Below are positions 1-64,000 of a DNA stretch of 64,000 bases, one piece after another. The DNA comes from Candidatus Poribacteria bacterium. Its GTDB lineage: Bacteria > Poribacteria > WGA-4E > WGA-3G. Below the pieces are notes generated by a model. The model saw only the letters and a list, made by a program, of their open reading frames with translations, was not told the DNA's origin and ran no database searches. How positions within the stretch are numbered: the first letter of the stretch is position 1; each line of letters begins with the position of its first letter. The stretch lies in NCBI GenBank assembly GCA_028820845.1, contig JAPPII010000022.1, positions 62,001 to 126,000 on the forward strand, given 5' to 3'. A program made the translations under genes and the position numbers.

Positions 1-69
1 TTTGCAACAGGAGCCGTCTTTGTTATTGACGGTGGGCTAACCGCTGGCAATCACCAGTTTCCGATTTAG
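1..69 (+). CDS. Short-chain dehydrogenase/reductase, C-terminal end only
   Basis: The window opens inside a reading frame whose last 22 residues read FATGAVFVIDGG followed by LTAGNHQFPI and a TAG stop. The pattern T-G-x-x-[FIV]-x-[VI]-D-G-G is the usual C-terminal signature of SDR-family NAD(P)-dependent oxidoreductases (Rossmann fold, near the last beta strand). Substrate and start lie outside the window. The same signature ends the complete SDR at 22068-22817, here as TGSTVIASGG. Family assignment rests on this short tail alone. Confidence 0.7.
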   Translation, partial: FATGAVFVIDGGLTAGNHQFPI

Positions 70-96
70 ATATCGATTTAAAGAGGGCAGCATAAA

Positions 97-393
97 GTGG
101 AAAAAAAGGAATCCTTTTCCGGTGATAAATTTTTCTTAATCCTGTTCTTACTAATAGTCGCCTGTTTTGGGTTTATCCTTGTCTTCACTGTGTCCCTTGA
201 ATCAATAGAAAAAAGCACACTACTATATTTTTTCATAGTCGCCCTCAAAATTCTTTGTGTCGGAATAGTATATATCTCTATCTTATATCTTACATTTTGT
301 TTAGTGATCTTTTTGTGGTACTTGATACGGCAGTTGATCCGTTTTATTTACAACACGCTGCGGACATTCTATCGGAAGTTTGTGAGATCGTAG
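97..393 (+). CDS. Small integral membrane protein, unknown function
   Basis: A 98-residue protein, GTG start, with a GAGGG ribosome-binding site about 9 bases upstream. It has a short charged N-terminus, a strong hydrophobic helix at about residues 12-32, a second long hydrophobic stretch at about 44-75, and a basic C-terminus rich in R, K and Y, suggesting two or three membrane spans with a positive cytoplasmic tail. No family is recognised. Its TAG stop is part of the GTAG foot of a REP palindrome, so the palindrome starts at the very end of the gene. It precedes the type III methyltransferase but nothing links them functionally. Confidence 0.6.
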   Translation: MEKKESFSGDKFFLILFLLIVACFGFILVFTVSLESIEKSTLLYFFIVALKILCVGIVYISILYLTFCLVIFLWYLIRQLIRFIYNTLRTFYRKFVRS

Positions 394-412
394 CACAAAC
401 TTTAGTTTGTGC
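390..412 (+). repeat. REP palindrome, GCACAAAC family, copy 1
   Basis: GTAG at 390-393 runs into the perfect palindrome GCACAAACTTTAGTTTGTGC at 393-412 (8-bp arms, TTTA loop). The GTAG foot is the known recognition tetranucleotide of REPs processed by RAYT transposases, and a RAYT gene lies at 3947-4675. The apparent GTG start at 409 for the downstream methyltransferase lies inside this palindrome and is rejected in favour of ATG 451. Confidence 0.85.
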
Positions 413-450
413 AGTCTGAGTGCATCTTGACAAAGAAAGGACACGTCCCT

Positions 451-2409
451 ATGTCAAAAGAAAATTTTGACAAAAAACTGATTACACTCCTTGAATCCAA
501 TCCCAACTTTGTGGACGAAGCCGGTGTGTTACACCGCGCAAACGTCAGAGACCACGCTTGGAAACTCGATCCCGAACTCATCACGCTTCTTCTCACCGAT
601 AAGGAGATTGAAGCCAAATTCTTCACAGCAATCGAGGGACGTTGGATTTTCAATTATAATATCTTCGTTGATTATATCACTGACAAAAACTTCTTTGCCG
701 ACTCTTATACGCAGTTTCGCAACAAAATCGGTTTGAACATTGATGGGAAATTTCTCTCTGAACGCGGCGAAGTTGCACTTGTTTGGCCCTACAAGGATTG
801 TGTCTTGGAGGGTGGCCAAACGCGGGAAGAAGAAAAACGCAAAGAGATTTTCTTCAACGAAATCCTTGCACCCGACGAAATTAACCGCATGTTTGATCCA
901 AAAGTCCTCACCAACTGGAAACGCCACACTGCTAACGGTGAAAAGGAAGAAAAAAACATAAAACGCGATGAAAATGGTACCCTCCGCGAGAACCTTATCA
1001 TCAAAGGTAATAATCTCATCACCCTCCATTGCCTCAAAGAGCAGCTCCGCGGCAAGGTCAAATTGATCTATATTGATCCTCCGTATAATACAGGTGGAGA
1101 AGCAAATATTTTTACCTATAACAACACTTTCAATCATTCCAGTTGGCTCACCTTCATGAAAAACAGGTTAGATGTAGCAAAGCAATTCTTGACGGATGAT
1201 GGGTTTATTGCAATTTCTATTGATAACTATGAACTCTTATACTTGGGAACTTTAGCAGACGAGATTTTTGGAAGAGAAAACCGCATTTCGGTTCTGACGA
1301 TCGTTCATCATCCGGCAGGTAAGACGAATAACAATTTTTTCGCGACGACTAACGAATTCATGGTGATTTATGCTAAGAATAGAGAACTTGCAAAGATAAA
1401 CTTCTTTGAGATGTCCGAAAAAACAGAAAAAACTTACAATCTTGCTGATGAAATTTCAAAATACAAGCTAGAAAATTTGATGCGAAAGGGTGAAACGAGG
1501 AACGCACGCAGAGAAGATAGACCCAAACAATTTTATCCGATTTATGTTTCCAAAGACTTAAAGCAAATTTCTTTGACAAAAGAGGGAAACTATCATGAAG
1601 TTCTTCCAAAAGAAAACGGCATAGAATGGGTTTGGTCAAATTCACCTTCAACTTTACAAGAAAAGATAGATAATAACGAAGTGGTAGCTAAAAAGCATAA
1701 AGATGGGCACATTCAAATCTTTTTTAAGCGGCGAATAATTGATTATGAAGGAGAGCGTCCAAAAACCGCTTGGACCGACAAAAAATATAACGCAACACAA
1801 CATGGCACAAAACTTTTGGAAAATATTCTTGGAAAGAAATCTTTTTCATACCCAAAATCGTTGCATGCAATCGTGGATATTGTGAAAGTCACAACGGATC
1901 CTGGAGACATTGTACTTGATTTCTTCGCTGGTTCAGGGACAACAGGACATGCCGTTTTAGAACTTAATAAACTTGAGGGAAGCAACCGCCAATTTATTCT
2001 TGTAGAGCAGTTGGAAGAACATATAACAGTTTGCAAGGAACGGCTTGAGAAAGTGATCGCACAACAAGGTATGCTGAGCGAAAATTTTCTTTCATGCGAA
2101 CTAATGCCTTACAACGAAGTTTTCATGGAGCGAATCCAGTCCGTACAATCCAGCAAAGAACTCTTAGATATATGGCACGATATATCAAAAAATTCTGTCC
2201 TGAATTGGTATGTCAAACCTCACAAACCGGAGGAAGCAGAGGAACACTTTATTGCTATTGATGACCTGGAAAAGCAGAAACAACTGTTAGCGGAGCTGCT
2301 GGATAAGAACCAATTGTATGTGCATTTCTCTGAAATAGCGGATGAGACGTTTGATGTGAATGAGGCAGATAAGGCGTTGAATAAGGCGTTTTATGGAGAT
2401 TCAAACTAA
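451..2409 (+). CDS. mod: Type III restriction-modification DNA methyltransferase (Mod)
   Basis: A 652-residue adenine-N6/cytosine-N4 DNA methyltransferase, the modification and specificity subunit of a type III R-M system. The catalytic motif IV DPPY (in IDPPYNTGG, near residue 210) precedes the AdoMet-binding motif I (DFFAGSGTTGHA, near residue 490), the beta-class order used by Mod proteins. The roughly 270 residues between them would hold the target recognition domain. The N-terminal and C-terminal regions are charged and helical. ATG 451 has AAAGG 10 bases upstream; the in-frame GTG at 409 lies in a REP palindrome. Its partner Res is at 4750-7362, separated by a HEPN-type gene and a transposase. 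Mod usually protects host DNA and guides Res. Confidence 0.93.
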   Translation: MSKENFDKKLITLLESNPNFVDEAGVLHRANVRDHAWKLDPELITLLLTDKEIEAKFFTAIEGRWIFNYNIFVDYITDKNFFADSYTQFRNKIGLNIDGKFLSERGEVALVWPYKDCVLEGGQTREEEKRKEIFFNEILAPDEINRMFDPKVLTNWKRHTANGEKEEKNIKRDENGTLRENLIIKGNNLITLHCLKEQLRGKVKLIYIDPPYNTGGEANIFTYNNTFNHSSWLTFMKNRLDVAKQFLTDDGFIAISIDNYELLYLGTLADEIFGRENRISVLTIVHHPAGKTNNNFFATTNEFMVIYAKNRELAKINFFEMSEKTEKTYNLADEISKYKLENLMRKGETRNARREDRPKQFYPIYVSKDLKQISLTKEGNYHEVLPKENGIEWVWSNSPSTLQEKIDNNEVVAKKHKDGHIQIFFKRRIIDYEGERPKTAWTDKKYNATQHGTKLLENILGKKSFSYPKSLHAIVDIVKVTTDPGDIVLDFFAGSGTTGHAVLELNKLEGSNRQFILVEQLEEHITVCKERLEKVIAQQGMLSENFLSCELMPYNEVFMERIQSVQSSKELLDIWHDISKNSVLNWYVKPHKPEEAEEHFIAIDDLEKQKQLLAELLDKNQLYVHFSEIADETFDVNEADKALNKAFYGDSN

Positions 2410-2435
2410 ATAGCGAATTGAAGGAAAATAATGAA

Positions 2436-3827
2436 ATGACTGAAGAAAGAAAGCAGGAACTCAGGCAATTGCTAAATGAAGCAATGGAAAATTTGGAATT
2501 ACGATCTTATGGCGGATTCGATGGATTATCTATAACTCTCGATAAGTATAAACGGCATTTACAACGAGCCTGGTCATCCTATTCAGAAAATTCGCTATGG
2601 ATTGTACAGCATTTTACAGTTGACATTAGCGGAGAGATAAGAGCAAAGTTTCTTGAATTCATAAAGGTGGAATTAGATGCGTTTATCCATGAAGACAAAA
2701 TCCTCTCCGCGTCCATTTTTGTATTCAGTCATGATATGGGAAGGACTGGACACAAAAGGAATCAAACGGACGGTGACTCTCTAAATAGTTTTTTACAGCA
2801 ACTTTTGAAAATTGCCATTTTTCGCGGAATTGAAAGAGCAGCATCTGACTTTGAAAAATGCACCAAGAAGATAGGCAGTTCTTTTCAATCCGTAGTATTA
2901 CTTACAGGAATAACTTCAGCGGCAGAGATTCCAGTTTTTGATGGAGTTCGCCTTATTCCGCTTTCAAATTCGACAAGGGACCTTCCACGTTGTTGGGGAG
3001 GACTTCCCAATCCTAATCGAGATTTCTATAAAAAAACACTGCTTGTTATTGACTATTCTGTATTCCCAATATTTCATAACCCTTTCTTACCGGCAACAAC
3101 AGGGACCAACTGGGAAGATAAATGGGATATGCAAAAAGCTCGATTTCGGTTTGAGGTGAAAAGTAGAGAATTTTCAAATTTTAACGAGACCGATTTCCAT
3201 GAAAAATTCTGTCAGGCACTGTCTTTGGCTTGCAATTCGGCAGTTCAGATTGATACGGCTTGGAGTTATATGGCAGAAGATGAACTTTTTAATATCAATC
3301 ATGATCGCTTATCTACTTCGTTCACACGTCTATCGTCTGCAAATTCCATGACGATAGAAAAGGCTGAAATAGATGAATCCAAACGTCTGTATGAAAAATT
3401 GATCAATCCAAACTCAAACGTTGTCGGAAAATTGCAAATACCTATTGCTAGATGGATAAAATCCAAGACATCCTAAGCTCCGGAAGATAAAATAATTGAT
3501 TTAGCAATAGCTTTTGAATCCCTCTACTTATCAGATACTTCTCTGGGCGAATTCACTTTTAAATTAAGTATTCGTGCTGCATGGTCCCTGGGAATAGATA
3601 AAACACATCGGGAAGAATTAATGAAAGACTTTAGTAAAATATACGAGTGGCGTTCAAAGGTTGTTCACACAGGAAAATTACCCAATAAAACAAAGAAAAC
3701 ACCTTTTACATGGCAAGAGATTGCAGAGTTTACAGAAAAAGGGCAAGACCTATGTCGGGACTCAATAATGAAAATTCTGGAAGATGGGAAATTCCCTGAT
3801 TGGAACACTTTGATACTCGGCGAATAA
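2436..3827 (+). pseudogene. HEPN-domain (Apea-like) gene in the R-M locus, interrupted by one in-frame TAA
   Basis: One reading frame runs from ATG 2436 (AAGGA 10 bases upstream) to TAA 3825-3827, broken only by a TAA at 3474-3476. The frame is open on both sides with no shift. The first part (346 residues) is a globular domain I cannot name. After the stop come AFESLYLSD, LSIRAAWSLG and YEWRSKVVHTG, which resemble the Apea-like HEPN family, with a possible R-x4-H RNase motif (R406, H411 counting through the stop). HEPN proteins are often RNases in anti-phage systems. Its place between mod and res suggests an accessory defence gene. It may be a recent nonsense allele, a sequencing error, or two separate polypeptides (a downstream start at ATG 3621 is possible). 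There is no sign of recoding at TAA. Confidence 0.7.
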
Positions 3828-3849
3828 ATGTTGACCCGGTAAAAATCTT

Positions 3850-3911
3850 TGTACCGCAAACTTTTAGTTTGCGTGCTAAGGATAATGATGCACAAACTAA
3901 AGTTTGTGCTA
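3850..3911. repeat. REPIN (two inverted REPs) upstream of the RAYT gene
   Basis: A 62-base unit with a left hairpin CGCAAAC/GTTTGCG (3854-3872, foot GTAC instead of GTAG) and a right, inverted hairpin GCACAAACTAAAGTTTGTGC (3889-3908) followed by CTAC, the reverse of GTAG, at 3908-3911. Two REPs facing each other over a short spacer is the REPIN arrangement mobilised by RAYTs. A diverged copy of the whole unit lies inside the RAYT coding region at 4376-4438. Confidence 0.85.
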
Positions 3912-3946
3912 CAAGGACCGAATATCTTATGAACAAGGATCGACAG

Positions 3947-4675
3947 ATGAATCAATTCGACTACAAATCGTTCTATCGTCGCAACTTACCACACATACAA
4001 CCACCCGGTGCAACTTTTTTTGTCACGTTCCGCCTAGCAGGCTCTATACCACAGGTTGTCTTTCAGCGATGGAAAGCAGAGCAAGATCAACTTGAATCAG
4101 AAAAATTACGCCGCCTTGAGTTGCAAAATAGTGAGTGTCTTACTGCTGTTGAGCAGACGATATTTGAACGAAAACGTGAATGGTTCCGTAAGTTTGAAAA
4201 AATGTTGGATATTGCACAAAATGGACCTGTCTGGCTCAAAGATGCTCGGATTGCTAAAGAAGTGGCGGAGCGTATGCACTACTTAGATGGAAGGCTATAT
4301 CATTTGGACGCTTACTGTATCATGGCAAATCACGTCCATATTGTGTTTACACCACTTCCAATACAAGTTTCAGGTGTGAGGCAAACTGAGAGTGTGCTCA
4401 CTAATGATCATGATGCACAAACTAAAAGTTCGTGCTACAATACACTTTCTTCTATTATGCAATCGCTCAAAGGTTATACGGCAAGGAGAGCCAATCAGGT
4501 CTTAAATCGACACGGAACATTCTGGCACCACGAAAGTTACGATCATGCTGTCCGCAATCCAGATGAATGGCAACGGATTATAACCTATATTCTCAATAAT
4601 CCTGTAAAAGTCGGTTTAGTAGGAGAGTGGAAGGAATGGCAATGGAGCTACTACCGATCAAACTCTTCATCTTAG
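3947..4675 (+). CDS. REP-associated tyrosine transposase (RAYT, IS200/Y1 family)
   Basis: A single-strand DNA nuclease/transposase of the Y1 HUH superfamily (242 residues from ATG 3947). The N-terminus has the typical YRRNLPHIQPPGATFFVTFRLAG block. The HUH motif is in CIMANHVHIVFTP. Downstream, SIMQSLKGYTARRAN and FWHHESYDHAVRN carry the helix and the candidate catalytic Tyr, followed by YILNNPVKVGLV. ATG 3947 has AAGGA 8 bases upstream; ATG 3929 is an alternative. RAYTs are single-copy genes that spread REP/REPIN palindromes, and REP copies flank this gene on both sides. It sits between the HEPN gene and res, so it may have inserted into an R-M operon. A REPIN-like insertion occupies codons between the HUH motif and the catalytic region. 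Confidence 0.92.
   Translation: MNQFDYKSFYRRNLPHIQPPGATFFVTFRLAGSIPQVVFQRWKAEQDQLESEKLRRLELQNSECLTAVEQTIFERKREWFRKFEKMLDIAQNGPVWLKDARIAKEVAERMHYLDGRLYHLDAYCIMANHVHIVFTPLPIQVSGVRQTESVLTNDHDAQTKSSCYNTLSSIMQSLKGYTARRANQVLNRHGTFWHHESYDHAVRNPDEWQRIITYILNNPVKVGLVGEWKEWQWSYYRSNSSS
4376..4438. repeat. Diverged REPIN inside the RAYT coding sequence
   Basis: Sixty-three bases that align along their length with the REPIN at 3850-3911: GCAAACT..AGT.TGC, then CTAA..AT.ATGATGCACAAACTAAA, then AGTT.GTGCTACAA. The right hairpin (4415-4435) ends in CTAC. Its length is a multiple of three, so it reads through as about 21 codons (GVRQTESVLTNDHDAQTKSS and a few more) without breaking the transposase frame. Confidence 0.8.
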
Positions 4676-4683
4676 CAAAATTT

Positions 4684-4707
4684 GTATCACAAATTTTAGT
4701 TTGTGTG
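4684..4707 (+). repeat. Degenerate REP palindrome after the RAYT gene
   Basis: GTATCACAAATTTTAGTTTG followed by TGTGA starts 9 bases after the RAYT stop. It matches the GCACAAAC family with a few changes (GTAT for GTAG; CACAAA-TTTTAG-TTTGTG arms). The RAYT is therefore bracketed by REPs. Confidence 0.7.
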
Positions 4708-4749
4708 AGTTTGTATTTACGATGATTTTATCGGACAAAGGATACCATA

Positions 4750-7362
4750 ATGTCTGAACAATTTCTTTATCAACAACTTGATACACTGTCCGAGTTTGGC
4801 GTTTTAGACAAAGAGATGCCCGATAGCATTACGCAAAATCTACATCCTAAGTTTGAACTTCGTCCCTATCAAGTAGAGGCGTTTGCAAGGTTCATTCACT
4901 GCTTAAATAGGGATTTCCCGGGCAAGAAAAATCCTTTACAATTCCTGTTCAACATGGCAACAGGCAGCGGTAAAACGCTTATCATGGCCGGGTTGATTCT
5001 CTATCTCTATGAGCACGGATACCGGAACTTCCTCTTTTTCGTCAACGCCGATAATATCATTGAAAAAACAAAAGACAACTTCCTCAACCCAATATCTTCA
5101 AAATACCTTTTCAACAAAAATATCTATCTCAAAAACGACCAGGTTAAGGTAACGGAAGTGGAAAATTTTGAAGGGGTCAACGAGAACGACATCAACATCC
5201 GATTCACGACAATTCAGAAACTACACAGCGATTTGATGAACGAAAAAGAGAACGCCTTAACTTTTGACGATTTCAAGAAAAAGAAAATTGTACTCTTATC
5301 TGATGAAGCACACCACATGAACGTTTCTACCAGAGCACAGTTGGAGCTTGATCTAACAGGTAATCAAACAAACGCAAAACCAACATGGGAGAACACCGTT
5401 GAAAACATATTTAACGCTAACGATGATAACTTGTTGCTGGAATTTACCGCCACTTTTGATGACAAAACACCTGCAATAGCAGAGAAGTATCGGAATAAGG
5501 TCATCTACCGCTATGATCTGGTAAAATTTCGCAATGACAAATACTCAAAAGATATTGAAATCGTGAGATCCGATTTCAGTCTGGAGGACCGTATTTTACA
5601 GGCAATCCTTCTCAATCATTACAAACAGTCAGTTGCAACAAAATACAAAATTCAACTGAAACCTGTAATTCTCTTCAAAGGAAAAACAATCCCGGACTCC
5701 GAAAAGAACAAAGCAGACTTCCATAAACTTATTGATAGTCTCACCAGAAACGATATTGACAGAATTCGGAGATCTGAAGTTCCGATTATTAAACAGGCAT
5801 TTCACTTTTTTGATAACCATAACATCCGTTCCGAGCGGCTAACACGTGATCTAAAAGAATATTTTCAAAAAAAATACTGTCTCGCCGTTAACTCCAAAGT
5901 CGAAAGAGAGAAGTATCAGGTGGAGGTAAACAGACTTGAAGAAAAAAATAACCCTATACGTGCTATTTTTGCCGTGCAGATGCTTAGTGAAGGGTGGGAT
6001 GTGCTAAACCTGTTTGACATCGTACGCTGTTATGATACCGGCAGTACAGGTCATAACAAAATTGGAAAAGCGACCATCGCCGAAGCGCAACTTATTGGGC
6101 GCGGTGCTCGCTATTATCCTTTTAGCTTGCCCCCGGAACACGAGGATAAATATATACGCAAATTTGACGAAGACCTCGAGCATGAACTCCGCATCTTGGA
6201 AGAATTTCATTACCACAGCATTAACGATTTGCCCTACATCACTGAGATCAAGAAAGCATTGGTTCAGCAAGGTCTCATGGACGAACAGACTGTGACTCGC
6301 AAGTTAACTTTGAAAAAAGAATTCAAAGAAACCGATTTATACAAATACGGTGTAATATGGGTAAATAAACAGGCATTGAGAGATTATAAACATGTTAAAT
6401 CTTTTGCGGATTTGGCATCTCTCAGTGTAAAAAAGAAATGGCATGAGCATACTGTCTACGAAGGGACTGGAGGCGTGACGAATATGATAGAGAAAAATAC
6501 AACCTACATCACTCGGAACGCAAACAGTCAGGACATACCGCTAACGGATATCGAACAGAATATCGTCCAAACAGCCATTGCGCGTAACCCGTTTTTTCAG
6601 TTTGCATCCCTCAAACGGTATTTTCCGCAATTGAAATCAATGAAAGAATTTAGAACTTCGGATAACTTTCTGGGTGGTTTGAAAATCACTTTCAAAGGCA
6701 GTTTCTCTGAATGGCAGGACGAAGCTTCAGAAAAACTCAGGGCGTGTTGTGATCTTTTAGAAAAAATTGAAGCCGAACTTCGCAGGCAGATTACCGAATA
6801 TGAAGGCACGAAACACTTTTATAAAGAACAAATCCGCACGATTTTCATGGACAAAATTCTGAAATTCAGTGCGAATAATCCGCGTGCTGATGAAAATCAC
6901 GATGCTGAACGTATAGCGAAAGCCGAAGAGTGGTTTGCTTTTAATGGCCTCTACGGCACCAGCGAGGAAAAGGCGTTTGTGCAATTTCTACAGACACACC
7001 TTGAGGACTTGCAGAAAACCTACAATGGCGTTTATCTCATTCGTAACGAGAAGCATTTTTCTATCTATAACTTCTTTGACGGTCAAGCTTTCCAACCCGA
7101 CTTTGTCCTCTTTTTGGGCAAAGAGAACGGTGAAACACTGAGTTACCAACTCTTTATTGAGCCTAAAGGTGAGCATATTGAAGACTTTGATCGGTGGAAA
7201 GAAACCTTTCTGAAAGAGATTGATACCGAACGCAAAACTGAACTCATAATAGAGGATAGAAGTTATCGCATTATCGGTTTGCCGTTTTATCAGGATAAAA
7301 ATCAAAATGAATTTCGTGAGGCACTTGATGAAGCACTACAATCATCAACGCTCTGTATCTAA
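4750..7362 (+). CDS. res: Type III restriction enzyme, Res (helicase-nuclease) subunit
   Basis: An 870-residue SF2 helicase fused to an endonuclease, the cleavage subunit that works with Mod. Walker A ATGSGKT is at residues 70-76, the DEAHH box at 185-189, and motif VI is AEAQLIGRGARYY near residue 445. The C-terminus has a PD-(D/E)xK nuclease pattern: QPDFVLFL near residue 781 and LFIEPKG near 803. The helicase and nuclease motifs are all intact. ATG 4750 has AAAGGA about 8 bases upstream. In a typical type III locus res directly follows mod; here about 2.3 kb with a HEPN gene and a RAYT lies between. Base composition is AT-rich like mod, unlike the region after 7.6 kb, consistent with a transferred defence island. 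Confidence 0.94.
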   Translation: MSEQFLYQQLDTLSEFGVLDKEMPDSITQNLHPKFELRPYQVEAFARFIHCLNRDFPGKKNPLQFLFNMATGSGKTLIMAGLILYLYEHGYRNFLFFVNADNIIEKTKDNFLNPISSKYLFNKNIYLKNDQVKVTEVENFEGVNENDINIRFTTIQKLHSDLMNEKENALTFDDFKKKKIVLLSDEAHHMNVSTRAQLELDLTGNQTNAKPTWENTVENIFNANDDNLLLEFTATFDDKTPAIAEKYRNKVIYRYDLVKFRNDKYSKDIEIVRSDFSLEDRILQAILLNHYKQSVATKYKIQLKPVILFKGKTIPDSEKNKADFHKLIDSLTRNDIDRIRRSEVPIIKQAFHFFDNHNIRSERLTRDLKEYFQKKYCLAVNSKVEREKYQVEVNRLEEKNNPIRAIFAVQMLSEGWDVLNLFDIVRCYDTGSTGHNKIGKATIAEAQLIGRGARYYPFSLPPEHEDKYIRKFDEDLEHELRILEEFHYHSINDLPYITEIKKALVQQGLMDEQTVTRKLTLKKEFKETDLYKYGVIWVNKQALRDYKHVKSFADLASLSVKKKWHEHTVYEGTGGVTNMIEKNTTYITRNANSQDIPLTDIEQNIVQTAIARNPFFQFASLKRYFPQLKSMKEFRTSDNFLGGLKITFKGSFSEWQDEASEKLRACCDLLEKIEAELRRQITEYEGTKHFYKEQIRTIFMDKILKFSANNPRADENHDAERIAKAEEWFAFNGLYGTSEEKAFVQFLQTHLEDLQKTYNGVYLIRNEKHFSIYNFFDGQAFQPDFVLFLGKENGETLSYQLFIEPKGEHIEDFDRWKETFLKEIDTERKTELIIEDRSYRIIGLPFYQDKNQNEFREALDEALQSSTLCI

Positions 7363-7423
7363 GCAAAGGACGAATTGTAGCACAAACTTTAGTTTGTGCA
7401 GTCAGGGTTCACCTTCATAAATG
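7360..7423 (+). repeat. 64-bp direct repeat A, copy 1 (contains a REP palindrome)
   Basis: A 64-base unit beginning at the res stop codon. It contains GTAG plus the perfect GCACAAAC palindrome (7377-7399) and ends in CTTCATAAATG. It recurs identically at 7514-7577. It belongs to an A-spacer-B-A-B structure in front of the PhyH gene, where B is the 5' end of that gene. Confidence 0.9.
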
Positions 7424-7490
7424 TAGTATAAACACGAGATATAATTTCAGAAGTGATATAATGCACATCAAATACACACGGAGAAACACA

Positions 7491-7574
7491 ATGGCAACAC
7501 AAAAACAGATTGATAAGCAAAGGACGAATTGTAGCACAAACTTTAGTTTGTGCAGTCAGGGTTCACCTTCATAA
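7491..7574 (+). pseudogene. Duplicated, truncated 5' end of the downstream PhyH gene
   Basis: Bases 7455-7514 are a near copy of 7577-7636, the leader and first codons of the PhyH gene (57 of 60 identical by eye). The ATG at 7491 starts MATQKQID, matching MVTQEQID at 7613. After eight codons the frame runs into the second copy of repeat A, reads through the REP palindrome and stops at 7572-7574. The result is a 27-codon ORF too short to be functional. It has its own GGAG ribosome-binding site, so it may be translated and act as an upstream ORF. Confidence 0.8.
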
Positions 7575-7577
7575 ATG
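7514..7577 (+). repeat. 64-bp direct repeat A, copy 2 (contains a REP palindrome)
   Basis: Identical by eye to 7360-7423, offset by 154 bases. GTAG plus the GCACAAAC palindrome lie at 7531-7553. It separates the truncated first copy of the PhyH leader from the functional one. Confidence 0.9.
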
Positions 7578-7612
7578 ATATAATGCACATCAAATACACG
7601 CGGAGAAACACA

Positions 7613-8464
7613 ATGGTAACACAAGAACAGATTGATTTTTTTCAGGAAAATGGGTATCTCAAGTTTGGAAAAGTTTTGGATAGCGATGGTGTTGAAGCCA
7701 TGCGTGACGGATTAGACGCTATCATTGAATTGGAACTTACTGAAGGCGACGAGTCGTCGCCAGAGTTCAAATACGGACATGATCGGCATGACAATCAACT
7801 GGATCGACAGAGTGGTCACCCACGCGCAATCCACCAATACGTGAACATGTGGAAGCGAGAGCCACGCTATGAGGCTGCCATTCACCATCCGCTCATCGCA
7901 GGCACAGCCCGCGGACTGCTGAATACACCCGAAGTCCGTCTCTGGCACGATCAGGTTATCTCCAAGCCACCCCACGACAACGGACATTTCGGATTCCATC
8001 ACGATTTTTTCTTCTGGCCCCTGAGTCCACCGAACATCGTCAGCTGCTGGCTTGCCTTGGACGATGCGACCGTCGAGAGCGGGTGTATGCACGTTATGCC
8101 GAAGAGCCACAAGGACGAACGCTTCTCGGTCGCAGCGAGGGCGGCATCGGACGCAGCAGCGGCGAAAGCACGTGAAGAAGGACGCGAACCACCGCCGAAT
8201 CAGTGGACGGAAAGACAGCAGTTGGACATTGGTCACGGTGTTCCTGTAGAATTGAAGGCAGGCGAATGTATGTTCCATCACTGCCTCAACTGGCACGGCA
8301 CACCTCCAAATGTCACGGAGCATCAACGCCGAGCGTTCGTTATGATTTTCATGGCGCAAGATGTCTGCTATAATAATGCACAGTCACCCAATCACGTCCT
8401 CGTTCCGACAATCGAGGTTGCGGATGGCGAACCGCTCATCGGTGAGGCGTTCCCAGTAGCGTAG
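7613..8464 (+). CDS. Phytanoyl-CoA dioxygenase (PhyH) family protein
   Basis: A 283-residue Fe(II)/2-oxoglutarate-dependent dioxygenase of the PhyH family. The metal-binding H-x-D is visible in GFHHDFFFW (H129, D131). Further on come SCWLALDDATVESGCMHVMPKSH and the distal histidine region FHHCLNWHGTPPNVTEHQRR, whose Arg would bind 2-oxoglutarate. The substrate cannot be read from sequence; bacterial PhyH proteins hydroxylate many small molecules. ATG 7613 has GGAG 8 bases upstream. The longer ORF from GTG 7550 begins inside a REP palindrome and is rejected. The 5' end is duplicated just upstream. Composition is more GC-rich than the R-M island. Confidence 0.9.
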   Translation: MVTQEQIDFFQENGYLKFGKVLDSDGVEAMRDGLDAIIELELTEGDESSPEFKYGHDRHDNQLDRQSGHPRAIHQYVNMWKREPRYEAAIHHPLIAGTARGLLNTPEVRLWHDQVISKPPHDNGHFGFHHDFFFWPLSPPNIVSCWLALDDATVESGCMHVMPKSHKDERFSVAARAASDAAAAKAREEGREPPPNQWTERQQLDIGHGVPVELKAGECMFHHCLNWHGTPPNVTEHQRRAFVMIFMAQDVCYNNAQSPNHVLVPTIEVADGEPLIGEAFPVA

Positions 8465-8481
8465 CAAGTTTGGATATTATC

Positions 8482-9729
8482 ATGAAAGATTCAACCTTTA
8501 TTACAAGAGTTGTTCTCAAGAACTATAAGAGCATTGCTGCGTGTGATGTGCGATTGGGACCTCTGACGTTTCTTGTCGGGCGCAACGGTTCGGGGAAGAG
8601 CAATTTTCTTGATGCACTCCGATTCGTTGCCGATGCCTTGAATACATCGCTTGATCACGCCATACGCGCCCGAGGGGGTATTAACGATGTTCTCCGTCGC
8701 TCTCGTGGTCACCCGAATCATTTCAGTATTCGTCTTGAGTTTTCTCTGCCTGGGGGTGTTACGGGCCATTATGCTTTCCAAATTAGAAAGCGTTCACCGG
8801 GAGGTTATGAGGTTCGGACGGAAGAGTGTAGCGTTCAAAATGAGCGAGGTCAGACCCCAGAGGAATACTTCCGTATTGATAATGGCGTTGTGATAGACGC
8901 AAGTATGAAGGTGGCACCAGCTGCTGCAACAGACCGACTCTATCTGGTGAATGCTTCTGGATTGCCCGAATTTCGTCCTGTCTACGATGCATTTTCTCGG
9001 ATGGGATTTTACAATCTTAATCCTGATAAAATTCGAGACCTCCAAGACCCGCATTCTGGAGATATGCTGCTTCGTGATGGCAGTAACCTTACCAGTGTTC
9101 TTGCCCAACTTTCACCCATTGCGAAACAAGACATTGAGGAATATCTGGAATTAGTTGCTCCTGATCTTCGTGAGGTGGATGTCAAAACGTTTGGTTCCAA
9201 GCTAGCATTAGCATTTAGACAAAAAGTCACAGGGGACAGATACCAAGGGCGATTCTACGCAAATAATATGTCTGATGGTACCCTCCGAGCCTTAGGGATT
9301 TTGGTGGCACTATTTCAGGGGAATCAAGCAGTAGAAAGACCTGTAACGCTTGTCGGAATAGAAGAACCAGAAATCGCGCTTCATCCAGGAGCGGTAGCGG
9401 TGCTGCTTGACGGCCTTCGAGATGCTGCCCATAGGACGCAGGTTATTGTCACCAGTCACAGTCCCGACCTCCTTGAGGATAAACACTTGGATGTAGATTC
9501 AATTCTCGCGGTCGAAGCGGGTGATGGAAATACGGTAATCGCCCCAGTGGACGAGGTAAGTAGATCCGTGGTTCGCGATAAACTGTTTACAATCGGGGAA
9601 CTTTTACGCAGTAATCAATTGCAACCGGATCCGGCTGCTCTTTCTACTGCAAAGGAGAAACAACAGTCTCTGCCTGATTTTGATGAGCTGAAGTCTGGTA
9701 AAGCGAAGAGTAGAGGAAAGCACGAATGA
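8482..9729 (+). CDS. AAA-family (SMC/OLD-like) ATPase, first gene of a two-gene unit
   Basis: A 415-residue ATPase of the AAA_15/AAA_21, RecF/OLD-like type. Walker A is GRNGSGKS at residues 33-40 after FITRVVLKNYKSI. An ABC-like signature is in NMSDGTLRALGILVAL, Walker B in VGIEEPEIALHP, and the H-loop in VTSHSPDLLED. The C-terminal tail is charged. No TOPRIM domain follows in this protein, unlike single-chain OLD or GajA proteins; instead the next gene, overlapping by ATGA, carries TOPRIM-like motifs. ATG 8482 lacks a strong Shine-Dalgarno; TTG 8470 is an alternative. Paired ATPase and TOPRIM-like proteins occur in anti-phage systems such as PARIS, so a defence role is plausible but inferred. 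Confidence 0.85.
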   Translation: MKDSTFITRVVLKNYKSIAACDVRLGPLTFLVGRNGSGKSNFLDALRFVADALNTSLDHAIRARGGINDVLRRSRGHPNHFSIRLEFSLPGGVTGHYAFQIRKRSPGGYEVRTEECSVQNERGQTPEEYFRIDNGVVIDASMKVAPAAATDRLYLVNASGLPEFRPVYDAFSRMGFYNLNPDKIRDLQDPHSGDMLLRDGSNLTSVLAQLSPIAKQDIEEYLELVAPDLREVDVKTFGSKLALAFRQKVTGDRYQGRFYANNMSDGTLRALGILVALFQGNQAVERPVTLVGIEEPEIALHPGAVAVLLDGLRDAAHRTQVIVTSHSPDLLEDKHLDVDSILAVEAGDGNTVIAPVDEVSRSVVRDKLFTIGELLRSNQLQPDPAALSTAKEKQQSLPDFDELKSGKAKSRGKHE

Positions 9730-10349
9730 CAGTCAAAATCGGTTGCATTGTCGAAGGGGAAAGCGAGATAGCAGCTGTACCCCTTCTGATTCGCCGTATC
9801 GCTGCGGATCTTTATCCAGAATTGCCGATTGTTGTGCCACCACCTATTCGCCGTCCCCGGAATAAGGTTATTAAAGAAAACGAACTTGAAAGAGCGGTTG
9901 AATTCGTAGCTCGGCAGATTGGTGGGCAAGGTGCTATATTTATCATTCTCGATAGTGACGATGACTGTCCAGCAGAACTGGGACCTGCACTGCTTCACCG
10001 AGCATCACAAACTCGTAGCGATTTGCCGATTGCCGTTGTCCTCGCCAAACACGAGTTTGAGGCATGGTTTCTTGCAGCAGCTGAATCTATTCGTGGGCAA
10101 AGAGGGTTAGGAGATGATATTCACCCACCGAACGATCCGGAGACAATTAGGGATGCCAAACGGTGGCTAAGTCAGCGAATGGAAAGAAACAAAACGTATA
10201 GTGAAACGAGTGATCAACCCGCCCTCACAGCACTTTTTGATATAGAACAGGCGCGTCAAGCAAATTCATTCGACAAATGCTACCGCGACATCGTTCGTCT
10301 CCTTGACGAATTACGGAGAACAAACTATCTAATCAGTGAGCAATCGTAA
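9726..10349 (+). CDS. DUF4276-type TOPRIM-like protein, partner of the ATPase
   Basis: A 207-residue protein. VEGESE (E10, E12, E14) and ILDSDDDCP (acidic residues 76-80) match the layout of the TOPRIM fold: a conserved Glu after the first strand, then a D-x-D cluster that binds metal. KHEFEAWFLAA matches my recollection of the DUF4276 family. Its ATG overlaps the ATPase stop by four bases (ATGA), indicating translational coupling and probably a complex. TOPRIM proteins next to AAA ATPases often act as nickases or nucleases, in the cell or against phage. The actual activity and target are unknown. Confidence 0.8.
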   Translation: MTVKIGCIVEGESEIAAVPLLIRRIAADLYPELPIVVPPPIRRPRNKVIKENELERAVEFVARQIGGQGAIFIILDSDDDCPAELGPALLHRASQTRSDLPIAVVLAKHEFEAWFLAAAESIRGQRGLGDDIHPPNDPETIRDAKRWLSQRMERNKTYSETSDQPALTALFDIEQARQANSFDKCYRDIVRLLDELRRTNYLISEQS

Positions 10350-10403
10350 CGGAGAAAATACAAACTATCGCACCAACTCTACTAATGAAACGGAGAATTC
10401 AAT

Positions 10404-11807
10404 ATGAGCAACAAACCAAATGTCATCTTTGTTTTAACAGACGACCAAGGCCCCTGGGCAGCCGGATGCTGCGGTAACGACGAGGTACGCACACCTTATC
10501 TCGACCAATTGGCTTCAGAAGGCACACGCTTCCCGAATTTCTTTTGCACAAGTCCCGTCTGCTCACCCGCACGCGCCAGTCTTATGACAGGACGTATCCC
10601 TTCTGCACACGGTGTCCACGACTGGATTCGCGACGGCAACATGCCTCCTGATCCTGCCCAATATTTAGACGGACTCACCTGCTATACAGACATACTCGCA
10701 GAAAATGACTACACAGTCGGATTGAGTGGCAAATGGCATCTCGGCGACAGTCTAACACCCCAACACGGATTCAGCCATTGGTTCGCTTTACTCACTGGTG
10801 GAAGCAAATACAATGACGCGGACATGATACGGGACGGGCAGGTCGAAATGCAACCCGGCTACCTCACCGATGTCATCACCGATGACGCGTTAAACTTTAT
10901 CTCGGCGAACAAAGACGGACCCTTCTATCTCAGCGTCAACTACAACGCACCGCATACGCCGTTCACAGGGCACCCTCAAGACATCGTTGACTCCTATGAC
11001 GATTGCCCCTTCAAAACCTGTCCACAGGAGGCGTTGCACCCGTGGGCGGTACAGGGCGCCGCTGTTCACATGGGCAACCGTGAATCGTTGAAAGGCTATT
11101 TCGCAGCGATAACAGCACTCGATTTAAACGTTGGACGGATTCTTGATAGGCTTACCGAACTCGGCATCCGTGAAAATACACTCGTTGTTTTCAGTAGCGA
11201 CAACGGCTACTCCTGCGGACATCACGGATTTTGGCATAAAGGCAACGGGACGTTCCCGCTGAATATGTATGAAAATTCTGTTAAGGTGCCCTTCATTATA
11301 AGTCAACCCGGCAGGATTCCAGAGGGGCGCGTCAGTGAAGCGATGGTCAGCCAATACGATTTCATGCCGACACTCCTTGATTACCTCGGTCTACCCGATC
11401 CGAATGACGATATGTCCCCCGGCAGGAGTTTCGTCCCCGCGCTTTCTGGCGAAACGAACGATGCTAAAGATGAAATTGTCGTCTTCGATGAATACGGACC
11501 TGTCCGTATGATTCGGACGCAAGAGTGGAAATATGTCCATAGATATCCGTATGGACCGCATGAACTCTACGATTTGGTGAACGACCCCGATGAACGGAAA
11601 AACCTGATAGATGAAAAATCTCAGACTGCCCGAATAGATGATATGCGACAACAGATGGGGGCATGGTTCCAACGTTACGTGCTGCCGGAATTAGACGGCG
11701 CGAGATGCTCCGTTACCGGGGGTGGACAAGCCGCAAAAATTGAAGAAGGGCAATGTGGTGAGGGCGCATTCCATCCAAGGTATGCCCCGCCGCAACGCAA
11801 TGTATAG
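10404..11807 (+). CDS. Sulfatase (formylglycine-dependent, arylsulfatase family)
   Basis: A 467-residue S1-type sulfatase. The N-terminal strand NVIFVLTDDQG supplies metal-binding acidic residues. The signature CSPAR at residues 53-57 has the Cys that is converted to formylglycine. GKWHLGD and VVFSSDNGYSCGHHGFWHKG carry the other active-site residues. The family hydrolyses sulfate esters of sugars or other alcohols. No signal peptide is seen, so it is predicted cytoplasmic unless exported otherwise. ATG 10404 follows GGAG at about 9 bases. Three sulfatases of this type lie in the window (also at 42249 and 46912). Substrate unknown; sulfated glycans are a reasonable guess. Confidence 0.92.
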   Translation: MSNKPNVIFVLTDDQGPWAAGCCGNDEVRTPYLDQLASEGTRFPNFFCTSPVCSPARASLMTGRIPSAHGVHDWIRDGNMPPDPAQYLDGLTCYTDILAENDYTVGLSGKWHLGDSLTPQHGFSHWFALLTGGSKYNDADMIRDGQVEMQPGYLTDVITDDALNFISANKDGPFYLSVNYNAPHTPFTGHPQDIVDSYDDCPFKTCPQEALHPWAVQGAAVHMGNRESLKGYFAAITALDLNVGRILDRLTELGIRENTLVVFSSDNGYSCGHHGFWHKGNGTFPLNMYENSVKVPFIISQPGRIPEGRVSEAMVSQYDFMPTLLDYLGLPDPNDDMSPGRSFVPALSGETNDAKDEIVVFDEYGPVRMIRTQEWKYVHRYPYGPHELYDLVNDPDERKNLIDEKSQTARIDDMRQQMGAWFQRYVLPELDGARCSVTGGGQAAKIEEGQCGEGAFHPRYAPPQRNV

Positions 11808-11863
11808 AAGCATTTGCTGGAGGTGCGAAAAACTTCCGCTGATAGCCATAGGAAAGGAGCGAA

Positions 11864-12718
11864 ATGGCGAGAGCATTTGCCCCAGGCAACATCTCTTGTG
11901 TCTTCAAGATTATTCCGCATTCCGACGCGACCCGTATGCACTCACTTGGTATGGGATTTACGGTTACAGAAGGTGTAGAAGTTACCGTCTCTGACTGTCA
12001 GGAAACAGAGGTGCTATTTAACGGAGAAAGTATTAATTTTCCTACGGTTCTTGCGGTTGTTGAGCGGTTGGTTCAAAACACTGGAGTTACAGGCATAAGG
12101 GTAGACCTGACTTCCCCGTTACCACTCGGCTGTGGTTTCGGGCTTAGCGGCGCTGCTGCACTCGCAACAGCCTACGCCCTTAATGAACTCTTACATCTAC
12201 GCAAAGATACAGAATCACTTGCGATGGTAGCACATGTCGCAGAAGTAGAAAATCGCACTGGACTCGGAGATGTATGCTCACAATATCACGGCGGCTGCCT
12301 TGTCAAATTGCAGGAAGGCGCGCCTTTGGTCGCTGATAGGTTACCGATTGCAGAACAACCTATCTATTATCGTTACTTCGGACCGATTCAGACAAGCAAA
12401 GTCCTCGGAAACCCGGAGCAGACCCTTCGTATTAATCGTGCCGCTGATGTGGCTTTAGATACTTTGAGAACGCTTACACACGCCAAACCGGATACCGAAC
12501 TCTTTAACGCTTGCTTTGCTGTCTCAAAGCAGTTTTCGGTAGAGAGTGGATTGCTTAGCGACGCGCGGGTCATTGACGTAATCGCGCAGATTGAGGCGGA
12601 AGGTGGTGTTGCATCAATGATCATGTTAGGAAACGGCGTTTTTAGCACGCATCCTTTTGTAGGGGCAGTGAAAACAAGGCTGGTTAACAATCCGGCGCGT
12701 CTTGTTGGGGCAACCTAA
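11864..12718 (+). CDS. GHMP kinase, archaeal pantoate kinase-like
   Basis: A 284-residue GHMP-superfamily kinase. The start MARAFAPGNISCVFKIIPH and the glycine-rich loop PLGCGFGLSGAAALATAYAL (about 86-105) match the layout of archaeal pantoate kinase (COG1829), which phosphorylates pantoate in archaeal coenzyme A synthesis. ENRTGLGDVCSQYHGG follows, also usual in that family. ATG 11864 has AAGGAG 6-7 bases upstream. No phosphopantothenate synthetase or other CoA gene is nearby to confirm the role; it lies between a sulfatase and a membrane protein gene. A related GHMP kinase with another small substrate cannot be excluded. Confidence 0.75.
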   Translation: MARAFAPGNISCVFKIIPHSDATRMHSLGMGFTVTEGVEVTVSDCQETEVLFNGESINFPTVLAVVERLVQNTGVTGIRVDLTSPLPLGCGFGLSGAAALATAYALNELLHLRKDTESLAMVAHVAEVENRTGLGDVCSQYHGGCLVKLQEGAPLVADRLPIAEQPIYYRYFGPIQTSKVLGNPEQTLRINRAADVALDTLRTLTHAKPDTELFNACFAVSKQFSVESGLLSDARVIDVIAQIEAEGGVASMIMLGNGVFSTHPFVGAVKTRLVNNPARLVGAT

Positions 12719-12759
12719 TAGAAGCAATTTCTAACCTCGGTTCCGTTGGAGTAGGTAAA

Positions 12760-14658
12760 ATGAGAATACTGCTTTACCTTTCGCTTTTTTCAGTGTCTGT
12801 TGCCTTCGGTGCCGTGGAAGTTGAGAATGCAACCTTCGGATTCAGCGATGGCTACAAAACAGGGACATGGGTACCCTTGACTGTTACAGTCCGAAGTCAG
12901 GATGAACCCGATGTATCTACTGGAGAACTGGTGGTGGAGGTCCGGAATTTTACTTCAGATACACCTTTTGAACGATACGCCACCCCGTTGAGACTCAGCC
13001 TGACCGGACGACAGCAGAAACATTTCTATGTTTACTGTCCGAAAAATGCGACACGACTTGTTATAGAACTTGTGTCCACAGCACCCGTAGAAAGTGAACG
13101 CTTACATACTTATAACACTAATGCGTTCCACGAAGTGCTATTACCCACACCTATCGCACGTAAAGACTATCTCGTGTTGGTATTGGCACCGAGCGGTGAT
13201 AAGTTAAAACGATTTATTGACAAAAGACAATTAAAGGTTGCCAACGGCGCACGGGTGCATGTTAAATACCTACCCGATTCAACCTCACTGCTACGGGATT
13301 GGATCGGTTATAGTCCTGTTGATATCCTTGTTGTCCGTGAGACCTTTTTGACAGAGAGAAATGTCTCTAAAGCGGAACAAAGAGCACTACTTGATTGGGT
13401 CCAGCGGGGTGGCACCCTTATTATGTCCGGCGGTGGTAGTTTTAACGCACTGCGTGGCAGTTTTATAGAACCTTTTCTTCCTGTTGAATTAAAAGGTATA
13501 GAAAAAACAGATGCACTCTCTGATGCCTTGTATGAGCAACTCGGTTTTCATGCTTCTGATAACAACGGAATTTTATTTGAACGCATTGTGTTCGCACCGA
13601 AAGACGGATGTGAAACGTTAATCGGTACAAAGGAAGAGATTTACGTTGCAAAACGAAACTTTGGGGATGGACAAATTCTCTGTCTTGCATTTGATTACAA
13701 TGCATTGCCATTCTCGGAGCAAAAGGTAGGTGAAGCCTTCTGGCAACATTTGCTGAGTGAGTCGGGTAAATCTCCGCGACACTTTGCAGATCAGTATGCG
13801 CTTTCTCGTCAACATGAGGAGCGGATTTATAAACAGTTTCTCTCAAAAATGCCGACCCAAGTGCCACTCATCAAACTATTGGCGGTGGTCTTACCGGTGT
13901 ACCTTCTCATTTTCGGAGGTTTCTTACTCAATTTTGGGAGGTCTAAACAAAAATCGTCCAGCTACTGGATAGGCAGCTGCCTCTTTATTCTGTTTTCGGT
14001 GTGCACAATTGCAGTGGCGAGAAATATTTTGCCTATCAATATGACAGCAGACCAATTATCGGTCTTGTCGGTCTATCCTGAACGACAGCGTGCGCATCTA
14101 CAAAGTTTTGTTTCTATAAGGACTGCAGCGCGGACAGAAACAACCATTGAGTTTCCAAACGGGACTTTTATTCGCCATCAGGAAACTGAACTGCCCCAAC
14201 GGATTGGAACGTTGATGCGTGATTCAGGTGTTCACTTGCAAGATGTCTTTGTAGAACCGTGGCACCCGACGACTTATATCAAGGAAGCGTTTACACAGCA
14301 ACTACCCGTTGAACTTGAAGACGCGTGGCGCGTCACAGGTAAGCAAATAACTTACTTAGGAGACATTCCACTCCGTACGAATCCGAAACAAGAGACCGAG
14401 CTTTCGACAGCGCATCTCCCGCTACATTCCACGTCAAAGATGCCGCCAGATGAGGAACTCGACGACACGCGAGAAACGTTTGCGAGAATCCTACAACAAG
14501 AGGGTGTACTGCAATATCTGATGATGGGGACGGGTTTGAACCCGCAACCCTATATTATCGGGTGGACTTCTCGAAACTTTACTGACATAGCAGCGGGCGA
14601 AAATTTTAATGTAAATAGTGATACTTTGGTAATTTTTCGCCCTGGTACCGAGCGTTAA
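12760..14658 (+). CDS. Secreted/membrane protein with glutamine-amidotransferase-like domain and two TM helices
   Basis: A 632-residue protein. Residues 1-17 form a signal peptide (ILLYLSLFSVSVAFG). A beta-rich N-terminal region (about 18-125) is followed by an alpha/beta domain with LVLAPSGD, DILVVRE and the segment ALLDWVQRGGTLIMSGGG, typical of class I glutamine-amidotransferase-like folds in BatA/MoxR-associated membrane proteins. Two helices lie near residues 366-386 (LIKLLAVVLPVYLLIFGGFLL) and 400-418. The C-terminal region is beta-rich. Catalytic Cys/His/Glu of a true amidotransferase are not evident. Proteins of this kind often occur with BatA-like vWA proteins; one is at 25112. Function unknown. 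Confidence 0.65.
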   Translation: MRILLYLSLFSVSVAFGAVEVENATFGFSDGYKTGTWVPLTVTVRSQDEPDVSTGELVVEVRNFTSDTPFERYATPLRLSLTGRQQKHFYVYCPKNATRLVIELVSTAPVESERLHTYNTNAFHEVLLPTPIARKDYLVLVLAPSGDKLKRFIDKRQLKVANGARVHVKYLPDSTSLLRDWIGYSPVDILVVRETFLTERNVSKAEQRALLDWVQRGGTLIMSGGGSFNALRGSFIEPFLPVELKGIEKTDALSDALYEQLGFHASDNNGILFERIVFAPKDGCETLIGTKEEIYVAKRNFGDGQILCLAFDYNALPFSEQKVGEAFWQHLLSESGKSPRHFADQYALSRQHEERIYKQFLSKMPTQVPLIKLLAVVLPVYLLIFGGFLLNFGRSKQKSSSYWIGSCLFILFSVCTIAVARNILPINMTADQLSVLSVYPERQRAHLQSFVSIRTAARTETTIEFPNGTFIRHQETELPQRIGTLMRDSGVHLQDVFVEPWHPTTYIKEAFTQQLPVELEDAWRVTGKQITYLGDIPLRTNPKQETELSTAHLPLHSTSKMPPDEELDDTRETFARILQQEGVLQYLMMGTGLNPQPYIIGWTSRNFTDIAAGENFNVNSDTLVIFRPGTER

Positions 14659-14690
14659 AAGAAAATTGTCTCAAGGAGATGAGGTGAAAC

Positions 14691-15611
14691 ATGGATGTGC
14701 TATCCCTCGGCATTTATGTCGTTGATGTGTTAGGACGGCCGATAGATCAGTTCCCCGAAAAGGGAAAATTAGCACTCTTTGATGAGCTCGAAATCCATAC
14801 GGGAGGCTGTGCCAACAACACGGCTATCGCACTCGCTCGCCTCGGTATCTCTGCTGGTGCAATGGGCAAAGTTGGTACGGATGCTTTCGGTGATCTCATC
14901 CTGCAGGGACTCGCGGACAACGGCGTCAACGCAGTAGGCATGCGACAAGATATTGATGTCAGTACTTCATTTACGTTTGTCGCGATTGCCTCTGATGGGG
15001 AACGGACTTTCTATCACTATATCGGCGCGAACGGTGAGCTTTGTGAAGCAGACCTTGATTGGGAACTTATCAGAACTGTCAAGATTTTGCACATCGCTGG
15101 CGCACTCGTCATGCCCCGTTTTGATGGGGCACCGATGGCAAACGTTCTCCGAACGGCGAAGGGGTTGGGTATAACCACTTCACTCGACACAGCGTATGAT
15201 GCCACTGGAAGATGGATGGAGACGCTTGAGCCGTGCTTGCCTTACATAGACATCTTTATGCCGAGTATCGTTGAAGCACAACATCTCACAGGACTGTCTG
15301 ATTACAGAGAAATTACCCAATTTTTGCGCGGTAACTACGACATTGACACCGTCATCATTAAAATGGGTGAAAACGGAAGTTACGCCGCTACACCAGAGGC
15401 GGAACGCTTAGCACCGGCATATCCTGTGGATGTTGTTGATGCAACGGGAGCAGGGGACGCTTATGCTGCTGGATTTCTCGCCGGGACCCTCATGGACTGG
15501 GACCTAACGGCAACGATGGAATTGGCATCTGCAACCGGTGCTGCATGTGTCACTGCTATCGGGACAACTGCTGGTATCCTGAACCTTGAAGAAACCTTGA
15601 AAATTACTTGA
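14691..15611 (+). CDS. PfkB-family carbohydrate kinase
   Basis: A 306-residue sugar kinase of the ribokinase/PfkB fold. The N-terminal signature GGCANNTAIALARLGISAGAMGKVGTD corresponds to PfkB signature 1. The C-terminal DVVDATGAGDAYAAGFLAG carries the catalytic Asp and anion hole (signature 2). It phosphorylates a sugar or nucleoside with ATP in the cytoplasm; the substrate is not predictable. AAGGAGATGAGG lies upstream of ATG 14691. An orphan ABC ATPase gene follows by 26 bases, perhaps in the same transcript. Confidence 0.9.
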   Translation: MDVLSLGIYVVDVLGRPIDQFPEKGKLALFDELEIHTGGCANNTAIALARLGISAGAMGKVGTDAFGDLILQGLADNGVNAVGMRQDIDVSTSFTFVAIASDGERTFYHYIGANGELCEADLDWELIRTVKILHIAGALVMPRFDGAPMANVLRTAKGLGITTSLDTAYDATGRWMETLEPCLPYIDIFMPSIVEAQHLTGLSDYREITQFLRGNYDIDTVIIKMGENGSYAATPEAERLAPAYPVDVVDATGAGDAYAAGFLAGTLMDWDLTATMELASATGAACVTAIGTTAGILNLEETLKIT

Positions 15612-15636
15612 ACATACCGCAAGGAAAAATTAAAAA

Positions 15637-16611
15637 GTGATCGTTCAAACGGAAAATCTATCGAAATGGTACGGTGAGGTCATGGGAGTAAACGATATAA
15701 CCCTGACAATTCGCCCTGGAATAACCGGTTTATTGGGTCCAAATGGGGCGGGAAAAACGAGTTTAATTAAACTCATGACAGGGCAACTCAAACCGAATCA
15801 GGGCGAGGTTAAAGTCCTCAACCAACCCGTGTGGAACAATCCTGACTTGACGAAACGGGTAGGTTACTGCCCCGACATAGAATTGGCGTATCAATTCATG
15901 AGCGGTTTTGAGTTTATCGCTTTTTTTGCGACGTTGAGTGGATACGACAAAGCCGAGGTCAAATCTCGGAGTCTACAGGTTCTGGAGACGGTAGACATGC
16001 TACAGGCAAAAGACCGACCGATTGGCTCCTATAGCAAGGGGATGCGGCAGCGCATCAAACTCGCGCAGGCGTTGGTACATGAACCCGAACTTCTTTTCCT
16101 TGATGAACCCCTTACCGGTTTGGATCCGAATGGGAGACGGCATGTGCTCGCGCTCCTAAATGGACTTGCTGATAAAGGTATCAGCATCGTCGTTTCGAGT
16201 CATATCCTCTACGAGATTGAAGCGTTGACGGAGACAATCTTGCTTATTCATCAAGGGCGAATTCTCGCTGAAGGCACTATTTCCGATATCCGAGAACTGA
16301 TTGACGAACATCCGCACAAAGTCTATCTAAGCACCGATGAACCGCGCCGCTTGGCGCAAGTCTGTCTCCCTTTTGAGGATATCCTGAGCGTGACCTTTGT
16401 GAATGTGAACGGGGTTTCTAACCCCGAATTCTCTGGTGCAGAGAACGAATCACAAGAGAACGGAGATGGCGATATTATCATCGAAACCGCCAGACCGGAT
16501 GCTTTCTATGCCCGACTTCCCGAACTCCTCATTGAGAACGAATTAACTGTCTCTCAACTCTACTCCCCCGATGATAACCTCTCCTCTGTGTTTAAATATT
16601 TGGTGGGTTAG
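15637..16611 (+). CDS. ABC transporter ATP-binding protein (no permease neighbour)
   Basis: A 324-residue ATPase subunit. Walker A is GPNGAGKT, the signature YSKGMRQRIKLAQAL, Walker B LLFLDEPLTGLDPNG, and the H-loop VSSHIL. The layout matches the drug/ABC-2 export ATPases (CcmA/NatA/GldA type). The start is GTG, with AAGGA about 11 bases upstream. A permease would be expected next but the next gene is tgt on the other strand, so it is an orphan subunit. In the C-terminal third an acidic, low-complexity stretch (NGVSNPEFSGAENESQENGD) is encoded over two tight DNA hairpins (16411-16425 and 16429-16445), perhaps an in-frame palindromic insertion. Confidence 0.88.
   Translation: MIVQTENLSKWYGEVMGVNDITLTIRPGITGLLGPNGAGKTSLIKLMTGQLKPNQGEVKVLNQPVWNNPDLTKRVGYCPDIELAYQFMSGFEFIAFFATLSGYDKAEVKSRSLQVLETVDMLQAKDRPIGSYSKGMRQRIKLAQALVHEPELLFLDEPLTGLDPNGRRHVLALLNGLADKGISIVVSSHILYEIEALTETILLIHQGRILAEGTISDIRELIDEHPHKVYLSTDEPRRLAQVCLPFEDILSVTFVNVNGVSNPEFSGAENESQENGDGDIIIETARPDAFYARLPELLIENELTVSQLYSPDDNLSSVFKYLVG
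16411..16445. repeat. Two adjacent hairpins inside the ABC ATPase gene
   Basis: GGGGTT-TCT-AACCCC (16411-16425) is followed after three bases by TTCTCT-GGTGC-AGAGAA (16429-16445). The pair encodes a low-complexity linker absent from the usual ABC fold. The layout resembles the intergenic paired hairpins in this window, though no GTAG foot is visible. Confidence 0.5.
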
Positions 16612-16628
16612 CTGAGTTGTAGGTCGGA

Positions 16629-17798
<1,170 letters not shown>

Positions 17799-17884
17799 TC
17801 AAGCCGACAATAGCCATTTGCTATTGCTTTTCCGCGCCAGATTTGCTAAAATATCTACTAAGATTTTATCTGAGGAACGACAAA

Positions 17885-18292
17885 ATGGATTGTATTTTTT
17901 GTGAGATTGTTGCTGGTAACATTCCGGCAGTGAAAGTTTACGAAGACGAACACGTTTTTGCTTTCATGGATATCGCACCCGCAAATCCTGGGCATACCCT
18001 CGTCATACCGAAACAGCACTACAGAAACATCTTCGATATGCCCACAGAAGTCGGCAGTCAAATTATGCAAGCCGCGATTCCGATCGCAAACGCGATCAAG
18101 ACGGCTTTAAACGCTGATGGACTTAACCTCGTTCAGTCGAACGAAGCTGCCGGATTCCAAACGGTGTTCCATTTCCATCTCCACATCATTCCGCGATGGG
18201 AAGGGGACCCACTACGGTTGCCGTGGCGACCCAGCGAAGGGGATATGGCAGAGATTGGCAACATTGCGGCAAAAATTCGAGAGGCTTTGTAA
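17885..18292 (+). CDS. HIT family (histidine triad) nucleotide hydrolase/transferase
   Basis: A 135-residue protein. It begins MDCIFCEIVAGNIPAVKVYED, the typical HIT N-terminus with two Cys. The catalytic triad is HFHLHIIPRW near residues 97-106. HIT proteins hydrolyse AMP-conjugates such as AMP-lysine or ApnA in the cytoplasm. ATG 17885 has GAGGAA about 9 bases upstream; the longer ORF from 17759 overlaps the tgt start region and is rejected. An NAD-epimerase follows with its AGGAGG site near the HIT stop. Confidence 0.93.
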   Translation: MDCIFCEIVAGNIPAVKVYEDEHVFAFMDIAPANPGHTLVIPKQHYRNIFDMPTEVGSQIMQAAIPIANAIKTALNADGLNLVQSNEAAGFQTVFHFHLHIIPRWEGDPLRLPWRPSEGDMAEIGNIAAKIREAL

Positions 18293-18317
18293 AGGTAGGA
18301 GGTCGATAATTAAAAAT

Positions 18318-19028
18318 ATGAATATCTTAATTACCGCTGCCGGTTCTGAACTGGCACGCAATCTAGCTGAAAGGTTGGCTGAAAAACATACACTCCGCTT
18401 AACAGAACTACATCCTATCGAAAATACTGTCGGGACTTTCGTGCAAAGCGAACTTGGGCATGATGAGACGACCGATGAACTCGTCCGCGATATCGACACT
18501 ATTATCCATATTGCTGAAGTGCCATCCCAATGCCTCTCTGAAGCCGGTCAACCCGACAATTACGCAATTGACTATCAGACGCGCTGCACCTATAATCTAC
18601 TCATGGCAGCATCAGCAGAAGGTGTAAAGCATGTCATTTACGCAAGTACGCTCCGCCTCTTTGAGCAGCACGGCGAAGACTGGACGGTCACGGAGAGTTG
18701 GCGACCCCAACCCGCTGTCGATAGTTTTGTGCTTTCAAAACACTTGGGTGAATTTACATGTCGAGAATTCGGACGCGAAAGGAAACTCAACGTGACATGT
18801 CTCCGACTCGGCAATCTTGTCACTGCTGAGACCGCGGCAACTGCCGATTTTGATGCTATGTGGTTGGAGATGAATGATGCAGTCGCGGCTTTCGAGTGCG
18901 CTCTCAATTCTTCCGCAGCGTGGCAAATCTTTCACATTCAGTCAGAGTTCCCTGGATCTCGCTTCTCAGTCGGGAAAGCCAAGTCACATCTGGAGTTCAA
19001 TCCGCAATTCGTACCCTCACAATCTTAA
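18318..19028 (+). CDS. NAD-dependent epimerase/dehydratase-like protein 1
   Basis: A 236-residue protein of the extended SDR superfamily. It begins MNILITAAGSELARNLAERL. GSELA replaces the usual GxxGxxG, a weak nucleotide-binding motif. DIDTIIHIAEVP and YASTLRLFE resemble epimerase strands. The Tyr-x3-Lys is not obvious; VLSKHLGE lies at the expected place with Ser for Tyr, so catalysis is uncertain. AGGAGG is about 15 bases upstream of ATG 18318, and ATG is preceded by an AT-rich stretch. A homologous epimerase-like gene follows at 19108, so the two may form a heterodimer or act in one sugar pathway. Confidence 0.7.
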   Translation: MNILITAAGSELARNLAERLAEKHTLRLTELHPIENTVGTFVQSELGHDETTDELVRDIDTIIHIAEVPSQCLSEAGQPDNYAIDYQTRCTYNLLMAASAEGVKHVIYASTLRLFEQHGEDWTVTESWRPQPAVDSFVLSKHLGEFTCREFGRERKLNVTCLRLGNLVTAETAATADFDAMWLEMNDAVAAFECALNSSAAWQIFHIQSEFPGSRFSVGKAKSHLEFNPQFVPSQS

Positions 19029-19030
19029 AA

Positions 19031-19068
19031 GTAGTAGGCACACTCCCGGGGAATGCCATAAGGCATTC
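19031..19068. repeat. GTAGTA-footed palindromic element
   Basis: GTAGTA (19031-19036) directly precedes GGCACACTCCCGGGGAATGCC, followed by the hairpin GAATGCC-ATAA-GGCATTC (19051-19068). It begins two bases after the upstream stop codon. GTAGTAGGCA resembles the elements at 21722 and 39735. Confidence 0.65.
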
Positions 19069-19107
19069 ATACCGTTGATTTGTGCCGCAACGACAGGAGG
19101 TATACCA

Positions 19108-19833
19108 ATGAAAGTGCTTATTTTAGGGGGTAACGGTTATCTTGGACCGCATGTCGTCAAAGCCTTAGAACCTTACTACACCTTACGCATCACGGACATC
19201 AACGAGATTGAGACGAAACATGAATCGATGCATATTGATGTGGGTTCACTGGATCAGGTCATGCATGCTGCTGAGGGAATGGACGCAATCCTCAATTGCT
19301 CCGTACTCCGACACGACCGACAATTGGCTTTTGATGTTAGCACACGCGGGTGTTATAATACAATGCGTGCCGCCGTCGAACACGGCATTCGCCGTGTGAT
19401 TAACACGGGACCCCACTTTACAATTCAAGGCGACAGTTATACCACTTTTGATTATGAGATTAATCCCGAGGTCCCACCGCATACAAGCACCGGACTCTAT
19501 CCAATAACCAAAGGACTCGGACAGGAAATTTGCAAAGTCTTCACCGAACATTACGATATCTATGTCCTCTGTTACCTGTTTCTGAGTTTCCGTGAGCATG
19601 AAGATCAAGCCGAAGGCACGGATCTCAATCCATTTTCTGTCAGTTGGCGAGACGCAGGTGAGGCATTCCGGCTCGGTTTGGAAATTGATCTCGAAGAACT
19701 CCCGTCGCGTTGTGAAATTTTCAATATCTTCGCCGATCTACCACATCAGCAGTTTTCTAATCTCAAAGCGAAACACATCTTAGGGTTCACACCACAGGAC
19801 AACTTTGAACGGATGTGGCATAAGAGAGATTAG
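19108..19833 (+). CDS. NAD-dependent epimerase/dehydratase
   Basis: A 241-residue extended SDR. MKVLILGGNGYLGPHVVKAL has the canonical GGxGxxG dinucleotide motif. DAILNCSVLRHDRQLAFDVSTRGCYNTMRAA matches the epimerase core, and GLYPITKGLGQEI has Tyr-x3-Lys of the catalytic pair. AGGAGG lies seven bases before ATG 19108. The protein is shorter than classical UDP-sugar epimerases (about 310 residues) and lacks part of the substrate domain. It sits between a related gene and a glycerophosphodiester phosphodiesterase, four bases before the latter. Confidence 0.85.
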   Translation: MKVLILGGNGYLGPHVVKALEPYYTLRITDINEIETKHESMHIDVGSLDQVMHAAEGMDAILNCSVLRHDRQLAFDVSTRGCYNTMRAAVEHGIRRVINTGPHFTIQGDSYTTFDYEINPEVPPHTSTGLYPITKGLGQEICKVFTEHYDIYVLCYLFLSFREHEDQAEGTDLNPFSVSWRDAGEAFRLGLEIDLEELPSRCEIFNIFADLPHQQFSNLKAKHILGFTPQDNFERMWHKRD

Positions 19834-19836
19834 GTA

Positions 19837-20610
19837 ATGAAACTTCAACTCCTTGCACATCGGGGCGGTATGGGCCGCGCACCGGAAAATACCCTTGCCT
19901 CCTTTAAACAAGCATTGGCAGACGGTGCCGATGGATACGAGTGCGATGTCTGCCTCACCCAAGACAAACAACCTGTGTTAATTCATATCGGCTTCAACAG
20001 CAACAACATTCGGGAAGCCACTGGATGTTCGACACCTCTCAACCAACTTACTTGGGAAGATGTACAACAATTGACATCGGTTACTTCCGACGAACCTGTA
20101 GCACACCTTGATGATGCACTCCGGTTTACACGAGAAAACCAGATGCCGTGCTTTGTTGAACCAAAGGTGGACGCGCCAGAACTACTTCCTATCATTGTGG
20201 AACGAATACGCCACTTTGATGTTGTCCATCTCGTCAGCATACTCACCTTTTACATCAGAAAGCATTTACTTCTTGATGCCAAGCGTTTGGAGCCGAAATT
20301 GAAAACGAGCGCAATCCTCATCAATCCGATGGCGAACTTCCTCAAGGCAGCTACGCTGATTGAGGCAGACCGTATGATCTTAGGTTGGAGTGGAATTAAT
20401 CACTTCGGACTCTATAATACCTTCACGCGTGCTGTTACACGTCAAGTCAAGCAACTTCGGGCAAACGGCATTGTTGTTGAGGCTGGATTTATCAAAACAG
20501 CGAAGGACGTGGCGTGGGCGATCTCTCCACATAAAGCAGGGGGTGTTGATGGCTTATGGGTGGACGATGTCCCTTACATCAGACGCTGCCTCCAAGAACT
20601 TGAACCTTAA
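19837..20610 (+). CDS. Glycerophosphodiester phosphodiesterase family protein
   Basis: A 257-residue GDPD-fold TIM barrel that would hydrolyse glycerophosphodiesters. LAHRGGMGRAPENTLASF carries HRG and PENT, and DGYECDVCLTQDKQPVLIHI carries E-x-D and the catalytic His. The usual pair HD after the valine-rich strand reads HI here, and CFVEPKVD supplies a later Glu. The C-terminal GVDGLWVDDVPYIRRCL resembles the GDPD end. ATG is four bases after the preceding stop, so it is likely cotranscribed with the epimerases. Activity is likely but the HD change is unusual. Confidence 0.85.
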   Translation: MKLQLLAHRGGMGRAPENTLASFKQALADGADGYECDVCLTQDKQPVLIHIGFNSNNIREATGCSTPLNQLTWEDVQQLTSVTSDEPVAHLDDALRFTRENQMPCFVEPKVDAPELLPIIVERIRHFDVVHLVSILTFYIRKHLLLDAKRLEPKLKTSAILINPMANFLKAATLIEADRMILGWSGINHFGLYNTFTRAVTRQVKQLRANGIVVEAGFIKTAKDVAWAISPHKAGGVDGLWVDDVPYIRRCLQELEP

Positions 20611-20686
20611 AAATTCTCAGTAGAGAAACCATTCATGGTCTCCTGTTTTCGCGATCCATAGAAAATTTATGAGGTCAGAAAAACAC

Positions 20687-21988
20687 ATGAATATTACCGT
20701 CTGCAACCCACTTTTAAGAACGCCACTTTCTCTTATCGTTGACGATTCGGGTCCGGTAGTCAATCTTACTTATTACTGGATCCACCAGCGACACGCCTGG
20801 AAAACACGCCACCAGCCCGGTGTGTCCCCTGACCGCTGGGAGGGTGATGCTTTTGAGTTAAAAAAAATGCCACCCACAATTCCCGCGGATTTCGCCTGGG
20901 AATGGGCAGAATGGTGTGCAGAAAATGGTGTGAAAGGCAAATTTAGCCTCATCCCATATCCTGCCGGAGTTGGCCGTGTTGACGAGGGATTTCCTGATTT
21001 CCCGGTCCGCGAATATCAGGCATGGCTGCGAATTTACCGGGAGATCATCTGGCCCAACTTCGATTTGACACCGGAGATGCTTACCCACACTGCCGTCGTT
21101 GATCTCGACACATTCACCCTTACCGAAGAATGGGAACAGGTCGAATGGGTGGATCCGCCTGTTGATAACAGACTGACAGACTACATTATCACGGCGATGG
21201 AAATGCTGGATAACGTCGGTATTCCATGTGAAGGTGTAACGAGTCCCGGAGCTTTCGGAAAGCGTCAAGAGGCAGCGTATGCGAAGGCAGTGCTAACCGC
21301 TTCACAGCACGTCAATAACAACCCGCGTCCGTTTTATTTTCTCTGGCTCAAACACGATGAACTTCCAGATGTCCCAATCTGGTATGCTGAAAAAGAGAAA
21401 GGGATAGCGATTGCCAGTATCGTTTCGTGTGCAGGGGATTGGTTCGGGGGTTGGACAGGATACGATTTGGGAAGTGCTGACCGGTTCATCACAGAGGACT
21501 TGCAAGGTGGACGACTCCCGCCGATTCTCGAAAAAGAACTGCCGTGTGTCCTCGTCGGACACTGGCCCGGATTCTATTTCAACGGCGAAAAAAGCGGGTT
21601 TGAGGTACTGAAAACCGTCAAAGCACGGCTCAACGCTTATGACCCAGATGGCACAAAAACAATTTGGATGAAGAACTCGGAAATCGGGCACTATGCGATG
21701 GCACGCGAGCTCACCGACATAGTAGTAGGCAGACTCCGCTCTGCCGTAACTGATACAAGGATAGACAGCCTTCGTTCTGCTGTAACGCTCTCCACCCAAT
21801 TCCCGACAGCGAATTTCACACTCGCCATTGATGCCCCCGTCCGTTTTATGCAGGTCAACGGGTGGGATCTACGCGAGGTAGGTTCTCAACGCGACTTTCA
21901 GAGAGATACTTTTCTCCGTGAAGGTAAGCAAACTTATGTCGCTTTCGATTTAGAAGTCGGAGATACGGTTCTTGAATTGGTCCTATAG
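20687..21988 (+). CDS. Polysaccharide deacetylase-like (NodB-fold) protein, unrecognised subfamily
   Basis: A 433-residue protein without clear family. The N-terminal SLIVDDSGPVVN has the double Asp seen in NodB-fold deacetylases. KGKFSLIPYPAGVGR, THTAVVDLDTF, CEGVTSPGAFG and LVGHWPGFYFNG look like successive strands and a His site of such a barrel, so a carbohydrate-related hydrolase is possible. GAGGT lies about 11 bases before ATG 20687; ATG 20669 is the alternative. Near residue 345 a stretch reads GRLRSAVTDTRIDSLRSAVT, an internal duplication encoded by a GTAGTA-footed palindromic element (21722-21745) and a diverged partner. Confidence 0.6.
   Translation: MNITVCNPLLRTPLSLIVDDSGPVVNLTYYWIHQRHAWKTRHQPGVSPDRWEGDAFELKKMPPTIPADFAWEWAEWCAENGVKGKFSLIPYPAGVGRVDEGFPDFPVREYQAWLRIYREIIWPNFDLTPEMLTHTAVVDLDTFTLTEEWEQVEWVDPPVDNRLTDYIITAMEMLDNVGIPCEGVTSPGAFGKRQEAAYAKAVLTASQHVNNNPRPFYFLWLKHDELPDVPIWYAEKEKGIAIASIVSCAGDWFGGWTGYDLGSADRFITEDLQGGRLPPILEKELPCVLVGHWPGFYFNGEKSGFEVLKTVKARLNAYDPDGTKTIWMKNSEIGHYAMARELTDIVVGRLRSAVTDTRIDSLRSAVTLSTQFPTANFTLAIDAPVRFMQVNGWDLREVGSQRDFQRDTFLREGKQTYVAFDLEVGDTVLELVL
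21722..21786. repeat. GTAGTA-footed paired palindromes inside a CDS
   Basis: GTAGTA at 21722-21727, then GGCAGA-CTCCGC-TCTGCC at 21728-21745. A diverged partner ACAGCCTTCGTTCTGCTGT follows near 21764-21782. Both encode LRSAVT, so the element is in frame. The first hairpin is the same as the intergenic one at 39735-39758 with one base changed. Confidence 0.8.
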
Positions 21989-22003
21989 CGTTCTTAAAAA
22001 ATG

Positions 22004-22056
22004 GTAGGCGAGGTTTCCCTCAAGCCTCCTGTTCGTAGTAGGGCAATTCATTGCCC
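22004..22056. repeat. Two GTAG-footed hairpins
   Basis: GTAG (22004-22007) is followed by AGGCGAGG-TTTC-CCTCAAGCCT, then GTAGTA (22035-22040) by the perfect hairpin GGGCAA-TTCA-TTGCCC (22041-22056). They lie between convergent genes and could also act as a terminator, though there is no U-run. Confidence 0.7.
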
Positions 22057-22067
22057 GTTAGCACACT

Positions 22068-22817
22068 TTACGGAATCAAAATACGCCCACCACTCGCGAT
22101 CACCGTTGAACCCGTCATATAACTCGATTCCTCACTCAAGAGGAACACAATGACATCCGCCATCTCTTCCGGTTCACCGAGCCTGCCGAGGGGGGTCGTT
22201 GATCGGAGCTGCTCCTTCATCTCTGGTGACACCTCATTGAGCATATCCGTAGCGATTGCACCCGGGGCAACCGAATTAATACGGATATTGTGGCGCGCCA
22301 GCGGTCCGCAACACGATTTCGTCAGAGAGATAACCCCGGCTTTCGCTGCTCCATAAGGCAATTGATCCGGACGCACTGCCAATGCAGCAATCGACGAAAC
22401 ATTAACGATACGTCCAAACTCCTGCGCAATCATTCCCGGTTTAACCGCCCAAATCACGTTGAAAGGACCCGTCAGATTAACCGCAATAATCCGGTCCCAG
22501 TGTTCAGGTGTGAGTTCATCAAACACCATATCACCAACAGCCCCGGCATTGTTCACTAAGAGTTCAATTGCGCCGAGTTCTGCTGTCACGGTTGCCACCA
22601 TCTTGTTCACGGCATCTCTATCCGCAATATCCGCTTGCACCGGTATGGCGTGTTGTCCGAGGTCACGGATCTGGCTGCAGACTTCTTCTGCTTTAGCCGT
22701 TGAAAGTGAATAATGAACAGCAACAGTTGCACCTTCGCCTGCCAATTTCAGTGCCGTCGCTTTTCCAATCCCGCGGCTTCCCCCCGTTACCAACGCAACC
22801 TTTCCTTGGAATCGCAT
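22068..22817 (-). CDS. SDR-family oxidoreductase (FabG-like)
   Basis: A 249-residue classical short-chain dehydrogenase. VALVTGGSRGIGKATA is the cofactor loop, LVNNAGAVGD the NNAG motif, VNVSSIAAL the catalytic Ser, and YGAAKAG the Tyr-x3-Lys. NAD(P)-dependent reduction of a ketone or the reverse; substrate unknown. The start at 22817 has AAGGAG 6 bases upstream, and the longer frame to 22856 overlaps the aldo/keto reductase. It follows the latter by 11 bases on the same strand and is probably the last gene of a minus-strand operon beginning with the isomerase at 24990. Confidence 0.93.
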   Translation of the reverse strand: MRFQGKVALVTGGSRGIGKATALKLAGEGATVAVHYSLSTAKAEEVCSQIRDLGQHAIPVQADIADRDAVNKMVATVTAELGAIELLVNNAGAVGDMVFDELTPEHWDRIIAVNLTGPFNVIWAVKPGMIAQEFGRIVNVSSIAALAVRPDQLPYGAAKAGVISLTKSCCGPLARHNIRINSVAPGAIATDMLNEVSPEMKEQLRSTTPLGRLGEPEEMADVIVFLLSEESSYMTGSTVIASGGRILIP

Positions 22818-22828
22818 CAAATCTCCTT

Positions 22829-23731
22829 CTACAAAAGTGCCTGTAGTTTCTCCCACACGTCATCAGGGACGGGGGTCGTGGCGGCAGCGAAATTCTGCTC
22901 TACTTCCATCGCATTCTTAGAACCCGTTAGACTCATCGCAATACGAGGTTGCCGAAAACAAAATTGAATCGCAAGATTCAATAGACTCAAATCGTTATCA
23001 GCTGCCCACTGCCAGAGACGATGCGCCTTTTCGGCATCAGAGGTGCCTAAGTGCATTCGTTCAGCCGATACATCCGGTTCAATCCCAGAGAGCAACCCCA
23101 TCGCAATTGGACTCCCGTTAATAATTCCTATGTCACATTCAGAGGCAAGCGGTAGCAACCACTCATTTGCAGTTTGGCTTAGGAGCGTATAGTCCAAGTA
23201 TGTGAGAATCACATCAACGACACCCGTTTCAATAGCAGTCTTGTGGAATTCGTGTTGCCGAACCCCGAGTCCTATAAACTTAATCAGTCCTTCCTCACGC
23301 ATCCGTTGGAGTTCATCAAGCGCACCACCTTTCGCCACAACAGGATCCATGCTATCTGGGTCGTGTACCAAGCAGACATCGAGATAATCCGTGCCTAATA
23401 GCCGTAGACTGTTCTCAACACTGCGACGGGTCCCCGGTCCACTAAAATCGCCGCGCCATTCCGGGTGTGTGCCTGTTTTCGTGGCGAGATAAATCTTCTC
23501 ACGCCAACCATCAGCGAGTGCCAGCCCGACCCGTCTTTCGCTCTCACCATAGAGAGGCGCGGTGTCGAGATAATTTATTCCTAAGTCAATGGCTCGGTGC
23601 ACCGCTTCGACTGCTTCATCGTCGGTGACATCACCTCTACCGAGGCCCGCCCCTCCCATACCGAGGCAGGTGACCTCTAATTCTGTACGTCCCAACCGCC
23701 GCCGGGGTAACAGGTATGTTTGTGTTGCCAT
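22829..23731 (-). CDS. Aldo/keto reductase
   Basis: A 300-residue NAD(P)H-dependent TIM-barrel reductase. INYLDTAPLYGESERRVG has the catalytic Asp and Tyr, YLATKTGTH the Lys and LDVCLVHDPD the His of the tetrad. FIGLGVRQHEF and the C-terminal SLTGSKNAMEVEQNFAA match the cofactor side. The family reduces sugars or other carbonyl compounds. It is upstream of an SDR by 11 bases and about 140 bases downstream of a cupin gene, in a set that includes a sugar isomerase, consistent with sugar or inositol-like catabolism. Confidence 0.93.
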   Translation of the reverse strand: MATQTYLLPRRRLGRTELEVTCLGMGGAGLGRGDVTDDEAVEAVHRAIDLGINYLDTAPLYGESERRVGLALADGWREKIYLATKTGTHPEWRGDFSGPGTRRSVENSLRLLGTDYLDVCLVHDPDSMDPVVAKGGALDELQRMREEGLIKFIGLGVRQHEFHKTAIETGVVDVILTYLDYTLLSQTANEWLLPLASECDIGIINGSPIAMGLLSGIEPDVSAERMHLGTSDAEKAHRLWQWAADNDLSLLNLAIQFCFRQPRIAMSLTGSKNAMEVEQNFAAATTPVPDDVWEKLQALL

Positions 23732-23848
23732 GGTTTACGCTCCTCTTGATCGCTATCGGAAATCATTGGAAGTCAGAGCGTTTTTGAAACAAATGCCGCC
23801 TTTGACGTACGCTGCGCTTGTAACAAAAAGCCTCTTTACTGAGTGCTG

Positions 23849-23870
23849 ACAGCCGACGGCTGACAGCCAT
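23849..23870. repeat. GCTGACAGCC direct repeat
   Basis: TGCTGACAGCC and GGCTGACAGCC repeat in tandem with a short GACG spacer. The same decamer, or GCTGATAGCC and its inverse GGCTATCGGC, recurs in other spaces (about 25010-25110, 30010-30024, 34375-34390, 37993-38014). It overlaps the cupin stop region. Function unknown. Confidence 0.5.
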
Positions 23871-24229
23871 TATCGATGCAGATGTCCGCGACGGGCATCA
23901 GGGGGAATTACACTCACCCACTGCACCCCTTTAACGACATCATCCGGGGTATGTCCATGCTCAACGCCTCTGGGCGTGACGACCAGGTCTCCAGGACCGA
24001 TGCGATAGGATGCAGAGTGCCCATCCGCCGTTCGGAGCGTCACAGTCGTCGTACCTTCCGTGAAATACCAATACTCATCAAAATCGTGATAGTGAAGTTC
24101 AGTGGGGTTTTCTTTTGAAACAGCGAAGGCTCCGATCGTCGTCATATCTGGGGTATCCAAGACTTCTCCGAGTGCGTCGCCGATCCGTTCCCCTTCACCC
24201 AGTCGGATGACGCAAAGATTTGTATCCAC
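23870..24229 (-). CDS. Cupin-domain protein
   Basis: A 119-residue single-domain cupin. LHYHDFDEYWYFTEG holds the first metal motif (H-x-H then E) and the second has GDLVVTPRGVEHGH. The start is GTG, supported by AGGAG seven bases upstream, and shares its G with the TAG stop of the isomerase (TAGTG). Such tight overlap points to coupled translation. Cupins bind small molecules and metal, acting as isomerases, dioxygenases or sensors; the function here is not known beyond association with the sugar-isomerase operon. Confidence 0.85.
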   Translation of the reverse strand: MDTNLCVIRLGEGERIGDALGEVLDTPDMTTIGAFAVSKENPTELHYHDFDEYWYFTEGTTTVTLRTADGHSASYRIGPGDLVVTPRGVEHGHTPDDVVKGVQWVSVIPPDARRGHLHR

Positions 24230-24990
24230 TATATGACTCCTATGTCTTTTAGGTGTTGCAGCGAACCTGCCACCCGCGCTTGCGCACCTGCTTCGTCAAG
24301 GTTTTCCCCCTCAATACCTTCTAATTCCATTGTGAAAGGACCATAGAAACCGGCATCGTTCAACGTCTGGAATACCGCTTTGAAATCAACCACACCTTCA
24401 CCGAGCGTCGGGAAATGCCACGTCCGATAACCGCCATTTGTATCCTTAAGATGGACGGCACCGACATGCGGGATGACCTTCTCAACCTCTGTGAGGGCTG
24501 TCACATTGTGGTTGTAGTAGTAAACGTTGCCGGTATCGAAATTGACACAGATGTTCGGATGGTTAACAGCTTGCATCGTCTCCAATGCGATATCGCCGTT
24601 GTGTGCCATATCTGGATGGGTTTCCAAGCAGACTTTGATACCCGCAGGTGCAGCGTTCTCACCGATAGCGCGGAGTCGATCGTATGCAACGTTACGATCT
24701 GTGTCCCCAGCATGAACACTGACGAAGATAATGTTCACTCCCATCTGCGCGGCAGTATCCAAGGTCGTCTGGAAATCCGATACAACCGTTTCAGACTGAA
24801 CATCGCATCTACCAAGCAGACTCGTAGCAGTAAGTCCGTGTGCGTCCAATTCTGACTGGAGTGCATCCACAGATTCAGCCGAAGGCACCCCGACTTCTAC
24901 ATTCGTCAGACCGATTTCTGCCAAGTGTGCATAAGCACCCGCCCGAAACTGTCGGTAACTCCCTAAATTACATGCAATAATATTTTCCAT
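24229..24990 (-). CDS. Sugar phosphate isomerase/epimerase (xylose isomerase-like TIM barrel)
   Basis: A 253-residue AP-endonuclease-2/xylose-isomerase-like barrel. LAEIGLTNVEVG, KVCLETHPDMAHNGD, NICVNFDTGNVYYY, VGAVHLKDTNGG and GPFTMELEGIEG supply the expected metal-binding Glu, Asp, His and Glu residues. It probably interconverts a keto sugar or a related polyol, in the cytoplasm. It is the first gene of a minus-strand run with cupin, aldo/keto reductase and SDR, a combination common in sugar or inositol catabolism. Upstream intergenic DNA (24991-25111) carries GCTATCGGCT repeats and the hairpin CGCAAGTC/GACTTGCG (25071-25093). Confidence 0.9.
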   Translation of the reverse strand: MENIIACNLGSYRQFRAGAYAHLAEIGLTNVEVGVPSAESVDALQSELDAHGLTATSLLGRCDVQSETVVSDFQTTLDTAAQMGVNIIFVSVHAGDTDRNVAYDRLRAIGENAAPAGIKVCLETHPDMAHNGDIALETMQAVNHPNICVNFDTGNVYYYNHNVTALTEVEKVIPHVGAVHLKDTNGGYRTWHFPTLGEGVVDFKAVFQTLNDAGFYGPFTMELEGIEGENLDEAGAQARVAGSLQHLKDIGVI

Positions 24991-25003
24991 TTTATCTCCA
25001 TAT

Positions 25004-25111
25004 TGGCTATCGGCTGTCAGGTCGCTTCGCTATCGGCTATCGGAGCTCTCTTTCCGACCGCTGACTGCTACGCAAGTCGCGTGTGGACTTGCGGGACAAT
25101 GCTGACAGCCA
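25004..25111. repeat. Degenerate GGCTATCGGC/GCTGACAGCC repeats with a hairpin
   Basis: Between the isomerase and batA genes the sequence repeats GGCTATCGGCT, TCGCTATCGGCTATCGG and GCTGACAGCC. It includes the perfect hairpin CGCAAGTC (25071-25078) and GACTTGCG (25086-25093). Similar short motifs fill several other intergenic spaces. No gene or promoter was recognised here. Confidence 0.5.
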
Positions 25112-26146
25112 TTAAGGTATTTTTCGTAACACTGTATTGCTCAATAATATCTCTATACCCAACAGCAACGCTGCCGGTATCAGAATATATGATGCCAACT
25201 CTGTGTGATTAACAGTGCTAACGACCTCAAATTTCGTCTTTTCAAACAGGTCGATTTCTGCATATATTCGCTGCAACGACTGCGTATCTGTCGCGCGAAA
25301 ATAGCGACCGTCTGTTATGCTGGCAATCTGTTTCAAAGTGTCTTCGTCAAGATAGGTTAAGACCTCACGGTATCTTTTGCCGAAGGTTGTATCCGCGTAC
25401 GGAATACGTGCGCCGCCCTCTTTCCCCATACCGATTGTATAAACCTTAATGCCGAAGGATTGCGCCAGAGCGGCTGCCGTCTCTGGGTCTATACTACCGG
25501 CGTTGTTTTCTCCATCGGTCAAGAGGATGACAATCTTCGTTTTCGATGCCGAGATTTCCAACCGATGCGTAGCAGTTGCAAGAGCATCACCGATGGCTGT
25601 ACCGTCCTCTAACTGCCCGATTTGGACATCACGGAGCAATTCTATTAATACTGAATAGTCCAACGTGAGTGGACAGAGTGTGAAACTCTCACCCGCAAAA
25701 ATAACTAAACCGATGCGATCATTTTCGCGATGGGACAGGAAGTCGTTAATGACCGATTTGGCAATTTGGATACGATTGGCACCTTCAAAGTCTTCTGCCC
25801 GCATACTCTCCGAGATGTCGAGTACTAAGAGAATATCAATACCTTCTGCAAATTTATGCTCACGACTTTGAGAGAGTTGAGGACGAGCGAGCGTAAAAAT
25901 AAGAAGTGCCAGGACAATGAATCTCAGAATGCTAAGTGTCGGCAGTGCTTTGACCGAGAGGGTCTGTCGCATCTGTTGGGTGCCTGCTGCGAATCCATGT
26001 CTGAAGTCAGAGAAACGTACTGCCGGGACAATTGCCTGCTTCCAGAACGAGGGTCTATGTCTGTTACTACGGAAAAACCATAAAGCAATTATTAGCAGCG
26101 GCACTACAATTAGCAGAACGAGGAAAAGTGGAGAAACTAACTGCAT
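25112..26146 (-). CDS. batA: BatA-like vWA-domain membrane protein
   Basis: A 344-residue membrane protein. An N-terminal hydrophobic helix (MQLVSPLFLVLLIVVPLLII), a second near residues 70-88 (LRFIVLALLIFTLARP), then a von Willebrand A domain with the MIDAS DISESM and the later T and D (DGTAIGD, LLTDGENNAG). A C-terminal helix ends the protein. BatA family proteins act with MoxR ATPases at the membrane; the window shows no moxR. The start at 26146 is five bases after the upstream gene stop and gives the usual BatA N-terminus; the longer frame to 26227 is rejected. Related membrane-protein genes lie at 12760 and 34411. Confidence 0.88.
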   Translation of the reverse strand: MQLVSPLFLVLLIVVPLLIIALWFFRSNRHRPSFWKQAIVPAVRFSDFRHGFAAGTQQMRQTLSVKALPTLSILRFIVLALLIFTLARPQLSQSREHKFAEGIDILLVLDISESMRAEDFEGANRIQIAKSVINDFLSHRENDRIGLVIFAGESFTLCPLTLDYSVLIELLRDVQIGQLEDGTAIGDALATATHRLEISASKTKIVILLTDGENNAGSIDPETAAALAQSFGIKVYTIGMGKEGGARIPYADTTFGKRYREVLTYLDEDTLKQIASITDGRYFRATDTQSLQRIYAEIDLFEKTKFEVVSTVNHTELASYILIPAALLLGIEILLSNTVLRKIP

Positions 26147-26151
26147 GGAGG

Positions 26152-27237
26152 CTAAACCCTTTCTGACCAAGAAATATTTTGACGCGGGTCTTGTGGTAGC
26201 ATCGCGCTGATACCACTCAGCACACATAATCCAATGCTAATAGCGTTGACAAGAAGAAACGTTACCCAGTCAATATGCGGCAGGGCTGTTGCCATGAAAT
26301 AGAGAATGTAGCAGAAAATTATTCCGAGCGGTTTCAATCGTCCTGAAAAGAGGGTGCCGCCGAGCGTAACGAAAATCGTCGTCTTACCAAAGATTGCCAG
26401 AGGAACCAAGAGTGCTAACGCTAATAGCATAAATGGCACTCCGATAATGGATAACGTTAGCAGCGTGAGAATCAGTGGTATTATAGGTAACATCAGAATA
26501 CCGAATAAGACACTCCCCATCGGTCTACGTGCCAACATTTCACCCGTGGCATTTATAGGTCTTGGGAATGCGGCGAATACCAACAAATACATCAAGACGG
26601 AAATACCAGCCTCGACTAAGGTTAATCGTAAATTTGCCTGTTTACTGGTGATTTTCCAAAAAATATAAGGACGCATCAGCAGCTTCGCCCCAGCCGGAAT
26701 CATCTTCCAATGATTGCTTACTTGAAGGTCCGCCACGCCGTCTGTTTGTCCTGACACCTGCCCACCTATAATCTGAAGGGTCCCGTTCACCTGTGATTCT
26801 TGTGTCAGGGTAACATTTCCACCAAGAATCAACATATTTCCAGTGACGGTTCCTTGTAGTCTCACGTCACCAGCAATGACGATAAGCGTCGTTAACACAT
26901 CATCCGCTCCCAACTCATAATCGTTGGCAATTCTTAGGATTCTCCGCTTCCTTTCATTGGGAGACGGATTTGTAATCTCAATGTGCTGTTGATCAGTCGT
27001 TCCAACTTGTGGTGCTGGTTGGTCAGCGTGCTCTTCAGGGGTTGATTCCGTTGTAGGCGGGGTTTCTGACGCTTGTCCTGTTTCGCTTTGGGCAATAAGA
27101 AAGGGGCTTGCTGGTTTTTTATGCTCAAAGTCAGGTTGTTGCAAGTCTGAAACTTGCGGGTTGCTGTTTGAAGTTTGCCCAAATACCGGCAGCACGCCAA
27201 ACATTAAAAGAAAAAAAATAATTTCTATGTGTTTCAT
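26152..27237 (-). CDS. Membrane protein with bactofilin/polymer-forming-like repeats
   Basis: A 361-residue protein. A signal peptide (MKHIEIIFFLLMFGVLPVFG) is followed by a low-complexity linker to about residue 95. Short beta turns then resemble bactofilin or cytoskeletal repeats: VIAGDVRLQGTVTGNMLILGGNVTLTQ and SQVNGTLQIIGGQVSG. Four or five hydrophobic helices fill the C-terminal half. It is cotranscribed with batA, five bases upstream. A role in envelope organisation is inferred from the fold; the family is not identified with certainty. Confidence 0.7.
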   Translation of the reverse strand: MKHIEIIFFLLMFGVLPVFGQTSNSNPQVSDLQQPDFEHKKPASPFLIAQSETGQASETPPTTESTPEEHADQPAPQVGTTDQQHIEITNPSPNERKRRILRIANDYELGADDVLTTLIVIAGDVRLQGTVTGNMLILGGNVTLTQESQVNGTLQIIGGQVSGQTDGVADLQVSNHWKMIPAGAKLLMRPYIFWKITSKQANLRLTLVEAGISVLMYLLVFAAFPRPINATGEMLARRPMGSVLFGILMLPIIPLILTLLTLSIIGVPFMLLALALLVPLAIFGKTTIFVTLGGTLFSGRLKPLGIIFCYILYFMATALPHIDWVTFLLVNAISIGLCVLSGISAMLPQDPRQNISWSERV

Positions 27238-27335
27238 ACTTTCCTGTGTCTTAGATGAGGATAGATGTCTGGGTGAATTATAAATGGAACTTTCTTTGAT
27301 GTCAATGCTTTTTTCTAAGTGACTGGTTTATTTTC

Positions 27336-27364
27336 TTGACATCTGCCCGCGAATTTGGTATGAT
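27336..27364 (+). promoter_or_regulatory. Sigma-70 promoter for the LamG gene
   Basis: TTGACA (27336-27341) and TATGAT (27359-27364) with a 17-base spacer. It lies between divergent genes and drives the secreted LamG protein at 27478, leaving about 105 bases of 5' UTR. Confidence 0.75.
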
Positions 27365-27477
27365 AAATACAAGATGATATTTTAGCGGTGGTTTATCCTT
27401 TACGACAATCGTGTGGTCATGTAAATCACCTGTACGTATAAGGTCTTTGAACGTGTAATATTGAATGGGAGGTAAAA

Positions 27478-28305
27478 ATGGATTTCGGTGCTATTTTTTC
27501 TCGCAAATTTTGGCTTGCGGGTTTAGTCTTTGTGTGTTCCAGTCTCTTCTTCGTCGGTCTTTTCTGTGTCTCCACGACCTCTGCTAAGATTGATCCTGCC
27601 ACTGTTACCGGGTTGTGGCTCTTTGATGAAGGCAAGGGGAAGATTGCAACCGATGCGTCTGGAAATGGTCTGGACGGTGATCTTGAGAATAGTCCAAAAT
27701 GGGTCGAAGGTAAATTCGGAGAAGGGCTTGAGTTCGATGGGACTGGTCCACATGTCGTCATTCCCGATCATGAGAACCCGACGGAAGCGATAACTGTTAC
27801 TATCTGGGTTAAAAGCAATACGGATACTTGGAATCAACACGGTTGGATGGTCGAAAAGAGGAATGCCTATATTATCCATCCCAACCAAGGAACGAAAAAT
27901 GTTTCATGGCCGATTTGCAATGGCGGTTGTTGGAATAAGCCGGGTGGTTGGCGCGATGGTGAAGTCGGTCCGAAAGATATTACCGAATGGCACATGTACA
28001 CCACCACTTATGATAGCAATACCGGTGAATGGTACATCTATATTGATGGTGAAGAAGCGAGTTCGATGGATTTGACAAAGAATCCGATTGATCCAGATAA
28101 GGGTCCCGTTTACATCGGCAACGACACCTGTTGTGGTGGACGCTTCGCCGATGCTGTTGTTGATGAAGTCGCAATCTTTGATGTGGCTTTGGAGCCAGAG
28201 GATATCCAGAGCCTCTATAAAAATGGACTCTACTTCTCAGTCTTGGCAGTTGAACCCGCTGACAAAATGACAACCACTTGGGCAGACGTGAAAGTCAAAT
28301 ATTAA
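27478..28305 (+). CDS. Secreted LamG-domain (concanavalin A-like) protein with C-terminal KMTTTW tail
   Basis: A 275-residue exported protein. A signal-anchor or signal peptide is at about residues 10-36. A LamG/laminin-G-like jelly roll follows: TGLWLFDEGKG, ATDASGNGLDG, AITVTIWVKS, EWYIYIDGEEAS and VDEVAIFDVALEPEDIQSLY. LamG domains bind carbohydrates or proteins. The last 20 residues (AVEPADKMTTTWADVKVKY) resemble the ends of the secreted proteins at 39799 and 41517, suggesting a sorting signal. GGGAGGT precedes ATG 27478. It is expected to act outside the cell. Confidence 0.85.
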   Translation: MDFGAIFSRKFWLAGLVFVCSSLFFVGLFCVSTTSAKIDPATVTGLWLFDEGKGKIATDASGNGLDGDLENSPKWVEGKFGEGLEFDGTGPHVVIPDHENPTEAITVTIWVKSNTDTWNQHGWMVEKRNAYIIHPNQGTKNVSWPICNGGCWNKPGGWRDGEVGPKDITEWHMYTTTYDSNTGEWYIYIDGEEASSMDLTKNPIDPDKGPVYIGNDTCCGGRFADAVVDEVAIFDVALEPEDIQSLYKNGLYFSVLAVEPADKMTTTWADVKVKY

Positions 28306-28345
28306 TTCGGTTCGCAAGTCATTTAATATTGAAAACAGTTATGTG

Positions 28346-28368
28346 GGCGGATCGTCGGGTCCGCCTAC
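28346..28368 (-). repeat. GTAG-footed hairpin (minus strand)
   Basis: GGCGGA-TCGTCGGG-TCCGCC at 28346-28365, followed by CTAC (28365-28368). On the minus strand this reads GTAG then the hairpin. It lies between the LamG stop and the TnpB element. Confidence 0.7.
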
Positions 28369-28379
28369 ACACGCGTGGT

Positions 28380-28450
28380 GAAGTACACGCTGCCTTTTAA
28401 CGAAAACGGACGTAAGGTTTCCGCCATGCTTTAGCAGGGGAATATAAGTC
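28380..28450 (+). mobile_element. Degenerate TnpB-element right-end remnant
   Basis: AAGGTTTCCGCCATGCTTTA then GCAGGGGAATATAAGTC resembles the true right end at 29284-29320 (AAGGAATCACCCACGCTTTA then GCGGGGTGAGGATGTCA) in the same orientation. The hairpin core TGC-TTTA-GCA is at 28427-28436. It may be the 3' end of an older, otherwise lost element, or the left end of the present one. It is part of the 308-base gap 28306-28613, which also holds the hairpin, promoter and leader listed separately. Confidence 0.5.
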
Positions 28451-28493
28451 CGCCGTATGGTATTAGGCCACAGCGTGGAAACGTAAGAAAAAC

Positions 28494-28523
28494 TTGACAA
28501 ACAGAGTGAAATTGTGGTATAAT
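28494..28523 (+). promoter_or_regulatory. Consensus sigma-70 promoter of the TnpB leader
   Basis: Exact TTGACA (28494-28499), an 18-base spacer, and exact TATAAT (28518-28523). Transcription would start near 28530, at the first base of the structured leader. Confidence 0.85.
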
Positions 28524-28528
28524 GCTTA

Positions 28529-28618
28529 TACATCGTGGCGGTGGACTTGACCTCCCGCTTGGGAGTGCCACCGCACCGTTTCAAGTCGGTATCACGATGT
28601 AAAGGAATTCACGATGTA
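28529..28618 (+). ncRNA. Structured, possibly bistable 5' leader of truncated tnpB
   Basis: The leader can fold as helix P1 TACATCGTG (28529-28537) with CACGATGTA (28593-28601), P2 GCGGTGG (28538-28544) with CCACCGC (28568-28574), P3 CTCCC-GCTT-GGGAG (28552-28565), and P4 ACCG/CGGT (28575-28578, 28587-28590). A six-base pseudoknot joins ACTTGA (28545-28550) to TCAAGT (28581-28586). A second identical CACGATGTA at 28610-28618 includes the start codon, so P1 could switch partner and hide the ATG. The ribosome-binding site AAAGGA (28601-28606) lies between the two partners. This is the logic of a translational switch, but no ligand or known riboswitch class is recognised. Confidence 0.6.
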
Positions 28619-29264
28619 TATCACAACGACACTTAAACACAAAAGAACAGATGTTTTAGACGCGCTCGCACGTGAGTCTGGACGTTGCTATTCCAAAGTC
28701 GTTTCACTGATGCGAAAAACGCAGAAGCGAAAAGGTTTTTGGTTGTCCAAAGGCGCGGTGCAGAAATACTTGAGACTTCGCGGATATGCCTTGCATTCTC
28801 AATCTGTGCAAGCGTGCGTTGATAGTTACTTTGATGCGCTGAAAAGTTTCTTTCAAGTGCGTAATTCCAATTCTGATGCCAAGCCTTCGAAACGGACACC
28901 TCGCTATTTCAAGGTGCGTTGGAAATCAGGAGCGATTCGCCACAAAGACAGTCAACTCATACTCTCTAATGGTAAAGGTCAAGAACCGCTTATTTTGAAA
29001 ACCGACATAAAACCGAAATATGTTGAGATGTATTTTCACCGCGGTGCCTATTGGTTCGCTTTGGTCTCTGAAGTAGATGTGCCGCCAAAACAGGAAACGG
29101 GGATCACGGTTGCTATAGATATGGGCGAAATACATCCGATTGTCAGTCATGATAGCGAAAAAACGATAATCTATAATGGTCGATTGCTACGGTCTATCTT
29201 CCAGTATCGGAACAAAGTTAAGGCAAGTTTCCAAGCGAAAATAGATAGATGCAAAAAACAATAG
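28614..29264 (+). pseudogene. tnpB: Truncated TnpB (IS200/IS605 RNA-guided nuclease)
   Basis: The N-terminal 216 residues of a TnpB (full length is about 370-400). The N-terminus has the helical recognition region: MYITTTLKHKRTDVLDAL, KGFWLSKGAVQKYLRLRGY, LHSQSVQACVDSYFDALKSFF. AIDMGEIHPIVSHD at residues 167-180 is the RuvC-I strand with D169. The protein stops after CKKQ, so RuvC-II Glu, RuvC-III Asp and the zinc ribbon are missing and nuclease activity is lost. It is followed 27 bases later by the element right end. An internal deletion is the simplest explanation. A repressor-like role, as for nuclease-dead TnpB relatives, would be speculative because much more is missing. AAAGGA is seven bases before ATG 28614. 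Confidence 0.85.
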
Positions 29265-29283
29265 AATTGTCCTATAAGGAACA

Positions 29284-29320
29284 AAGGAATCACCCACGCT
29301 TTAGCGGGGTGAGGATGTCA
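29284..29320 (+). mobile_element. TnpB-element right end (omega-RNA 3' region)
   Basis: CACCC-A-CGC-TTTA-GCG-GGGTG (29291-29311) then AGGATGTCA at 29312-29320. TnpB elements end in such a hairpin, which is also the 3' scaffold of the omega RNA; the guide is the adjoining host DNA. Here the guide would begin at about 29321 and include the ribosome-binding site and start of the next gene. Most of the upstream scaffold is lost with the tnpB deletion. Confidence 0.65.
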
Positions 29321-29336
29321 AAAAATGGAGGAACGG

Positions 29337-29900
29337 ATGCTATTTAACTATGACGAGACAGATGATTTTGAGGATGAGCCACAGGAGTTATCGCCAAACG
29401 AAGAGGATGACTTCTCTGAAAATGAAGGTTCTCCTGAAACAGAATCAGAGGTAATAGAAACAGAAGGTAATGATGACAGCAATGAATCTGATCCCTATGA
29501 TCGAATTGCCGAGATACTCGGTAAAGGTGAATTGGAAGAAATCTCAGCACCCTTGACTGCAACACCACAAGGAAGTGTCCTTTTTCATCTCTATGAGCAG
29601 AGTAGTCATGCCTATGCAAACGCTGTCACAGCCTATTATGAGGAGAAGAATTATCAACAGGCAATCGAAAAATTTGACGAAGCCATTGAAAACGCCTCCG
29701 AACGCGCCGCACACGACCTAACCGAAGAGCAAGCCAACGAGATCGTAGCGAAATCAATGTACTGGCAGGCGGAGGCTTACGTCAAAACGGAAAATATTCC
29801 GCAAGCCATTGAGACTTTCAGGGCCCTTATCCAAAATTGCCAGGGGCATTATCTCACGTTAGCTGCACAGCGTAGAACGGACGAGTTGAACACGAAATAG
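29337..29900 (+). CDS. TPR-like protein with acidic N-terminus
   Basis: A 187-residue protein. Residues 1-55 are highly acidic and probably disordered (MLFNYDETDDFEDEPQELS). The C-terminal half has TPR-like helices: AYANAVTAYYEEKNYQQAIEKFDEAIENA and AEAYVKTENIPQAIETFRALIQNC. ATG 29337 has GGAGG 5 bases upstream (ATG 29325 lies before that site). The TnpB right end abuts this ribosome-binding site, so its 5' control region is replaced by the element. Possible scaffold protein; no specific partner known. Confidence 0.75.
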   Translation: MLFNYDETDDFEDEPQELSPNEEDDFSENEGSPETESEVIETEGNDDSNESDPYDRIAEILGKGELEEISAPLTATPQGSVLFHLYEQSSHAYANAVTAYYEEKNYQQAIEKFDEAIENASERAAHDLTEEQANEIVAKSMYWQAEAYVKTENIPQAIETFRALIQNCQGHYLTLAAQRRTDELNTK

Positions 29901-30030
29901 CAATTAGTAAGCCGCTTTCAGCGGTCAGCGACGAGGGATTTTATAACACTTCACCATTTCACTGGAATACGCCAAGTCGAGGATAGATTGTTACAAAGGA
30001 TTCTTAACTGATAGCTGATAACGCTAAAAA
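29901..30030. repeat. Intergenic GCTGATAGC-like repeats
   Basis: The 146 bases before transketolase contain GCCGCTTTCAGCGGTCAGCG (29914-29933), a short inverted repeat (CCGCTTTCAGCGG), and CTGATAGCTGATAACGCT (30009-30026). No gene or clear promoter is visible. It belongs to the degenerate GCTGATAGC group found in other spaces. Confidence 0.45.
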
Positions 30031-30046
30031 AGGATTGATAAAATTT

Positions 30047-31897
30047 GTGGAAACCCTAAAAAACCTTCTCAAACAAAAGGCAACCAATTTACGTATTCAT
30101 TCCATTGTCTCTACATCGGAAGCCGGATCCGGGCACCCAACCACGTGTCTCTCTGCTGCGGATATCGTCTCTGCACTCTTTTTTCATGCAATGCGCTATG
30201 ACCCTACCGACGCACAGAATCCGAACAACGATAGGTTCATCTTATCCAAGGGACATGCCGCACCCCTCCTTTACGCTGCTTATGCCGAAGCAGGTATCAT
30301 TCCAACGGATGAACTGGGCACGCTCCGACAAATTGACAGCATCTTGGAAGGACATCCGACACCACGGTTCGAGTGGACTGAGGTAGCAACGGGATCCCTC
30401 GGACAAGGTTTATCGCTTGGGCTCGGTATGGCACTCAACGGTAAATACTTAGATAAATCTGATTACCGTGTGTATGTCCTCCTCGGTGATGGCGAGACTG
30501 CTGAAGGGGGAGTGTGGGAAGCCGCCGCTTTGGCATCTCATTACCAACTCAATAACCTTATCGGAATCATTGATGTCAATGCACTCGGACAGAGCCAGCG
30601 GACTATGTACGCCTTTGATATTGACACCTACTGCCGACGTTTCGAGTCGTTCGGGTGGCAAACTATTGGTATTGATGGACACGATTTTGACGAAATTCTA
30701 CCAGCACTCGCCGAAGCGAAAGCCTCAACCGATAAACCCACAATGATTGTTGCTAAAACCTTTAAGGGCAAAGGCGTTTCGTTCCTTGAGAACGCGGACA
30801 ACTGGCATGGGAAAGCAGTCGCCAAAGGCGAAGACCTTGATAAAGCGTTGGCTGAGCTTGGTCCCCTACATACAGATGTTCCCGTTCAGATTGAACCACC
30901 GAATCCGATAAAGGTAAATGGCGCGATGCCAACCGAATGTGACCCACCAGACTATTCACCGGACGAAGAGGTCGCAACACGCGGCGGTTACGGCACCGGA
31001 CTCGCGAAACTCGGAACTGCGAACCCCGATGTCGTTGCGCTTGATGGTGATACAAAAAACTCTACCTACGCCGAGCAATTTATGACACTCTATCCAGACC
31101 GATACTTTGAGATGTTCATCGCCGAACAAAATTTGGTCGGTGCCGGCATCGGTTTAGCAAAACGCGGGAAAATTCCGTTTGTTTCGACGTTCGCAGCGTT
31201 TTTATCGCGCGCCTACGATCAGATTCGGATGTCCGCTATCTCGCAAGCCAATATTAAATATGCTGGATCACACTGCGGGGTCTCAATTGGTGAAGACGGA
31301 CCCTCGCAGATGGGTTTAGAGGACCTCGCAATGTTCCGAGCGATTCCAGGAGCAGCCGTACTCTATCCGAGCGATGCCGTCTCCGCAGAACGCCTCGTCG
31401 CAGGAGCTGCAGCGCACCAAGGTATCGTTTATCTCCGAACCTCGCGTCCACCAACCCCAATCCTCTATGATGCTAATGAAAGTTTTCCCATTGGTGGATC
31501 GAAGGTACTACGTAAAAGCGATGCAGATGAGGTAACCGTCATTGCCGCGGGTGTAACGCTTCACGAAACGCTTAAAGCATACGAAATACTTGCTGCAGAT
31601 GGCATTGCTATCCGTGTGATTGACCTCTACTCCGTTAAGCCGATTGACAAGAAGGCACTGCAAGCTGCTGCGGCTGAGACTAACAATACTCTGGTTACTG
31701 TTGAGGACCACTATCCTGAAGGTGGTTTGGGAGATGCTGTGTTGAGTGCTGTCGCAGCTGACGGCGTTTGCGTCCACAAACTCGCAGTAACAGGAATACC
31801 GCGTTCGGGGAAGCCAGAGGAACTTTTGGAACATCATGGGATTAGTGCAGATGCTATTGTGCGGAAAGTGAAAGATTTATTAGCGATTAGCGGTTAG
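30047..31897 (+). CDS. tkt: Transketolase
   Basis: A 616-residue thiamine-diphosphate enzyme of the pentose phosphate pathway, moving two-carbon ketol units. SEAGSGHPTTCLSAADI, FILSKGHAAPLLYAA and the ThDP motif GDGETAEGGVWEAA..NALGQS occupy the first half. The second half has AEQNLVGAGIGLAKRG with the catalytic Glu, GVSIGEDGPSQMGLEDLA, and the C-terminal domain near residue 490. It is one chain, not the split form. The likely start is GTG 30047 (AAAGGA 12 bases before); TTG 30035 is too close to that site. The next gene, a cytochrome c, follows by 10 bases. Confidence 0.93.
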   Translation: METLKNLLKQKATNLRIHSIVSTSEAGSGHPTTCLSAADIVSALFFHAMRYDPTDAQNPNNDRFILSKGHAAPLLYAAYAEAGIIPTDELGTLRQIDSILEGHPTPRFEWTEVATGSLGQGLSLGLGMALNGKYLDKSDYRVYVLLGDGETAEGGVWEAAALASHYQLNNLIGIIDVNALGQSQRTMYAFDIDTYCRRFESFGWQTIGIDGHDFDEILPALAEAKASTDKPTMIVAKTFKGKGVSFLENADNWHGKAVAKGEDLDKALAELGPLHTDVPVQIEPPNPIKVNGAMPTECDPPDYSPDEEVATRGGYGTGLAKLGTANPDVVALDGDTKNSTYAEQFMTLYPDRYFEMFIAEQNLVGAGIGLAKRGKIPFVSTFAAFLSRAYDQIRMSAISQANIKYAGSHCGVSIGEDGPSQMGLEDLAMFRAIPGAAVLYPSDAVSAERLVAGAAAHQGIVYLRTSRPPTPILYDANESFPIGGSKVLRKSDADEVTVIAAGVTLHETLKAYEILAADGIAIRVIDLYSVKPIDKKALQAAAAETNNTLVTVEDHYPEGGLGDAVLSAVAADGVCVHKLAVTGIPRSGKPEELLEHHGISADAIVRKVKDLLAISG

Positions 31898-31907
31898 CGA
31901 TTAAAAA

Positions 31908-32276
31908 ATGCGTAACACAATTGTTTGGATCGTTGTTTTAGGGGTTATTTTTCTTGTAGGTATCGGGATGATTTACGCGTTACGCGTGCCGCGCGTCGCA
32001 CCGAAAACCTATCCAGCGGATAAGGGACCTAACTTTATTGATGTTAGCAGCTATTCCCCTAAGATGCAAGGGTCTTATGAGCTCTTTACCCGTAAATGTA
32101 GTCGATGCCATACCGTTGCACGCCCGATTAATTCTACCTTCACATCGGAAGAATGGCGAGAGTATGTCTATAAAATGATGAGAAAACCGGGATCCGGGCT
32201 TACGCCGAAAACCGCTGATGAGATCATTGAATTCCTCACTTACGATTCGCAGCACAGAGAGAAAACAACAGAATGA
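31908..32276 (+). CDS. Membrane-anchored monohaem cytochrome c
   Basis: A 122-residue protein. An N-terminal helix (VWIVVLGVIFLVGIGMIYAL) anchors it in the membrane with the haem domain outside. CSRCHTV near residue 64 is the CxxCH haem site, and MMRKPG or a nearby Met may be the axial ligand. It would shuttle electrons in the periplasm. Its TGA stop overlaps the ATG of the redoxin (ATGA), so the two are translated together and may work in one redox pathway. Confidence 0.88.
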   Translation: MRNTIVWIVVLGVIFLVGIGMIYALRVPRVAPKTYPADKGPNFIDVSSYSPKMQGSYELFTRKCSRCHTVARPINSTFTSEEWREYVYKMMRKPGSGLTPKTADEIIEFLTYDSQHREKTTE

Positions 32277-33415
32277 TTACTGCAAGATGGAATCACAAAG
32301 TGCCCCATACGCTAAAGTTTTTGATCTTCACAGCCTTGTTCTGTGTAATAGGTTTGCAAATAGGAGATGCCCAAGAGGATAACATGAAGCGTGTTGATTT
32401 TCAGATTTCAATAGATGCCCAGCCCGTCGTGTTTACCGCGCCACCTATCTTAAAAGATGGGGTCTGGTTGGTACCTTTAGAGAATTTCGCGGAACGACTC
32501 GGATTAAAAGTGGAATATCCACAAGGCGAAAAGATGGCGGTTCTCTGTCGAGAAACGGAATCGGAACTCTGTGTACCCCTCCGATTTCAGGATAGCAAAG
32601 ACGGTGTTGTGGACATTATTAATGGTGTCGTTTATGTCCGACCTGAAAGCGTCACAGAGCCTTTCGGATTTGAAATTTATAGGGCACCATCAAACAGATT
32701 GGAGGTTATTCAACCTATGCATCTTGCTCCCGAATTTACGCTTCCCGATCTGCGGGATACCCAAAGACATTTACGAGATTTTCGAGGGAAAAAGACGCTC
32801 CTCTACGTGTGGGGGTCTTGGTGAGGGTGTCGTGAACAACTGCCGGGCTGGCAGCAATTTTATAACAAATACCGAGAGAAATTAAACCTCGTCTCTATTG
32901 CCCTCGATGCACAAGGTGCTTCGGTCGTCCGCCCTTGGCATGATGCTGCGAACGCCGATTTCGTCACACTCGTTGATACACAAAATATCTTCGGCACCCG
33001 TTACAACCTCAAAGCTATCCCCTACGGTGTCCTGATTGATGAGGCGGGTCGTATGGTTAAAGCACCTTTCAGCATCAATGTTGCCGATAAAGAGACGCTT
33101 ATGATGTTGGAAAAATGGCTCTCAGATCCTGACTATAATGCGGTGCTGCTTCGCGATATAAAACGCTCAAATGAACCAGTTGCCCAAGCTCTTACTGAAG
33201 CGATGGCCCGTTTTCAACTCGGTCTCATCTTGCTGGAGAGCGGTAAAAAACAGGAAGCGATGGCTGAATGGCGAAAAGCACTTGCATTGGATCCAGAAAA
33301 CTGGATTATCCATAAGCAAATTTGGGCAGTTGAGCATCCAGACAAATTCTATAATGGAGATGTTGATTACGGATGGCAGAAAACACAGTTGGAATCAGAG
33401 AAAAGTGAACAGTAG
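32273..33415 (+). CDS. Thioredoxin-like redoxin, candidate selenoprotein (UGA read as Sec)
   Basis: One frame of 381 codons is open from ATG 32273 to TAG 33413-33415 except for a TGA at codon 184. The residues around it read VWGSW-U-GCREQLPG, which aligns with the W-C-x-x-C-R-E-x-L-P active site of TlpA-type redoxins. The frame continues with IALDAQGAS, VTLVDTQNIFG and AIPYGVLIDEAGRM, the rest of the redoxin fold. A CTGCC-GGGCT-GGCAG hairpin starts 16 bases after the TGA, as expected for a bacterial SECIS. Residues 1-33 form a signal peptide, about 40-140 resemble a copper-amine-oxidase N-terminal stalk, and the C-terminal 80 have a TPR-like motif. The gene is coupled to a cytochrome c. Sec would be at 184 with Cys186. 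Confidence 0.85.
32840..32854 (+). promoter_or_regulatory. bSECIS-like hairpin downstream of the UGA
   Basis: CTGCC (32840-32844), loop GGGCT, GGCAG (32850-32854). The loop begins 20 bases after the TGA (32822-32824), within the 16-37 base range known for bacterial SECIS elements, and has G at the first loop positions. It is needed to direct SelB/tRNA-Sec to the UGA. Confidence 0.65.
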
Positions 33416-33442
33416 CAGCGATTTCTACTTCAATTGAAATAT

Positions 33443-33471
33443 TTGCTATTTCGTCTCGGATTTGCTATATT
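33443..33471 (+). promoter_or_regulatory. Possible sigma-70 promoter for the Yip1 gene
   Basis: TTGCTA (33443-33448) and TATATT (33466-33471) with a 17-base spacer; the -35 is weak. It lies 65 bases before the ATG at 33536. Confidence 0.5.
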
Positions 33472-33535
33472 ATCTGTAGTTTTAGAAACCTGTGCACCGA
33501 TGCCGTGACATGTCCAGGTCCTAAGAATCGTTGTT

Positions 33536-34222
33536 ATGAGAGAGAGTTGGCGAAATCTCATTGATCTCGTTGTGAACCCAAAGGCTACGTTTACGCGGTT
33601 GAAGTCTAAACCAAAGTACGGTGTTGCATTCTTCGTTTTCTGCTTCCTCGTCGTGCTGCTGGCATGGATCGTTTTTCCATTTACACAGAAGTTTGTTAAC
33701 CCAGAGTATGCAAGTAGTTTGGCCGATGTTCAACTGTTTGGATCTACCAAAGCGGCATCTATGGGACTTGTTGCGGTAAGCGGCATTGCTCTTGGCATTC
33801 TCTGTGCCGTTACGTTCAGTGCTATACTTATCGTGGTGTCGCGAGTTTTCGAGGCAAATGAGGCACTCAAGTTTAAACATGTCTTCGCCGCTTGGTGGCA
33901 CACTATCTTGATTAATCCAGCGATATTTTTTATCAATGTCGCATTCGTTCCAGTTTTTAGGCGCGTTGAAGATATTGAAACACTCATTGATTTAAGAGTG
34001 ATTCCGGGACTCCACATGTTGGTGCCAACCCTCGAAAATCAGTATCTTTTGGTGTTTTTGAGTTTTGTTGATATTTTAGCTATATGGAATATCTTTGTTT
34101 TAACTGTAGCGGTTGCTACACTCGCGGAAGTCAGGAAAACAAAAGCGTGTCTTACGGCGGTAATTATTTGGCTCTTAAGAGTTGGTATTGATGTTATATT
34201 CCAAGTTGGATATTCTTCTTAG
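33536..34222 (+). CDS. Yip1-domain membrane protein
   Basis: A 228-residue protein with about five hydrophobic helices: residues 29-49, 75-100, 120-140, 167-187 and 200-225. It starts MRESWRNLIDLVVNPKATFTRLKSKP, typical of bacterial YIP1-family proteins, which begin with an amphipathic segment before the first span. The family's biochemical role is unknown. An intergenic region of about 190 bases follows, including GGCTGATAGCC (34374-34390). Confidence 0.8.
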   Translation: MRESWRNLIDLVVNPKATFTRLKSKPKYGVAFFVFCFLVVLLAWIVFPFTQKFVNPEYASSLADVQLFGSTKAASMGLVAVSGIALGILCAVTFSAILIVVSRVFEANEALKFKHVFAAWWHTILINPAIFFINVAFVPVFRRVEDIETLIDLRVIPGLHMLVPTLENQYLLVFLSFVDILAIWNIFVLTVAVATLAEVRKTKACLTAVIIWLLRVGIDVIFQVGYSS

Positions 34223-34410
34223 GGAACACGTGCGTAAAAGAGAGTCGTTAGAATCTTATAGAGCATTGGTAGATTTTAGAGTTAATTTGGACGCTCAGCA
34301 TCGGTGGGGTCGAAAAATGCCCTGATAGTTGGTAAGCATACTGACTGCTGAGAGTGGAGGACAACGGAACGCCCTAATGGCTGATAGCCATATAATGTAG
34401 GTGGAGGAGA

Positions 34411-37400
34411 ATGATGAATACAAGGGAAGGTTACGCAGAATTACAAGCAAGAATTTTGAGGGCGCGACGTGTGTGGAAACGCAGTCTCTTCTGGACAGGG
34501 TTTGCTATTGTCCTGACAGGCATTATCGCTTTAGTTGCGGGTGAAGCTATCATTGATTGGTTGATGCCGCTTCCAAGTCCTGTCCGTATTGCATTGTTAA
34601 TAGTCGGTGTAGGCGTTACGGGTTACCTACTATATAAATATCTCGTTCAACCGCTCCGGGCATCACTCACGCTCCGTGATGTCGCCCTTAATGTTGAACG
34701 AAACCATCCCGACCTTGAGGATAGATTGATCAGTGCGATCGAATTCGGAGACCGGGAATCAACGGATCCAATTGAAGCGCACATGCTCCAACGCCTGTTG
34801 GCGGATACCACACAGCGGACGGAAGGGATTGATTTTAGAGCGACGGTTGATCACAGTCGCACTCGCAAGCATGTTGGCATTGCAGCTTTGGTTTTTGTTG
34901 GTTGTTGCGTCCTCTCACTCTTATTTCCGAAAGAAATACATACCAGCTTGCTCCGCGTATTCACCCCTTGGGAAAAAACCGACCCGATTTTAACGACGCA
35001 CCTCACTGTTGAGCCGGGAAACGCTCGTATTCTACGAGGCAAGAGTTTACCCATTCATGTCACTGTCACCGGCAAGTCTGCTGAAAAGGTTGTTCTCGCT
35101 TATCAGGATACTCGTGAATCGGATCCCACTACTGCTGAAGTCGAAACAACCGAACAGCAGTCCAAAACTATGATTGGCATGTTGCGAAATCCGGAGGACA
35201 AGCGTGGGTTCGCTTATGAGATTTTCAATATTGATGCCGATATGGAATACTATATCGTCGCGAACGAGGTTACTTCGGAACGCTATACGGTCGAAGTATT
35301 TGATATGCCGAGAGTAACTGAAATATCTGTTGCTTACACATATCCAACCTATACCCGACTTAAACCTGTCGTGCAAACAGGGACAGGTGATATTCAGGCT
35401 GTCGTCGGCACGCGCGCAGAACTCAAAATTGTAACAAATAAAGCCATTCAAACCGCAAAGTTCACGCTTAAAACGGATACAAGGCAGGATTCTTTTTTTC
35501 AAAAATTAACAGAAACACCGGAACCCGAGCCAACACAAATGGTTATTTCTGATGGGAACACGCTGACAACAGCCATAGATGTTGTTGCGAACGGGAGATA
35601 TACTGTTGAACTCCTATGTATTGATGGGTTCAACAACGAGATACCTATTGAATACAACATTAAGGCTGTTCCAGACGCTGCGCCTGAAGTCGTAATCAAG
35701 GAACCTGGGCGTGATATTAAAACTACAAAGTTAGGTGAAGTGGAAATTATTGCTGAGGCAACGGACGACTACGGTATCGCTGAATTAAAACTCAGATATC
35801 ACATCGGTGCCGATGAATTGCAAAAGATTGCCCTTAATGCCAATGCCCCACCTTTAAGTGCTATTGAAGAAAAAGCGACGGACGATGCGTTTGTGCATCG
35901 TGTTTTAAATGGCAGCTACACTTTCTATATCGAAGAATTTGACGTGGAACCGGGTGATGTTATCTCTTACTACGCCCATGCCACTGATAATAACACACAG
36001 ACCGGTCCTGGTGAAGCCAGCAGCGACATTTACTTCATCGAAATCCGACCCTTTAACGAGGATTTCCATGAAGGTGAATCAGAACAAGCGCAAGCACAAG
36101 CGGAACCAAATCCACTCGCGGGTATCATTGCCTCTCAGAAGCAGATTATCCGAGACACGTGGAAGCATACGAACGCTCAATCTACAACCAGTGAAGAATA
36201 TCAGTCGGCTGTCAAGCAGACTGCTGACAAGCAAGCCGAATTAAAAGATAAAACGCAAAAGTTCGTAGATGAGTTGAGCGTGGCTATACAGACGACTGCG
36301 CAGGTCTCACCTGAGATTCTGATGAATTTGGAAGACGCTATTAGTAACATGGGTGAAGCAACGGACCATCTGAATGCCATCCAGCCGACTGAGGCGATAC
36401 CGCCAGAGCAAAATGCTCTTGAACTCCTCATCAAAGTCAACCTTGAGATTCCCAAAGTACTCATGCAAATGCGGAGCAGTAATCCGCAAGCCGCCGAGGA
36501 CCTTGAACTCGAGATGGAAGAATTGCAAAGTGAACTTGAGAATCAGCAGAATGAACTGGATATGGAAATGCAGGAACAGACACAAGAGATGTTAGATCAG
36601 GCGCGTCAGATGTTGCAGGAACAACAGCAGCTCAGTCAACAGAGCCAGCAATTAGGACGTGAAAGTGAACCTTCTCCGAGCGAGATGCAGCAGAATAGCC
36701 AGCAACAGGGACAGTTGTCACAACAGGCACAACAGATGGCACAGCAGCTCGGCACTATGCAACAGAGTGGGCAGGGGACACAAGGGGAACGCCTCAATCA
36801 AGCAGGTCAAGCGATGCAACAGGCTGGTGAACAGATGCAGGAAGCCTCGGAAGGCATGGAGCAACAGCAACCTCAGCTCAGTGCCGCCAAGGGAGAAAAG
36901 GCGGAAGAGCGGATTGAGGAGGCTATTGAGCAGTTGGAGAGGGTCGCCGCGGAGTTCACAGAAGATACGCTTGAGAGAACCGCACAACAGCTTCAGGAGT
37001 TGACAGAGGCGCAATCTGAGGTCCAACAACAGACACAGGAACTCAGAAGCCGCTCGCAACAGTCGGAAATGCGTCCTGAAGATTTCCGACGGGCATCTGA
37101 ACTCGCTAACCAGCAGCGCGAACTTCAGCGAGATTTGGAAACACTCGAACGCGAATTGAGGAATCTTCAAACGCAACTCAACCCGGAAAATCCAGAGGCA
37201 GCCCAAAACGTAGGGGATGCTACAAGACGCTTCGCAGAGGAACAGACCTTGGAGGATATGTCAACCGCACAGCGTGCCTTGCAGTGGCGAAGCTTCCGAG
37301 CCGCTGATCAGAATCAGCAAGAGGCACTTGATGCACTCAATCAAGCGCAAGCCGATCTCCAACAGGCGCAAGCGAATATGGCAAACACTGAGGAAGAACA

Positions 37401-37914
37401 ACTCGAAACTGCGCTCCAACAACTTCAGCAAGCGCGTGAACAGATGGAGGATATCCAACGCGAGCTTCAGGCGATGGAAGGGCAAGAACAGACGGAAGAA
37501 CAGCAACGCCGTCAGCAACAACTCGCGCAACAGCAACAGCAGCTCGAAGAACGCCTGCAACAAGCACAACAAGCGATGCAAAGACAACAAAACCAGCAGC
37601 CCGGTCAGCAACCCGGACAAGACGGTGAAGCCGAAAATCAGGAAGCACGTGCTGGGGGTAGAGAGTCTGATCGCGAACTTAATGAACTCTGGCTCGGTAT
37701 GCTTGATACGATGGACCACCGTCCTGGAAATCGTTCAAACCCGTTCCCTAATTATGAATTCGTTATTCGCGACCTGAATAAACTTGAAGCCGCACTTGAG
37801 GATCGGCTCAACACCCTTCAAGAGAAAAAACGACTCACACAAGTTGCTAAAGAGGGTGTCCCACCTGAATACCGAAGACTCGTTGATGACTATTACGAAT
37901 CTTTATCACAATAA
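34411..37914 (+). CDS. DUF4175-type membrane protein with long Gln-rich coiled coil
   Basis: A 1167-residue protein. An N-terminal pair of helices (about 25-48 and 55-75) and a third near 150-170 (IAALVFVGCCVLSLLF) anchor it. A large beta-rich region to about residue 550 follows. Residues about 690-1090 are a low-complexity coiled coil of Gln, Glu and Ala (QQSQQLGR, QQLAQQQQQLEERLQQAQQ), encoded by CAG/CAA-rich DNA. The C-terminal LNELWLGMLDTMDHR..FPNYEFVIRDLNKLEAAL is characteristic of DUF4175 proteins. The family is found near BatA/MoxR genes and is thought to act at the envelope. ATG 34411 follows GGAGG. Confidence 0.85.
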   Translation: MMNTREGYAELQARILRARRVWKRSLFWTGFAIVLTGIIALVAGEAIIDWLMPLPSPVRIALLIVGVGVTGYLLYKYLVQPLRASLTLRDVALNVERNHPDLEDRLISAIEFGDRESTDPIEAHMLQRLLADTTQRTEGIDFRATVDHSRTRKHVGIAALVFVGCCVLSLLFPKEIHTSLLRVFTPWEKTDPILTTHLTVEPGNARILRGKSLPIHVTVTGKSAEKVVLAYQDTRESDPTTAEVETTEQQSKTMIGMLRNPEDKRGFAYEIFNIDADMEYYIVANEVTSERYTVEVFDMPRVTEISVAYTYPTYTRLKPVVQTGTGDIQAVVGTRAELKIVTNKAIQTAKFTLKTDTRQDSFFQKLTETPEPEPTQMVISDGNTLTTAIDVVANGRYTVELLCIDGFNNEIPIEYNIKAVPDAAPEVVIKEPGRDIKTTKLGEVEIIAEATDDYGIAELKLRYHIGADELQKIALNANAPPLSAIEEKATDDAFVHRVLNGSYTFYIEEFDVEPGDVISYYAHATDNNTQTGPGEASSDIYFIEIRPFNEDFHEGESEQAQAQAEPNPLAGIIASQKQIIRDTWKHTNAQSTTSEEYQSAVKQTADKQAELKDKTQKFVDELSVAIQTTAQVSPEILMNLEDAISNMGEATDHLNAIQPTEAIPPEQNALELLIKVNLEIPKVLMQMRSSNPQAAEDLELEMEELQSELENQQNELDMEMQEQTQEMLDQARQMLQEQQQLSQQSQQLGRESEPSPSEMQQNSQQQGQLSQQAQQMAQQLGTMQQSGQGTQGERLNQAGQAMQQAGEQMQEASEGMEQQQPQLSAAKGEKAEERIEEAIEQLERVAAEFTEDTLERTAQQLQELTEAQSEVQQQTQELRSRSQQSEMRPEDFRRASELANQQRELQRDLETLERELRNLQTQLNPENPEAAQNVGDATRRFAEEQTLEDMSTAQRALQWRSFRAADQNQQEALDALNQAQADLQQAQANMANTEEEQLETALQQLQQAREQMEDIQRELQAMEGQEQTEEQQRRQQQLAQQQQQLEERLQQAQQAMQRQQNQQPGQQPGQDGEAENQEARAGGRESDRELNELWLGMLDTMDHRPGNRSNPFPNYEFVIRDLNKLEAALEDRLNTLQEKKRLTQVAKEGVPPEYRRLVDDYYESLSQ

Positions 37915-37916
37915 TT

Positions 37917-38026
37917 GGCTGTCAGCAACCAGTTTTCAGCCAGAGATCGTTGTGGCAAGTAAGAACGTTTGCCACTGCCACACTAATTACTAACAGCTGA
38001 TGGCTGATAGCCGAAAGCGAAAAAAT
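37917..38026. repeat. Intergenic GCTGTCAGC/GCTGATAGCC repeats and hairpin
   Basis: GGCTGTCAGC, TTTCAGCC, CAGCTGATGGCTGATAGCC and a TGGCAA..TTGCCA hairpin (about 37951-37972) fill the space before the PPK2 gene. Similar motifs occur before DUF4175, after the cupin and around 25 kb. Confidence 0.5.
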
Positions 38027-38839
38027 ATGGAACTTCAAGCTAAAAGTATTGTCAATCCGGGTGAGTTAGTCAGTTTGGACGATCACCCACCCGAATATAC
38101 CGGAACTTACGAGAAGAAGGGTCAAACCAAGAAAAGACTTAAAAAGTTACATAAGCAACTCCTGGAACTTCAGGGATTGCTTTACGCTGAAAGCCAACAT
38201 GCCCTGCTCATTATCCTGCAAGGCATGGATACATGCGGCAAAGATGGAACCATTCGGGGGGTGATGTCTGGCATCAACGTCCAAGGCTGCAATGTCGTTA
38301 ATTTCAAAGTGCCAACCGCAGATGAACTCTCTCGAGATTTCTTATGGCGTGCCCACAGAGTCGTCCCATCGAAAGGAAAAATCGGCATCTTTAACCGCTC
38401 ACACTATGAAGATGTCCTCGTTGTTCGGGTACATAACATTGTGCCGGAATCGGTCTGGTCGCAGCGTTATCAGCAAATCAACGATTTTGAGAGGATGCTC
38501 GTTGAAAGTGGAACGGTTGTTCTGAAATTTTTCCTTCATATCTCGAAAGATGAACAGAAACAACGGCTTGAATCTCGGATTAGCGATCCGACAAAACATT
38601 GGAAAGTCGAAGCATCTGATATTCGGGAACGCGCCTATTGGGACGACTACATGCAAGCGTTTGAGGTTATGCTCCAAAAATGTAGTACCGACTGGGCACC
38701 TTGGCATATCATCCCCGCGAATAAGAAGTGGTATCGGAACCTCGTTATTGCAGAGTGTGTTGTTGATGCACTCAAAAAACTCGACATGCAGTATCCTGAA
38801 CCTAAGATTGATGTTACCCAACTCAGGATTGTTGATTGA
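38027..38839 (+). CDS. ppk2: Polyphosphate kinase 2 family protein
   Basis: A 270-residue P-loop kinase that phosphorylates nucleotides (GDP, ADP or AMP) with polyphosphate. Walker A is GMDTCGKDGTIRG, and FNRSHYEDVLVVRVH is the lid and Walker B region. FLHISKDEQKQRL and RAYWDDYMQAFE fit the PPK2 core. It is a single-domain enzyme, of the class I or III type by length. ATG 38027 is preferred; the frame to 38000 begins in a short intergenic repeat. It is followed by a PhyH gene in the same direction. Confidence 0.92.
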   Translation: MELQAKSIVNPGELVSLDDHPPEYTGTYEKKGQTKKRLKKLHKQLLELQGLLYAESQHALLIILQGMDTCGKDGTIRGVMSGINVQGCNVVNFKVPTADELSRDFLWRAHRVVPSKGKIGIFNRSHYEDVLVVRVHNIVPESVWSQRYQQINDFERMLVESGTVVLKFFLHISKDEQKQRLESRISDPTKHWKVEASDIRERAYWDDYMQAFEVMLQKCSTDWAPWHIIPANKKWYRNLVIAECVVDALKKLDMQYPEPKIDVTQLRIVD

Positions 38840-38951
38840 AGCACCTTTAGCAATCGTTAAAAAACCTGCTTTAGGGCAAAAAAGGTTGCTAACTTTACCG
38901 AACACCTGCAAGGACAACGGACGCAGCAGCCCAGGAGCAATAGTTAAAAAC

Positions 38952-39731
38952 ATGGTTTCAGAACAGCAGTTAGCACAATTTGAAGAAGAAGGTTACCTCC
39001 TCCTTTCAGGATTGATTCCGAAAGAGACTGTCACAAAAGCAGAGCAGGCAATGTGGCAGATGATGGGAATGGATGCGGAAGACCCAGACTCATGGGGACA
39101 GTTTAAGCGTCCACACCTTGCCGGGTTTTACATGGAGAAAATGGGAGATGGAAAGCGGGTTGAGCTTTACGGTGTTACCCATCCCGATGTCTTAGCGTGT
39201 TGCACGCCTGATTACCTCACTATCCTTAAGCAACTCGCTTCCCGATATCCAGAGATCCCACATTGTGAAAGTCAACAGCCGGATGGTATCTGGGCACTGA
39301 ATCAATTCCCCGTTTCAACCGATTGGAAAAACCCGTCACCCCATTTAGATGGCGATTTTCGGGATTTCCGATTGGATCCTGGAACCTTCCGCGCAACCAG
39401 TCTCACCTACCTCACTGATGCCAATTCGCACGGCGGGACGACGGTAATATGGCCCGAAGGTCCACAACGGATTCGTGAGTTTCGCAAGAAAAACCCGGAG
39501 TTCTCCAACCATGTCGGTGATATGAAAGCGCAGTTTCCAGAGATGGATTTAGGCGAGCCGATGGAGATCGTTGCTAAACAGGGGGATGTCCTCTTTTTCC
39601 ACCATCTACTGCCGCATTCTGGCACAATGAATGTTGGAAGTTCCGCACGTTTCGCAATTCGATATATGTGCTTATGCCTCTCATGTCGTAAATGGGAGAA
39701 AAAAGGGGAGTGGAATCTCTGGATGCCCTGA
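38952..39731 (+). CDS. Phytanoyl-CoA dioxygenase (PhyH) family protein
   Basis: A 259-residue Fe(II)/2-oxoglutarate dioxygenase. HLDGDF near residue 136 gives H-x-D, and FFHHLLPHSGTMNVGSSARFAIRY carries the distal His and the 2OG-binding Arg. The substrate is unknown. ATG 38952 has AGGAG 15 bases upstream, a long spacing; the longer frame from 38550 overlaps ppk2 and is rejected. A GTAGTA-footed palindrome follows the stop by three bases. Confidence 0.88.
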   Translation: MVSEQQLAQFEEEGYLLLSGLIPKETVTKAEQAMWQMMGMDAEDPDSWGQFKRPHLAGFYMEKMGDGKRVELYGVTHPDVLACCTPDYLTILKQLASRYPEIPHCESQQPDGIWALNQFPVSTDWKNPSPHLDGDFRDFRLDPGTFRATSLTYLTDANSHGGTTVIWPEGPQRIREFRKKNPEFSNHVGDMKAQFPEMDLGEPMEIVAKQGDVLFFHHLLPHSGTMNVGSSARFAIRYMCLCLSCRKWEKKGEWNLWMP

Positions 39732-39734
39732 AAA

Positions 39735-39758
39735 GTAGTAGGCAGACTCCGTTCTGCC
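39735..39758 (+). repeat. GTAGTA-footed hairpin, GGCAGA family
   Basis: GTAGTA (39735-39740) then GGCAGA-CTCCGT-TCTGCC (39741-39758). It matches the in-gene copy at 21722-21745 with one base changed, and lies three bases after the PhyH stop. Confidence 0.85.
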
Positions 39759-39798
39759 GCACACAAATAGAAAAAACAATGAAACGAAGGAGTAAAAG

Positions 39799-40542
39799 AT
39801 GATTCAAAAAAGTATTTCTGGTTGGTATTTTTTACTGGCTGTTGCTGTTGTCTTGAGTTTCGTTATTGTGCCAATTACAGTCGCACAAGAGGTCTTTGTG
39901 CGGACCGGTTTTGAGGAATTCACTGTCGGCGATACACCCGACGACTGGGAGGCAATTGGCGGAGACTTTGAGGTTACTAAGGACACCGTCAAAACCGATA
40001 AACAGGCACTCGCTATCTTAGCAGGTGCAGACGGGGATGGACTCGGTGTGCCTATAGAAACCGACAATCCTCTCATTTCTGCTGAATTCTGGATCTATGT
40101 TGAAGGGGGTGGACGCTCCTTGAATATTAAGCTCGCTTCTGCTGACAATATCGGTGAGAACAATGGCTGCACCTACATCAATTGGGACGCAGATATGGTT
40201 CGCCTCTACGACGGTGCTGCCTGGCAGCCCATTGGGGAATTTGAAACCGATACATGGAAGTACGTCCGCATCATCGCCGATTTTGAAAAAAGTGAATTTT
40301 CGTTCGCCTCAGGAGACGATAGGGACGATGCCTTGGGTGCCAAAGCAGAAGACGGCCTTCCGTTTCGGAACCCCGCACTCGGTCCCACCGCCAAGTGGTT
40401 CGCTTTCTATGTCTGGGGCATGGCCTCGCCAGCTTACTTCGACGATCTACTCGTCTATGAAGGCGCAGATGCACTCGATCTCGCCGTTGATCCCAGCCAA
40501 AAACTCACCACATTTTGGGGACAGGTTAAGCACGGGTTGTAA
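39799..40542 (+). CDS. Secreted jelly-roll protein with C-terminal KLTTFW tail
   Basis: A 247-residue exported protein. A signal peptide (about 1-33, ending TVAQ) is followed by a single beta-sandwich: FEEFTVGDTPDDWEAIGGDFEV, ADNIGENNGCTYINWDADMVRLYDGAAW, FETDTWKYVRIIADFEKSEF and WGMASPAYFDDLLVYEG. This is a concanavalin A-like or carbohydrate-binding fold, but no exact family is named. The last 20 residues (LAVDPSQKLTTFWGQVKHGL) match the ends of the secreted proteins at 27478 and 41517. GGAG lies before ATG 39799. Confidence 0.75.
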   Translation: MIQKSISGWYFLLAVAVVLSFVIVPITVAQEVFVRTGFEEFTVGDTPDDWEAIGGDFEVTKDTVKTDKQALAILAGADGDGLGVPIETDNPLISAEFWIYVEGGGRSLNIKLASADNIGENNGCTYINWDADMVRLYDGAAWQPIGEFETDTWKYVRIIADFEKSEFSFASGDDRDDALGAKAEDGLPFRNPALGPTAKWFAFYVWGMASPAYFDDLLVYEGADALDLAVDPSQKLTTFWGQVKHGL

Positions 40543-40563
40543 GAAAACGTGAATTGGGTATTT

Positions 40564-40622
40564 GTAGCATGATGCACGTTGCATCTGGGCGAGTACGCCG
40601 CAAACCTGTTAGGTTGTGCTAC
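40564..40622. repeat. GTAG...CTAC paired-hairpin element (REPIN-like)
   Basis: GTAG (40564-40567), hairpin GATGCA-CGT-TGCATC (40571-40585), spacer, hairpin AACCT-GTT-AGGTT (40603-40615), then CTAC (40619-40622). Two inverted feet with two hairpins is the REPIN layout, with arms unlike the GCACAAAC family. Confidence 0.7.
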
Positions 40623-40654
40623 GTAGGAATATCTCTCGGTCTTGGAGATAAAAA

Positions 40655-41473
40655 ATGAATAACAGCGAAACAGTTTGCCTGACACCAGCACAGCGGCTCC
40701 ACTTCGACATCTACGGCTTTGTCCTATTAGAGGACGTCCTGAGTAGCGACGAAATCGAGCGCATGAAAGGGGCACTCTACAGAATGAAAGCCGACGACGA
40801 CCTTGATGCCAAGCGGGTCTATGCCCGCGGGCAGCGCGAACACCATGTCCTTTTCGGCAACCTTGTTGCGTATGACCCAGCGTTGTTGGAATACGCCGCA
40901 CATCCAAAACTCGTGCCACTGGTCGAAGAGGTCGTAGGCGGTGCTGTCCGTCTGGAAGAGACCGAAGCCATCATCAATAGCCGTAATCCAGAGACACCAC
41001 TTGATGAACTCCACAAACGTCGCTATAATCCGACCGGCTTTCATCGTGGCACACAACACGGGTGGGGGACCTATGTAGAGCAGAACAAGTTCCACTGCAT
41101 CTTTGTCAAAACACTCGCCTACCTCACCGATGTCGGTCCAGACGACGGCGGGACGTGTGTTATCCCCGGAAGCCACCGATTGACGTGGGATCAGAGCGAA
41201 ATGGTTGAGGCTGCACTATCCGATGACAAACTCATCTACCAAGTCGAGGCATCAGCCGGTTCCGTGCTGCTTTTTGCCGAAGCATTGATTCACAGCACGA
41301 CTGCTATCCGTAGCGACAAAGAGCGTGTTATCCTTATCTCCGGCTACACACCCCCGATGGTACGCGAATGGCCCGGTAACGAAGTTAGTCCCGAATTTAT
41401 TAAGACCTTACCGGAGGACATCCGTCCCCTCATTTCAGGAAGCGACAGTTGGCACTGGAAACGGCGGTATTGA
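40655..41473 (+). CDS. PhyH-family protein with H-x-G in place of H-x-D
   Basis: A 272-residue Fe(II)/2OG-fold protein. The PhyH core is clear: FVKTLAYLTDVGPDDGGTCVIPGSHR, and the distal His213 in EALIHSTTAIRSDKER with Arg224. The expected H-x-D reads GFHRGTQHG (H130, G132), whereas the other three PhyH proteins here have HHD, HLD and HKD. A missing Asp is the hallmark of Fe(II)/2OG halogenases, but it also occurs in inactive relatives. The mechanism is therefore open. ATG 40655 follows GGAG at some distance. Confidence 0.85.
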   Translation: MNNSETVCLTPAQRLHFDIYGFVLLEDVLSSDEIERMKGALYRMKADDDLDAKRVYARGQREHHVLFGNLVAYDPALLEYAAHPKLVPLVEEVVGGAVRLEETEAIINSRNPETPLDELHKRRYNPTGFHRGTQHGWGTYVEQNKFHCIFVKTLAYLTDVGPDDGGTCVIPGSHRLTWDQSEMVEAALSDDKLIYQVEASAGSVLLFAEALIHSTTAIRSDKERVILISGYTPPMVREWPGNEVSPEFIKTLPEDIRPLISGSDSWHWKRRY

Positions 41474-41516
41474 TTTATTATTTTTCCCGTAAACGTGCTT
41501 TCCAAACGTATTCTCA

Positions 41517-42224
41517 TTATTGATATTTGAGCTCTCCCCATGTGATGGCGAGTTTGCCATTCAGTTCTACGGGGAGAATGCCCGGACCACCGTTCGGTAT
41601 ATTCGTTCCTGTGATTTCAACATCGTCAAACCGAGCTTGTGCGCGGACAACCATAAGTCCGGCTTTCCCGTTTTTTATCGGATCTCTATCAACAGCAGTG
41701 AACATCACATTATCAATTTGAAATTTAATTTTCCCTCGGCTATCAATAGAGGCAGCTAGTTCATACCACGTATCCAGTTTTGCTGCGAAATCGAACTCAC
41801 CCAATGTACTTGTACCTGCTTCGCTCATTTTTGTGATATGGACGAGTTTCTGAGGATACAAAATTCGGAGAACGTAGAAGGAAAATTTCTCCCACTCATG
41901 ATGGAGTATAATTCCAACGGTAGCCGGTTCGCCTTTCGCTTTAACTAATTTGGCTTTGCATGAAAACGAATAGTTTCTCCAAGCGACTTCACCTGTTGCC
42001 AATATACTCGGGGTATTGGGTTTAAACGTTTCACATACTGCTTCACCCCTATTAATCCACCATTTCGCATCTTCGCCACGCGTATTAATGATCTCCCATC
42101 CTTGTGTGTTGTCGTCTTCAAAAGCGTCTGTCCATGTGCCAGCAAAACTCTGTTGGTTGAAGACAATAGTGCATGCAACAATGTGAAAGAAGTATAGAAA
42201 ACTTCTAAACCTTTTAGATGTCAT
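41517..42224 (-). CDS. Secreted jelly-roll protein with C-terminal KLAITW tail
   Basis: A 235-residue exported protein. A signal peptide spans about residues 1-29 (FLYFFHIVACTIVFNQQSFAG). A beta-sandwich follows (WTDAFEDDNTQGWEI, WRNYSFSCKAKLVKAKGE, VGIILHHEWEKFSFYVLRI, KFQIDNVMFTAVD, ARFDDVEITG), similar to family 16/DUF1080-like folds. The end reads LPVELNGKLAITWGELKYQ and shares the tail of the two other secreted proteins. Minus strand, next to a sulfatase gene. Confidence 0.75.
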   Translation of the reverse strand: MTSKRFRSFLYFFHIVACTIVFNQQSFAGTWTDAFEDDNTQGWEIINTRGEDAKWWINRGEAVCETFKPNTPSILATGEVAWRNYSFSCKAKLVKAKGEPATVGIILHHEWEKFSFYVLRILYPQKLVHITKMSEAGTSTLGEFDFAAKLDTWYELAASIDSRGKIKFQIDNVMFTAVDRDPIKNGKAGLMVVRAQARFDDVEITGTNIPNGGPGILPVELNGKLAITWGELKYQ

Positions 42225-42248
42225 TACCTTTTCCCTTCATCTTTCATC

Positions 42249-43763
42249 TTATGCCCCCGAAGTCCGTGGCATCCATAACGGTTCTTTCCCCATCTCCGCG
42301 AACAGCAGCTTCATCACCAAATCCGCTTTCAACTCGGCATGCTCAGCAGAATTCCACAGGTTATTGACTTCTCCAGGATCCGCTTTCAGATCAAACAACT
42401 CACCGTAGTCTCGGTTGTAATAGACGGTCAACTTGTAACGATCATTGACGTAAGTTTTGACGTGTACAGTTGTCGGTTCATGGCGATTTTCGACAATAAT
42501 ATGGTCGCGTGCCGCTTCTGACTGTCCGTACCAGACCGGAGTCTGATCTACACCCGTCATCGGACGCGGAATGTCAATACCAGTCGCACTCAGGAACGAC
42601 GGAGCCAAGTCTACCAACGTCTGTAACGCCTCGGACCGTCTCCCAGCAGGCACAACACCCGGATACCGCGCAATAAACGGAACGCGGATAACATCTTCAT
42701 AGTGAAATGCCCCTTTCGCGACGAGTCCGTGCTGTCCATAAAAGTGTCCATGATCAGAAGTGAACACAACCAGTGTATTATCTGCCAATCCGAGTTCATC
42801 GAGTTTCGCCAGGATCTTTCCGATGTATTTATCCATCAGACTCACCATCCCATAGTAGACAGCAATATCTTTAGCGAGTTCATCTCGATCGCGTAAATGT
42901 GAGTTGAATCCATGTACTCCTTTCCCACTTTCACGCCAAGCCGAGAAGTCCGGTTTTTGTTGTTGTGTCAATTGGAAATGGGGTGGGTTGTTATCGTGTT
43001 CCCCTTCTGTTACAGACGGCACTGTTAATGCTGACGGGTCGTACATCGTATCCCACGGTTCAGGAACAAGATATTTCGGGTGTGGATCAAAGAAACTTGC
43101 CCAGAGGAAAAAGTTTTCATCGTTCTGTTGATACCTTTCCATGAGGGCATTCGTACGTTCGGCGATCCAAGTATCGTAATGGTATGCCTCTGGGATTGGC
43201 CACTTTCGGTACTGACCACGCGTATTTCCAGTCGGCGGTAGGAAATAGTCGCGCCAATTCGTCAAACCGTTCTCTTCCATCCAGATGGCATAGTGCTGTC
43301 CGACGTGTGCCTCATCGGTGTGGTTACGCGCAAGTTCAACGTGTTCAAACCCATAAAATGGCTCGTTGAAGCTCCGCCAAAAGTCCAAATCTTGGAGAAT
43401 CGGATAGGATTCGAGAGACGGAAATTCTTCAGTGCCATGGAGCGGTTGAAAGTGTGCTTTTCCGACGAGAGCCGTGCGGTAACCTGCGTCTGTGAAATCT
43501 TCACCGACAGTATGTTCATCTTCAGAGAGTTTTGTCCCCAAGGACCAAGCACCGTGCTGACTCGGGTACTTCCCGGTGATAATAGAGGCGCGCGTCGGCG
43601 TACAGGTGGGGTTCGGGCAATAGGCTCTATTGAAAAGCGTACCTTGCGCTGCCAATGCGTCCAAGTGCGGGGTCTGAATTTCAGGATTAAGACATCCGAG
43701 GGTGTTCCAATGCTGTTGGTCGCTGGTGATGAGTAGGATATTCGGTCTGGTTTTAGTTGCCAT
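42249..43763 (-). CDS. Sulfatase
   Basis: A 504-residue sulfatase. NILLITSDQQHWNTLG, then the formylglycine signature CTPTR at 54-58, GKAHFQPLHG and VVFTSDHGHFYGQHGLVAKG carry the metal and substrate residues. No signal peptide is evident. It hydrolyses sulfate esters; the target is unknown. The ATG at 43763 lacks a good ribosome-binding site. It is preceded on its 5' side by a GTAG-footed hairpin (43773-43800). Minus strand, likely followed by the secreted protein at 41517. Confidence 0.93.
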   Translation of the reverse strand: MATKTRPNILLITSDQQHWNTLGCLNPEIQTPHLDALAAQGTLFNRAYCPNPTCTPTRASIITGKYPSQHGAWSLGTKLSEDEHTVGEDFTDAGYRTALVGKAHFQPLHGTEEFPSLESYPILQDLDFWRSFNEPFYGFEHVELARNHTDEAHVGQHYAIWMEENGLTNWRDYFLPPTGNTRGQYRKWPIPEAYHYDTWIAERTNALMERYQQNDENFFLWASFFDPHPKYLVPEPWDTMYDPSALTVPSVTEGEHDNNPPHFQLTQQQKPDFSAWRESGKGVHGFNSHLRDRDELAKDIAVYYGMVSLMDKYIGKILAKLDELGLADNTLVVFTSDHGHFYGQHGLVAKGAFHYEDVIRVPFIARYPGVVPAGRRSEALQTLVDLAPSFLSATGIDIPRPMTGVDQTPVWYGQSEAARDHIIVENRHEPTTVHVKTYVNDRYKLTVYYNRDYGELFDLKADPGEVNNLWNSAEHAELKADLVMKLLFAEMGKEPLWMPRTSGA

Positions 43764-43772
43764 AATTTTCGC

Positions 43773-43800
43773 GTAGCCTGCAAGCGAAAACTTGCGCTAC
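43773..43800. repeat. GTAG...CTAC hairpin
   Basis: GTAG (43773-43776) and CTAC (43797-43800) bracket GCAAG-CGAAAA-CTTGC (43780-43795). It lies upstream of the sulfatase start and has feet at both ends. Confidence 0.65.
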
Positions 43801-43893
43801 AGAAGTCCTTTGTGATGTATGTGTTGGTGAGAATCAGCATATCAGTTTACGAGGAATAATTCAAGAGGAATGCTATAGACTTGATTAAATTCG

Positions 43894-43922
43894 TTTGACA
43901 CCCTTTCCGAAATGTGTTACGC
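43894..43922 (+). promoter_or_regulatory. Sigma-70 promoter for the FRG gene
   Basis: TTGACA (43894-43899) and TACGCT (43917-43922) with a 17-base spacer. It overlaps the apparent ORF start at 43912 and so supports ATG 43954. The segment AAATTCGTTTGA also occurs before the DUF433 gene at 48378-48389. Confidence 0.65.
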
Positions 43923-43953
43923 TTTTAGACAGCATCGCGATAAAGGAAGGCGA

Positions 43954-44691
43954 ATGGACAGAGAAAATCAAAACGAACCAAATACAGTTGATGAAATACT
44001 CCGGAAAATAGAAGCGAAAGCGAACACCGGGAATTATCTTTACCGCGGTGAGCCTGAACGCCATGAGGAAGAGCCTTATTTTGGTAAAGTTTCTTCAAAC
44101 TTCTATCGCGAGTTTTTGAAGGATGACGACTTTGATGTCTCGGCAAAATACTTTGATATAGAGGCATTCCAAGAAGTACTGTTGACCTCAGCTAATAGGT
44201 TTTCGCGTGAACCGATTAGCGAGCTTGAACGCTTATCTGAAATTCAACACTATGGCGGAAAAACAAACCTTATTGATTTCACAACGGATTATCTTATTGC
44301 ACTTTTCATGGCTTGTGATGGTTCCCGGAGTAAAGATGGTAGAGTTATATTGCAAAAAAAGGAACAAATAGATCCATACATTCAGGAATCTTATGAACCA
44401 ATAAATCGTGTTATTGCCCAGAAGAGCGTGTTTGTTCGACATCCAGATGGTTTTATTGAACCCAACGAGGACGATATTATCAATATTCCAGCTGATCTCA
44501 AGCAACCTATACTAATACACCTGCGAAATTCCCACGGTATATCTGTTGAAACTATTTACAACGATATCCATGGCTTTATCAAAGATCAAACCATCCGCAT
44601 AGAAGTCTACATGGCAATTTACAAAGGTCTAATCCAGGAGCAAAAAGGGAGTGTAGAAAATGGTGACTCCAACGCAGATGGCGCCTTATGA
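43954..44691 (+). CDS. FRG-domain protein
   Basis: A 245-residue protein. NYLYRGEPERHEEEPYFGKV contains the Phe/Tyr-Arg-Gly motif that names the FRG domain. LERLSEIQHYGGKTNLIDFTTDYLIALFMAC is the second typical block. FRG proteins are found in phage-defence and toxin contexts and their activity is not established in general. AAGGAAGG lies upstream of ATG 43954. The reading frame overlaps the next gene, a long TPR protein, by 32 bases, so both are coupled and likely act together. Confidence 0.88.
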   Translation: MDRENQNEPNTVDEILRKIEAKANTGNYLYRGEPERHEEEPYFGKVSSNFYREFLKDDDFDVSAKYFDIEAFQEVLLTSANRFSREPISELERLSEIQHYGGKTNLIDFTTDYLIALFMACDGSRSKDGRVILQKKEQIDPYIQESYEPINRVIAQKSVFVRHPDGFIEPNEDDIINIPADLKQPILIHLRNSHGISVETIYNDIHGFIKDQTIRIEVYMAIYKGLIQEQKGSVENGDSNADGAL

Positions 44692-46864
44692 AGAAGCTGT
44701 CAAGCACTATAGCAGAGCCATTGACTTGCGACCAAACTTCGCCTTATCTTACATCTACCGTGGTAATGTTTACCGTAAAATGGGCGAGTTTGACCTTGCC
44801 ATTAACGACTATACAGAAGCCATTTTCTGGACCCGCCAGCCTGCCAGGGCCTATCACGGTCGCGGTATGGCACACGGTGCTAAAGGGGACATTGACAAAG
44901 CAATTGAAGACTTCACGAAGGCAATCCAATACGAACCCGATCACCCCGAAGCGTATTACCATCGCGGCCACGCCTATAACAGCATAGGCGAAACTGATCT
45001 TGCTATTGCAGATTGTGATAGGTCGATACGGCTTAATCCTGATATTGCTGAAGCCTATCTCGTTCGAGGCAACGCTTACAGAGATAAAGATGAACTTGAT
45101 TTCGCTATTATGGATTATAGCAAGGCATTACGACTCAAGCCGAATTTTGCTGAGGTCTACGCTATTCGCGGTAATGCTTATAGCAGCAAGGGTGAAGGTG
45201 ATAAAGCTATTGCAGACTATAGCAAGGCGATAGAGTTGAGACCCAATTACTTGCCAGTCTATGTTATGAGAGGGCACATTCACTTACTTAAAGGCGATTT
45301 TGACTCCGCTATCGCAGACTGCCAAAAGTTAATAGAACTCGATCCGAATGCTGCTCATCCTTATGTCACCCGCGCAACTGCTCATAGTCTTAGGGGAGAT
45401 TTTGACTCCGCTATCGCAGATTGTGAAAAAGCGTTGGAACGCAATTCCAATGCTGCGGATGCACATCTGATTTTGGGTATGGCTTTCGACAACACAGGCG
45501 AAGTGAATTCGGCAATTGAAAGTTACACAAAAGCAATACAATTACACCCCAATTACCGCAATGCCTATTATGAACGAGGCAATGCGTACAGCAATAAAGG
45601 CGAATTTGACAACGCTATCGCGGACTATACGGAAGTAATTCGATATGTTCCAAATCACGCCGAGTGCTATTTTAATCGTGGTATTGCTTATAGCAGAAGA
45701 AAGGAATTTGATTTAGCCATTATAGATTATGCTACGGTTATTCAACTTCAACCGGATCATATTCCATCCTATATTAATCGTGGCATCGCTTATAGTAACA
45801 AAGGTGATTTCGACAATGCTATCGCGGATTATACAAGCGCGATACAAATTGATCCAAAATTTGCTGTGCCTTATCATAATCGCGGTAATGTTTACTTACT
45901 CAAAAGTGATTTTGACTCGGCGATTACGGATTACACCGTGGCTATACAACTTGATCCTAATGATGCAAGGACCTATGCCAGTCGGGGAGCAATTTACGGT
46001 ATTGTAGGAGAGGTAGACAAAGCGATTAACGACTGCACGAAGGCAATAGAACTTCGTCTCTATCATGCGGATATCTATTTCAATCGTGCTATTGGTTACA
46101 ATAGCGTGGGAAAACTTGATTTGGCTATCAAAGACTATACAAAAGTGATAGAGATCAATCCAGGGCATTTCAGAGCCTATGTTAATCGCGGTGTTACTTA
46201 TGGTGATATAGGTGAAGTGGATTTAGCGATTAATGACTTAAACAAGGCAATAAAACTGAATCCAGACAATGCTACAGCTTATAATAATATTGGCAATGTT
46301 TACGGCAACGAAGGGGATTTTGACTCGGCTATTGCGAATTATAGTAAGGCGATAGAATTGAATCCAAATGATCCAGCATTTTATCACAATCGCGGTCTGG
46401 CTTACTTCAGCAATAACGAGTTTAGTCGAGCACGCGAAGACTATACGAAAGTACTAAAATTAGATTCCGATTATGCACCAGCCTATTACAATCGCGCAAT
46501 GGCTTGGCTACACCAACAAGAATGGAAGAAAGCCAAAGCAAGCTTAACACAGGCAGCGGACAAAGGCATAGATATTACTGCTGTTTTTGGCGGCGACTAT
46601 CAAAGTGTTGCTAGCTTTGAAAAGCAAACTGGCGTTAAATTGCCAAAAGATATTGCTGCAATGTTAAGAGAGAAAAAGGAACAGATTTCCATTTCACCTA
46701 TAGAAGAAAATCCGTTTGGTTTTCAAAGCAAAATGGTATCGTATTCATCTGAAAGTTTTACAGGAATGTCTCTGCAACAACCAGAAAAACCTTCAACGCC
46801 ATCCATACCAGCTGGCTTGCTTCAACCTCAAAGTCAAAGATCGCCCAGCCTATTTGCCAGTTAA
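44660..46864 (+). CDS. TPR-repeat protein with about 18 tandem repeats
   Basis: A 734-residue protein made almost entirely of 34-residue tetratricopeptide repeats (for example AYYNRAMAWLHQQEWKKAKA and GDFDSAIADCEKALERNSNA), then a C-terminal tail that is rich in Pro, Ser and Gln. TPRs bind other proteins. Adjacent repeat units are very alike in DNA: GATTTTGACTCCGCTATCGC occurs at 45299 and again 102 bases later. GGGAG is about 8 bases upstream of ATG 44660. It overlaps the FRG gene, so the pair may form an effector plus scaffold. Composition is AT-richer than its neighbours. Confidence 0.85.
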   Translation: MVTPTQMAPYEEAVKHYSRAIDLRPNFALSYIYRGNVYRKMGEFDLAINDYTEAIFWTRQPARAYHGRGMAHGAKGDIDKAIEDFTKAIQYEPDHPEAYYHRGHAYNSIGETDLAIADCDRSIRLNPDIAEAYLVRGNAYRDKDELDFAIMDYSKALRLKPNFAEVYAIRGNAYSSKGEGDKAIADYSKAIELRPNYLPVYVMRGHIHLLKGDFDSAIADCQKLIELDPNAAHPYVTRATAHSLRGDFDSAIADCEKALERNSNAADAHLILGMAFDNTGEVNSAIESYTKAIQLHPNYRNAYYERGNAYSNKGEFDNAIADYTEVIRYVPNHAECYFNRGIAYSRRKEFDLAIIDYATVIQLQPDHIPSYINRGIAYSNKGDFDNAIADYTSAIQIDPKFAVPYHNRGNVYLLKSDFDSAITDYTVAIQLDPNDARTYASRGAIYGIVGEVDKAINDCTKAIELRLYHADIYFNRAIGYNSVGKLDLAIKDYTKVIEINPGHFRAYVNRGVTYGDIGEVDLAINDLNKAIKLNPDNATAYNNIGNVYGNEGDFDSAIANYSKAIELNPNDPAFYHNRGLAYFSNNEFSRAREDYTKVLKLDSDYAPAYYNRAMAWLHQQEWKKAKASLTQAADKGIDITAVFGGDYQSVASFEKQTGVKLPKDIAAMLREKKEQISISPIEENPFGFQSKMVSYSSESFTGMSLQQPEKPSTPSIPAGLLQPQSQRSPSLFAS

Positions 46865-46911
46865 AGTGTTAAAGTGAGTTAACTCCAGGTTTATTAATGT
46901 GGAGTCTCTTG

Positions 46912-48330
46912 ATGTCCCGTTCAACCGAAAAACGCCCCAATCTCGTCTATGTGTTCGCCGACCAACTCCGCTATCAGTCGTGTGGCTACGCCGGAGATAC
47001 CCGCGCACGGACACCTCATATCGACCAACTTGCAGCAGAGAGTGCAAATTTCTGCAACGCTGTCTCTGGGAGTCCGATGTGTGCACCCTATCGCGCTTCG
47101 CTCTTCACCGGAAAATATGCCAGTAGCACCGGTATGGCGATTAATGAACTCCGAATGAACCCAAATCACGACTGTTTTGGGCATGTCCTGCATCGCAACG
47201 GCTACCAGACGAGTTACATCGGAAAATGGCATCTATGGGCTAATCAATTGGGAAGGCACAACGATCCAAGGAATTCTTACATCCCACCCGGACCCTATCG
47301 ACTCGGTTTCGATGGAGAGTGGTCGGCATACAATTTTCATCATCTCTATTTCGATGCCTATTACCACAAGGACGCGCCTGAGAAAATCGTCCTTCCTGGA
47401 TATGAACCCGATGGGCAGACCGATTTGGCAATCGACTACCTACAACGCGCAGCAACAACAGATGATCCCTTCGCGCTTTTCCTCTCAATCGGAACACCAC
47501 ACGATCCATGGACACAAGACAATGTTCCAAATGAGGATTATGAGTTGTTCCGGGGTGTTGACTTCCCCTTACCGCTAAACTATCGAGACGAAAACGACCC
47601 CTATGGTGATACATGGGCGATTATGTCCGCCGCGGAACGCGCTAAACTCCCTGAGTGGATGCGCGTCTATTACGCGATGACCACCAATCTGGATCGGAAT
47701 GTTGGGCGGTTGCTCCGTGCAGTTGACGACTTAGGATTGCGTGACAACACAATTTTCGTCTTTACCTCCGACCACGGGGAGATGTTCGGCGCGCAAGGTC
47801 GCCGCGCCAAGAACATCTTTTATGAAGAGGCGGTACGGGTGCCGTTTCTGGTGCGATGGCAGGGACAGATTCCAGAAGCACACATCTCGGATGCATGCCT
47901 AAATACACCGGATATTATGCCGACGCTGCTCTCGATGATGGACCTCCCAATTCCAGCGGATGTTGAAGGCACGGATTTAAGCCGCGCCGCTTTTAATCAA
48001 TCGACGGACGAACCCGATGCAGCGTTTATGCAAGGCATGGGGTGTACGGCGAAATGGGAAGACGGTTATGAGTGGCGGGCGCTCCGCACGAAGCAGTATA
48101 CCTACGCCGTTCACCGTCCGGATAGGAGCGAGAAACTCTTTGATAACCTCGCCGACCCGTTCCAAACCCGTAACCTGATTGATGAACCCACAGCCACTGA
48201 ACTCCGAGAGCAATTCCGGGGAATGCTAAAACAGCGTATGGATACCCTCAACGACACCTTTGAGGCGTGTACGTGGTATCGCGATAATTGGACTGAAGAC
48301 CGAATTATCTTACGTACCGCTACATTATAG
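46912..48330 (+). CDS. Sulfatase
   Basis: A 472-residue sulfatase. NLVYVFADQLRYQS, the signature CAPYR at 57-61, GKWHLWANQ and FTSDHGEMFGAQGRRAKN define the active site. It has no clear signal peptide. GGAG lies seven bases before ATG 46912, so that start is preferred to ATG 46897. Substrate unknown. It stands between the TPR gene and a decayed toxin-antitoxin pair. Confidence 0.93.
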   Translation: MSRSTEKRPNLVYVFADQLRYQSCGYAGDTRARTPHIDQLAAESANFCNAVSGSPMCAPYRASLFTGKYASSTGMAINELRMNPNHDCFGHVLHRNGYQTSYIGKWHLWANQLGRHNDPRNSYIPPGPYRLGFDGEWSAYNFHHLYFDAYYHKDAPEKIVLPGYEPDGQTDLAIDYLQRAATTDDPFALFLSIGTPHDPWTQDNVPNEDYELFRGVDFPLPLNYRDENDPYGDTWAIMSAAERAKLPEWMRVYYAMTTNLDRNVGRLLRAVDDLGLRDNTIFVFTSDHGEMFGAQGRRAKNIFYEEAVRVPFLVRWQGQIPEAHISDACLNTPDIMPTLLSMMDLPIPADVEGTDLSRAAFNQSTDEPDAAFMQGMGCTAKWEDGYEWRALRTKQYTYAVHRPDRSEKLFDNLADPFQTRNLIDEPTATELREQFRGMLKQRMDTLNDTFEACTWYRDNWTEDRIILRTATL

Positions 48331-48384
48331 ACATATCACCAGAAACTTTAGGAGAAGTCTGTAAGCGGACTAAATCAAATTCGT

Positions 48385-48414
48385 TTGAAATCCTCTCAAT
48401 AAACCTGTTATGAT
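48385..48414 (+). promoter_or_regulatory. Possible sigma-70 promoter of the DUF433 gene
   Basis: TTGAAA (48385-48390) and TATGAT (48409-48414) with an 18-base spacer. AAATTCGTTTGA just upstream recurs at the FRG promoter. The ATG is 25 bases downstream of the -10. Confidence 0.6.
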
Positions 48415-48438
48415 TAAAAGAAAAAGGAGATAGATGCT

Positions 48439-48651
48439 ATGGATAGAATCACTTTTAATTCTGATCAGTGTGGGGGCCGTCCTTGTATTCGCGGTATGCG
48501 GATTCGGGTAACAGATGTCTTAGATTTGTTGGCGAGCGGTCTCTCTTTTCAGGAAATTCTTGATGAAATGCCAGCCTTGGAATACGAAGACATCGTCGCT
48601 TGTCTCCAATTCGCCTCACGCAAAATTAACCATCCTGTAATTGCTGCATGA
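48439..48651 (+). CDS. DUF433-type antitoxin
   Basis: A 70-residue protein. DQCGGRPCIRGMRIRVTDVLDLLASGLSFQEIL is the DUF433 family signature, a VapB-like antitoxin that represses its own operon and neutralises a PIN-like DUF5615 toxin. AAAGGAG is about 8 bases upstream of ATG. The TGA overlaps the ATG of the downstream toxin remnant (ATGA at 48648-48651). The toxin is cut short, so the antitoxin may be an orphan. Confidence 0.88.
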   Translation: MDRITFNSDQCGGRPCIRGMRIRVTDVLDLLASGLSFQEILDEMPALEYEDIVACLQFASRKINHPVIAA

Positions 48652-48749
48652 AGTTTTGGATCGACGGGCAACTTTCTCCTGCACTCGCCCCTTGGCTCAA
48701 GGACACCTTACGTCTTAAACCCAGCCGCTGCGCCCCGTTTATGATATAG
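48648..48749 (+). pseudogene. DUF5615/PIN-like toxin, N-terminal remnant
   Basis: A 33-codon ORF reads MKFWIDGQLSPALAPWLKDT, then departs (LRLKPSRCAPFMI) and stops. The start is the usual N-terminus of DUF5615 PIN-like toxins (about 110 residues). The DNA after about 48710 belongs to the 3' end of the minus-strand PhyH-HEAT gene, whose stop is at 48739, so a rearrangement removed the toxin. It overlaps the antitoxin by four bases. Confidence 0.75.
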
Positions 48750-50388
48750 ATTTCTTCACATAGTTAAACCAGCGCGCAGTCCGCAGGAACGGCACGAGTG
48801 CCTGTAACGCTTCAGCAGTCCCAATCCGACTCAATGCTTCGGAGGAAAAACCACGCACGTATGCCGAATCACTCAGCAATGCCTCGCGCAACGCCGGAAC
48901 CGCTTCAGTCGCATCCGGTCCGATACGGGTCAATGCTTGTGCCGCGAAGAACGCTAAATCCGTATCTTCGCGATCTGCCAGAACCCGTACCAACGCCGGA
49001 ACCGTTTTCGACACGGGGACTTTAATCATACCCAATGCCGAGGTTGCATGCCGCCGCACCTCTTCCGATTCATCTGTCAGCAACGCAATAAGCCCATCAA
49101 CTGCCTCTGCTGCAACTGGACCCATTTCACCCAACGCATAAACCGTTGACGCGCGGACGTTCTCGCGTTCATCTTTCAATGCGGCTATGAGTGCAGGCAC
49201 CCCTGATGCACCAATCGCTGCGAGTCCGTGCGCTGGGTCGCAGATGTGGAGAATCGGCTCCATCTCAAACGCCTCTTTTTCTGAATCAAGCGCGTCGATG
49301 AGGGGTTCGACAGCTGGTTTTCCAATCGCACCGAGCGCATAGATGGCGTTCCGCCGTACCGGTTCGTAACTATCGTTGAGCGCATCAACGAGCGCAGGGA
49401 TCGCCTCAGCAGCATCTATGCCTCCGATAAAGCCCAATTCGCTGGCGGCCTTCATACGGACATTTGGATCGTCTGCCTTCAACGCCGCAACTGCTGACGC
49501 TATATCCATTGTCGTGTCTGGACGGTCAGTTTCATACAAATCCGTCTTTCCGTACATCCAATTCCACATATAGGTCCAGAGAATCTCTGCATCGTAAGGG
49601 ACATGGTTGATTTCAGGCGGTTGCCAGATGGAGGTTTTACTATTCCATGAAGGTGCCGTCGGCTGTTCCGTACGCATAAACACGAATTTCATACCGTACC
49701 GGTTCAGCGAGACGTAGTTCTGGAGGAATGAATGCACCATATCGAAGTGCATAATCCATACCGTACCGAGTTCACCGGACATCGGGACGAGATTTCGATT
49801 CAGGAAATCCTCAGAGAGCAGTCGCGTCCCATTTCCGCCTTCAGCGTGCATTTCGTGCCGCTCGCGTTCACCCTCCAGCATAAATTCTCGGATGTACTGC
49901 GTCCCCGGAATGATACACGTCGGCCCCTGCTCCGCAAGACAGGGCTGCGGATAGTAGAAAAGGATCGCCCAACGCGGCGTTCGATGCCGTGGGCGTTTTC
50001 CACCGGCGTGTCCATCTTTATGGAGCGGCATCATCAACCGTTCCTCGCCATTCTCTTTCCCAGTTGGTGTGCTTCCGGCGAAATTGGGATGGCAGTGCCG
50101 ATGCGGATGCATGACATACCCATTCCCCAAAATACTCGTAAGCGCGCCCCGTACTTCTGGAGATTCCAAAACTATCTGAAGTTCCGGGACCAAAGGTAGA
50201 ATGTTATTGAGTGGGTTATGCTGCCTATCGCCTCGAAAATCCGTCGTGCCAGCGAAGAGTTCATCCGTTTTATCATAGATGGTTTCATGGATGTGCGTCG
50301 GTACGTCGGCAGTAACATTGACATATCCATTCACAATGAAATGGCGAATGTCTTCATCGTTTAGAAGTTGCTGTTTAACTGTTGTCAT
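48739..50388 (-). CDS. PhyH dioxygenase fused to HEAT repeats
   Basis: A 549-residue two-domain protein. The N-terminal 290 residues are PhyH-like: MMPLHKDGHAGG gives H-x-D, and CLAEQGPTCIIPGTQYI the core. C-terminal residues about 300-545 are HEAT/Armadillo-type repeats: AIPALVDALNDSYEPVRRNAIYALGAIG, PALIAALKDERENVRASTVYALGEMG and similar. HEAT repeats mediate protein binding, so this enzyme may be recruited to a partner or act on a protein. The start at 50388 follows AAAGGGCGT. The substrate is unknown; the fusion is uncommon in my knowledge. Confidence 0.88.
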   Translation of the reverse strand: MTTVKQQLLNDEDIRHFIVNGYVNVTADVPTHIHETIYDKTDELFAGTTDFRGDRQHNPLNNILPLVPELQIVLESPEVRGALTSILGNGYVMHPHRHCHPNFAGSTPTGKENGEERLMMPLHKDGHAGGKRPRHRTPRWAILFYYPQPCLAEQGPTCIIPGTQYIREFMLEGERERHEMHAEGGNGTRLLSEDFLNRNLVPMSGELGTVWIMHFDMVHSFLQNYVSLNRYGMKFVFMRTEQPTAPSWNSKTSIWQPPEINHVPYDAEILWTYMWNWMYGKTDLYETDRPDTTMDIASAVAALKADDPNVRMKAASELGFIGGIDAAEAIPALVDALNDSYEPVRRNAIYALGAIGKPAVEPLIDALDSEKEAFEMEPILHICDPAHGLAAIGASGVPALIAALKDERENVRASTVYALGEMGPVAAEAVDGLIALLTDESEEVRRHATSALGMIKVPVSKTVPALVRVLADREDTDLAFFAAQALTRIGPDATEAVPALREALLSDSAYVRGFSSEALSRIGTAEALQALVPFLRTARWFNYVKKSIS

Positions 50389-50409
50389 ACGCCCTTTTTC
50401 TCTCAATTT

Positions 50410-50466
50410 CTTTTTGATCGTTTAATGGGTATTGGCTATCCGCTAATCACTAACCGCTAATTGCCA
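50410..50466. repeat. Intergenic GGCTATCCGCTAA repeats
   Basis: GGCTATCCGCTAATCACTAACCGCTAATTGCC lies between two minus-strand genes. It belongs to the same degenerate family as other TAGC/GCTA-rich spaces, for example 31886-31903 and 59750-59829. Confidence 0.4.
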
Positions 50467-50467
50467 C

Positions 50468-51433
50468 TTAATACCACGCTGCTTTGTTGACGACATTTTG
50501 CAACGGCGCACCTTCAGCGAACCGACGGGCATTTTCCAGAAGCACCTCAAATCGCCGTTCAGGAAGGTTCTCTGCGTCTTTTACAGCGATATGTGGCGTT
50601 ATTAACACATTGGGCAACTGCCACAATCGACTGTCCGCAGGTAGCGGTTCAACTTCAAATACGTCCAAACCACAACCCGCAATGGCCCCTTGTTCAAGTG
50701 CTGCAATAAGGTCGGCAAGTTTTATCGTCTTACCGCGTCCGATATTAACAAAGTACGCTGTGTTTTTCATCAAGGCGAAACGGTCTTTATGCCACATCCC
50801 TTCCGTGTCAGGTGTATGCGGTGTTGTCGCTATCACAAAGTCAGCGCGCGGAAGGAGCGAATCTAACGCTGCGGGTTCGTGTTTCTCGACAAAAGGCACC
50901 TCGTATTCCCACCTTGGATCAACACCGATAACCTCCATCCCGAATTCGTTGCAGAGTCGAGCGGTTTCGTGCCCGATACCACCGACCCCAACAATCAATG
51001 CAGTCGCTTCCGCGAGGTCAATGTAGCCATGTTTACGTGCGTCCTTATCCCAGATCCCCTCGCGTTGTGCATCCATGTAGTAGGGCAGCCCTCGCGAAAG
51101 CGCAAGCACAAACATCATGATGTGATGTGCGATATGGTCGTTGTAGATACCGCGTGGATTACAGGCGACGACTGGATGCTCAATCAGTGCGGGATAGTAG
51201 AAGCCCGGGAAAGGACCTGCCGCAGGATTCTGCAACCATCGCAGATTTTTCGCCAACGGCAATTGCTCCGGCGACACCCAACCGTAGACAGCATCTGCAT
51301 CGGGGAGGTGTTCGGCTACCGCGTTGTCTGTCTCCGGCAGGACAACGGTGTATACAGGCAATTCGTTCTGCAGGCGTTCAGCCCATTCGTGTAATTCGGC
51401 GTTCTGTGGTGGCATGATAATAAGTTTTGGCAC
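50468..51433 (-). CDS. D-2-hydroxyacid dehydrogenase family protein
   Basis: A 321-residue NAD(P)-dependent dehydrogenase. VGVGGIGHETARLCNEFGMEVIGVDPR is the Rossmann loop, NIGRGKTIK carries the catalytic Arg, DVFEVEPLP the Glu and TPHIA the His. It reduces 2-keto acids or oxidises D-2-hydroxy acids in the cytoplasm. The substrate cannot be deduced. Minus strand, about 80 bases 5' of the PhyH-HEAT gene with repeats between, so a common transcript is possible. Confidence 0.92.
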   Translation of the reverse strand: MPKLIIMPPQNAELHEWAERLQNELPVYTVVLPETDNAVAEHLPDADAVYGWVSPEQLPLAKNLRWLQNPAAGPFPGFYYPALIEHPVVACNPRGIYNDHIAHHIMMFVLALSRGLPYYMDAQREGIWDKDARKHGYIDLAEATALIVGVGGIGHETARLCNEFGMEVIGVDPRWEYEVPFVEKHEPAALDSLLPRADFVIATTPHTPDTEGMWHKDRFALMKNTAYFVNIGRGKTIKLADLIAALEQGAIAGCGLDVFEVEPLPADSRLWQLPNVLITPHIAVKDAENLPERRFEVLLENARRFAEGAPLQNVVNKAAWY

Positions 51434-51519
51434 GGGTTCTGTTCCTCTCTGTAATTTTTATGTCTAAGATGCGCCTATTTTAGCATAGGGTCATCGGAAA
51501 ATCAAGACTTGTTAAAAAC

Positions 51520-51547
51520 TTGATTTTCTGCTGGATTTTGCTATAAT
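51520..51547 (+). promoter_or_regulatory. Sigma-70 promoter of the XPB-Bax1 operon
   Basis: TTGATT (51520-51525) and exact TATAAT (51542-51547), 16-base spacer. The ATG at 51601 is 54 bases downstream of the -10. Confidence 0.7.
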
Positions 51548-51600
51548 AGAAATGTTGATAAATGCTGAAATACTTCAACTCAAAACCTTAAGAAAATTTT

Positions 51601-52989
51601 ATGTCTGCACCAGTAAAAATCAACTTCGACAAAGGCACCCTCATCCTTCAGGATGTTCCGAAGGATATCCAATTACATCTGCCTGACCTCCGATGGGACG
51701 AGCGGACACTCACCTTCCGAGCACCCGCGTATCGCTATCGACATATCGTTTCCCAATTGCGCGCACACAATATCCCCTATCAAGACACAGCACGACAGTT
51801 CACAGTCGAACCCTTCACGTTCCAAAAAGAGATGACACCGTACCCTTACCAGACCGAAGCCGTTGATGCATGGCACGCCAACGGCAAACGCGGTGTGATC
51901 AGTCTACCGACAGGCGCAGGAAAAACCTTCATTGCAATCCTGCTCATCGCCGATACACAACGTCCCACACTCGTGCATGTTCCGACAATCGACCTGATGC
52001 ACCAATGGTATACTGTCTTGAAAGAGCATTTCGGACAAGAGGTAGGACTTTACGGCGGCGGCGAACATGAATTGCGGGATCTCACTGTGACGACCTATCA
52101 ATCCGCTGTCATGCACGCCCCTCACTACGGAAATCGATTCGGTTTCGCCATTTTCGACGAATGCCATCATCTCCCCGGAGACCAGTATCAATACGCCGCA
52201 ATCAGCAGCATCGCTCCCTTTCGGTTGGGATTGACAGCCACGCCCGAACGCGTTGATGGGAAAGAGAGTCGGCTCTACGCACTCCTCGGCGAGTGCTGCT
52301 ATGAAGCAAAGGTGCAGGAACTTTCCGGGAAGACGCTTTCTGAGTACCGCGTTGTGACTATAGCAGTCGAGATGGAAGACACAGAACGCGTCCAATACGA
52401 GGAAGCGCGCCGCACCTACTTAGGCTTTCTCAAACGGTTGAAAATCAATATGGGTACCCCGCGCGGATGGCATACCTTTCTCTGGAGAGCCTCGCAAACC
52501 GATGAAGGACGCGCTGCTTTCAAGGCATACCTCACCCAAAAGCAGCTCAGTTTTGCCTCTACCACGAAACAGGAATGGGTCTGGAAACTGATTCAGAGAC
52601 ACCGCGGTGATCGGATTCTCATCTTTACACAGGATAACGACACAGCCTACCAACTCGGCACGCGTTTCTTTCTACCAGTCCTCACACATCAGACAAAACT
52701 CAAAGAACGGAACGCCTTTTTAAACGGATTTCGAGATGGCACCTATTCCATCTTGGTCACCTCGAAAGTGCTGAACGAGGGTGTAGATGTCCCAGAAGCG
52801 AATGTCGCTATCATCGTTTCAGGGAGCGGGAGCGTACGGGAACACGTACAGCGGTTAGGACGTATCCTCCGCAAACGCGAGGGCAAACAGGCAGTGCTTT
52901 ACGAACTCATCTCCAAACAGACAGGCGAACATTTTGTCAACAAACGGCGGAGACAACACCACGCCTATCAAGGTAGGGCGGGTTTGTAA
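51601..52989 (+). CDS. XPB/Rad25-like DNA helicase
   Basis: A 462-residue SF2 helicase. An N-terminal damage-recognition-like region (residues 1-80) is followed by PYQTEAVDAW (Q motif), SLPTGAGKTFIA (Walker A), IFDECHH (DEAH-like), GLTATPERVDG (motif III), and QRLGRILRKREGK (motif VI). Archaeal and some bacterial XPB proteins of this length unwind DNA in nucleotide excision repair-like pathways. The partner Bax1-like nuclease follows at 53025. The start ATG 51601 lies 54 bases from a TATAAT box. It is expected to act on damaged DNA. Confidence 0.88.
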   Translation: MSAPVKINFDKGTLILQDVPKDIQLHLPDLRWDERTLTFRAPAYRYRHIVSQLRAHNIPYQDTARQFTVEPFTFQKEMTPYPYQTEAVDAWHANGKRGVISLPTGAGKTFIAILLIADTQRPTLVHVPTIDLMHQWYTVLKEHFGQEVGLYGGGEHELRDLTVTTYQSAVMHAPHYGNRFGFAIFDECHHLPGDQYQYAAISSIAPFRLGLTATPERVDGKESRLYALLGECCYEAKVQELSGKTLSEYRVVTIAVEMEDTERVQYEEARRTYLGFLKRLKINMGTPRGWHTFLWRASQTDEGRAAFKAYLTQKQLSFASTTKQEWVWKLIQRHRGDRILIFTQDNDTAYQLGTRFFLPVLTHQTKLKERNAFLNGFRDGTYSILVTSKVLNEGVDVPEANVAIIVSGSGSVREHVQRLGRILRKREGKQAVLYELISKQTGEHFVNKRRRQHHAYQGRAGL

Positions 52990-53024
52990 CCCCGACCTTT
53001 CTTAGCATCTATTTCTAAAATACC

Positions 53025-54263
53025 ATGCTTACTAAAGATCTCCTTCAGTATAAAATTAAAAAGGGGCAAATCCTCCCACAGTTCGTGAACCCAGCCGATG
53101 ACCAGTTATTGGCAATCGCTGAGCAACTAATCGCCGTTTTTGAGGACTCGCCAGACACACAACGCGCAACGCTTTTAGAAGCGAGCAAACACGTTATTGA
53201 TAGCACACCGGGGCCGCCGATAGTCAAGCGCGGACTCGAAAAACTCTTGTTAGACCGAACCGAATTTAACACTGCCCCCAACGAAGAACTCATCGCATTC
53301 CGCCAAAAACTTTTCACAGAGACGAGTCGCCTGCTTGCACAAGAGCAGTTTACGGATTATGCCGATTATCAGCACAAAGTAACACAGATAACAGCAGGCG
53401 AATTGCCGCCAGAGATCGGTCCTACGGGAGCAGGTGAACTCGCAACCAAACTCTACGTAGACTTACCAAACCATCAGCCCGTTCTCACTTTCAAAACCCT
53501 CTCTGCTGAGCGATTGCTGCACCGCTACAACGCCGCACAGGTCCAAGGACTCCTCCTTCATTGTAATGCCCTGACCCTAAAACTCGCCGATTCCATGACA
53601 GCCGAACTCCGTCAACTATTCAAATACCTCAGATTTAACCAACTTCTCTCTACAATTAGGAAAGAGGGTGAGTTGTATCAAATTACAGTCGATGGTCCGC
53701 TGAACCTCTTTTACAAAACAAAGCGGTACGGCATGAATCTGGCGAACTTTTTCCTTGCCGTATTGCATCAACCCAAATGGGAACTCACTGCAGATGTCCA
53801 ATTTCGGAACAGACAACGTTCTCGGTTGTTGCTTGATGAATCGTGTGGTATCCAACCGATTTCGCAGCAGTTTCTCGCTTATATCCCTGAAGACATTCAA
53901 CTCTTTCAGGCAATGCTCCGCAATAAGACGGAAGACTGGCAGATCCGCCCGGGAAGCCAATTCCTCCCATTAGTAGGTGATTTCTACTGCTTTCCTGACT
54001 ATCAACTCGTTCACAAGAGCGGGGTCGAGACGGCTATTGAGCTCTTCCATCCGTGGCATCAGGGACATCTCATTGCAAGACTCAACACGCTTGTTGACCA
54101 AAAGGAGGTCTCCCTCATCCTGGGGGTCTCAAAAGAGTTGGAGAAAAAGCCGCTGATTGCGGAGGCACTCGCAGCATCTACGTATTTCTCGGAGTTCGGC
54201 TTCACATTCCGAGATGTGCCAACTATGCGTGCCTTGCTCCCAATCCTAAATTCACTCGTGTAG
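53025..54263 (+). CDS. DUF790/Bax1-like nuclease, partner of XPB
   Basis: A 412-residue protein of the DUF790 family, known in archaea as Bax1, which binds XPB and cuts DNA as a structure-specific nuclease. MLTKDLLQYKIKKGQILPQFVNPAD is the usual N-terminus. YKTKRYGMNLANFFLAVL is the middle block. FYCFPDYQLVHKSGVETAIELFHPWH has the PD-x(n)-E-x-E pattern of its nuclease core. It is 35 bases downstream of the helicase, so they form an operon. This helicase-nuclease pair would open and incise damaged DNA. Confidence 0.9.
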   Translation: MLTKDLLQYKIKKGQILPQFVNPADDQLLAIAEQLIAVFEDSPDTQRATLLEASKHVIDSTPGPPIVKRGLEKLLLDRTEFNTAPNEELIAFRQKLFTETSRLLAQEQFTDYADYQHKVTQITAGELPPEIGPTGAGELATKLYVDLPNHQPVLTFKTLSAERLLHRYNAAQVQGLLLHCNALTLKLADSMTAELRQLFKYLRFNQLLSTIRKEGELYQITVDGPLNLFYKTKRYGMNLANFFLAVLHQPKWELTADVQFRNRQRSRLLLDESCGIQPISQQFLAYIPEDIQLFQAMLRNKTEDWQIRPGSQFLPLVGDFYCFPDYQLVHKSGVETAIELFHPWHQGHLIARLNTLVDQKEVSLILGVSKELEKKPLIAEALAASTYFSEFGFTFRDVPTMRALLPILNSLV

Positions 54264-54379
54264 TCGAACAGGACGCACTGCCTAAAAATTGTGACATTCA
54301 GGCACTTTTATGTTATTCTCAAAAGAAAAAATTCTGAAATCCGCATCACCGCAAAATCCTTTTTGAAAAGGAACGCCTT

Positions 54380-55312
54380 ATGGAAACTGAATCCATCCAA
54401 CGTCTACTTTGTACTACCATCGAAGGTGCAAAGAGAGGGGTCAATAGCATCGCTTTCAGTCCTAACGGTACAACACTTGCAAGTGACAATGCCAATACGA
54501 TCCAACTCTCAGATACTGCCACAGGGAGGAAAAAAAAGATGTTCTGGGTCGATATAGGAGAGAATATCACAGCGGATGTCAGTAGCGTTGCTTTTAGTCC
54601 CGACGGACGGCTGCTTGCGGGAGGGATTCACGAACCCGAAACCATCTGCCTTTGGGATGTGAATACGGGTGAACAACGCAAGACAATGCGGGAAAATGCG
54701 ACTGGTGCTTCACATTGGGTCAATGCTGTCGCGTTCAGTGTTGATGGCAAAATAATCGCCAGTGGAAGTGAGGACAGCAATCTCTATCTCTGGGATGTAC
54801 GGACAGGTAAAAGACTGAAAGCATTTGCAGAAGATGCAGAGAAGGTCTTCAGCGTTGTATTCAGTCCCAATGGAGAAACGTTAGCCAGCGGGAATAGTGG
54901 GAATGCCATCGACTTGTGGAATACTGCTACAGGCGAGAAACTGAAGACACTCACTGGGCATACCCATTGGGTTTTTAGTGTTGCTTTCAGTCCTGATGGA
55001 CGAACAGTCGCAAGTGGGGGTCGTGATAAAACCCTCCGCCTTTGGGATGTCGCTATCGGTGAACAACGCAGAACTTTCACTGGACATACGGGAGTTATTT
55101 TTACTGTTGCCTTCAGTCCCGATGGATTAACCCTCGCAAGTGGGGGTGAAGATCAAATAATCCGTCTCTGGGATACAGGCACAGGTGAACAACATACGAC
55201 AATCAAAGGGCATACAGCATCTATCAAAAGTGTTGCTTTCAGCCCGGATGGAACAATACTCGCAAGTGGTAGTAGAGACGGCACAGTCCGCTTGTGGGAC
55301 CTAAAAAAATGA
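54380..55312 (+). CDS. WD40-repeat protein, seven repeats
   Basis: A 310-residue protein with seven WD repeats, for example VFSVAFSPDGRTVASGGRDKTLRLWDVA and IKSVAFSPDGTILASGSRDGTVRLWDL, forming one beta-propeller. The first repeats are diverged. No signal peptide or catalytic domain is present, so it is a protein-binding scaffold. Its stop overlaps the next gene's start (ATGA at 55309), indicating coupling to the serine hydrolase. Confidence 0.92.
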   Translation: METESIQRLLCTTIEGAKRGVNSIAFSPNGTTLASDNANTIQLSDTATGRKKKMFWVDIGENITADVSSVAFSPDGRLLAGGIHEPETICLWDVNTGEQRKTMRENATGASHWVNAVAFSVDGKIIASGSEDSNLYLWDVRTGKRLKAFAEDAEKVFSVVFSPNGETLASGNSGNAIDLWNTATGEKLKTLTGHTHWVFSVAFSPDGRTVASGGRDKTLRLWDVAIGEQRRTFTGHTGVIFTVAFSPDGLTLASGGEDQIIRLWDTGTGEQHTTIKGHTASIKSVAFSPDGTILASGSRDGTVRLWDLKK

Positions 55313-56565
55313 ACACAACGGAATTAAATCCGAATCTAACCGCAGCACCACAAGAAGTAGGACTATCAGCAAAACGGCTTGCGTGTGTCTCTACAACTAC
55401 ACAGAAGTTCATCAACGAAGAGCGACTCGCTGGTGCGGTCACAGTCGTGGCGCGACGCGGTAAAATAGCACACTTTGAAACACAGGGCATGATGGACATT
55501 GAATCGGCTAAACCGATGCAAAAGGATACCATCTTCCGCATCTATTCAATGACCAAACCAATTGCTGCCGTGGCAATAATGATGCTCTATGAGGACGGAA
55601 AACTACAACTGGATGCCCCAGCTTCGGTCTATATACCCGAATTAGGAGGATTAAAGGTTACCAAGGATCCTGATGCTGAGACACTCGGACTCGTTGAAGT
55701 GGACCGGGAAATGGCAGTTCTCGACCTGATGCGGCATACTGCCGGACTGCCCGGTGCTGCTCGATATATGGCTGGAAAAACGGCAATTGATGAACGTTAC
55801 CGAGAAGTCGGTCTGCACCGTTTACATGTCTGCAATCTACAAGAGATGGTTGAGAGGCTCGGTAAGATCCCGTTGTTGTATCAACCCGGATCGAAATGGC
55901 ACTATAGTATCGCTGCAGATGTTTTGGGTAGACTCGTTGAGGTAATTTCCGGTCAGTCTTTCGATGTGTTCTTAGCTGAACGGATCTTTCAACCGTTGGG
56001 TATGGTGGATACTGGATTCTACGTTCCGTCAGAGAAGATCGACCAGTTCGCTGGGATGTACGGTCCAAAACCCGGGGGAGGCTTGCAGGCTGTTGATGCA
56101 CCAGAAGGTGGAACCGGTCATATCTCCGAAACCAGTTTTAAACGGAACCCGAAATTCTTATCCGCCGGTGGCGGTTTGGTCTCTACCGCTGCCGATTTTT
56201 CCAAGTTTTGCCTGATGCTCTCATGCAAAGGTGCGCTCGACAGAAAACGACTGATGAAAGCCGAGTCTGTTGAATTGATGACCTCCAATCATCTACCGGA
56301 GCATTTGATACCGCTCGACAAAAAACCTGAAGCACGTTATGCAGGACTCGGTTTCGGATTGGGTGTCTCGGTTCGAGTACAACAGACCGATTGGATACCT
56401 GCCTCTCAAATTCGTGAATACGGATGGATTGGTGGTGCAAGCACCGAATTCTGGATTTCACCGCGAGATGAATTAGTAGCAATCACGCTCGCGCAGCACC
56501 TCCCTTTTTCAGAGCTGAGCGAAAAAATTAAACCACTCGTCTACGGTGCAATTTTGAAAGAATAA
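55309..56565 (+). CDS. Beta-lactamase-fold serine hydrolase
   Basis: A 418-residue member of the serine beta-lactamase-like/class C superfamily. SMTKPIAAVAIMMLYEDGKL carries the S-x-x-K nucleophile; WHYSIAADVLG has the Tyr of Y-x-N (Y-S-I); GWIGGASTEFWI matches the third block. It may be an esterase or peptidase. No signal peptide is seen. ATG 55309 overlaps the WD40 stop (ATGA); the GTG frame from 55294 is rejected. Function not further defined. Confidence 0.88.
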   Translation: MNTTELNPNLTAAPQEVGLSAKRLACVSTTTQKFINEERLAGAVTVVARRGKIAHFETQGMMDIESAKPMQKDTIFRIYSMTKPIAAVAIMMLYEDGKLQLDAPASVYIPELGGLKVTKDPDAETLGLVEVDREMAVLDLMRHTAGLPGAARYMAGKTAIDERYREVGLHRLHVCNLQEMVERLGKIPLLYQPGSKWHYSIAADVLGRLVEVISGQSFDVFLAERIFQPLGMVDTGFYVPSEKIDQFAGMYGPKPGGGLQAVDAPEGGTGHISETSFKRNPKFLSAGGGLVSTAADFSKFCLMLSCKGALDRKRLMKAESVELMTSNHLPEHLIPLDKKPEARYAGLGFGLGVSVRVQQTDWIPASQIREYGWIGGASTEFWISPRDELVAITLAQHLPFSELSEKIKPLVYGAILKE

Positions 56566-56644
56566 TTCTCAGTAACTTTTTTAACTAATACCAATTCTAA
56601 TTGATAATTCCTCTTAAAAGGTTGACTATTTTTCAGCGATGCTC

Positions 56645-56668
56645 GGTGCGGTTAGAAACCGCACCTAC
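56645..56668 (-). repeat. GTAG-footed hairpin, GGTGCGGTT family
   Basis: GGTGCGGTT-AGA-AACCGCACC (56645-56665), then CTAC (56665-56668), i.e. GTAG on the minus strand. The same palindrome is at 63432-63453. Confidence 0.85.
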
Positions 56669-56757
56669 CGGGTGTGGTGTGAGTGGGTTCGGTTAATGCG
56701 AGATAAACTTTTAGAAATGGTATAACAACTGGCACCTAATAACCTATAACCACTAAA

Positions 56758-58215
56758 ATGATTATCAAAAATACGCCAGAGCATATAAGCACGGATCAGA
56801 TCGTGCTGTTCCCATTTGATGACTATAGTCTTCCATTCCAACACGGTGTCCGTTTACAACTTGTGCCTTATAGAGCCGGTGTCGATCAGACGCAGATTGT
56901 GGTCCATCCTGGTCCGCCTGGGACCCCGGACTGTTCCCGTGTTATCTATTACGGGTCTGTCCATTGTGTCGGCGACGAATTCTGGATGTGGTATCTCGGA
57001 CAAGGTGAGGATGATCATTGGCATCATCGGGTCTGTTTCGCAAAAAGTCGAGATGGATACAACTGGGAAAAGCCAGAACTTGGACTCGTAGAATACAACG
57101 GCTCTACCCGAAACAATCTCGTTGATATTCAAGGTGGACAATATCATATTCAGGCATGTGTCGTGTATTATGAACCCGATGACCCGGATCCTACACGTCG
57201 GTTCAAAGCCATCATTGAGACCTCCAAGTATACCCCAAAATTCGCAGCCATGTTTAGTGAGGATGGACTCCAATGGCACGAAGCCGAACGGCATCCGAAT
57301 CCACCCTCCTGTGAGATGTCTGGTATTACGAAGTTCAACGGTTGCTATTACCTAAGTGCCCACGGCGGCAGTCATACAGGTCCAACACGGCAGATGGTAG
57401 TATATACTTCTTACGATTTTGAACATTGGATGGAAGCCTCGTGCTTAGGTTTCAGGCGTGGTAATATCCCACCACGATCTATAGTATACGGTGCGCACCA
57501 AGGTGAGCAGGTCCATCTCGGTGCAGCCCTCTGGAACCGTGGGAATGTAATCCTCGGTCTCTACGGACAGTGGCACGGACCTGAAAATAACGATCGTCGG
57601 CACGTGACGATGGACCTCGGCTTAGTTGTCAGCAACGATGCACTCCACTATCGGGAACCAATTCCCGATTTTCAGATGGTAGAAGCAGCAGAGGACGACT
57701 TTGAGCATCTACCGACACCGATGAATTTCAAACACGCCGCACTTATGCAAGGACAAGGTTTTGAGAACATCGGCGACGAGACGCTCTTCTGGTATGCTCC
57801 TTGGCCAGAGCAGCTTAGCAACGGGGTCAGGATTGCGACGTGGAAACGTGATCAACTCGGTTATCTTCAGGCAGCAGAAATGACACGAAAAACGGCACAG
57901 CCACGACACGTAATTTCAGCACCTATTGACCTTGAAGGGCAACCTTGCACAGTAGCACTGAATGTTGAAGGTTTGTCGGAGCACGCACAGGTTACAGTTG
58001 ACATCCTGAATGAACGTTTCCAACCCCTTGAAGGGTATTCCGGGGAAGACTGTCTCCCCCTCACCTCAGGATTTCAGCAAATGATAAAGTGGAAACGGAG
58101 ATCGCGTGTTGAACATCAAGTCGATGCAATCCGAATCCGGCTCAATTACACCGGAATTCGTCCAGAGGACCCGAAGGTCTACGCCATTTACGTGAAAAAA
58201 GCACGGATATCTTGA
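56758..58215 (+). CDS. Glycosidase-like beta-propeller protein (GH32/GH43-like fold)
   Basis: A 485-residue protein. Repeated blocks such as GDEFWMWYLGQGEDDHWHHRVCFAKSRDGYNWEKPELGLVEYNG, FKAIIETSKYTPKFAAMFSEDGLQWHEAE and MVVYTSYDFEHWMEASCLG look like blades of a five-bladed propeller found in GH32/43/68-like glycosidases. The final 100 residues form a beta domain. No signal peptide is visible. The catalytic acidic residues could not be assigned. A hydrolase or phosphorylase of unknown sugar is likely. Confidence 0.7.
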   Translation: MIIKNTPEHISTDQIVLFPFDDYSLPFQHGVRLQLVPYRAGVDQTQIVVHPGPPGTPDCSRVIYYGSVHCVGDEFWMWYLGQGEDDHWHHRVCFAKSRDGYNWEKPELGLVEYNGSTRNNLVDIQGGQYHIQACVVYYEPDDPDPTRRFKAIIETSKYTPKFAAMFSEDGLQWHEAERHPNPPSCEMSGITKFNGCYYLSAHGGSHTGPTRQMVVYTSYDFEHWMEASCLGFRRGNIPPRSIVYGAHQGEQVHLGAALWNRGNVILGLYGQWHGPENNDRRHVTMDLGLVVSNDALHYREPIPDFQMVEAAEDDFEHLPTPMNFKHAALMQGQGFENIGDETLFWYAPWPEQLSNGVRIATWKRDQLGYLQAAEMTRKTAQPRHVISAPIDLEGQPCTVALNVEGLSEHAQVTVDILNERFQPLEGYSGEDCLPLTSGFQQMIKWKRRSRVEHQVDAIRIRLNYTGIRPEDPKVYAIYVKKARIS

Positions 58216-58267
58216 TTTCAATCTCAATTTCTGCTAAAATGTAATGGAGACATGGGAGGGAAAAATC

Positions 58268-58816
58268 ATGCTTTTTCTATACAGATTAGACAAACTGCGC
58301 TCCGAAGTGCTACTATCAGTCATAGGGTTGATACTTTGCCTAACGGCGTGCGGTCCGAAACCCATTCCCTATTCACAAAACACAGAGGGTTCTGAACCCA
58401 GCGAAGTCGCTGTCGCACACTACAATTGGGGAATGGCTTATGCTGATCAAGGCAATTTGGCACAAGCTATTACTGAACTCACGTTGGCGATTCGGAACGA
58501 ACCGGGGTGGGTAATGCCGTTTTTCACGTTGGGTGTTATCTATGGAAACCAAGGTGAACTTGATAGAGCAATTCAAGCCTGGGAGCGAGCCACGCAACTG
58601 GATGCTGATTTCGCAAAAGCGCATTACAATCTTGCTGTTGCCTATTCACATAAGGCAGAGAAAACACTCTCAATCGCTGCCTTGCGTGAGGCGATTCGAG
58701 TAGACGAAGCAGCACTTGCCGCTGCGAAAACGGAACCCGCATTCGATCTCATTCGGAACACACCGGAATTCCAAGAATTAGAGCGATCGGCTGAAGAAAA
58801 GGATTCGCAAGACTGA
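58268..58816 (+). CDS. TPR lipoprotein
   Basis: A 182-residue protein. MLFLYRLDKLRSEVLLSVIG then LILCLTACGP is a lipoprotein signal with lipobox L-T-A-C, so the mature protein is anchored by the Cys near residue 28. Three TPR-like repeats follow: VAHYNWGMAYADQGNLAQAITELTLAI, PFFTLGVIYGNQGELDRAIQAWERA and AHYNLAVAYSHKAEKTLSIAALREAI. GGGAGGG lies before ATG 58268; the frame to 58244 is rejected. Periplasmic or outer-membrane scaffold. Confidence 0.85.
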   Translation: MLFLYRLDKLRSEVLLSVIGLILCLTACGPKPIPYSQNTEGSEPSEVAVAHYNWGMAYADQGNLAQAITELTLAIRNEPGWVMPFFTLGVIYGNQGELDRAIQAWERATQLDADFAKAHYNLAVAYSHKAEKTLSIAALREAIRVDEAALAAAKTEPAFDLIRNTPEFQELERSAEEKDSQD

Positions 58817-58834
58817 CACCGCACCGGTCAAGAT

Positions 58835-59764
58835 ATGGCACGTTACACAACCCTTTCATCTTCAGAACTCGCACACATCGTAGCGCAATACCCGATCGGT
58901 ACACCACTGAAACTTGAGGAAATGCTCGGTGGGTTCGGCAACAGCAACTTCAAATTGACAACTACAGCAGGTGAGTTCCTGTTGAAAATTTGCGATGAAA
59001 AAGATCCAGCAGAACTCCAGATGCAAATCTCCTTGTTGCAGCATCTCTGTGAACACGCATATCCAACAGTCTATCCGATTCTGACAAAAGACCTGAGACC
59101 CCTCACGCACGAGACAGTTGGCAGCGTGATGCTCTACCCATTCCTACAAGGCGAGCAACCCCAATCTTCGCCGGCTACCCTTGAGCAGATAGGTGAAGCA
59201 CTGGCAAAATTGCACCGCATCCCCCCAATTGATGGACTCCCGCGCTTCCCTATGGGCATCTCACAGATGGTTCCCTTTTTCAAGGAAGTTCAAGGTACAC
59301 AGTTTGCGACACATCCATTTGTTGAATTGCTGAAATCGCAGTTAGAGTCCATGAAACCTCAACTCAATGCGTCGCTTCCAATGGGGCTTCTACACGGTGA
59401 CCTTTTTTTGGATAACACGCTCTTCAATGAAGATCAGATGGTAGCGATCCTTGACTTTGAAGAAGGGTGTTATGATGTGCTCCTAATTGATGTCGGGATG
59501 ACTATCATTGGGTGTTGTTACACGCCGGAGCATGCGTTGAATCTTAAGGCGGCACACCGATTTTTAGACGCTTACAATGCTGTGCGTCCGTTGACAGAAC
59601 GTGAATGGAAGCATCTGGACTGCTTCGTTCATTATGCCGCCCTCTCTATAGCGTTCTGGCGATTTAGACAATTTAATATCCGCCGACCGGATGCACACCG
59701 CGCCGATACATATCAGGAGATGCTAACGCGCAGCGAACAGTGGATGATAGCAAATAGCAGATAG
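58835..59764 (+). CDS. Aminoglycoside phosphotransferase/ThrB2-like kinase
   Basis: A 309-residue kinase of the APH superfamily. LGGFGNSNFKLTTTAGEFLLKIC is the nucleotide region, GLLHGDLFLDNTLFNEDQMVAILDFEEGCYD the catalytic loop (HGD..N) and the metal-binding DFE. It resembles homoserine kinase type II. It phosphorylates a hydroxyl group of a small molecule; homoserine is one possibility. A TAGC/GCTA-rich segment (59750-59829) with an ACG..CGT hairpin follows before the ABC-F gene. Confidence 0.85.
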   Translation: MARYTTLSSSELAHIVAQYPIGTPLKLEEMLGGFGNSNFKLTTTAGEFLLKICDEKDPAELQMQISLLQHLCEHAYPTVYPILTKDLRPLTHETVGSVMLYPFLQGEQPQSSPATLEQIGEALAKLHRIPPIDGLPRFPMGISQMVPFFKEVQGTQFATHPFVELLKSQLESMKPQLNASLPMGLLHGDLFLDNTLFNEDQMVAILDFEEGCYDVLLIDVGMTIIGCCYTPEHALNLKAAHRFLDAYNAVRPLTEREWKHLDCFVHYAALSIAFWRFRQFNIRRPDAHRADTYQEMLTRSEQWMIANSR

Positions 59765-59831
59765 CGGATAGCGAAGAGGACGTTTGGTCACGCTGCGCGT
59801 CTTTGCTAATTGCTAAAAGCCAATAGCCAAT

Positions 59832-61568
59832 ATGTCTTTAATACGATTGGAACACATCACTAAATTGTACGATCCAGACCTAATTCTGGACGATATATCG
59901 GTCTCAATTGAGCATGGAGATCGACTTGGGTTAATTGGTCGTAACGGAACTGGAAAAACAACGTTAATTAAAATTATCAATGGTATGCTTGCCAATTTTA
60001 AAGGTAAAGTTGTTGCTGCGAAGGGATTGCGTATCGGATACCTTAGTCAAGAACCCGAACTCGCCCGTGATTGTACCTTAAGGCAGGAGATGCTCAAAGT
60101 CTTTGAGAAACGGCGCGCCCTTGAAGATAAGATGCTCCTGTTGGCAGAAGAGATGGAGGCGCAGGAATCTCCAACCCTCCTTGCACAGTACGCCCAAATT
60201 CAGGAACAGCATGAGCGACTTGGCGGTTATGATTACGAGCATCAGATTAACCGTATTCTTGGTGGCTTAGGTTTCAGCGAACTCGATTTCAACCTTCCAA
60301 TCGGTGTCCTGAGTGGAGGTCAGAAAAGTCGGGCAACCCTTGCCAAGCTCCTCCTTGAGCAGCCAGACCTCCTCCTTTTTGATGAACCGACGAATCACCT
60401 TGACATCAACGGTATTGAATGGCTCGAAAATTATCTCAATAACGAATACGCCGGTGCAGTCCTCGTTGTTTCTCACGATCGCTATTTTTTGGACAAGGTT
60501 GTCCGAAAAATTTGGGAACTCGAAGAACATAAGATAAAAATTTATCGTGGGAACTATTCCAAATACATTGAAACCAAAAGAGTTGAACAATTAGTCGGTG
60601 AGCGCGCCTTCAAAAAACAGCAAGCATTTATCGCACACGAAGAAGATTTTATTCACCGGAACATCGCAGGACAACGTACACGAGAGGCACAAGGCAGACG
60701 AAAAAAACTTGCACGGTTAGAGAGGGTCGAGAAACCGAAACGCGAGGCACCCACCTTCAAACTGACTTTTACACCTGAAGCGCGCGGTGGAAACGATATT
60801 CTCCGATGCCAAAACGTTAGCAAAGCCTTTGGCGATAAAGTCATCTTTACGAACTTGAATTTTGAGGTGTACCGCCGTGACATTGTCGGAATTATCGGGG
60901 CAAACGGCACCGGAAAGACGACACTATTCCGCATGGTTTTAGGCGAGGAACTGCCTACACAGGGCGAAATGTGGGTCGGACCCACGCTCAAATTTGGACA
61001 CTATGCCCAAGAATTGGAAGGACTCAACCCAAATAATGAAATCATTGACGAAATCTGGGAGTTGTGTCCGCAGCAGACCCAAGGAGAAATCCGCAGCTTC
61101 CTCGGCAAATTCTTGTTTTCTGGCGATGATGTCTTCAAACGGATTGGGAACCTCAGCGGCGGCGAGCAGAGCCGTGTATTACTCGCGAAATTACTATTAG
61201 AGAACGCGAACGTTTTACTTCTTGATGAACCGACGAACCATCTTGATATTCCAGCACGTGAGGCTCTCGAGGCAGCACTGGCAGAATATCCCGCAACGCT
61301 TTTCATTATTTCTCACGATCGATATCTCTTGAGTAACCTTGCAACCAAGCTACTGATTTTTGACGGGAACCCCGGCGGAACCGCTAATCTCTTTGAAGGC
61401 AATTATGCTGAGTACGCGACACAGCAGCAACAGGCACTCCAAGAAGATCAGCCATTACCTGAAGAAGTTCAAGAATCAAAACCCGCACAGCCTTCTCAAC
61501 CGAGACGTAAGTCGAAGTCCAAGCGCAAGCGGAAGATAAAGGCACAACGTCTGGTCGGAAGTAACTAA
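59832..61568 (+). CDS. ABC-F family ATPase
   Basis: A 578-residue protein with two ABC domains and no membrane part, typical of ABC-F proteins that act on the ribosome. Domain 1: GRNGTGKTTLIKI, LSGGQKSRATLAKLL, DEPTNHLD; domain 2: GANGTGKTTLF, LSGGEQSRVLLAKLL, DEPTNHLD. Between them is the long helical linker with VGERAFKKQQAFIAHEEDFIHRNIAGQRTREAQGRRKKL. The basic C-terminal tail (RRKSKSKRKRKIKAQRL) resembles the Uup type. Housekeeping in translation is likelier than antibiotic resistance. Confidence 0.94.
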   Translation: MSLIRLEHITKLYDPDLILDDISVSIEHGDRLGLIGRNGTGKTTLIKIINGMLANFKGKVVAAKGLRIGYLSQEPELARDCTLRQEMLKVFEKRRALEDKMLLLAEEMEAQESPTLLAQYAQIQEQHERLGGYDYEHQINRILGGLGFSELDFNLPIGVLSGGQKSRATLAKLLLEQPDLLLFDEPTNHLDINGIEWLENYLNNEYAGAVLVVSHDRYFLDKVVRKIWELEEHKIKIYRGNYSKYIETKRVEQLVGERAFKKQQAFIAHEEDFIHRNIAGQRTREAQGRRKKLARLERVEKPKREAPTFKLTFTPEARGGNDILRCQNVSKAFGDKVIFTNLNFEVYRRDIVGIIGANGTGKTTLFRMVLGEELPTQGEMWVGPTLKFGHYAQELEGLNPNNEIIDEIWELCPQQTQGEIRSFLGKFLFSGDDVFKRIGNLSGGEQSRVLLAKLLLENANVLLLDEPTNHLDIPAREALEAALAEYPATLFIISHDRYLLSNLATKLLIFDGNPGGTANLFEGNYAEYATQQQQALQEDQPLPEEVQESKPAQPSQPRRKSKSKRKRKIKAQRLVGSN

Positions 61569-61671
61569 ATTATTGGACACTTTTCGCGCCCCGGACCCAG
61601 TTGACTTCAACGGAAACCACCATGAAACGTAGTGGAATGGTGACCAGATTTAATAGTTTAAAAGATTTAAT

Positions 61672-61700
61672 TTGACATTCCAGGAAAATTAATGTATAAT
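61672..61700 (+). promoter_or_regulatory. Consensus sigma-70 promoter of the MarR-ferritin-like gene
   Basis: TTGACA (61672-61677), 17-base spacer, TATAAT (61695-61700). Both hexamers are exact. The operator palindrome lies about 20 bases downstream of the -10. Confidence 0.85.
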
Positions 61701-61720
61701 TATTATATCCTATACGACAT

Positions 61721-61750
61721 AAATAATATCCGATATGAGAGATATTATTT
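61721..61750. promoter_or_regulatory. Perfect inverted repeat, candidate MarR operator
   Basis: AAATAATATC (61721-61730) and GATATTATTT (61741-61750) are exact reverse complements around CGATATGAGA. Position just downstream of the TATAAT box suits autorepression. It overlaps ATG 61735, one reason to place the start at 61831. Confidence 0.75.
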
Positions 61751-61830
61751 TTATCGTATGTTTTGACTTATACATTATTTTACCAATATCAACTTTCAAC
61801 AGCAAGTTTGACTTGCGAGTGCCGCCAGAA

Positions 61831-62709
61831 ATGTCTAAAGATCAGGAATTCCATAGTGATATTGACCTTATAATGCGTGTGATGCGTCATGCGCAGGCTG
61901 CTGTCAAATCCAGATTTATTCAGGATATCGTTCCGAATCGTCTGACGATCGTCCAGTTTAATGCCCTACAACATCTGCATTGGTATGGGCACGAGGCTGG
62001 GATGTCAGTCAGTGAGTTAGGTGAGCATTTAGGGCTTGCCCATAACACAACGTCTGGCTTGGTGAGTCGTCTCGAACGACACGGCTGGGTCGTCCGTCGG
62101 AGGTGCGACCAAGATCGGAGACGCTCTCGGATTAAACTCACACCGAAGTCTGAGGAGCTCTTCCGTGAGTCCGTAAAACACGCGACAAACTTTTGGCAGC
62201 GCACATTTGGGCAGCTCTCCACGCAGGAGCAGGAAAACTTGATTGACGGCTTAAAACGGTTGAAACAGGTAATGGCGAAGCCAGTCTGGCCAAGTTATGC
62301 ACAACTGCACCCACGTGATGCCGATCATCTGAAGGAACGGTTTGAAGCCGATTTGGACGAACTCGCACAGGCAAAGCTCAAACTTGTCGGAATGCGGTTG
62401 ATTCTCGCACGGATTGCCGAGAAACGAGATGAACATGAACTCGCGGCGTACCTGAATCAGGCTGCTTCCGAAGAAATACGCCATACGAATCAACTATTGG
62501 TCCTCCTCGGTCACGGTGAAAATTTCAAGACCCTCCTCTCGACACTCGTCCATGAAGACAGAGTCGTCTATGAGGAACTCTTAGCCTTGCTTGAAACTGC
62601 ACCCTACACCGAGGATGATGAAGAATTAACGCTTTTACAACAGATGGTTCAAGATAACCAAAGATATAGACGTTGGTTTCGCAGTGTCCACAAACAAACG
62701 AATCAGTGA
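61831..62709 (+). CDS. MarR-family regulator fused to a ferritin-like helical domain
   Basis: A 292-residue two-domain protein. Residues 1-150 are a MarR winged helix: LTIVQFNALQHLHWYG, VSELGEHLGLAHNTTSGLVSRLERHGWVVRRRCDQDRRRSRIKLTPK. Residues about 170-290 are helical, with AAYLNQAASEEIRHTNQLLVLLGHG carrying an E-x-x-H like rubrerythrin or ferritin-type helices; other iron ligands are not obvious, so the metal site may be degenerate. This suggests control by iron or peroxide. The start at 61831 (MSKDQEFHSD) is chosen over 61735, whose 32 extra codons are AT-rich and contain the operator. A consensus promoter and a perfect palindrome lie upstream. Confidence 0.8.
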   Translation: MSKDQEFHSDIDLIMRVMRHAQAAVKSRFIQDIVPNRLTIVQFNALQHLHWYGHEAGMSVSELGEHLGLAHNTTSGLVSRLERHGWVVRRRCDQDRRRSRIKLTPKSEELFRESVKHATNFWQRTFGQLSTQEQENLIDGLKRLKQVMAKPVWPSYAQLHPRDADHLKERFEADLDELAQAKLKLVGMRLILARIAEKRDEHELAAYLNQAASEEIRHTNQLLVLLGHGENFKTLLSTLVHEDRVVYEELLALLETAPYTEDDEELTLLQQMVQDNQRYRRWFRSVHKQTNQ

Positions 62710-62809
62710 CTTCTATTTTGTCAACAGCCATCAACGTTTCTGGTTTTGTCAAGCACCCGTCTTGAAAAAACGAGACTTTTTCCCGGCTGATGACGCTTAA
62801 GAGGAGAAT

Positions 62810-63424
62810 ATGCAGTCCCAAAGCTCTGAGAAAGTTCCACTAGACTGTTACGATGATACTGAGTTAATTGAGCAATTTCAAAACGGCGATAACGCTGCGT
62901 TTGACGCGCTCTTTACCCGCTACCAAAAACGCACCTATCGACTCGTACAACGTTTCGTCTCTAACCCTGAAGATGCCTCAGATTTGACGCAGGATGCCTT
63001 CATTCGGGCATATCAGGGATTGGGAGATTTCAAGAGTCAGTGCCAGTTTTACAGTTGGCTTTACCGCATTACGGTCAATCTCTGTATTGACTTCTTGCGG
63101 AAGAAATCAAGATCGGAAGTGCTCCTGTACGACTCCGATGAATCTGGCGAGTTGCCGATGGCAAATATCGCCGATCCGCGCTCAGAGTCCCCAGCAAAAG
63201 CGGTTGAGAATAAAGAGTTGAGAGCGCACATCCGAAAAGCCGTCCGACGACTCCCACCAAAGCAACGCCAAATCTTCATTTTGCGACACTGGAACGGGTT
63301 GTCGCTTAAAGATATAGCTGCTACTGTTGGTAGATCCGATGGAACGGTTAAGGCGCATCTGCTTCATGCACATCGTAACCTCCGCAAACATCTCCGTCCC
63401 TATCTACGGGAGACAGACTTCTAA
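62810..63424 (+). CDS. ECF sigma factor (RpoE-like)
   Basis: A 204-residue sigma-70 family protein. Region 2 is in DALFTRYQKRTYRLVQRFVSNPEDASDLTQDAFIRAYQGL (core binding) and FYSWLYRITVNLCIDFLRKKS (-10 recognition). Region 4 is in RRLPPKQRQIFILRHWNGLSLKDIAATVGRSDGTVKAHLLHAHRNLRKHL. AGGAG is 6-8 bases upstream of ATG 62810. No anti-sigma gene follows in the window; the next feature is a palindrome and ftsY on the opposite strand. It would direct transcription of a stress or envelope regulon. Confidence 0.95.
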   Translation: MQSQSSEKVPLDCYDDTELIEQFQNGDNAAFDALFTRYQKRTYRLVQRFVSNPEDASDLTQDAFIRAYQGLGDFKSQCQFYSWLYRITVNLCIDFLRKKSRSEVLLYDSDESGELPMANIADPRSESPAKAVENKELRAHIRKAVRRLPPKQRQIFILRHWNGLSLKDIAATVGRSDGTVKAHLLHAHRNLRKHLRPYLRETDF

Positions 63425-63428
63425 TTGG

Positions 63429-63453
63429 GTAGGTGCGGTTTTCCAACCGCACC
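63429..63453 (+). repeat. GTAG-footed hairpin, GGTGCGGTT family, between convergent genes
   Basis: GTAG (63429-63432) then GGTGCGGTT-TTCC-AACCGCACC (63432-63453). It lies between the stops of the sigma factor and ftsY and could end both transcripts. The same palindrome occurs, inverted, at 56645-56665. Confidence 0.85.
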
Positions 63454-63471
63454 AAAACTCGGCGGAACGGT

Positions 63472-64000
63472 TTACGCGCTCTCAACCTCGCTGGTAAAGA
63501 GTGCCTCAATGAAATCTGTCCCCGCAAAGTCTCGTAAGTCGTCAATCTTCTCACCTATCCCGATGAGTTTGACGGGTGCCCCAATTTCGGCGTTCACCCC
63601 AATAACTATCCCACCTTTTGCGGTGCCATCCAGTTTTGTAACCGCTACACCTGTAATTGGCACAGCGTCGTTGAAAATCTTCGCTTGCATTAACGCGTTT
63701 TGACCGACTGTTCCATCGACGACAAGTAACACTTCATGCGGTGCGCCTGCGTGGGCTTTCGCCATAACACGACCAATTTTCGAGAGTTCATCCATAAGCG
63801 GTTTTTTGGTATGCAATCTGCCAGCGGTGTCGACGATTAACACATCAGCATTCCGATGTTTTGCTGCGTGAATCGCGTCGAACACAACTGAGGCGGGTTC
63901 GGCACTATCTCCGCCACGAATGAGTTCCGCACCGGCACGTTCACACCAAATCGCGAGTTGATCTTCCGCTGCCGCCCGAAATGTATCGCCCGCAGCGACA
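63472..64000 (-). CDS. ftsY: Signal recognition particle receptor FtsY, C-terminal part
   Basis: The minus-strand frame reaches the window edge. VAAGDTFRAAAEDQLAIWCERAG, DVLIVDTAGRLHTK, GVAVTKLDGTAKGG and GIGEKIDDLRDFAG are the GTPase signatures of FtsY (rather than Ffh, which has an M domain after this). It is the membrane-associated GTPase that receives SRP-ribosome complexes. The P-loop and N-terminal A/N domains lie beyond 64000. The stop at 63472-63474 is correct; it converges with the sigma-factor gene. Confidence 0.95.
   Translation of the reverse strand, partial: VAAGDTFRAAAEDQLAIWCERAGAELIRGGDSAEPASVVFDAIHAAKHRNADVLIVDTAGRLHTKKPLMDELSKIGRVMAKAHAGAPHEVLLVVDGTVGQNALMQAKIFNDAVPITGVAVTKLDGTAKGGIVIGVNAEIGAPVKLIGIGEKIDDLRDFAGTDFIEALFTSEVESA

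Follow-up and report, generated by a model that had tools for sequence, protein, structure and literature searches.

Does the in-frame TGA in a redoxin gene of this Poribacterial genome end translation or encode selenocysteine (Sec), and what would the product do? The gene lies at 32273..33415 of the window (the whole stretch of 64,000 nucleotides that was analysed; all features located below are on the + strand), and re-reading the sequence bore out the claim of the first-pass annotation that an open frame of 381 codons, from ATG at 32273 to TAG at 33415, is broken only by the TGA at 32822..32824. Reading through the UGA gives a protein of 380 residues with a putative anchor, an N-terminal domain, a U-x-C redoxin domain and a TPR tail. 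The TGA is codon 184 and takes position one of a U-G-C active site (...YVWGSW-U-GCREQLPGWQ), in which Cys186 (32828..32830), the second of the U-x-C pair, is invariant. The annotation was also correct in setting this U-x-C against the TlpA active site, W-C-x-x-C-R as in ResA; relatives with U-x-x-C exist as well. A mechanical ORF listing cuts the frame at the TGA into a 183-aa ORF and a downstream 120-aa ORF, and since plain ORF calling cuts the gene in this way, the family is probably under-annotated.

SelB delivers Sec-tRNA-Sec to such UGA codons. The Sec genes, whose presence the first-pass annotation had proposed to check, were all found in the window's own genome: selA (593 bits), selB (351 bits), selD (363 bits, with an in-frame TGA of its own) and tRNA-Sec (78.1 bits, cut-off 47), the last about 40 bases from selB on the same contig. 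Among the gene-bearing genomes from the pattern scan described below, selA was detected in 37 of 40, and one of the three without it (L132, G113:C369, Latescibacterota) carries tRNA-Sec at a distance of about 1 kb from the gene; in Paenisporosarcina (L076, G085:C279), selA adjoins the UGC selenoprotein gene. Absence of the gene marks Sec loss only in part: it fits G051 and G055, which have neither selA nor any homologue, but not G008, G017 and others, in which Sec genes are kept and the homologue is absent. As some genomes with Sec genes do without a homologue, the gene is dispensable.

With the window protein as query (full or near-full matches), we found an in-frame TGA at the position of codon 184 in 33 of the 36 genomes of the genus, its own included, with an extra TAA in the G002 homologue; the three remaining genomes contain no full homologue. 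The same TGA occurs in homologues from other genera, other families and another class of Poribacteria, and every full-length homologue found in the genus and phylum keeps it, with the motif W-[AG]-S-W-U-[GA]-C-R in those read. An alignment for U or C at codon 184 had been suggested in the first-pass annotation; TGA stands there throughout, and no homologue ends at it or restarts after it, the outcomes that had been named as counting against Sec.

To look further afield, GTDB genomes were scanned with a DNA pattern in which the first active-site codon was TGN, with 3 to 6 bases to the next Cys. TGA and the U-x-C spacing were found in 80 of 80 loci among the matches listed, which came from Acidobacteria, Acidimicrobiia, Bacilli, Chloroflexota, Planctomycetes, Latescibacterota, Gemmatimonadetes, Gammaproteobacteria, Alphaproteobacteria, Rokubacteria, Armatimonadetes, KSB1 and Poribacteria; the pattern required a downstream L-P-G-W, so that the scan is no census and is uninformative on the constancy of that peptide. 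Profile searches, which were free of this requirement, covered 239 genomes in all, 40 of them scan carriers and 199 from the order of Bacillus pinisoli. In the 40 carriers, all matches of at least 154 bits have the TGA and the best match without an internal stop reaches 113 bits; in the 199 genomes, the TGA is present in 18 of 18 matches of at least 218 bits, a few of which have further stops, and the best match without an internal stop reaches 118 bits. In the 239 genomes, nothing but TGA forms rises above the background set by ordinary ResA/TlpA proteins, and no cysteine orthologue was found in these profile searches or among the matches listed from the GTDB scan. Pairwise comparison of the window gene with ten relatives from the genus gave dN/dS values of 0.07–0.11 after the TGA, compared with 0.15–0.43 before it. 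Selection downstream of the TGA is strongly purifying, and this region is therefore translated.

The hairpin CTGCC-GGGCT-GGCAG that the first-pass annotation had placed 16 bases past the TGA is present at 32840..32854 (CUGCC-GGGCU-GGCAG in the RNA, coding for Leu-Pro-Gly-Trp-Gln). Its first base is the 16th after the TGA and its loop begins after 20 bases, in keeping with the bacterial SECIS geometry of a 3–9 nt loop with G in the first two bases, 16–37 nt from the UGA, on an upper stem of 4–16 bp. The minimum free energy of 32829..32866 is -8.2 kcal/mol (criterion: at most -7.5), and stability relative to composition is unremarkable (z -0.3 to -1.1); because minimum free energy alone fails to single out the hairpin, we used covariation as the test. 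Counted from the base after the UGA, positions 16–30 read CUGCC-NGGNU-GGCAG. The outer pair 16–30, made by the first base of the Leu codon and the third of the Gln codon (both synonymous), is C-G in 89 of 109 distinct sequences, U-A in 16, U-G in 3 and C-A in 1, and the wobble bases of Pro and Gly at positions 21 and 24 are Watson-Crick partners in 89 of the 109, against 32 expected by shuffling. By background-corrected mutual information, these are the top two pairs of the 60-base region. With one sequence per 70% identity cluster, 21–24 is Watson-Crick in 48 of 52 (shuffles: mean 20.6, maximum 32) and pairing at 16–30 is possible in 52 of 52. Among 53 tip pairs drawn from a tree, double changes preserve pairing at the two hairpin pairs in 7 of 7 and 12 of 14 cases, whereas pairing at control position pairs is kept in 0 to 4 of 5 to 15. 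The RNA loop bound by Moorella SelB has the same inner pair and a GU tip.

The hairpin also outlasts changes in the peptide that it encodes. It is kept in L144, where CTT..AAG replaces Gln by Lys (LPGWK), in the LPVWQ relatives L204 and L206, whose loops are GGUCU or AGUUU, and in L209 (LPVWR). Three U-x-x-C relatives (L195, L196, L205), in which W-A-S-W or F-A-S-W is followed by U-A-G-C-R, carry this hairpin shifted by one codon away from the UGA, formed by GTG..CAC and encoding VPGWH or VPVWH, so that the base pair survives a change of both amino acids. The geometry in the window agrees with the bSECIS model as outlined in PMC13188914, with a 5-bp stem, a 5-nt loop, a G in the first two loop bases and a loop 20 nt past the UGA; it differs from that model in that loop bases 1 and 4 covary in this family, so that a GG (or GU) tip and a constant U remain, and in that the hairpin is encoded by a nearly fixed peptide. 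Judged by position, shape and covariation, the hairpin at 32840..32854 is a bacterial SECIS, and its base pairs are kept in the sequences compared across about a dozen bacterial phyla.

The Sec genes, the conserved TGA, the purifying selection after it and the covarying SECIS hairpin agree with the claim of the first-pass annotation, and we consider it nearly certain that the gene encodes a selenoprotein in which UGA 32822 is decoded as Sec. Readthrough that inserts Trp, Cys or Gly and needs no Sec machinery is very improbable. It could account for Alicyclobacillus sp. ALC3 (G106/L111), which has an intact gene with selA and tRNA-Sec both under the cut-off on a chromosome titled complete, although a plasmid outside the search, machinery lost recently or a different route of decoding would each suffice to account for this genome; it is at odds with the detection of selA in nearly all gene-bearing genomes and with a SECIS-type hairpin under pairing constraint. 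The neighbouring cytochrome c gene, moreover, terminates at TGA, and TGA is therefore also an ordinary stop in this genome. A true stop, whether from a pseudogene, an assembly error or two genes as the mechanical ORF listing would have it, is the least credible reading of all, given that the same TGA recurs in dozens of independently assembled genomes of about a dozen phyla, that dN/dS after it is far under 1 and that it falls in the redoxin active site.

To place the selenoprotein among known families, we compared it with published groups. UGC-containing Prx-like selenoproteins were described from 46 sequences in Global Ocean Sampling data (Zhang and Gladyshev 2008, PMC2398784), and reviews from 2022 and 2026 (PMC9312934, PMC13188914) list UGC-containing Prx/TlpA selenoproteins. 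The window protein shares with them an AhpC-TSA/TlpA domain (pfam00578/cd02966) and Sec in a U-G-C motif, a likeness to the published tables that is one of motif and domain listings, not of sequences. It also matches NCBIfam NF041054 (ResA-like WAxxUGC motif-containing protein; WAxxUGC_long) with an E-value of 1.6e-44, but its 152.7 bits lie below the curated cut-off of 300, a score reached in 0 of 85 genomes from the phylum; L107, a member from Actinomycetota, has 488.6 bits. Where the NF041054 motif is W-A-x-x-U-G-C, the window has W-G-S-W-U-G-C, and W-A-S-W-U-G-C is found in other Poribacterial families. NF041054 models part of the UGC-containing Prx-like group, and the window gene belongs to this already known kind without being a formal member of NF041054. 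In the open-access literature, as far as its text was available, we found no description of the covarying SECIS, the second Cys pair, the cytochrome neighbour or the missing Cys form, and nothing was found there on WAxxUGC, on Poribacteria selenoproteins or on a CXC motif with selenocysteine. The same genome has a second UGA redoxin (L012, G000:C99:2112-2405, +), AhpC/TSA-like with FYRTGT-U-ANC-R (U-x-x-C), which is probably a known Prx-like selenoprotein type. A Rokubacteria contig (L203, G107:C32) carries a ResA-like frame with WATW-U-PDC-R, also U-x-x-C, and no LPGWQ-type hairpin peptide.

The protein begins with a predicted hydrophobic helix (residues 12–25, 32306..32347), a signal peptide or membrane anchor that suggests export, followed by a Pfam Cu_amine_oxidN1 match (residues 47–93, 32411..32551), the redoxin domain (AhpC-TSA/ResA-like, residues 151–261, 32723..33055) and a TPR repeat matched by Pfam (residues 312–343, 33206..33301). 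AhpC-TSA (AhpC-TSA/Redoxin) is the top Pfam match (E 5.4e-14). In the AlphaFold2 model (pLDDT 89.6, pTM 0.84), the best fold match of the redoxin domain is Bacillus subtilis ResA (Z 18.5, rmsd 1.9, 133 residues, 22% identity). The fold and the W-x-x-W-C-x-x-C-R surroundings of the active site are shared with the ResA/TlpA/CcmG thiol-disulfide oxidoreductases. Unlike them, the window protein has Sec for the first Cys and one residue fewer between the two, U-x-C in place of the C-x-x-C of ResA, as well as the extra N-terminal and TPR parts.

The family alignment reveals a second Cys pair in the N-terminal domain, C92-x7-C100-V-P (32546..32572), which is the main new functional clue. A Cys pair lies 70–115 residues before the Sec in 83 of 97 distinct family proteins, two of the 97 being cut by contig ends. 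Five short forms from Bacilli and Chloroflexota without the N-terminal pair have a C-terminal C-x4-C (CGPxGC) instead, and neither pair is present in seven proteins, some of which may be incomplete. The pair C92/C100 may thus form a further redox centre acting together with U-x-C.

Judged from sequence and predicted fold, the biochemical role would be that of a periplasmic, membrane-anchored selenol-disulfide oxidoreductase of the ResA/TlpA fold, in which Sec184 would attack the substrate and Cys186 would resolve the selenenylsulfide. With less support, C92/C100 might exchange electrons with the U-x-C centre, the C-terminal CGPxGC might take its part in the short, cytosolic-looking proteins from Bacilli and Chloroflexota, and the TPR tail might hold a partner. 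Neighbour genes vary among phyla and do not point to one role.

In the window, the gene overlaps that of a membrane-anchored monohaem cytochrome c (CSRCH; 31908..32276), whose frame stops, as the first-pass annotation had it, at the TGA of an ATGA overlap. The annotation had read this partner as suggesting a redox chain, which is possible for this clade only: the adjacency is conserved in the genus and its near relatives (in L051, G049:C193, the cytochrome c lies one gene further upstream, with a CBM9-domain gene in between), and no cytochrome gene was found beside homologues in those further families of Poribacteria and those further phyla that were examined, where the neighbours showed no shared theme or pathway. 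Given this absence in the families and phyla covered, cytochrome coupling was rejected as a family-wide feature, and since the adjacency is clade-limited and neighbours elsewhere are themeless, a redox chain with the cytochrome, or reduction of its apo-form, is a possible role in this clade at most.

Apocytochromes are clients of ResA. A ResA-like reductase that keeps the haem-binding Cys of apocytochrome c reduced, with the neighbouring cytochrome as its client, is a possible but unlikely role: ResA is the best fold match and the overlapping cytochrome c gene is found throughout the genus, but the lack of an adjacent cytochrome gene in other Poribacterial families or phyla, and the Bacilli short forms, which on inspection appear to have no signal sequence, speak against it. 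It is doubtful that the protein is a peroxiredoxin-like enzyme that reduces peroxide, in which Sec would be peroxidatic and either Cys186 or C92/C100 would supply the resolving thiols. The AhpC-TSA match and the Prx-like name given to the family in 2008 (PMC2398784) favour this reading, whereas ResA, TlpA and CcmG-type reductases outrank peroxiredoxins in the fold matches and the active site W-U-x-C-R is near the W-C-x-x-C-R of ResA/TlpA. For the selenol-disulfide oxidoreductase that we prefer, the overlapping cytochrome c of this clade could be either a client, like the apocytochromes of ResA, or a partner in electron transfer.

Cysteine homologues are said to exist for nearly all selenoproteins (PMC13188914). 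We tentatively propose, at somewhat less than even confidence, that the window gene represents a redox family of about a dozen phyla that exists in the Sec form only, with no Cys orthologue, in which the peptide that follows the active site (LPGWQ, LPVWQ, VPGWH etc.) is set by the SECIS hairpin and not by the enzyme, and in which U-x-C acts together with a second Cys pair, C-x4-7-C, of movable location. With its two pairs that covary at synonymous sites and its naturally occurring peptide variants, the hairpin offers ready material for testing the requirements of SelB, and a family so widespread, with no Cys orthologue detected, is well suited to the question of what selenium alone makes possible.
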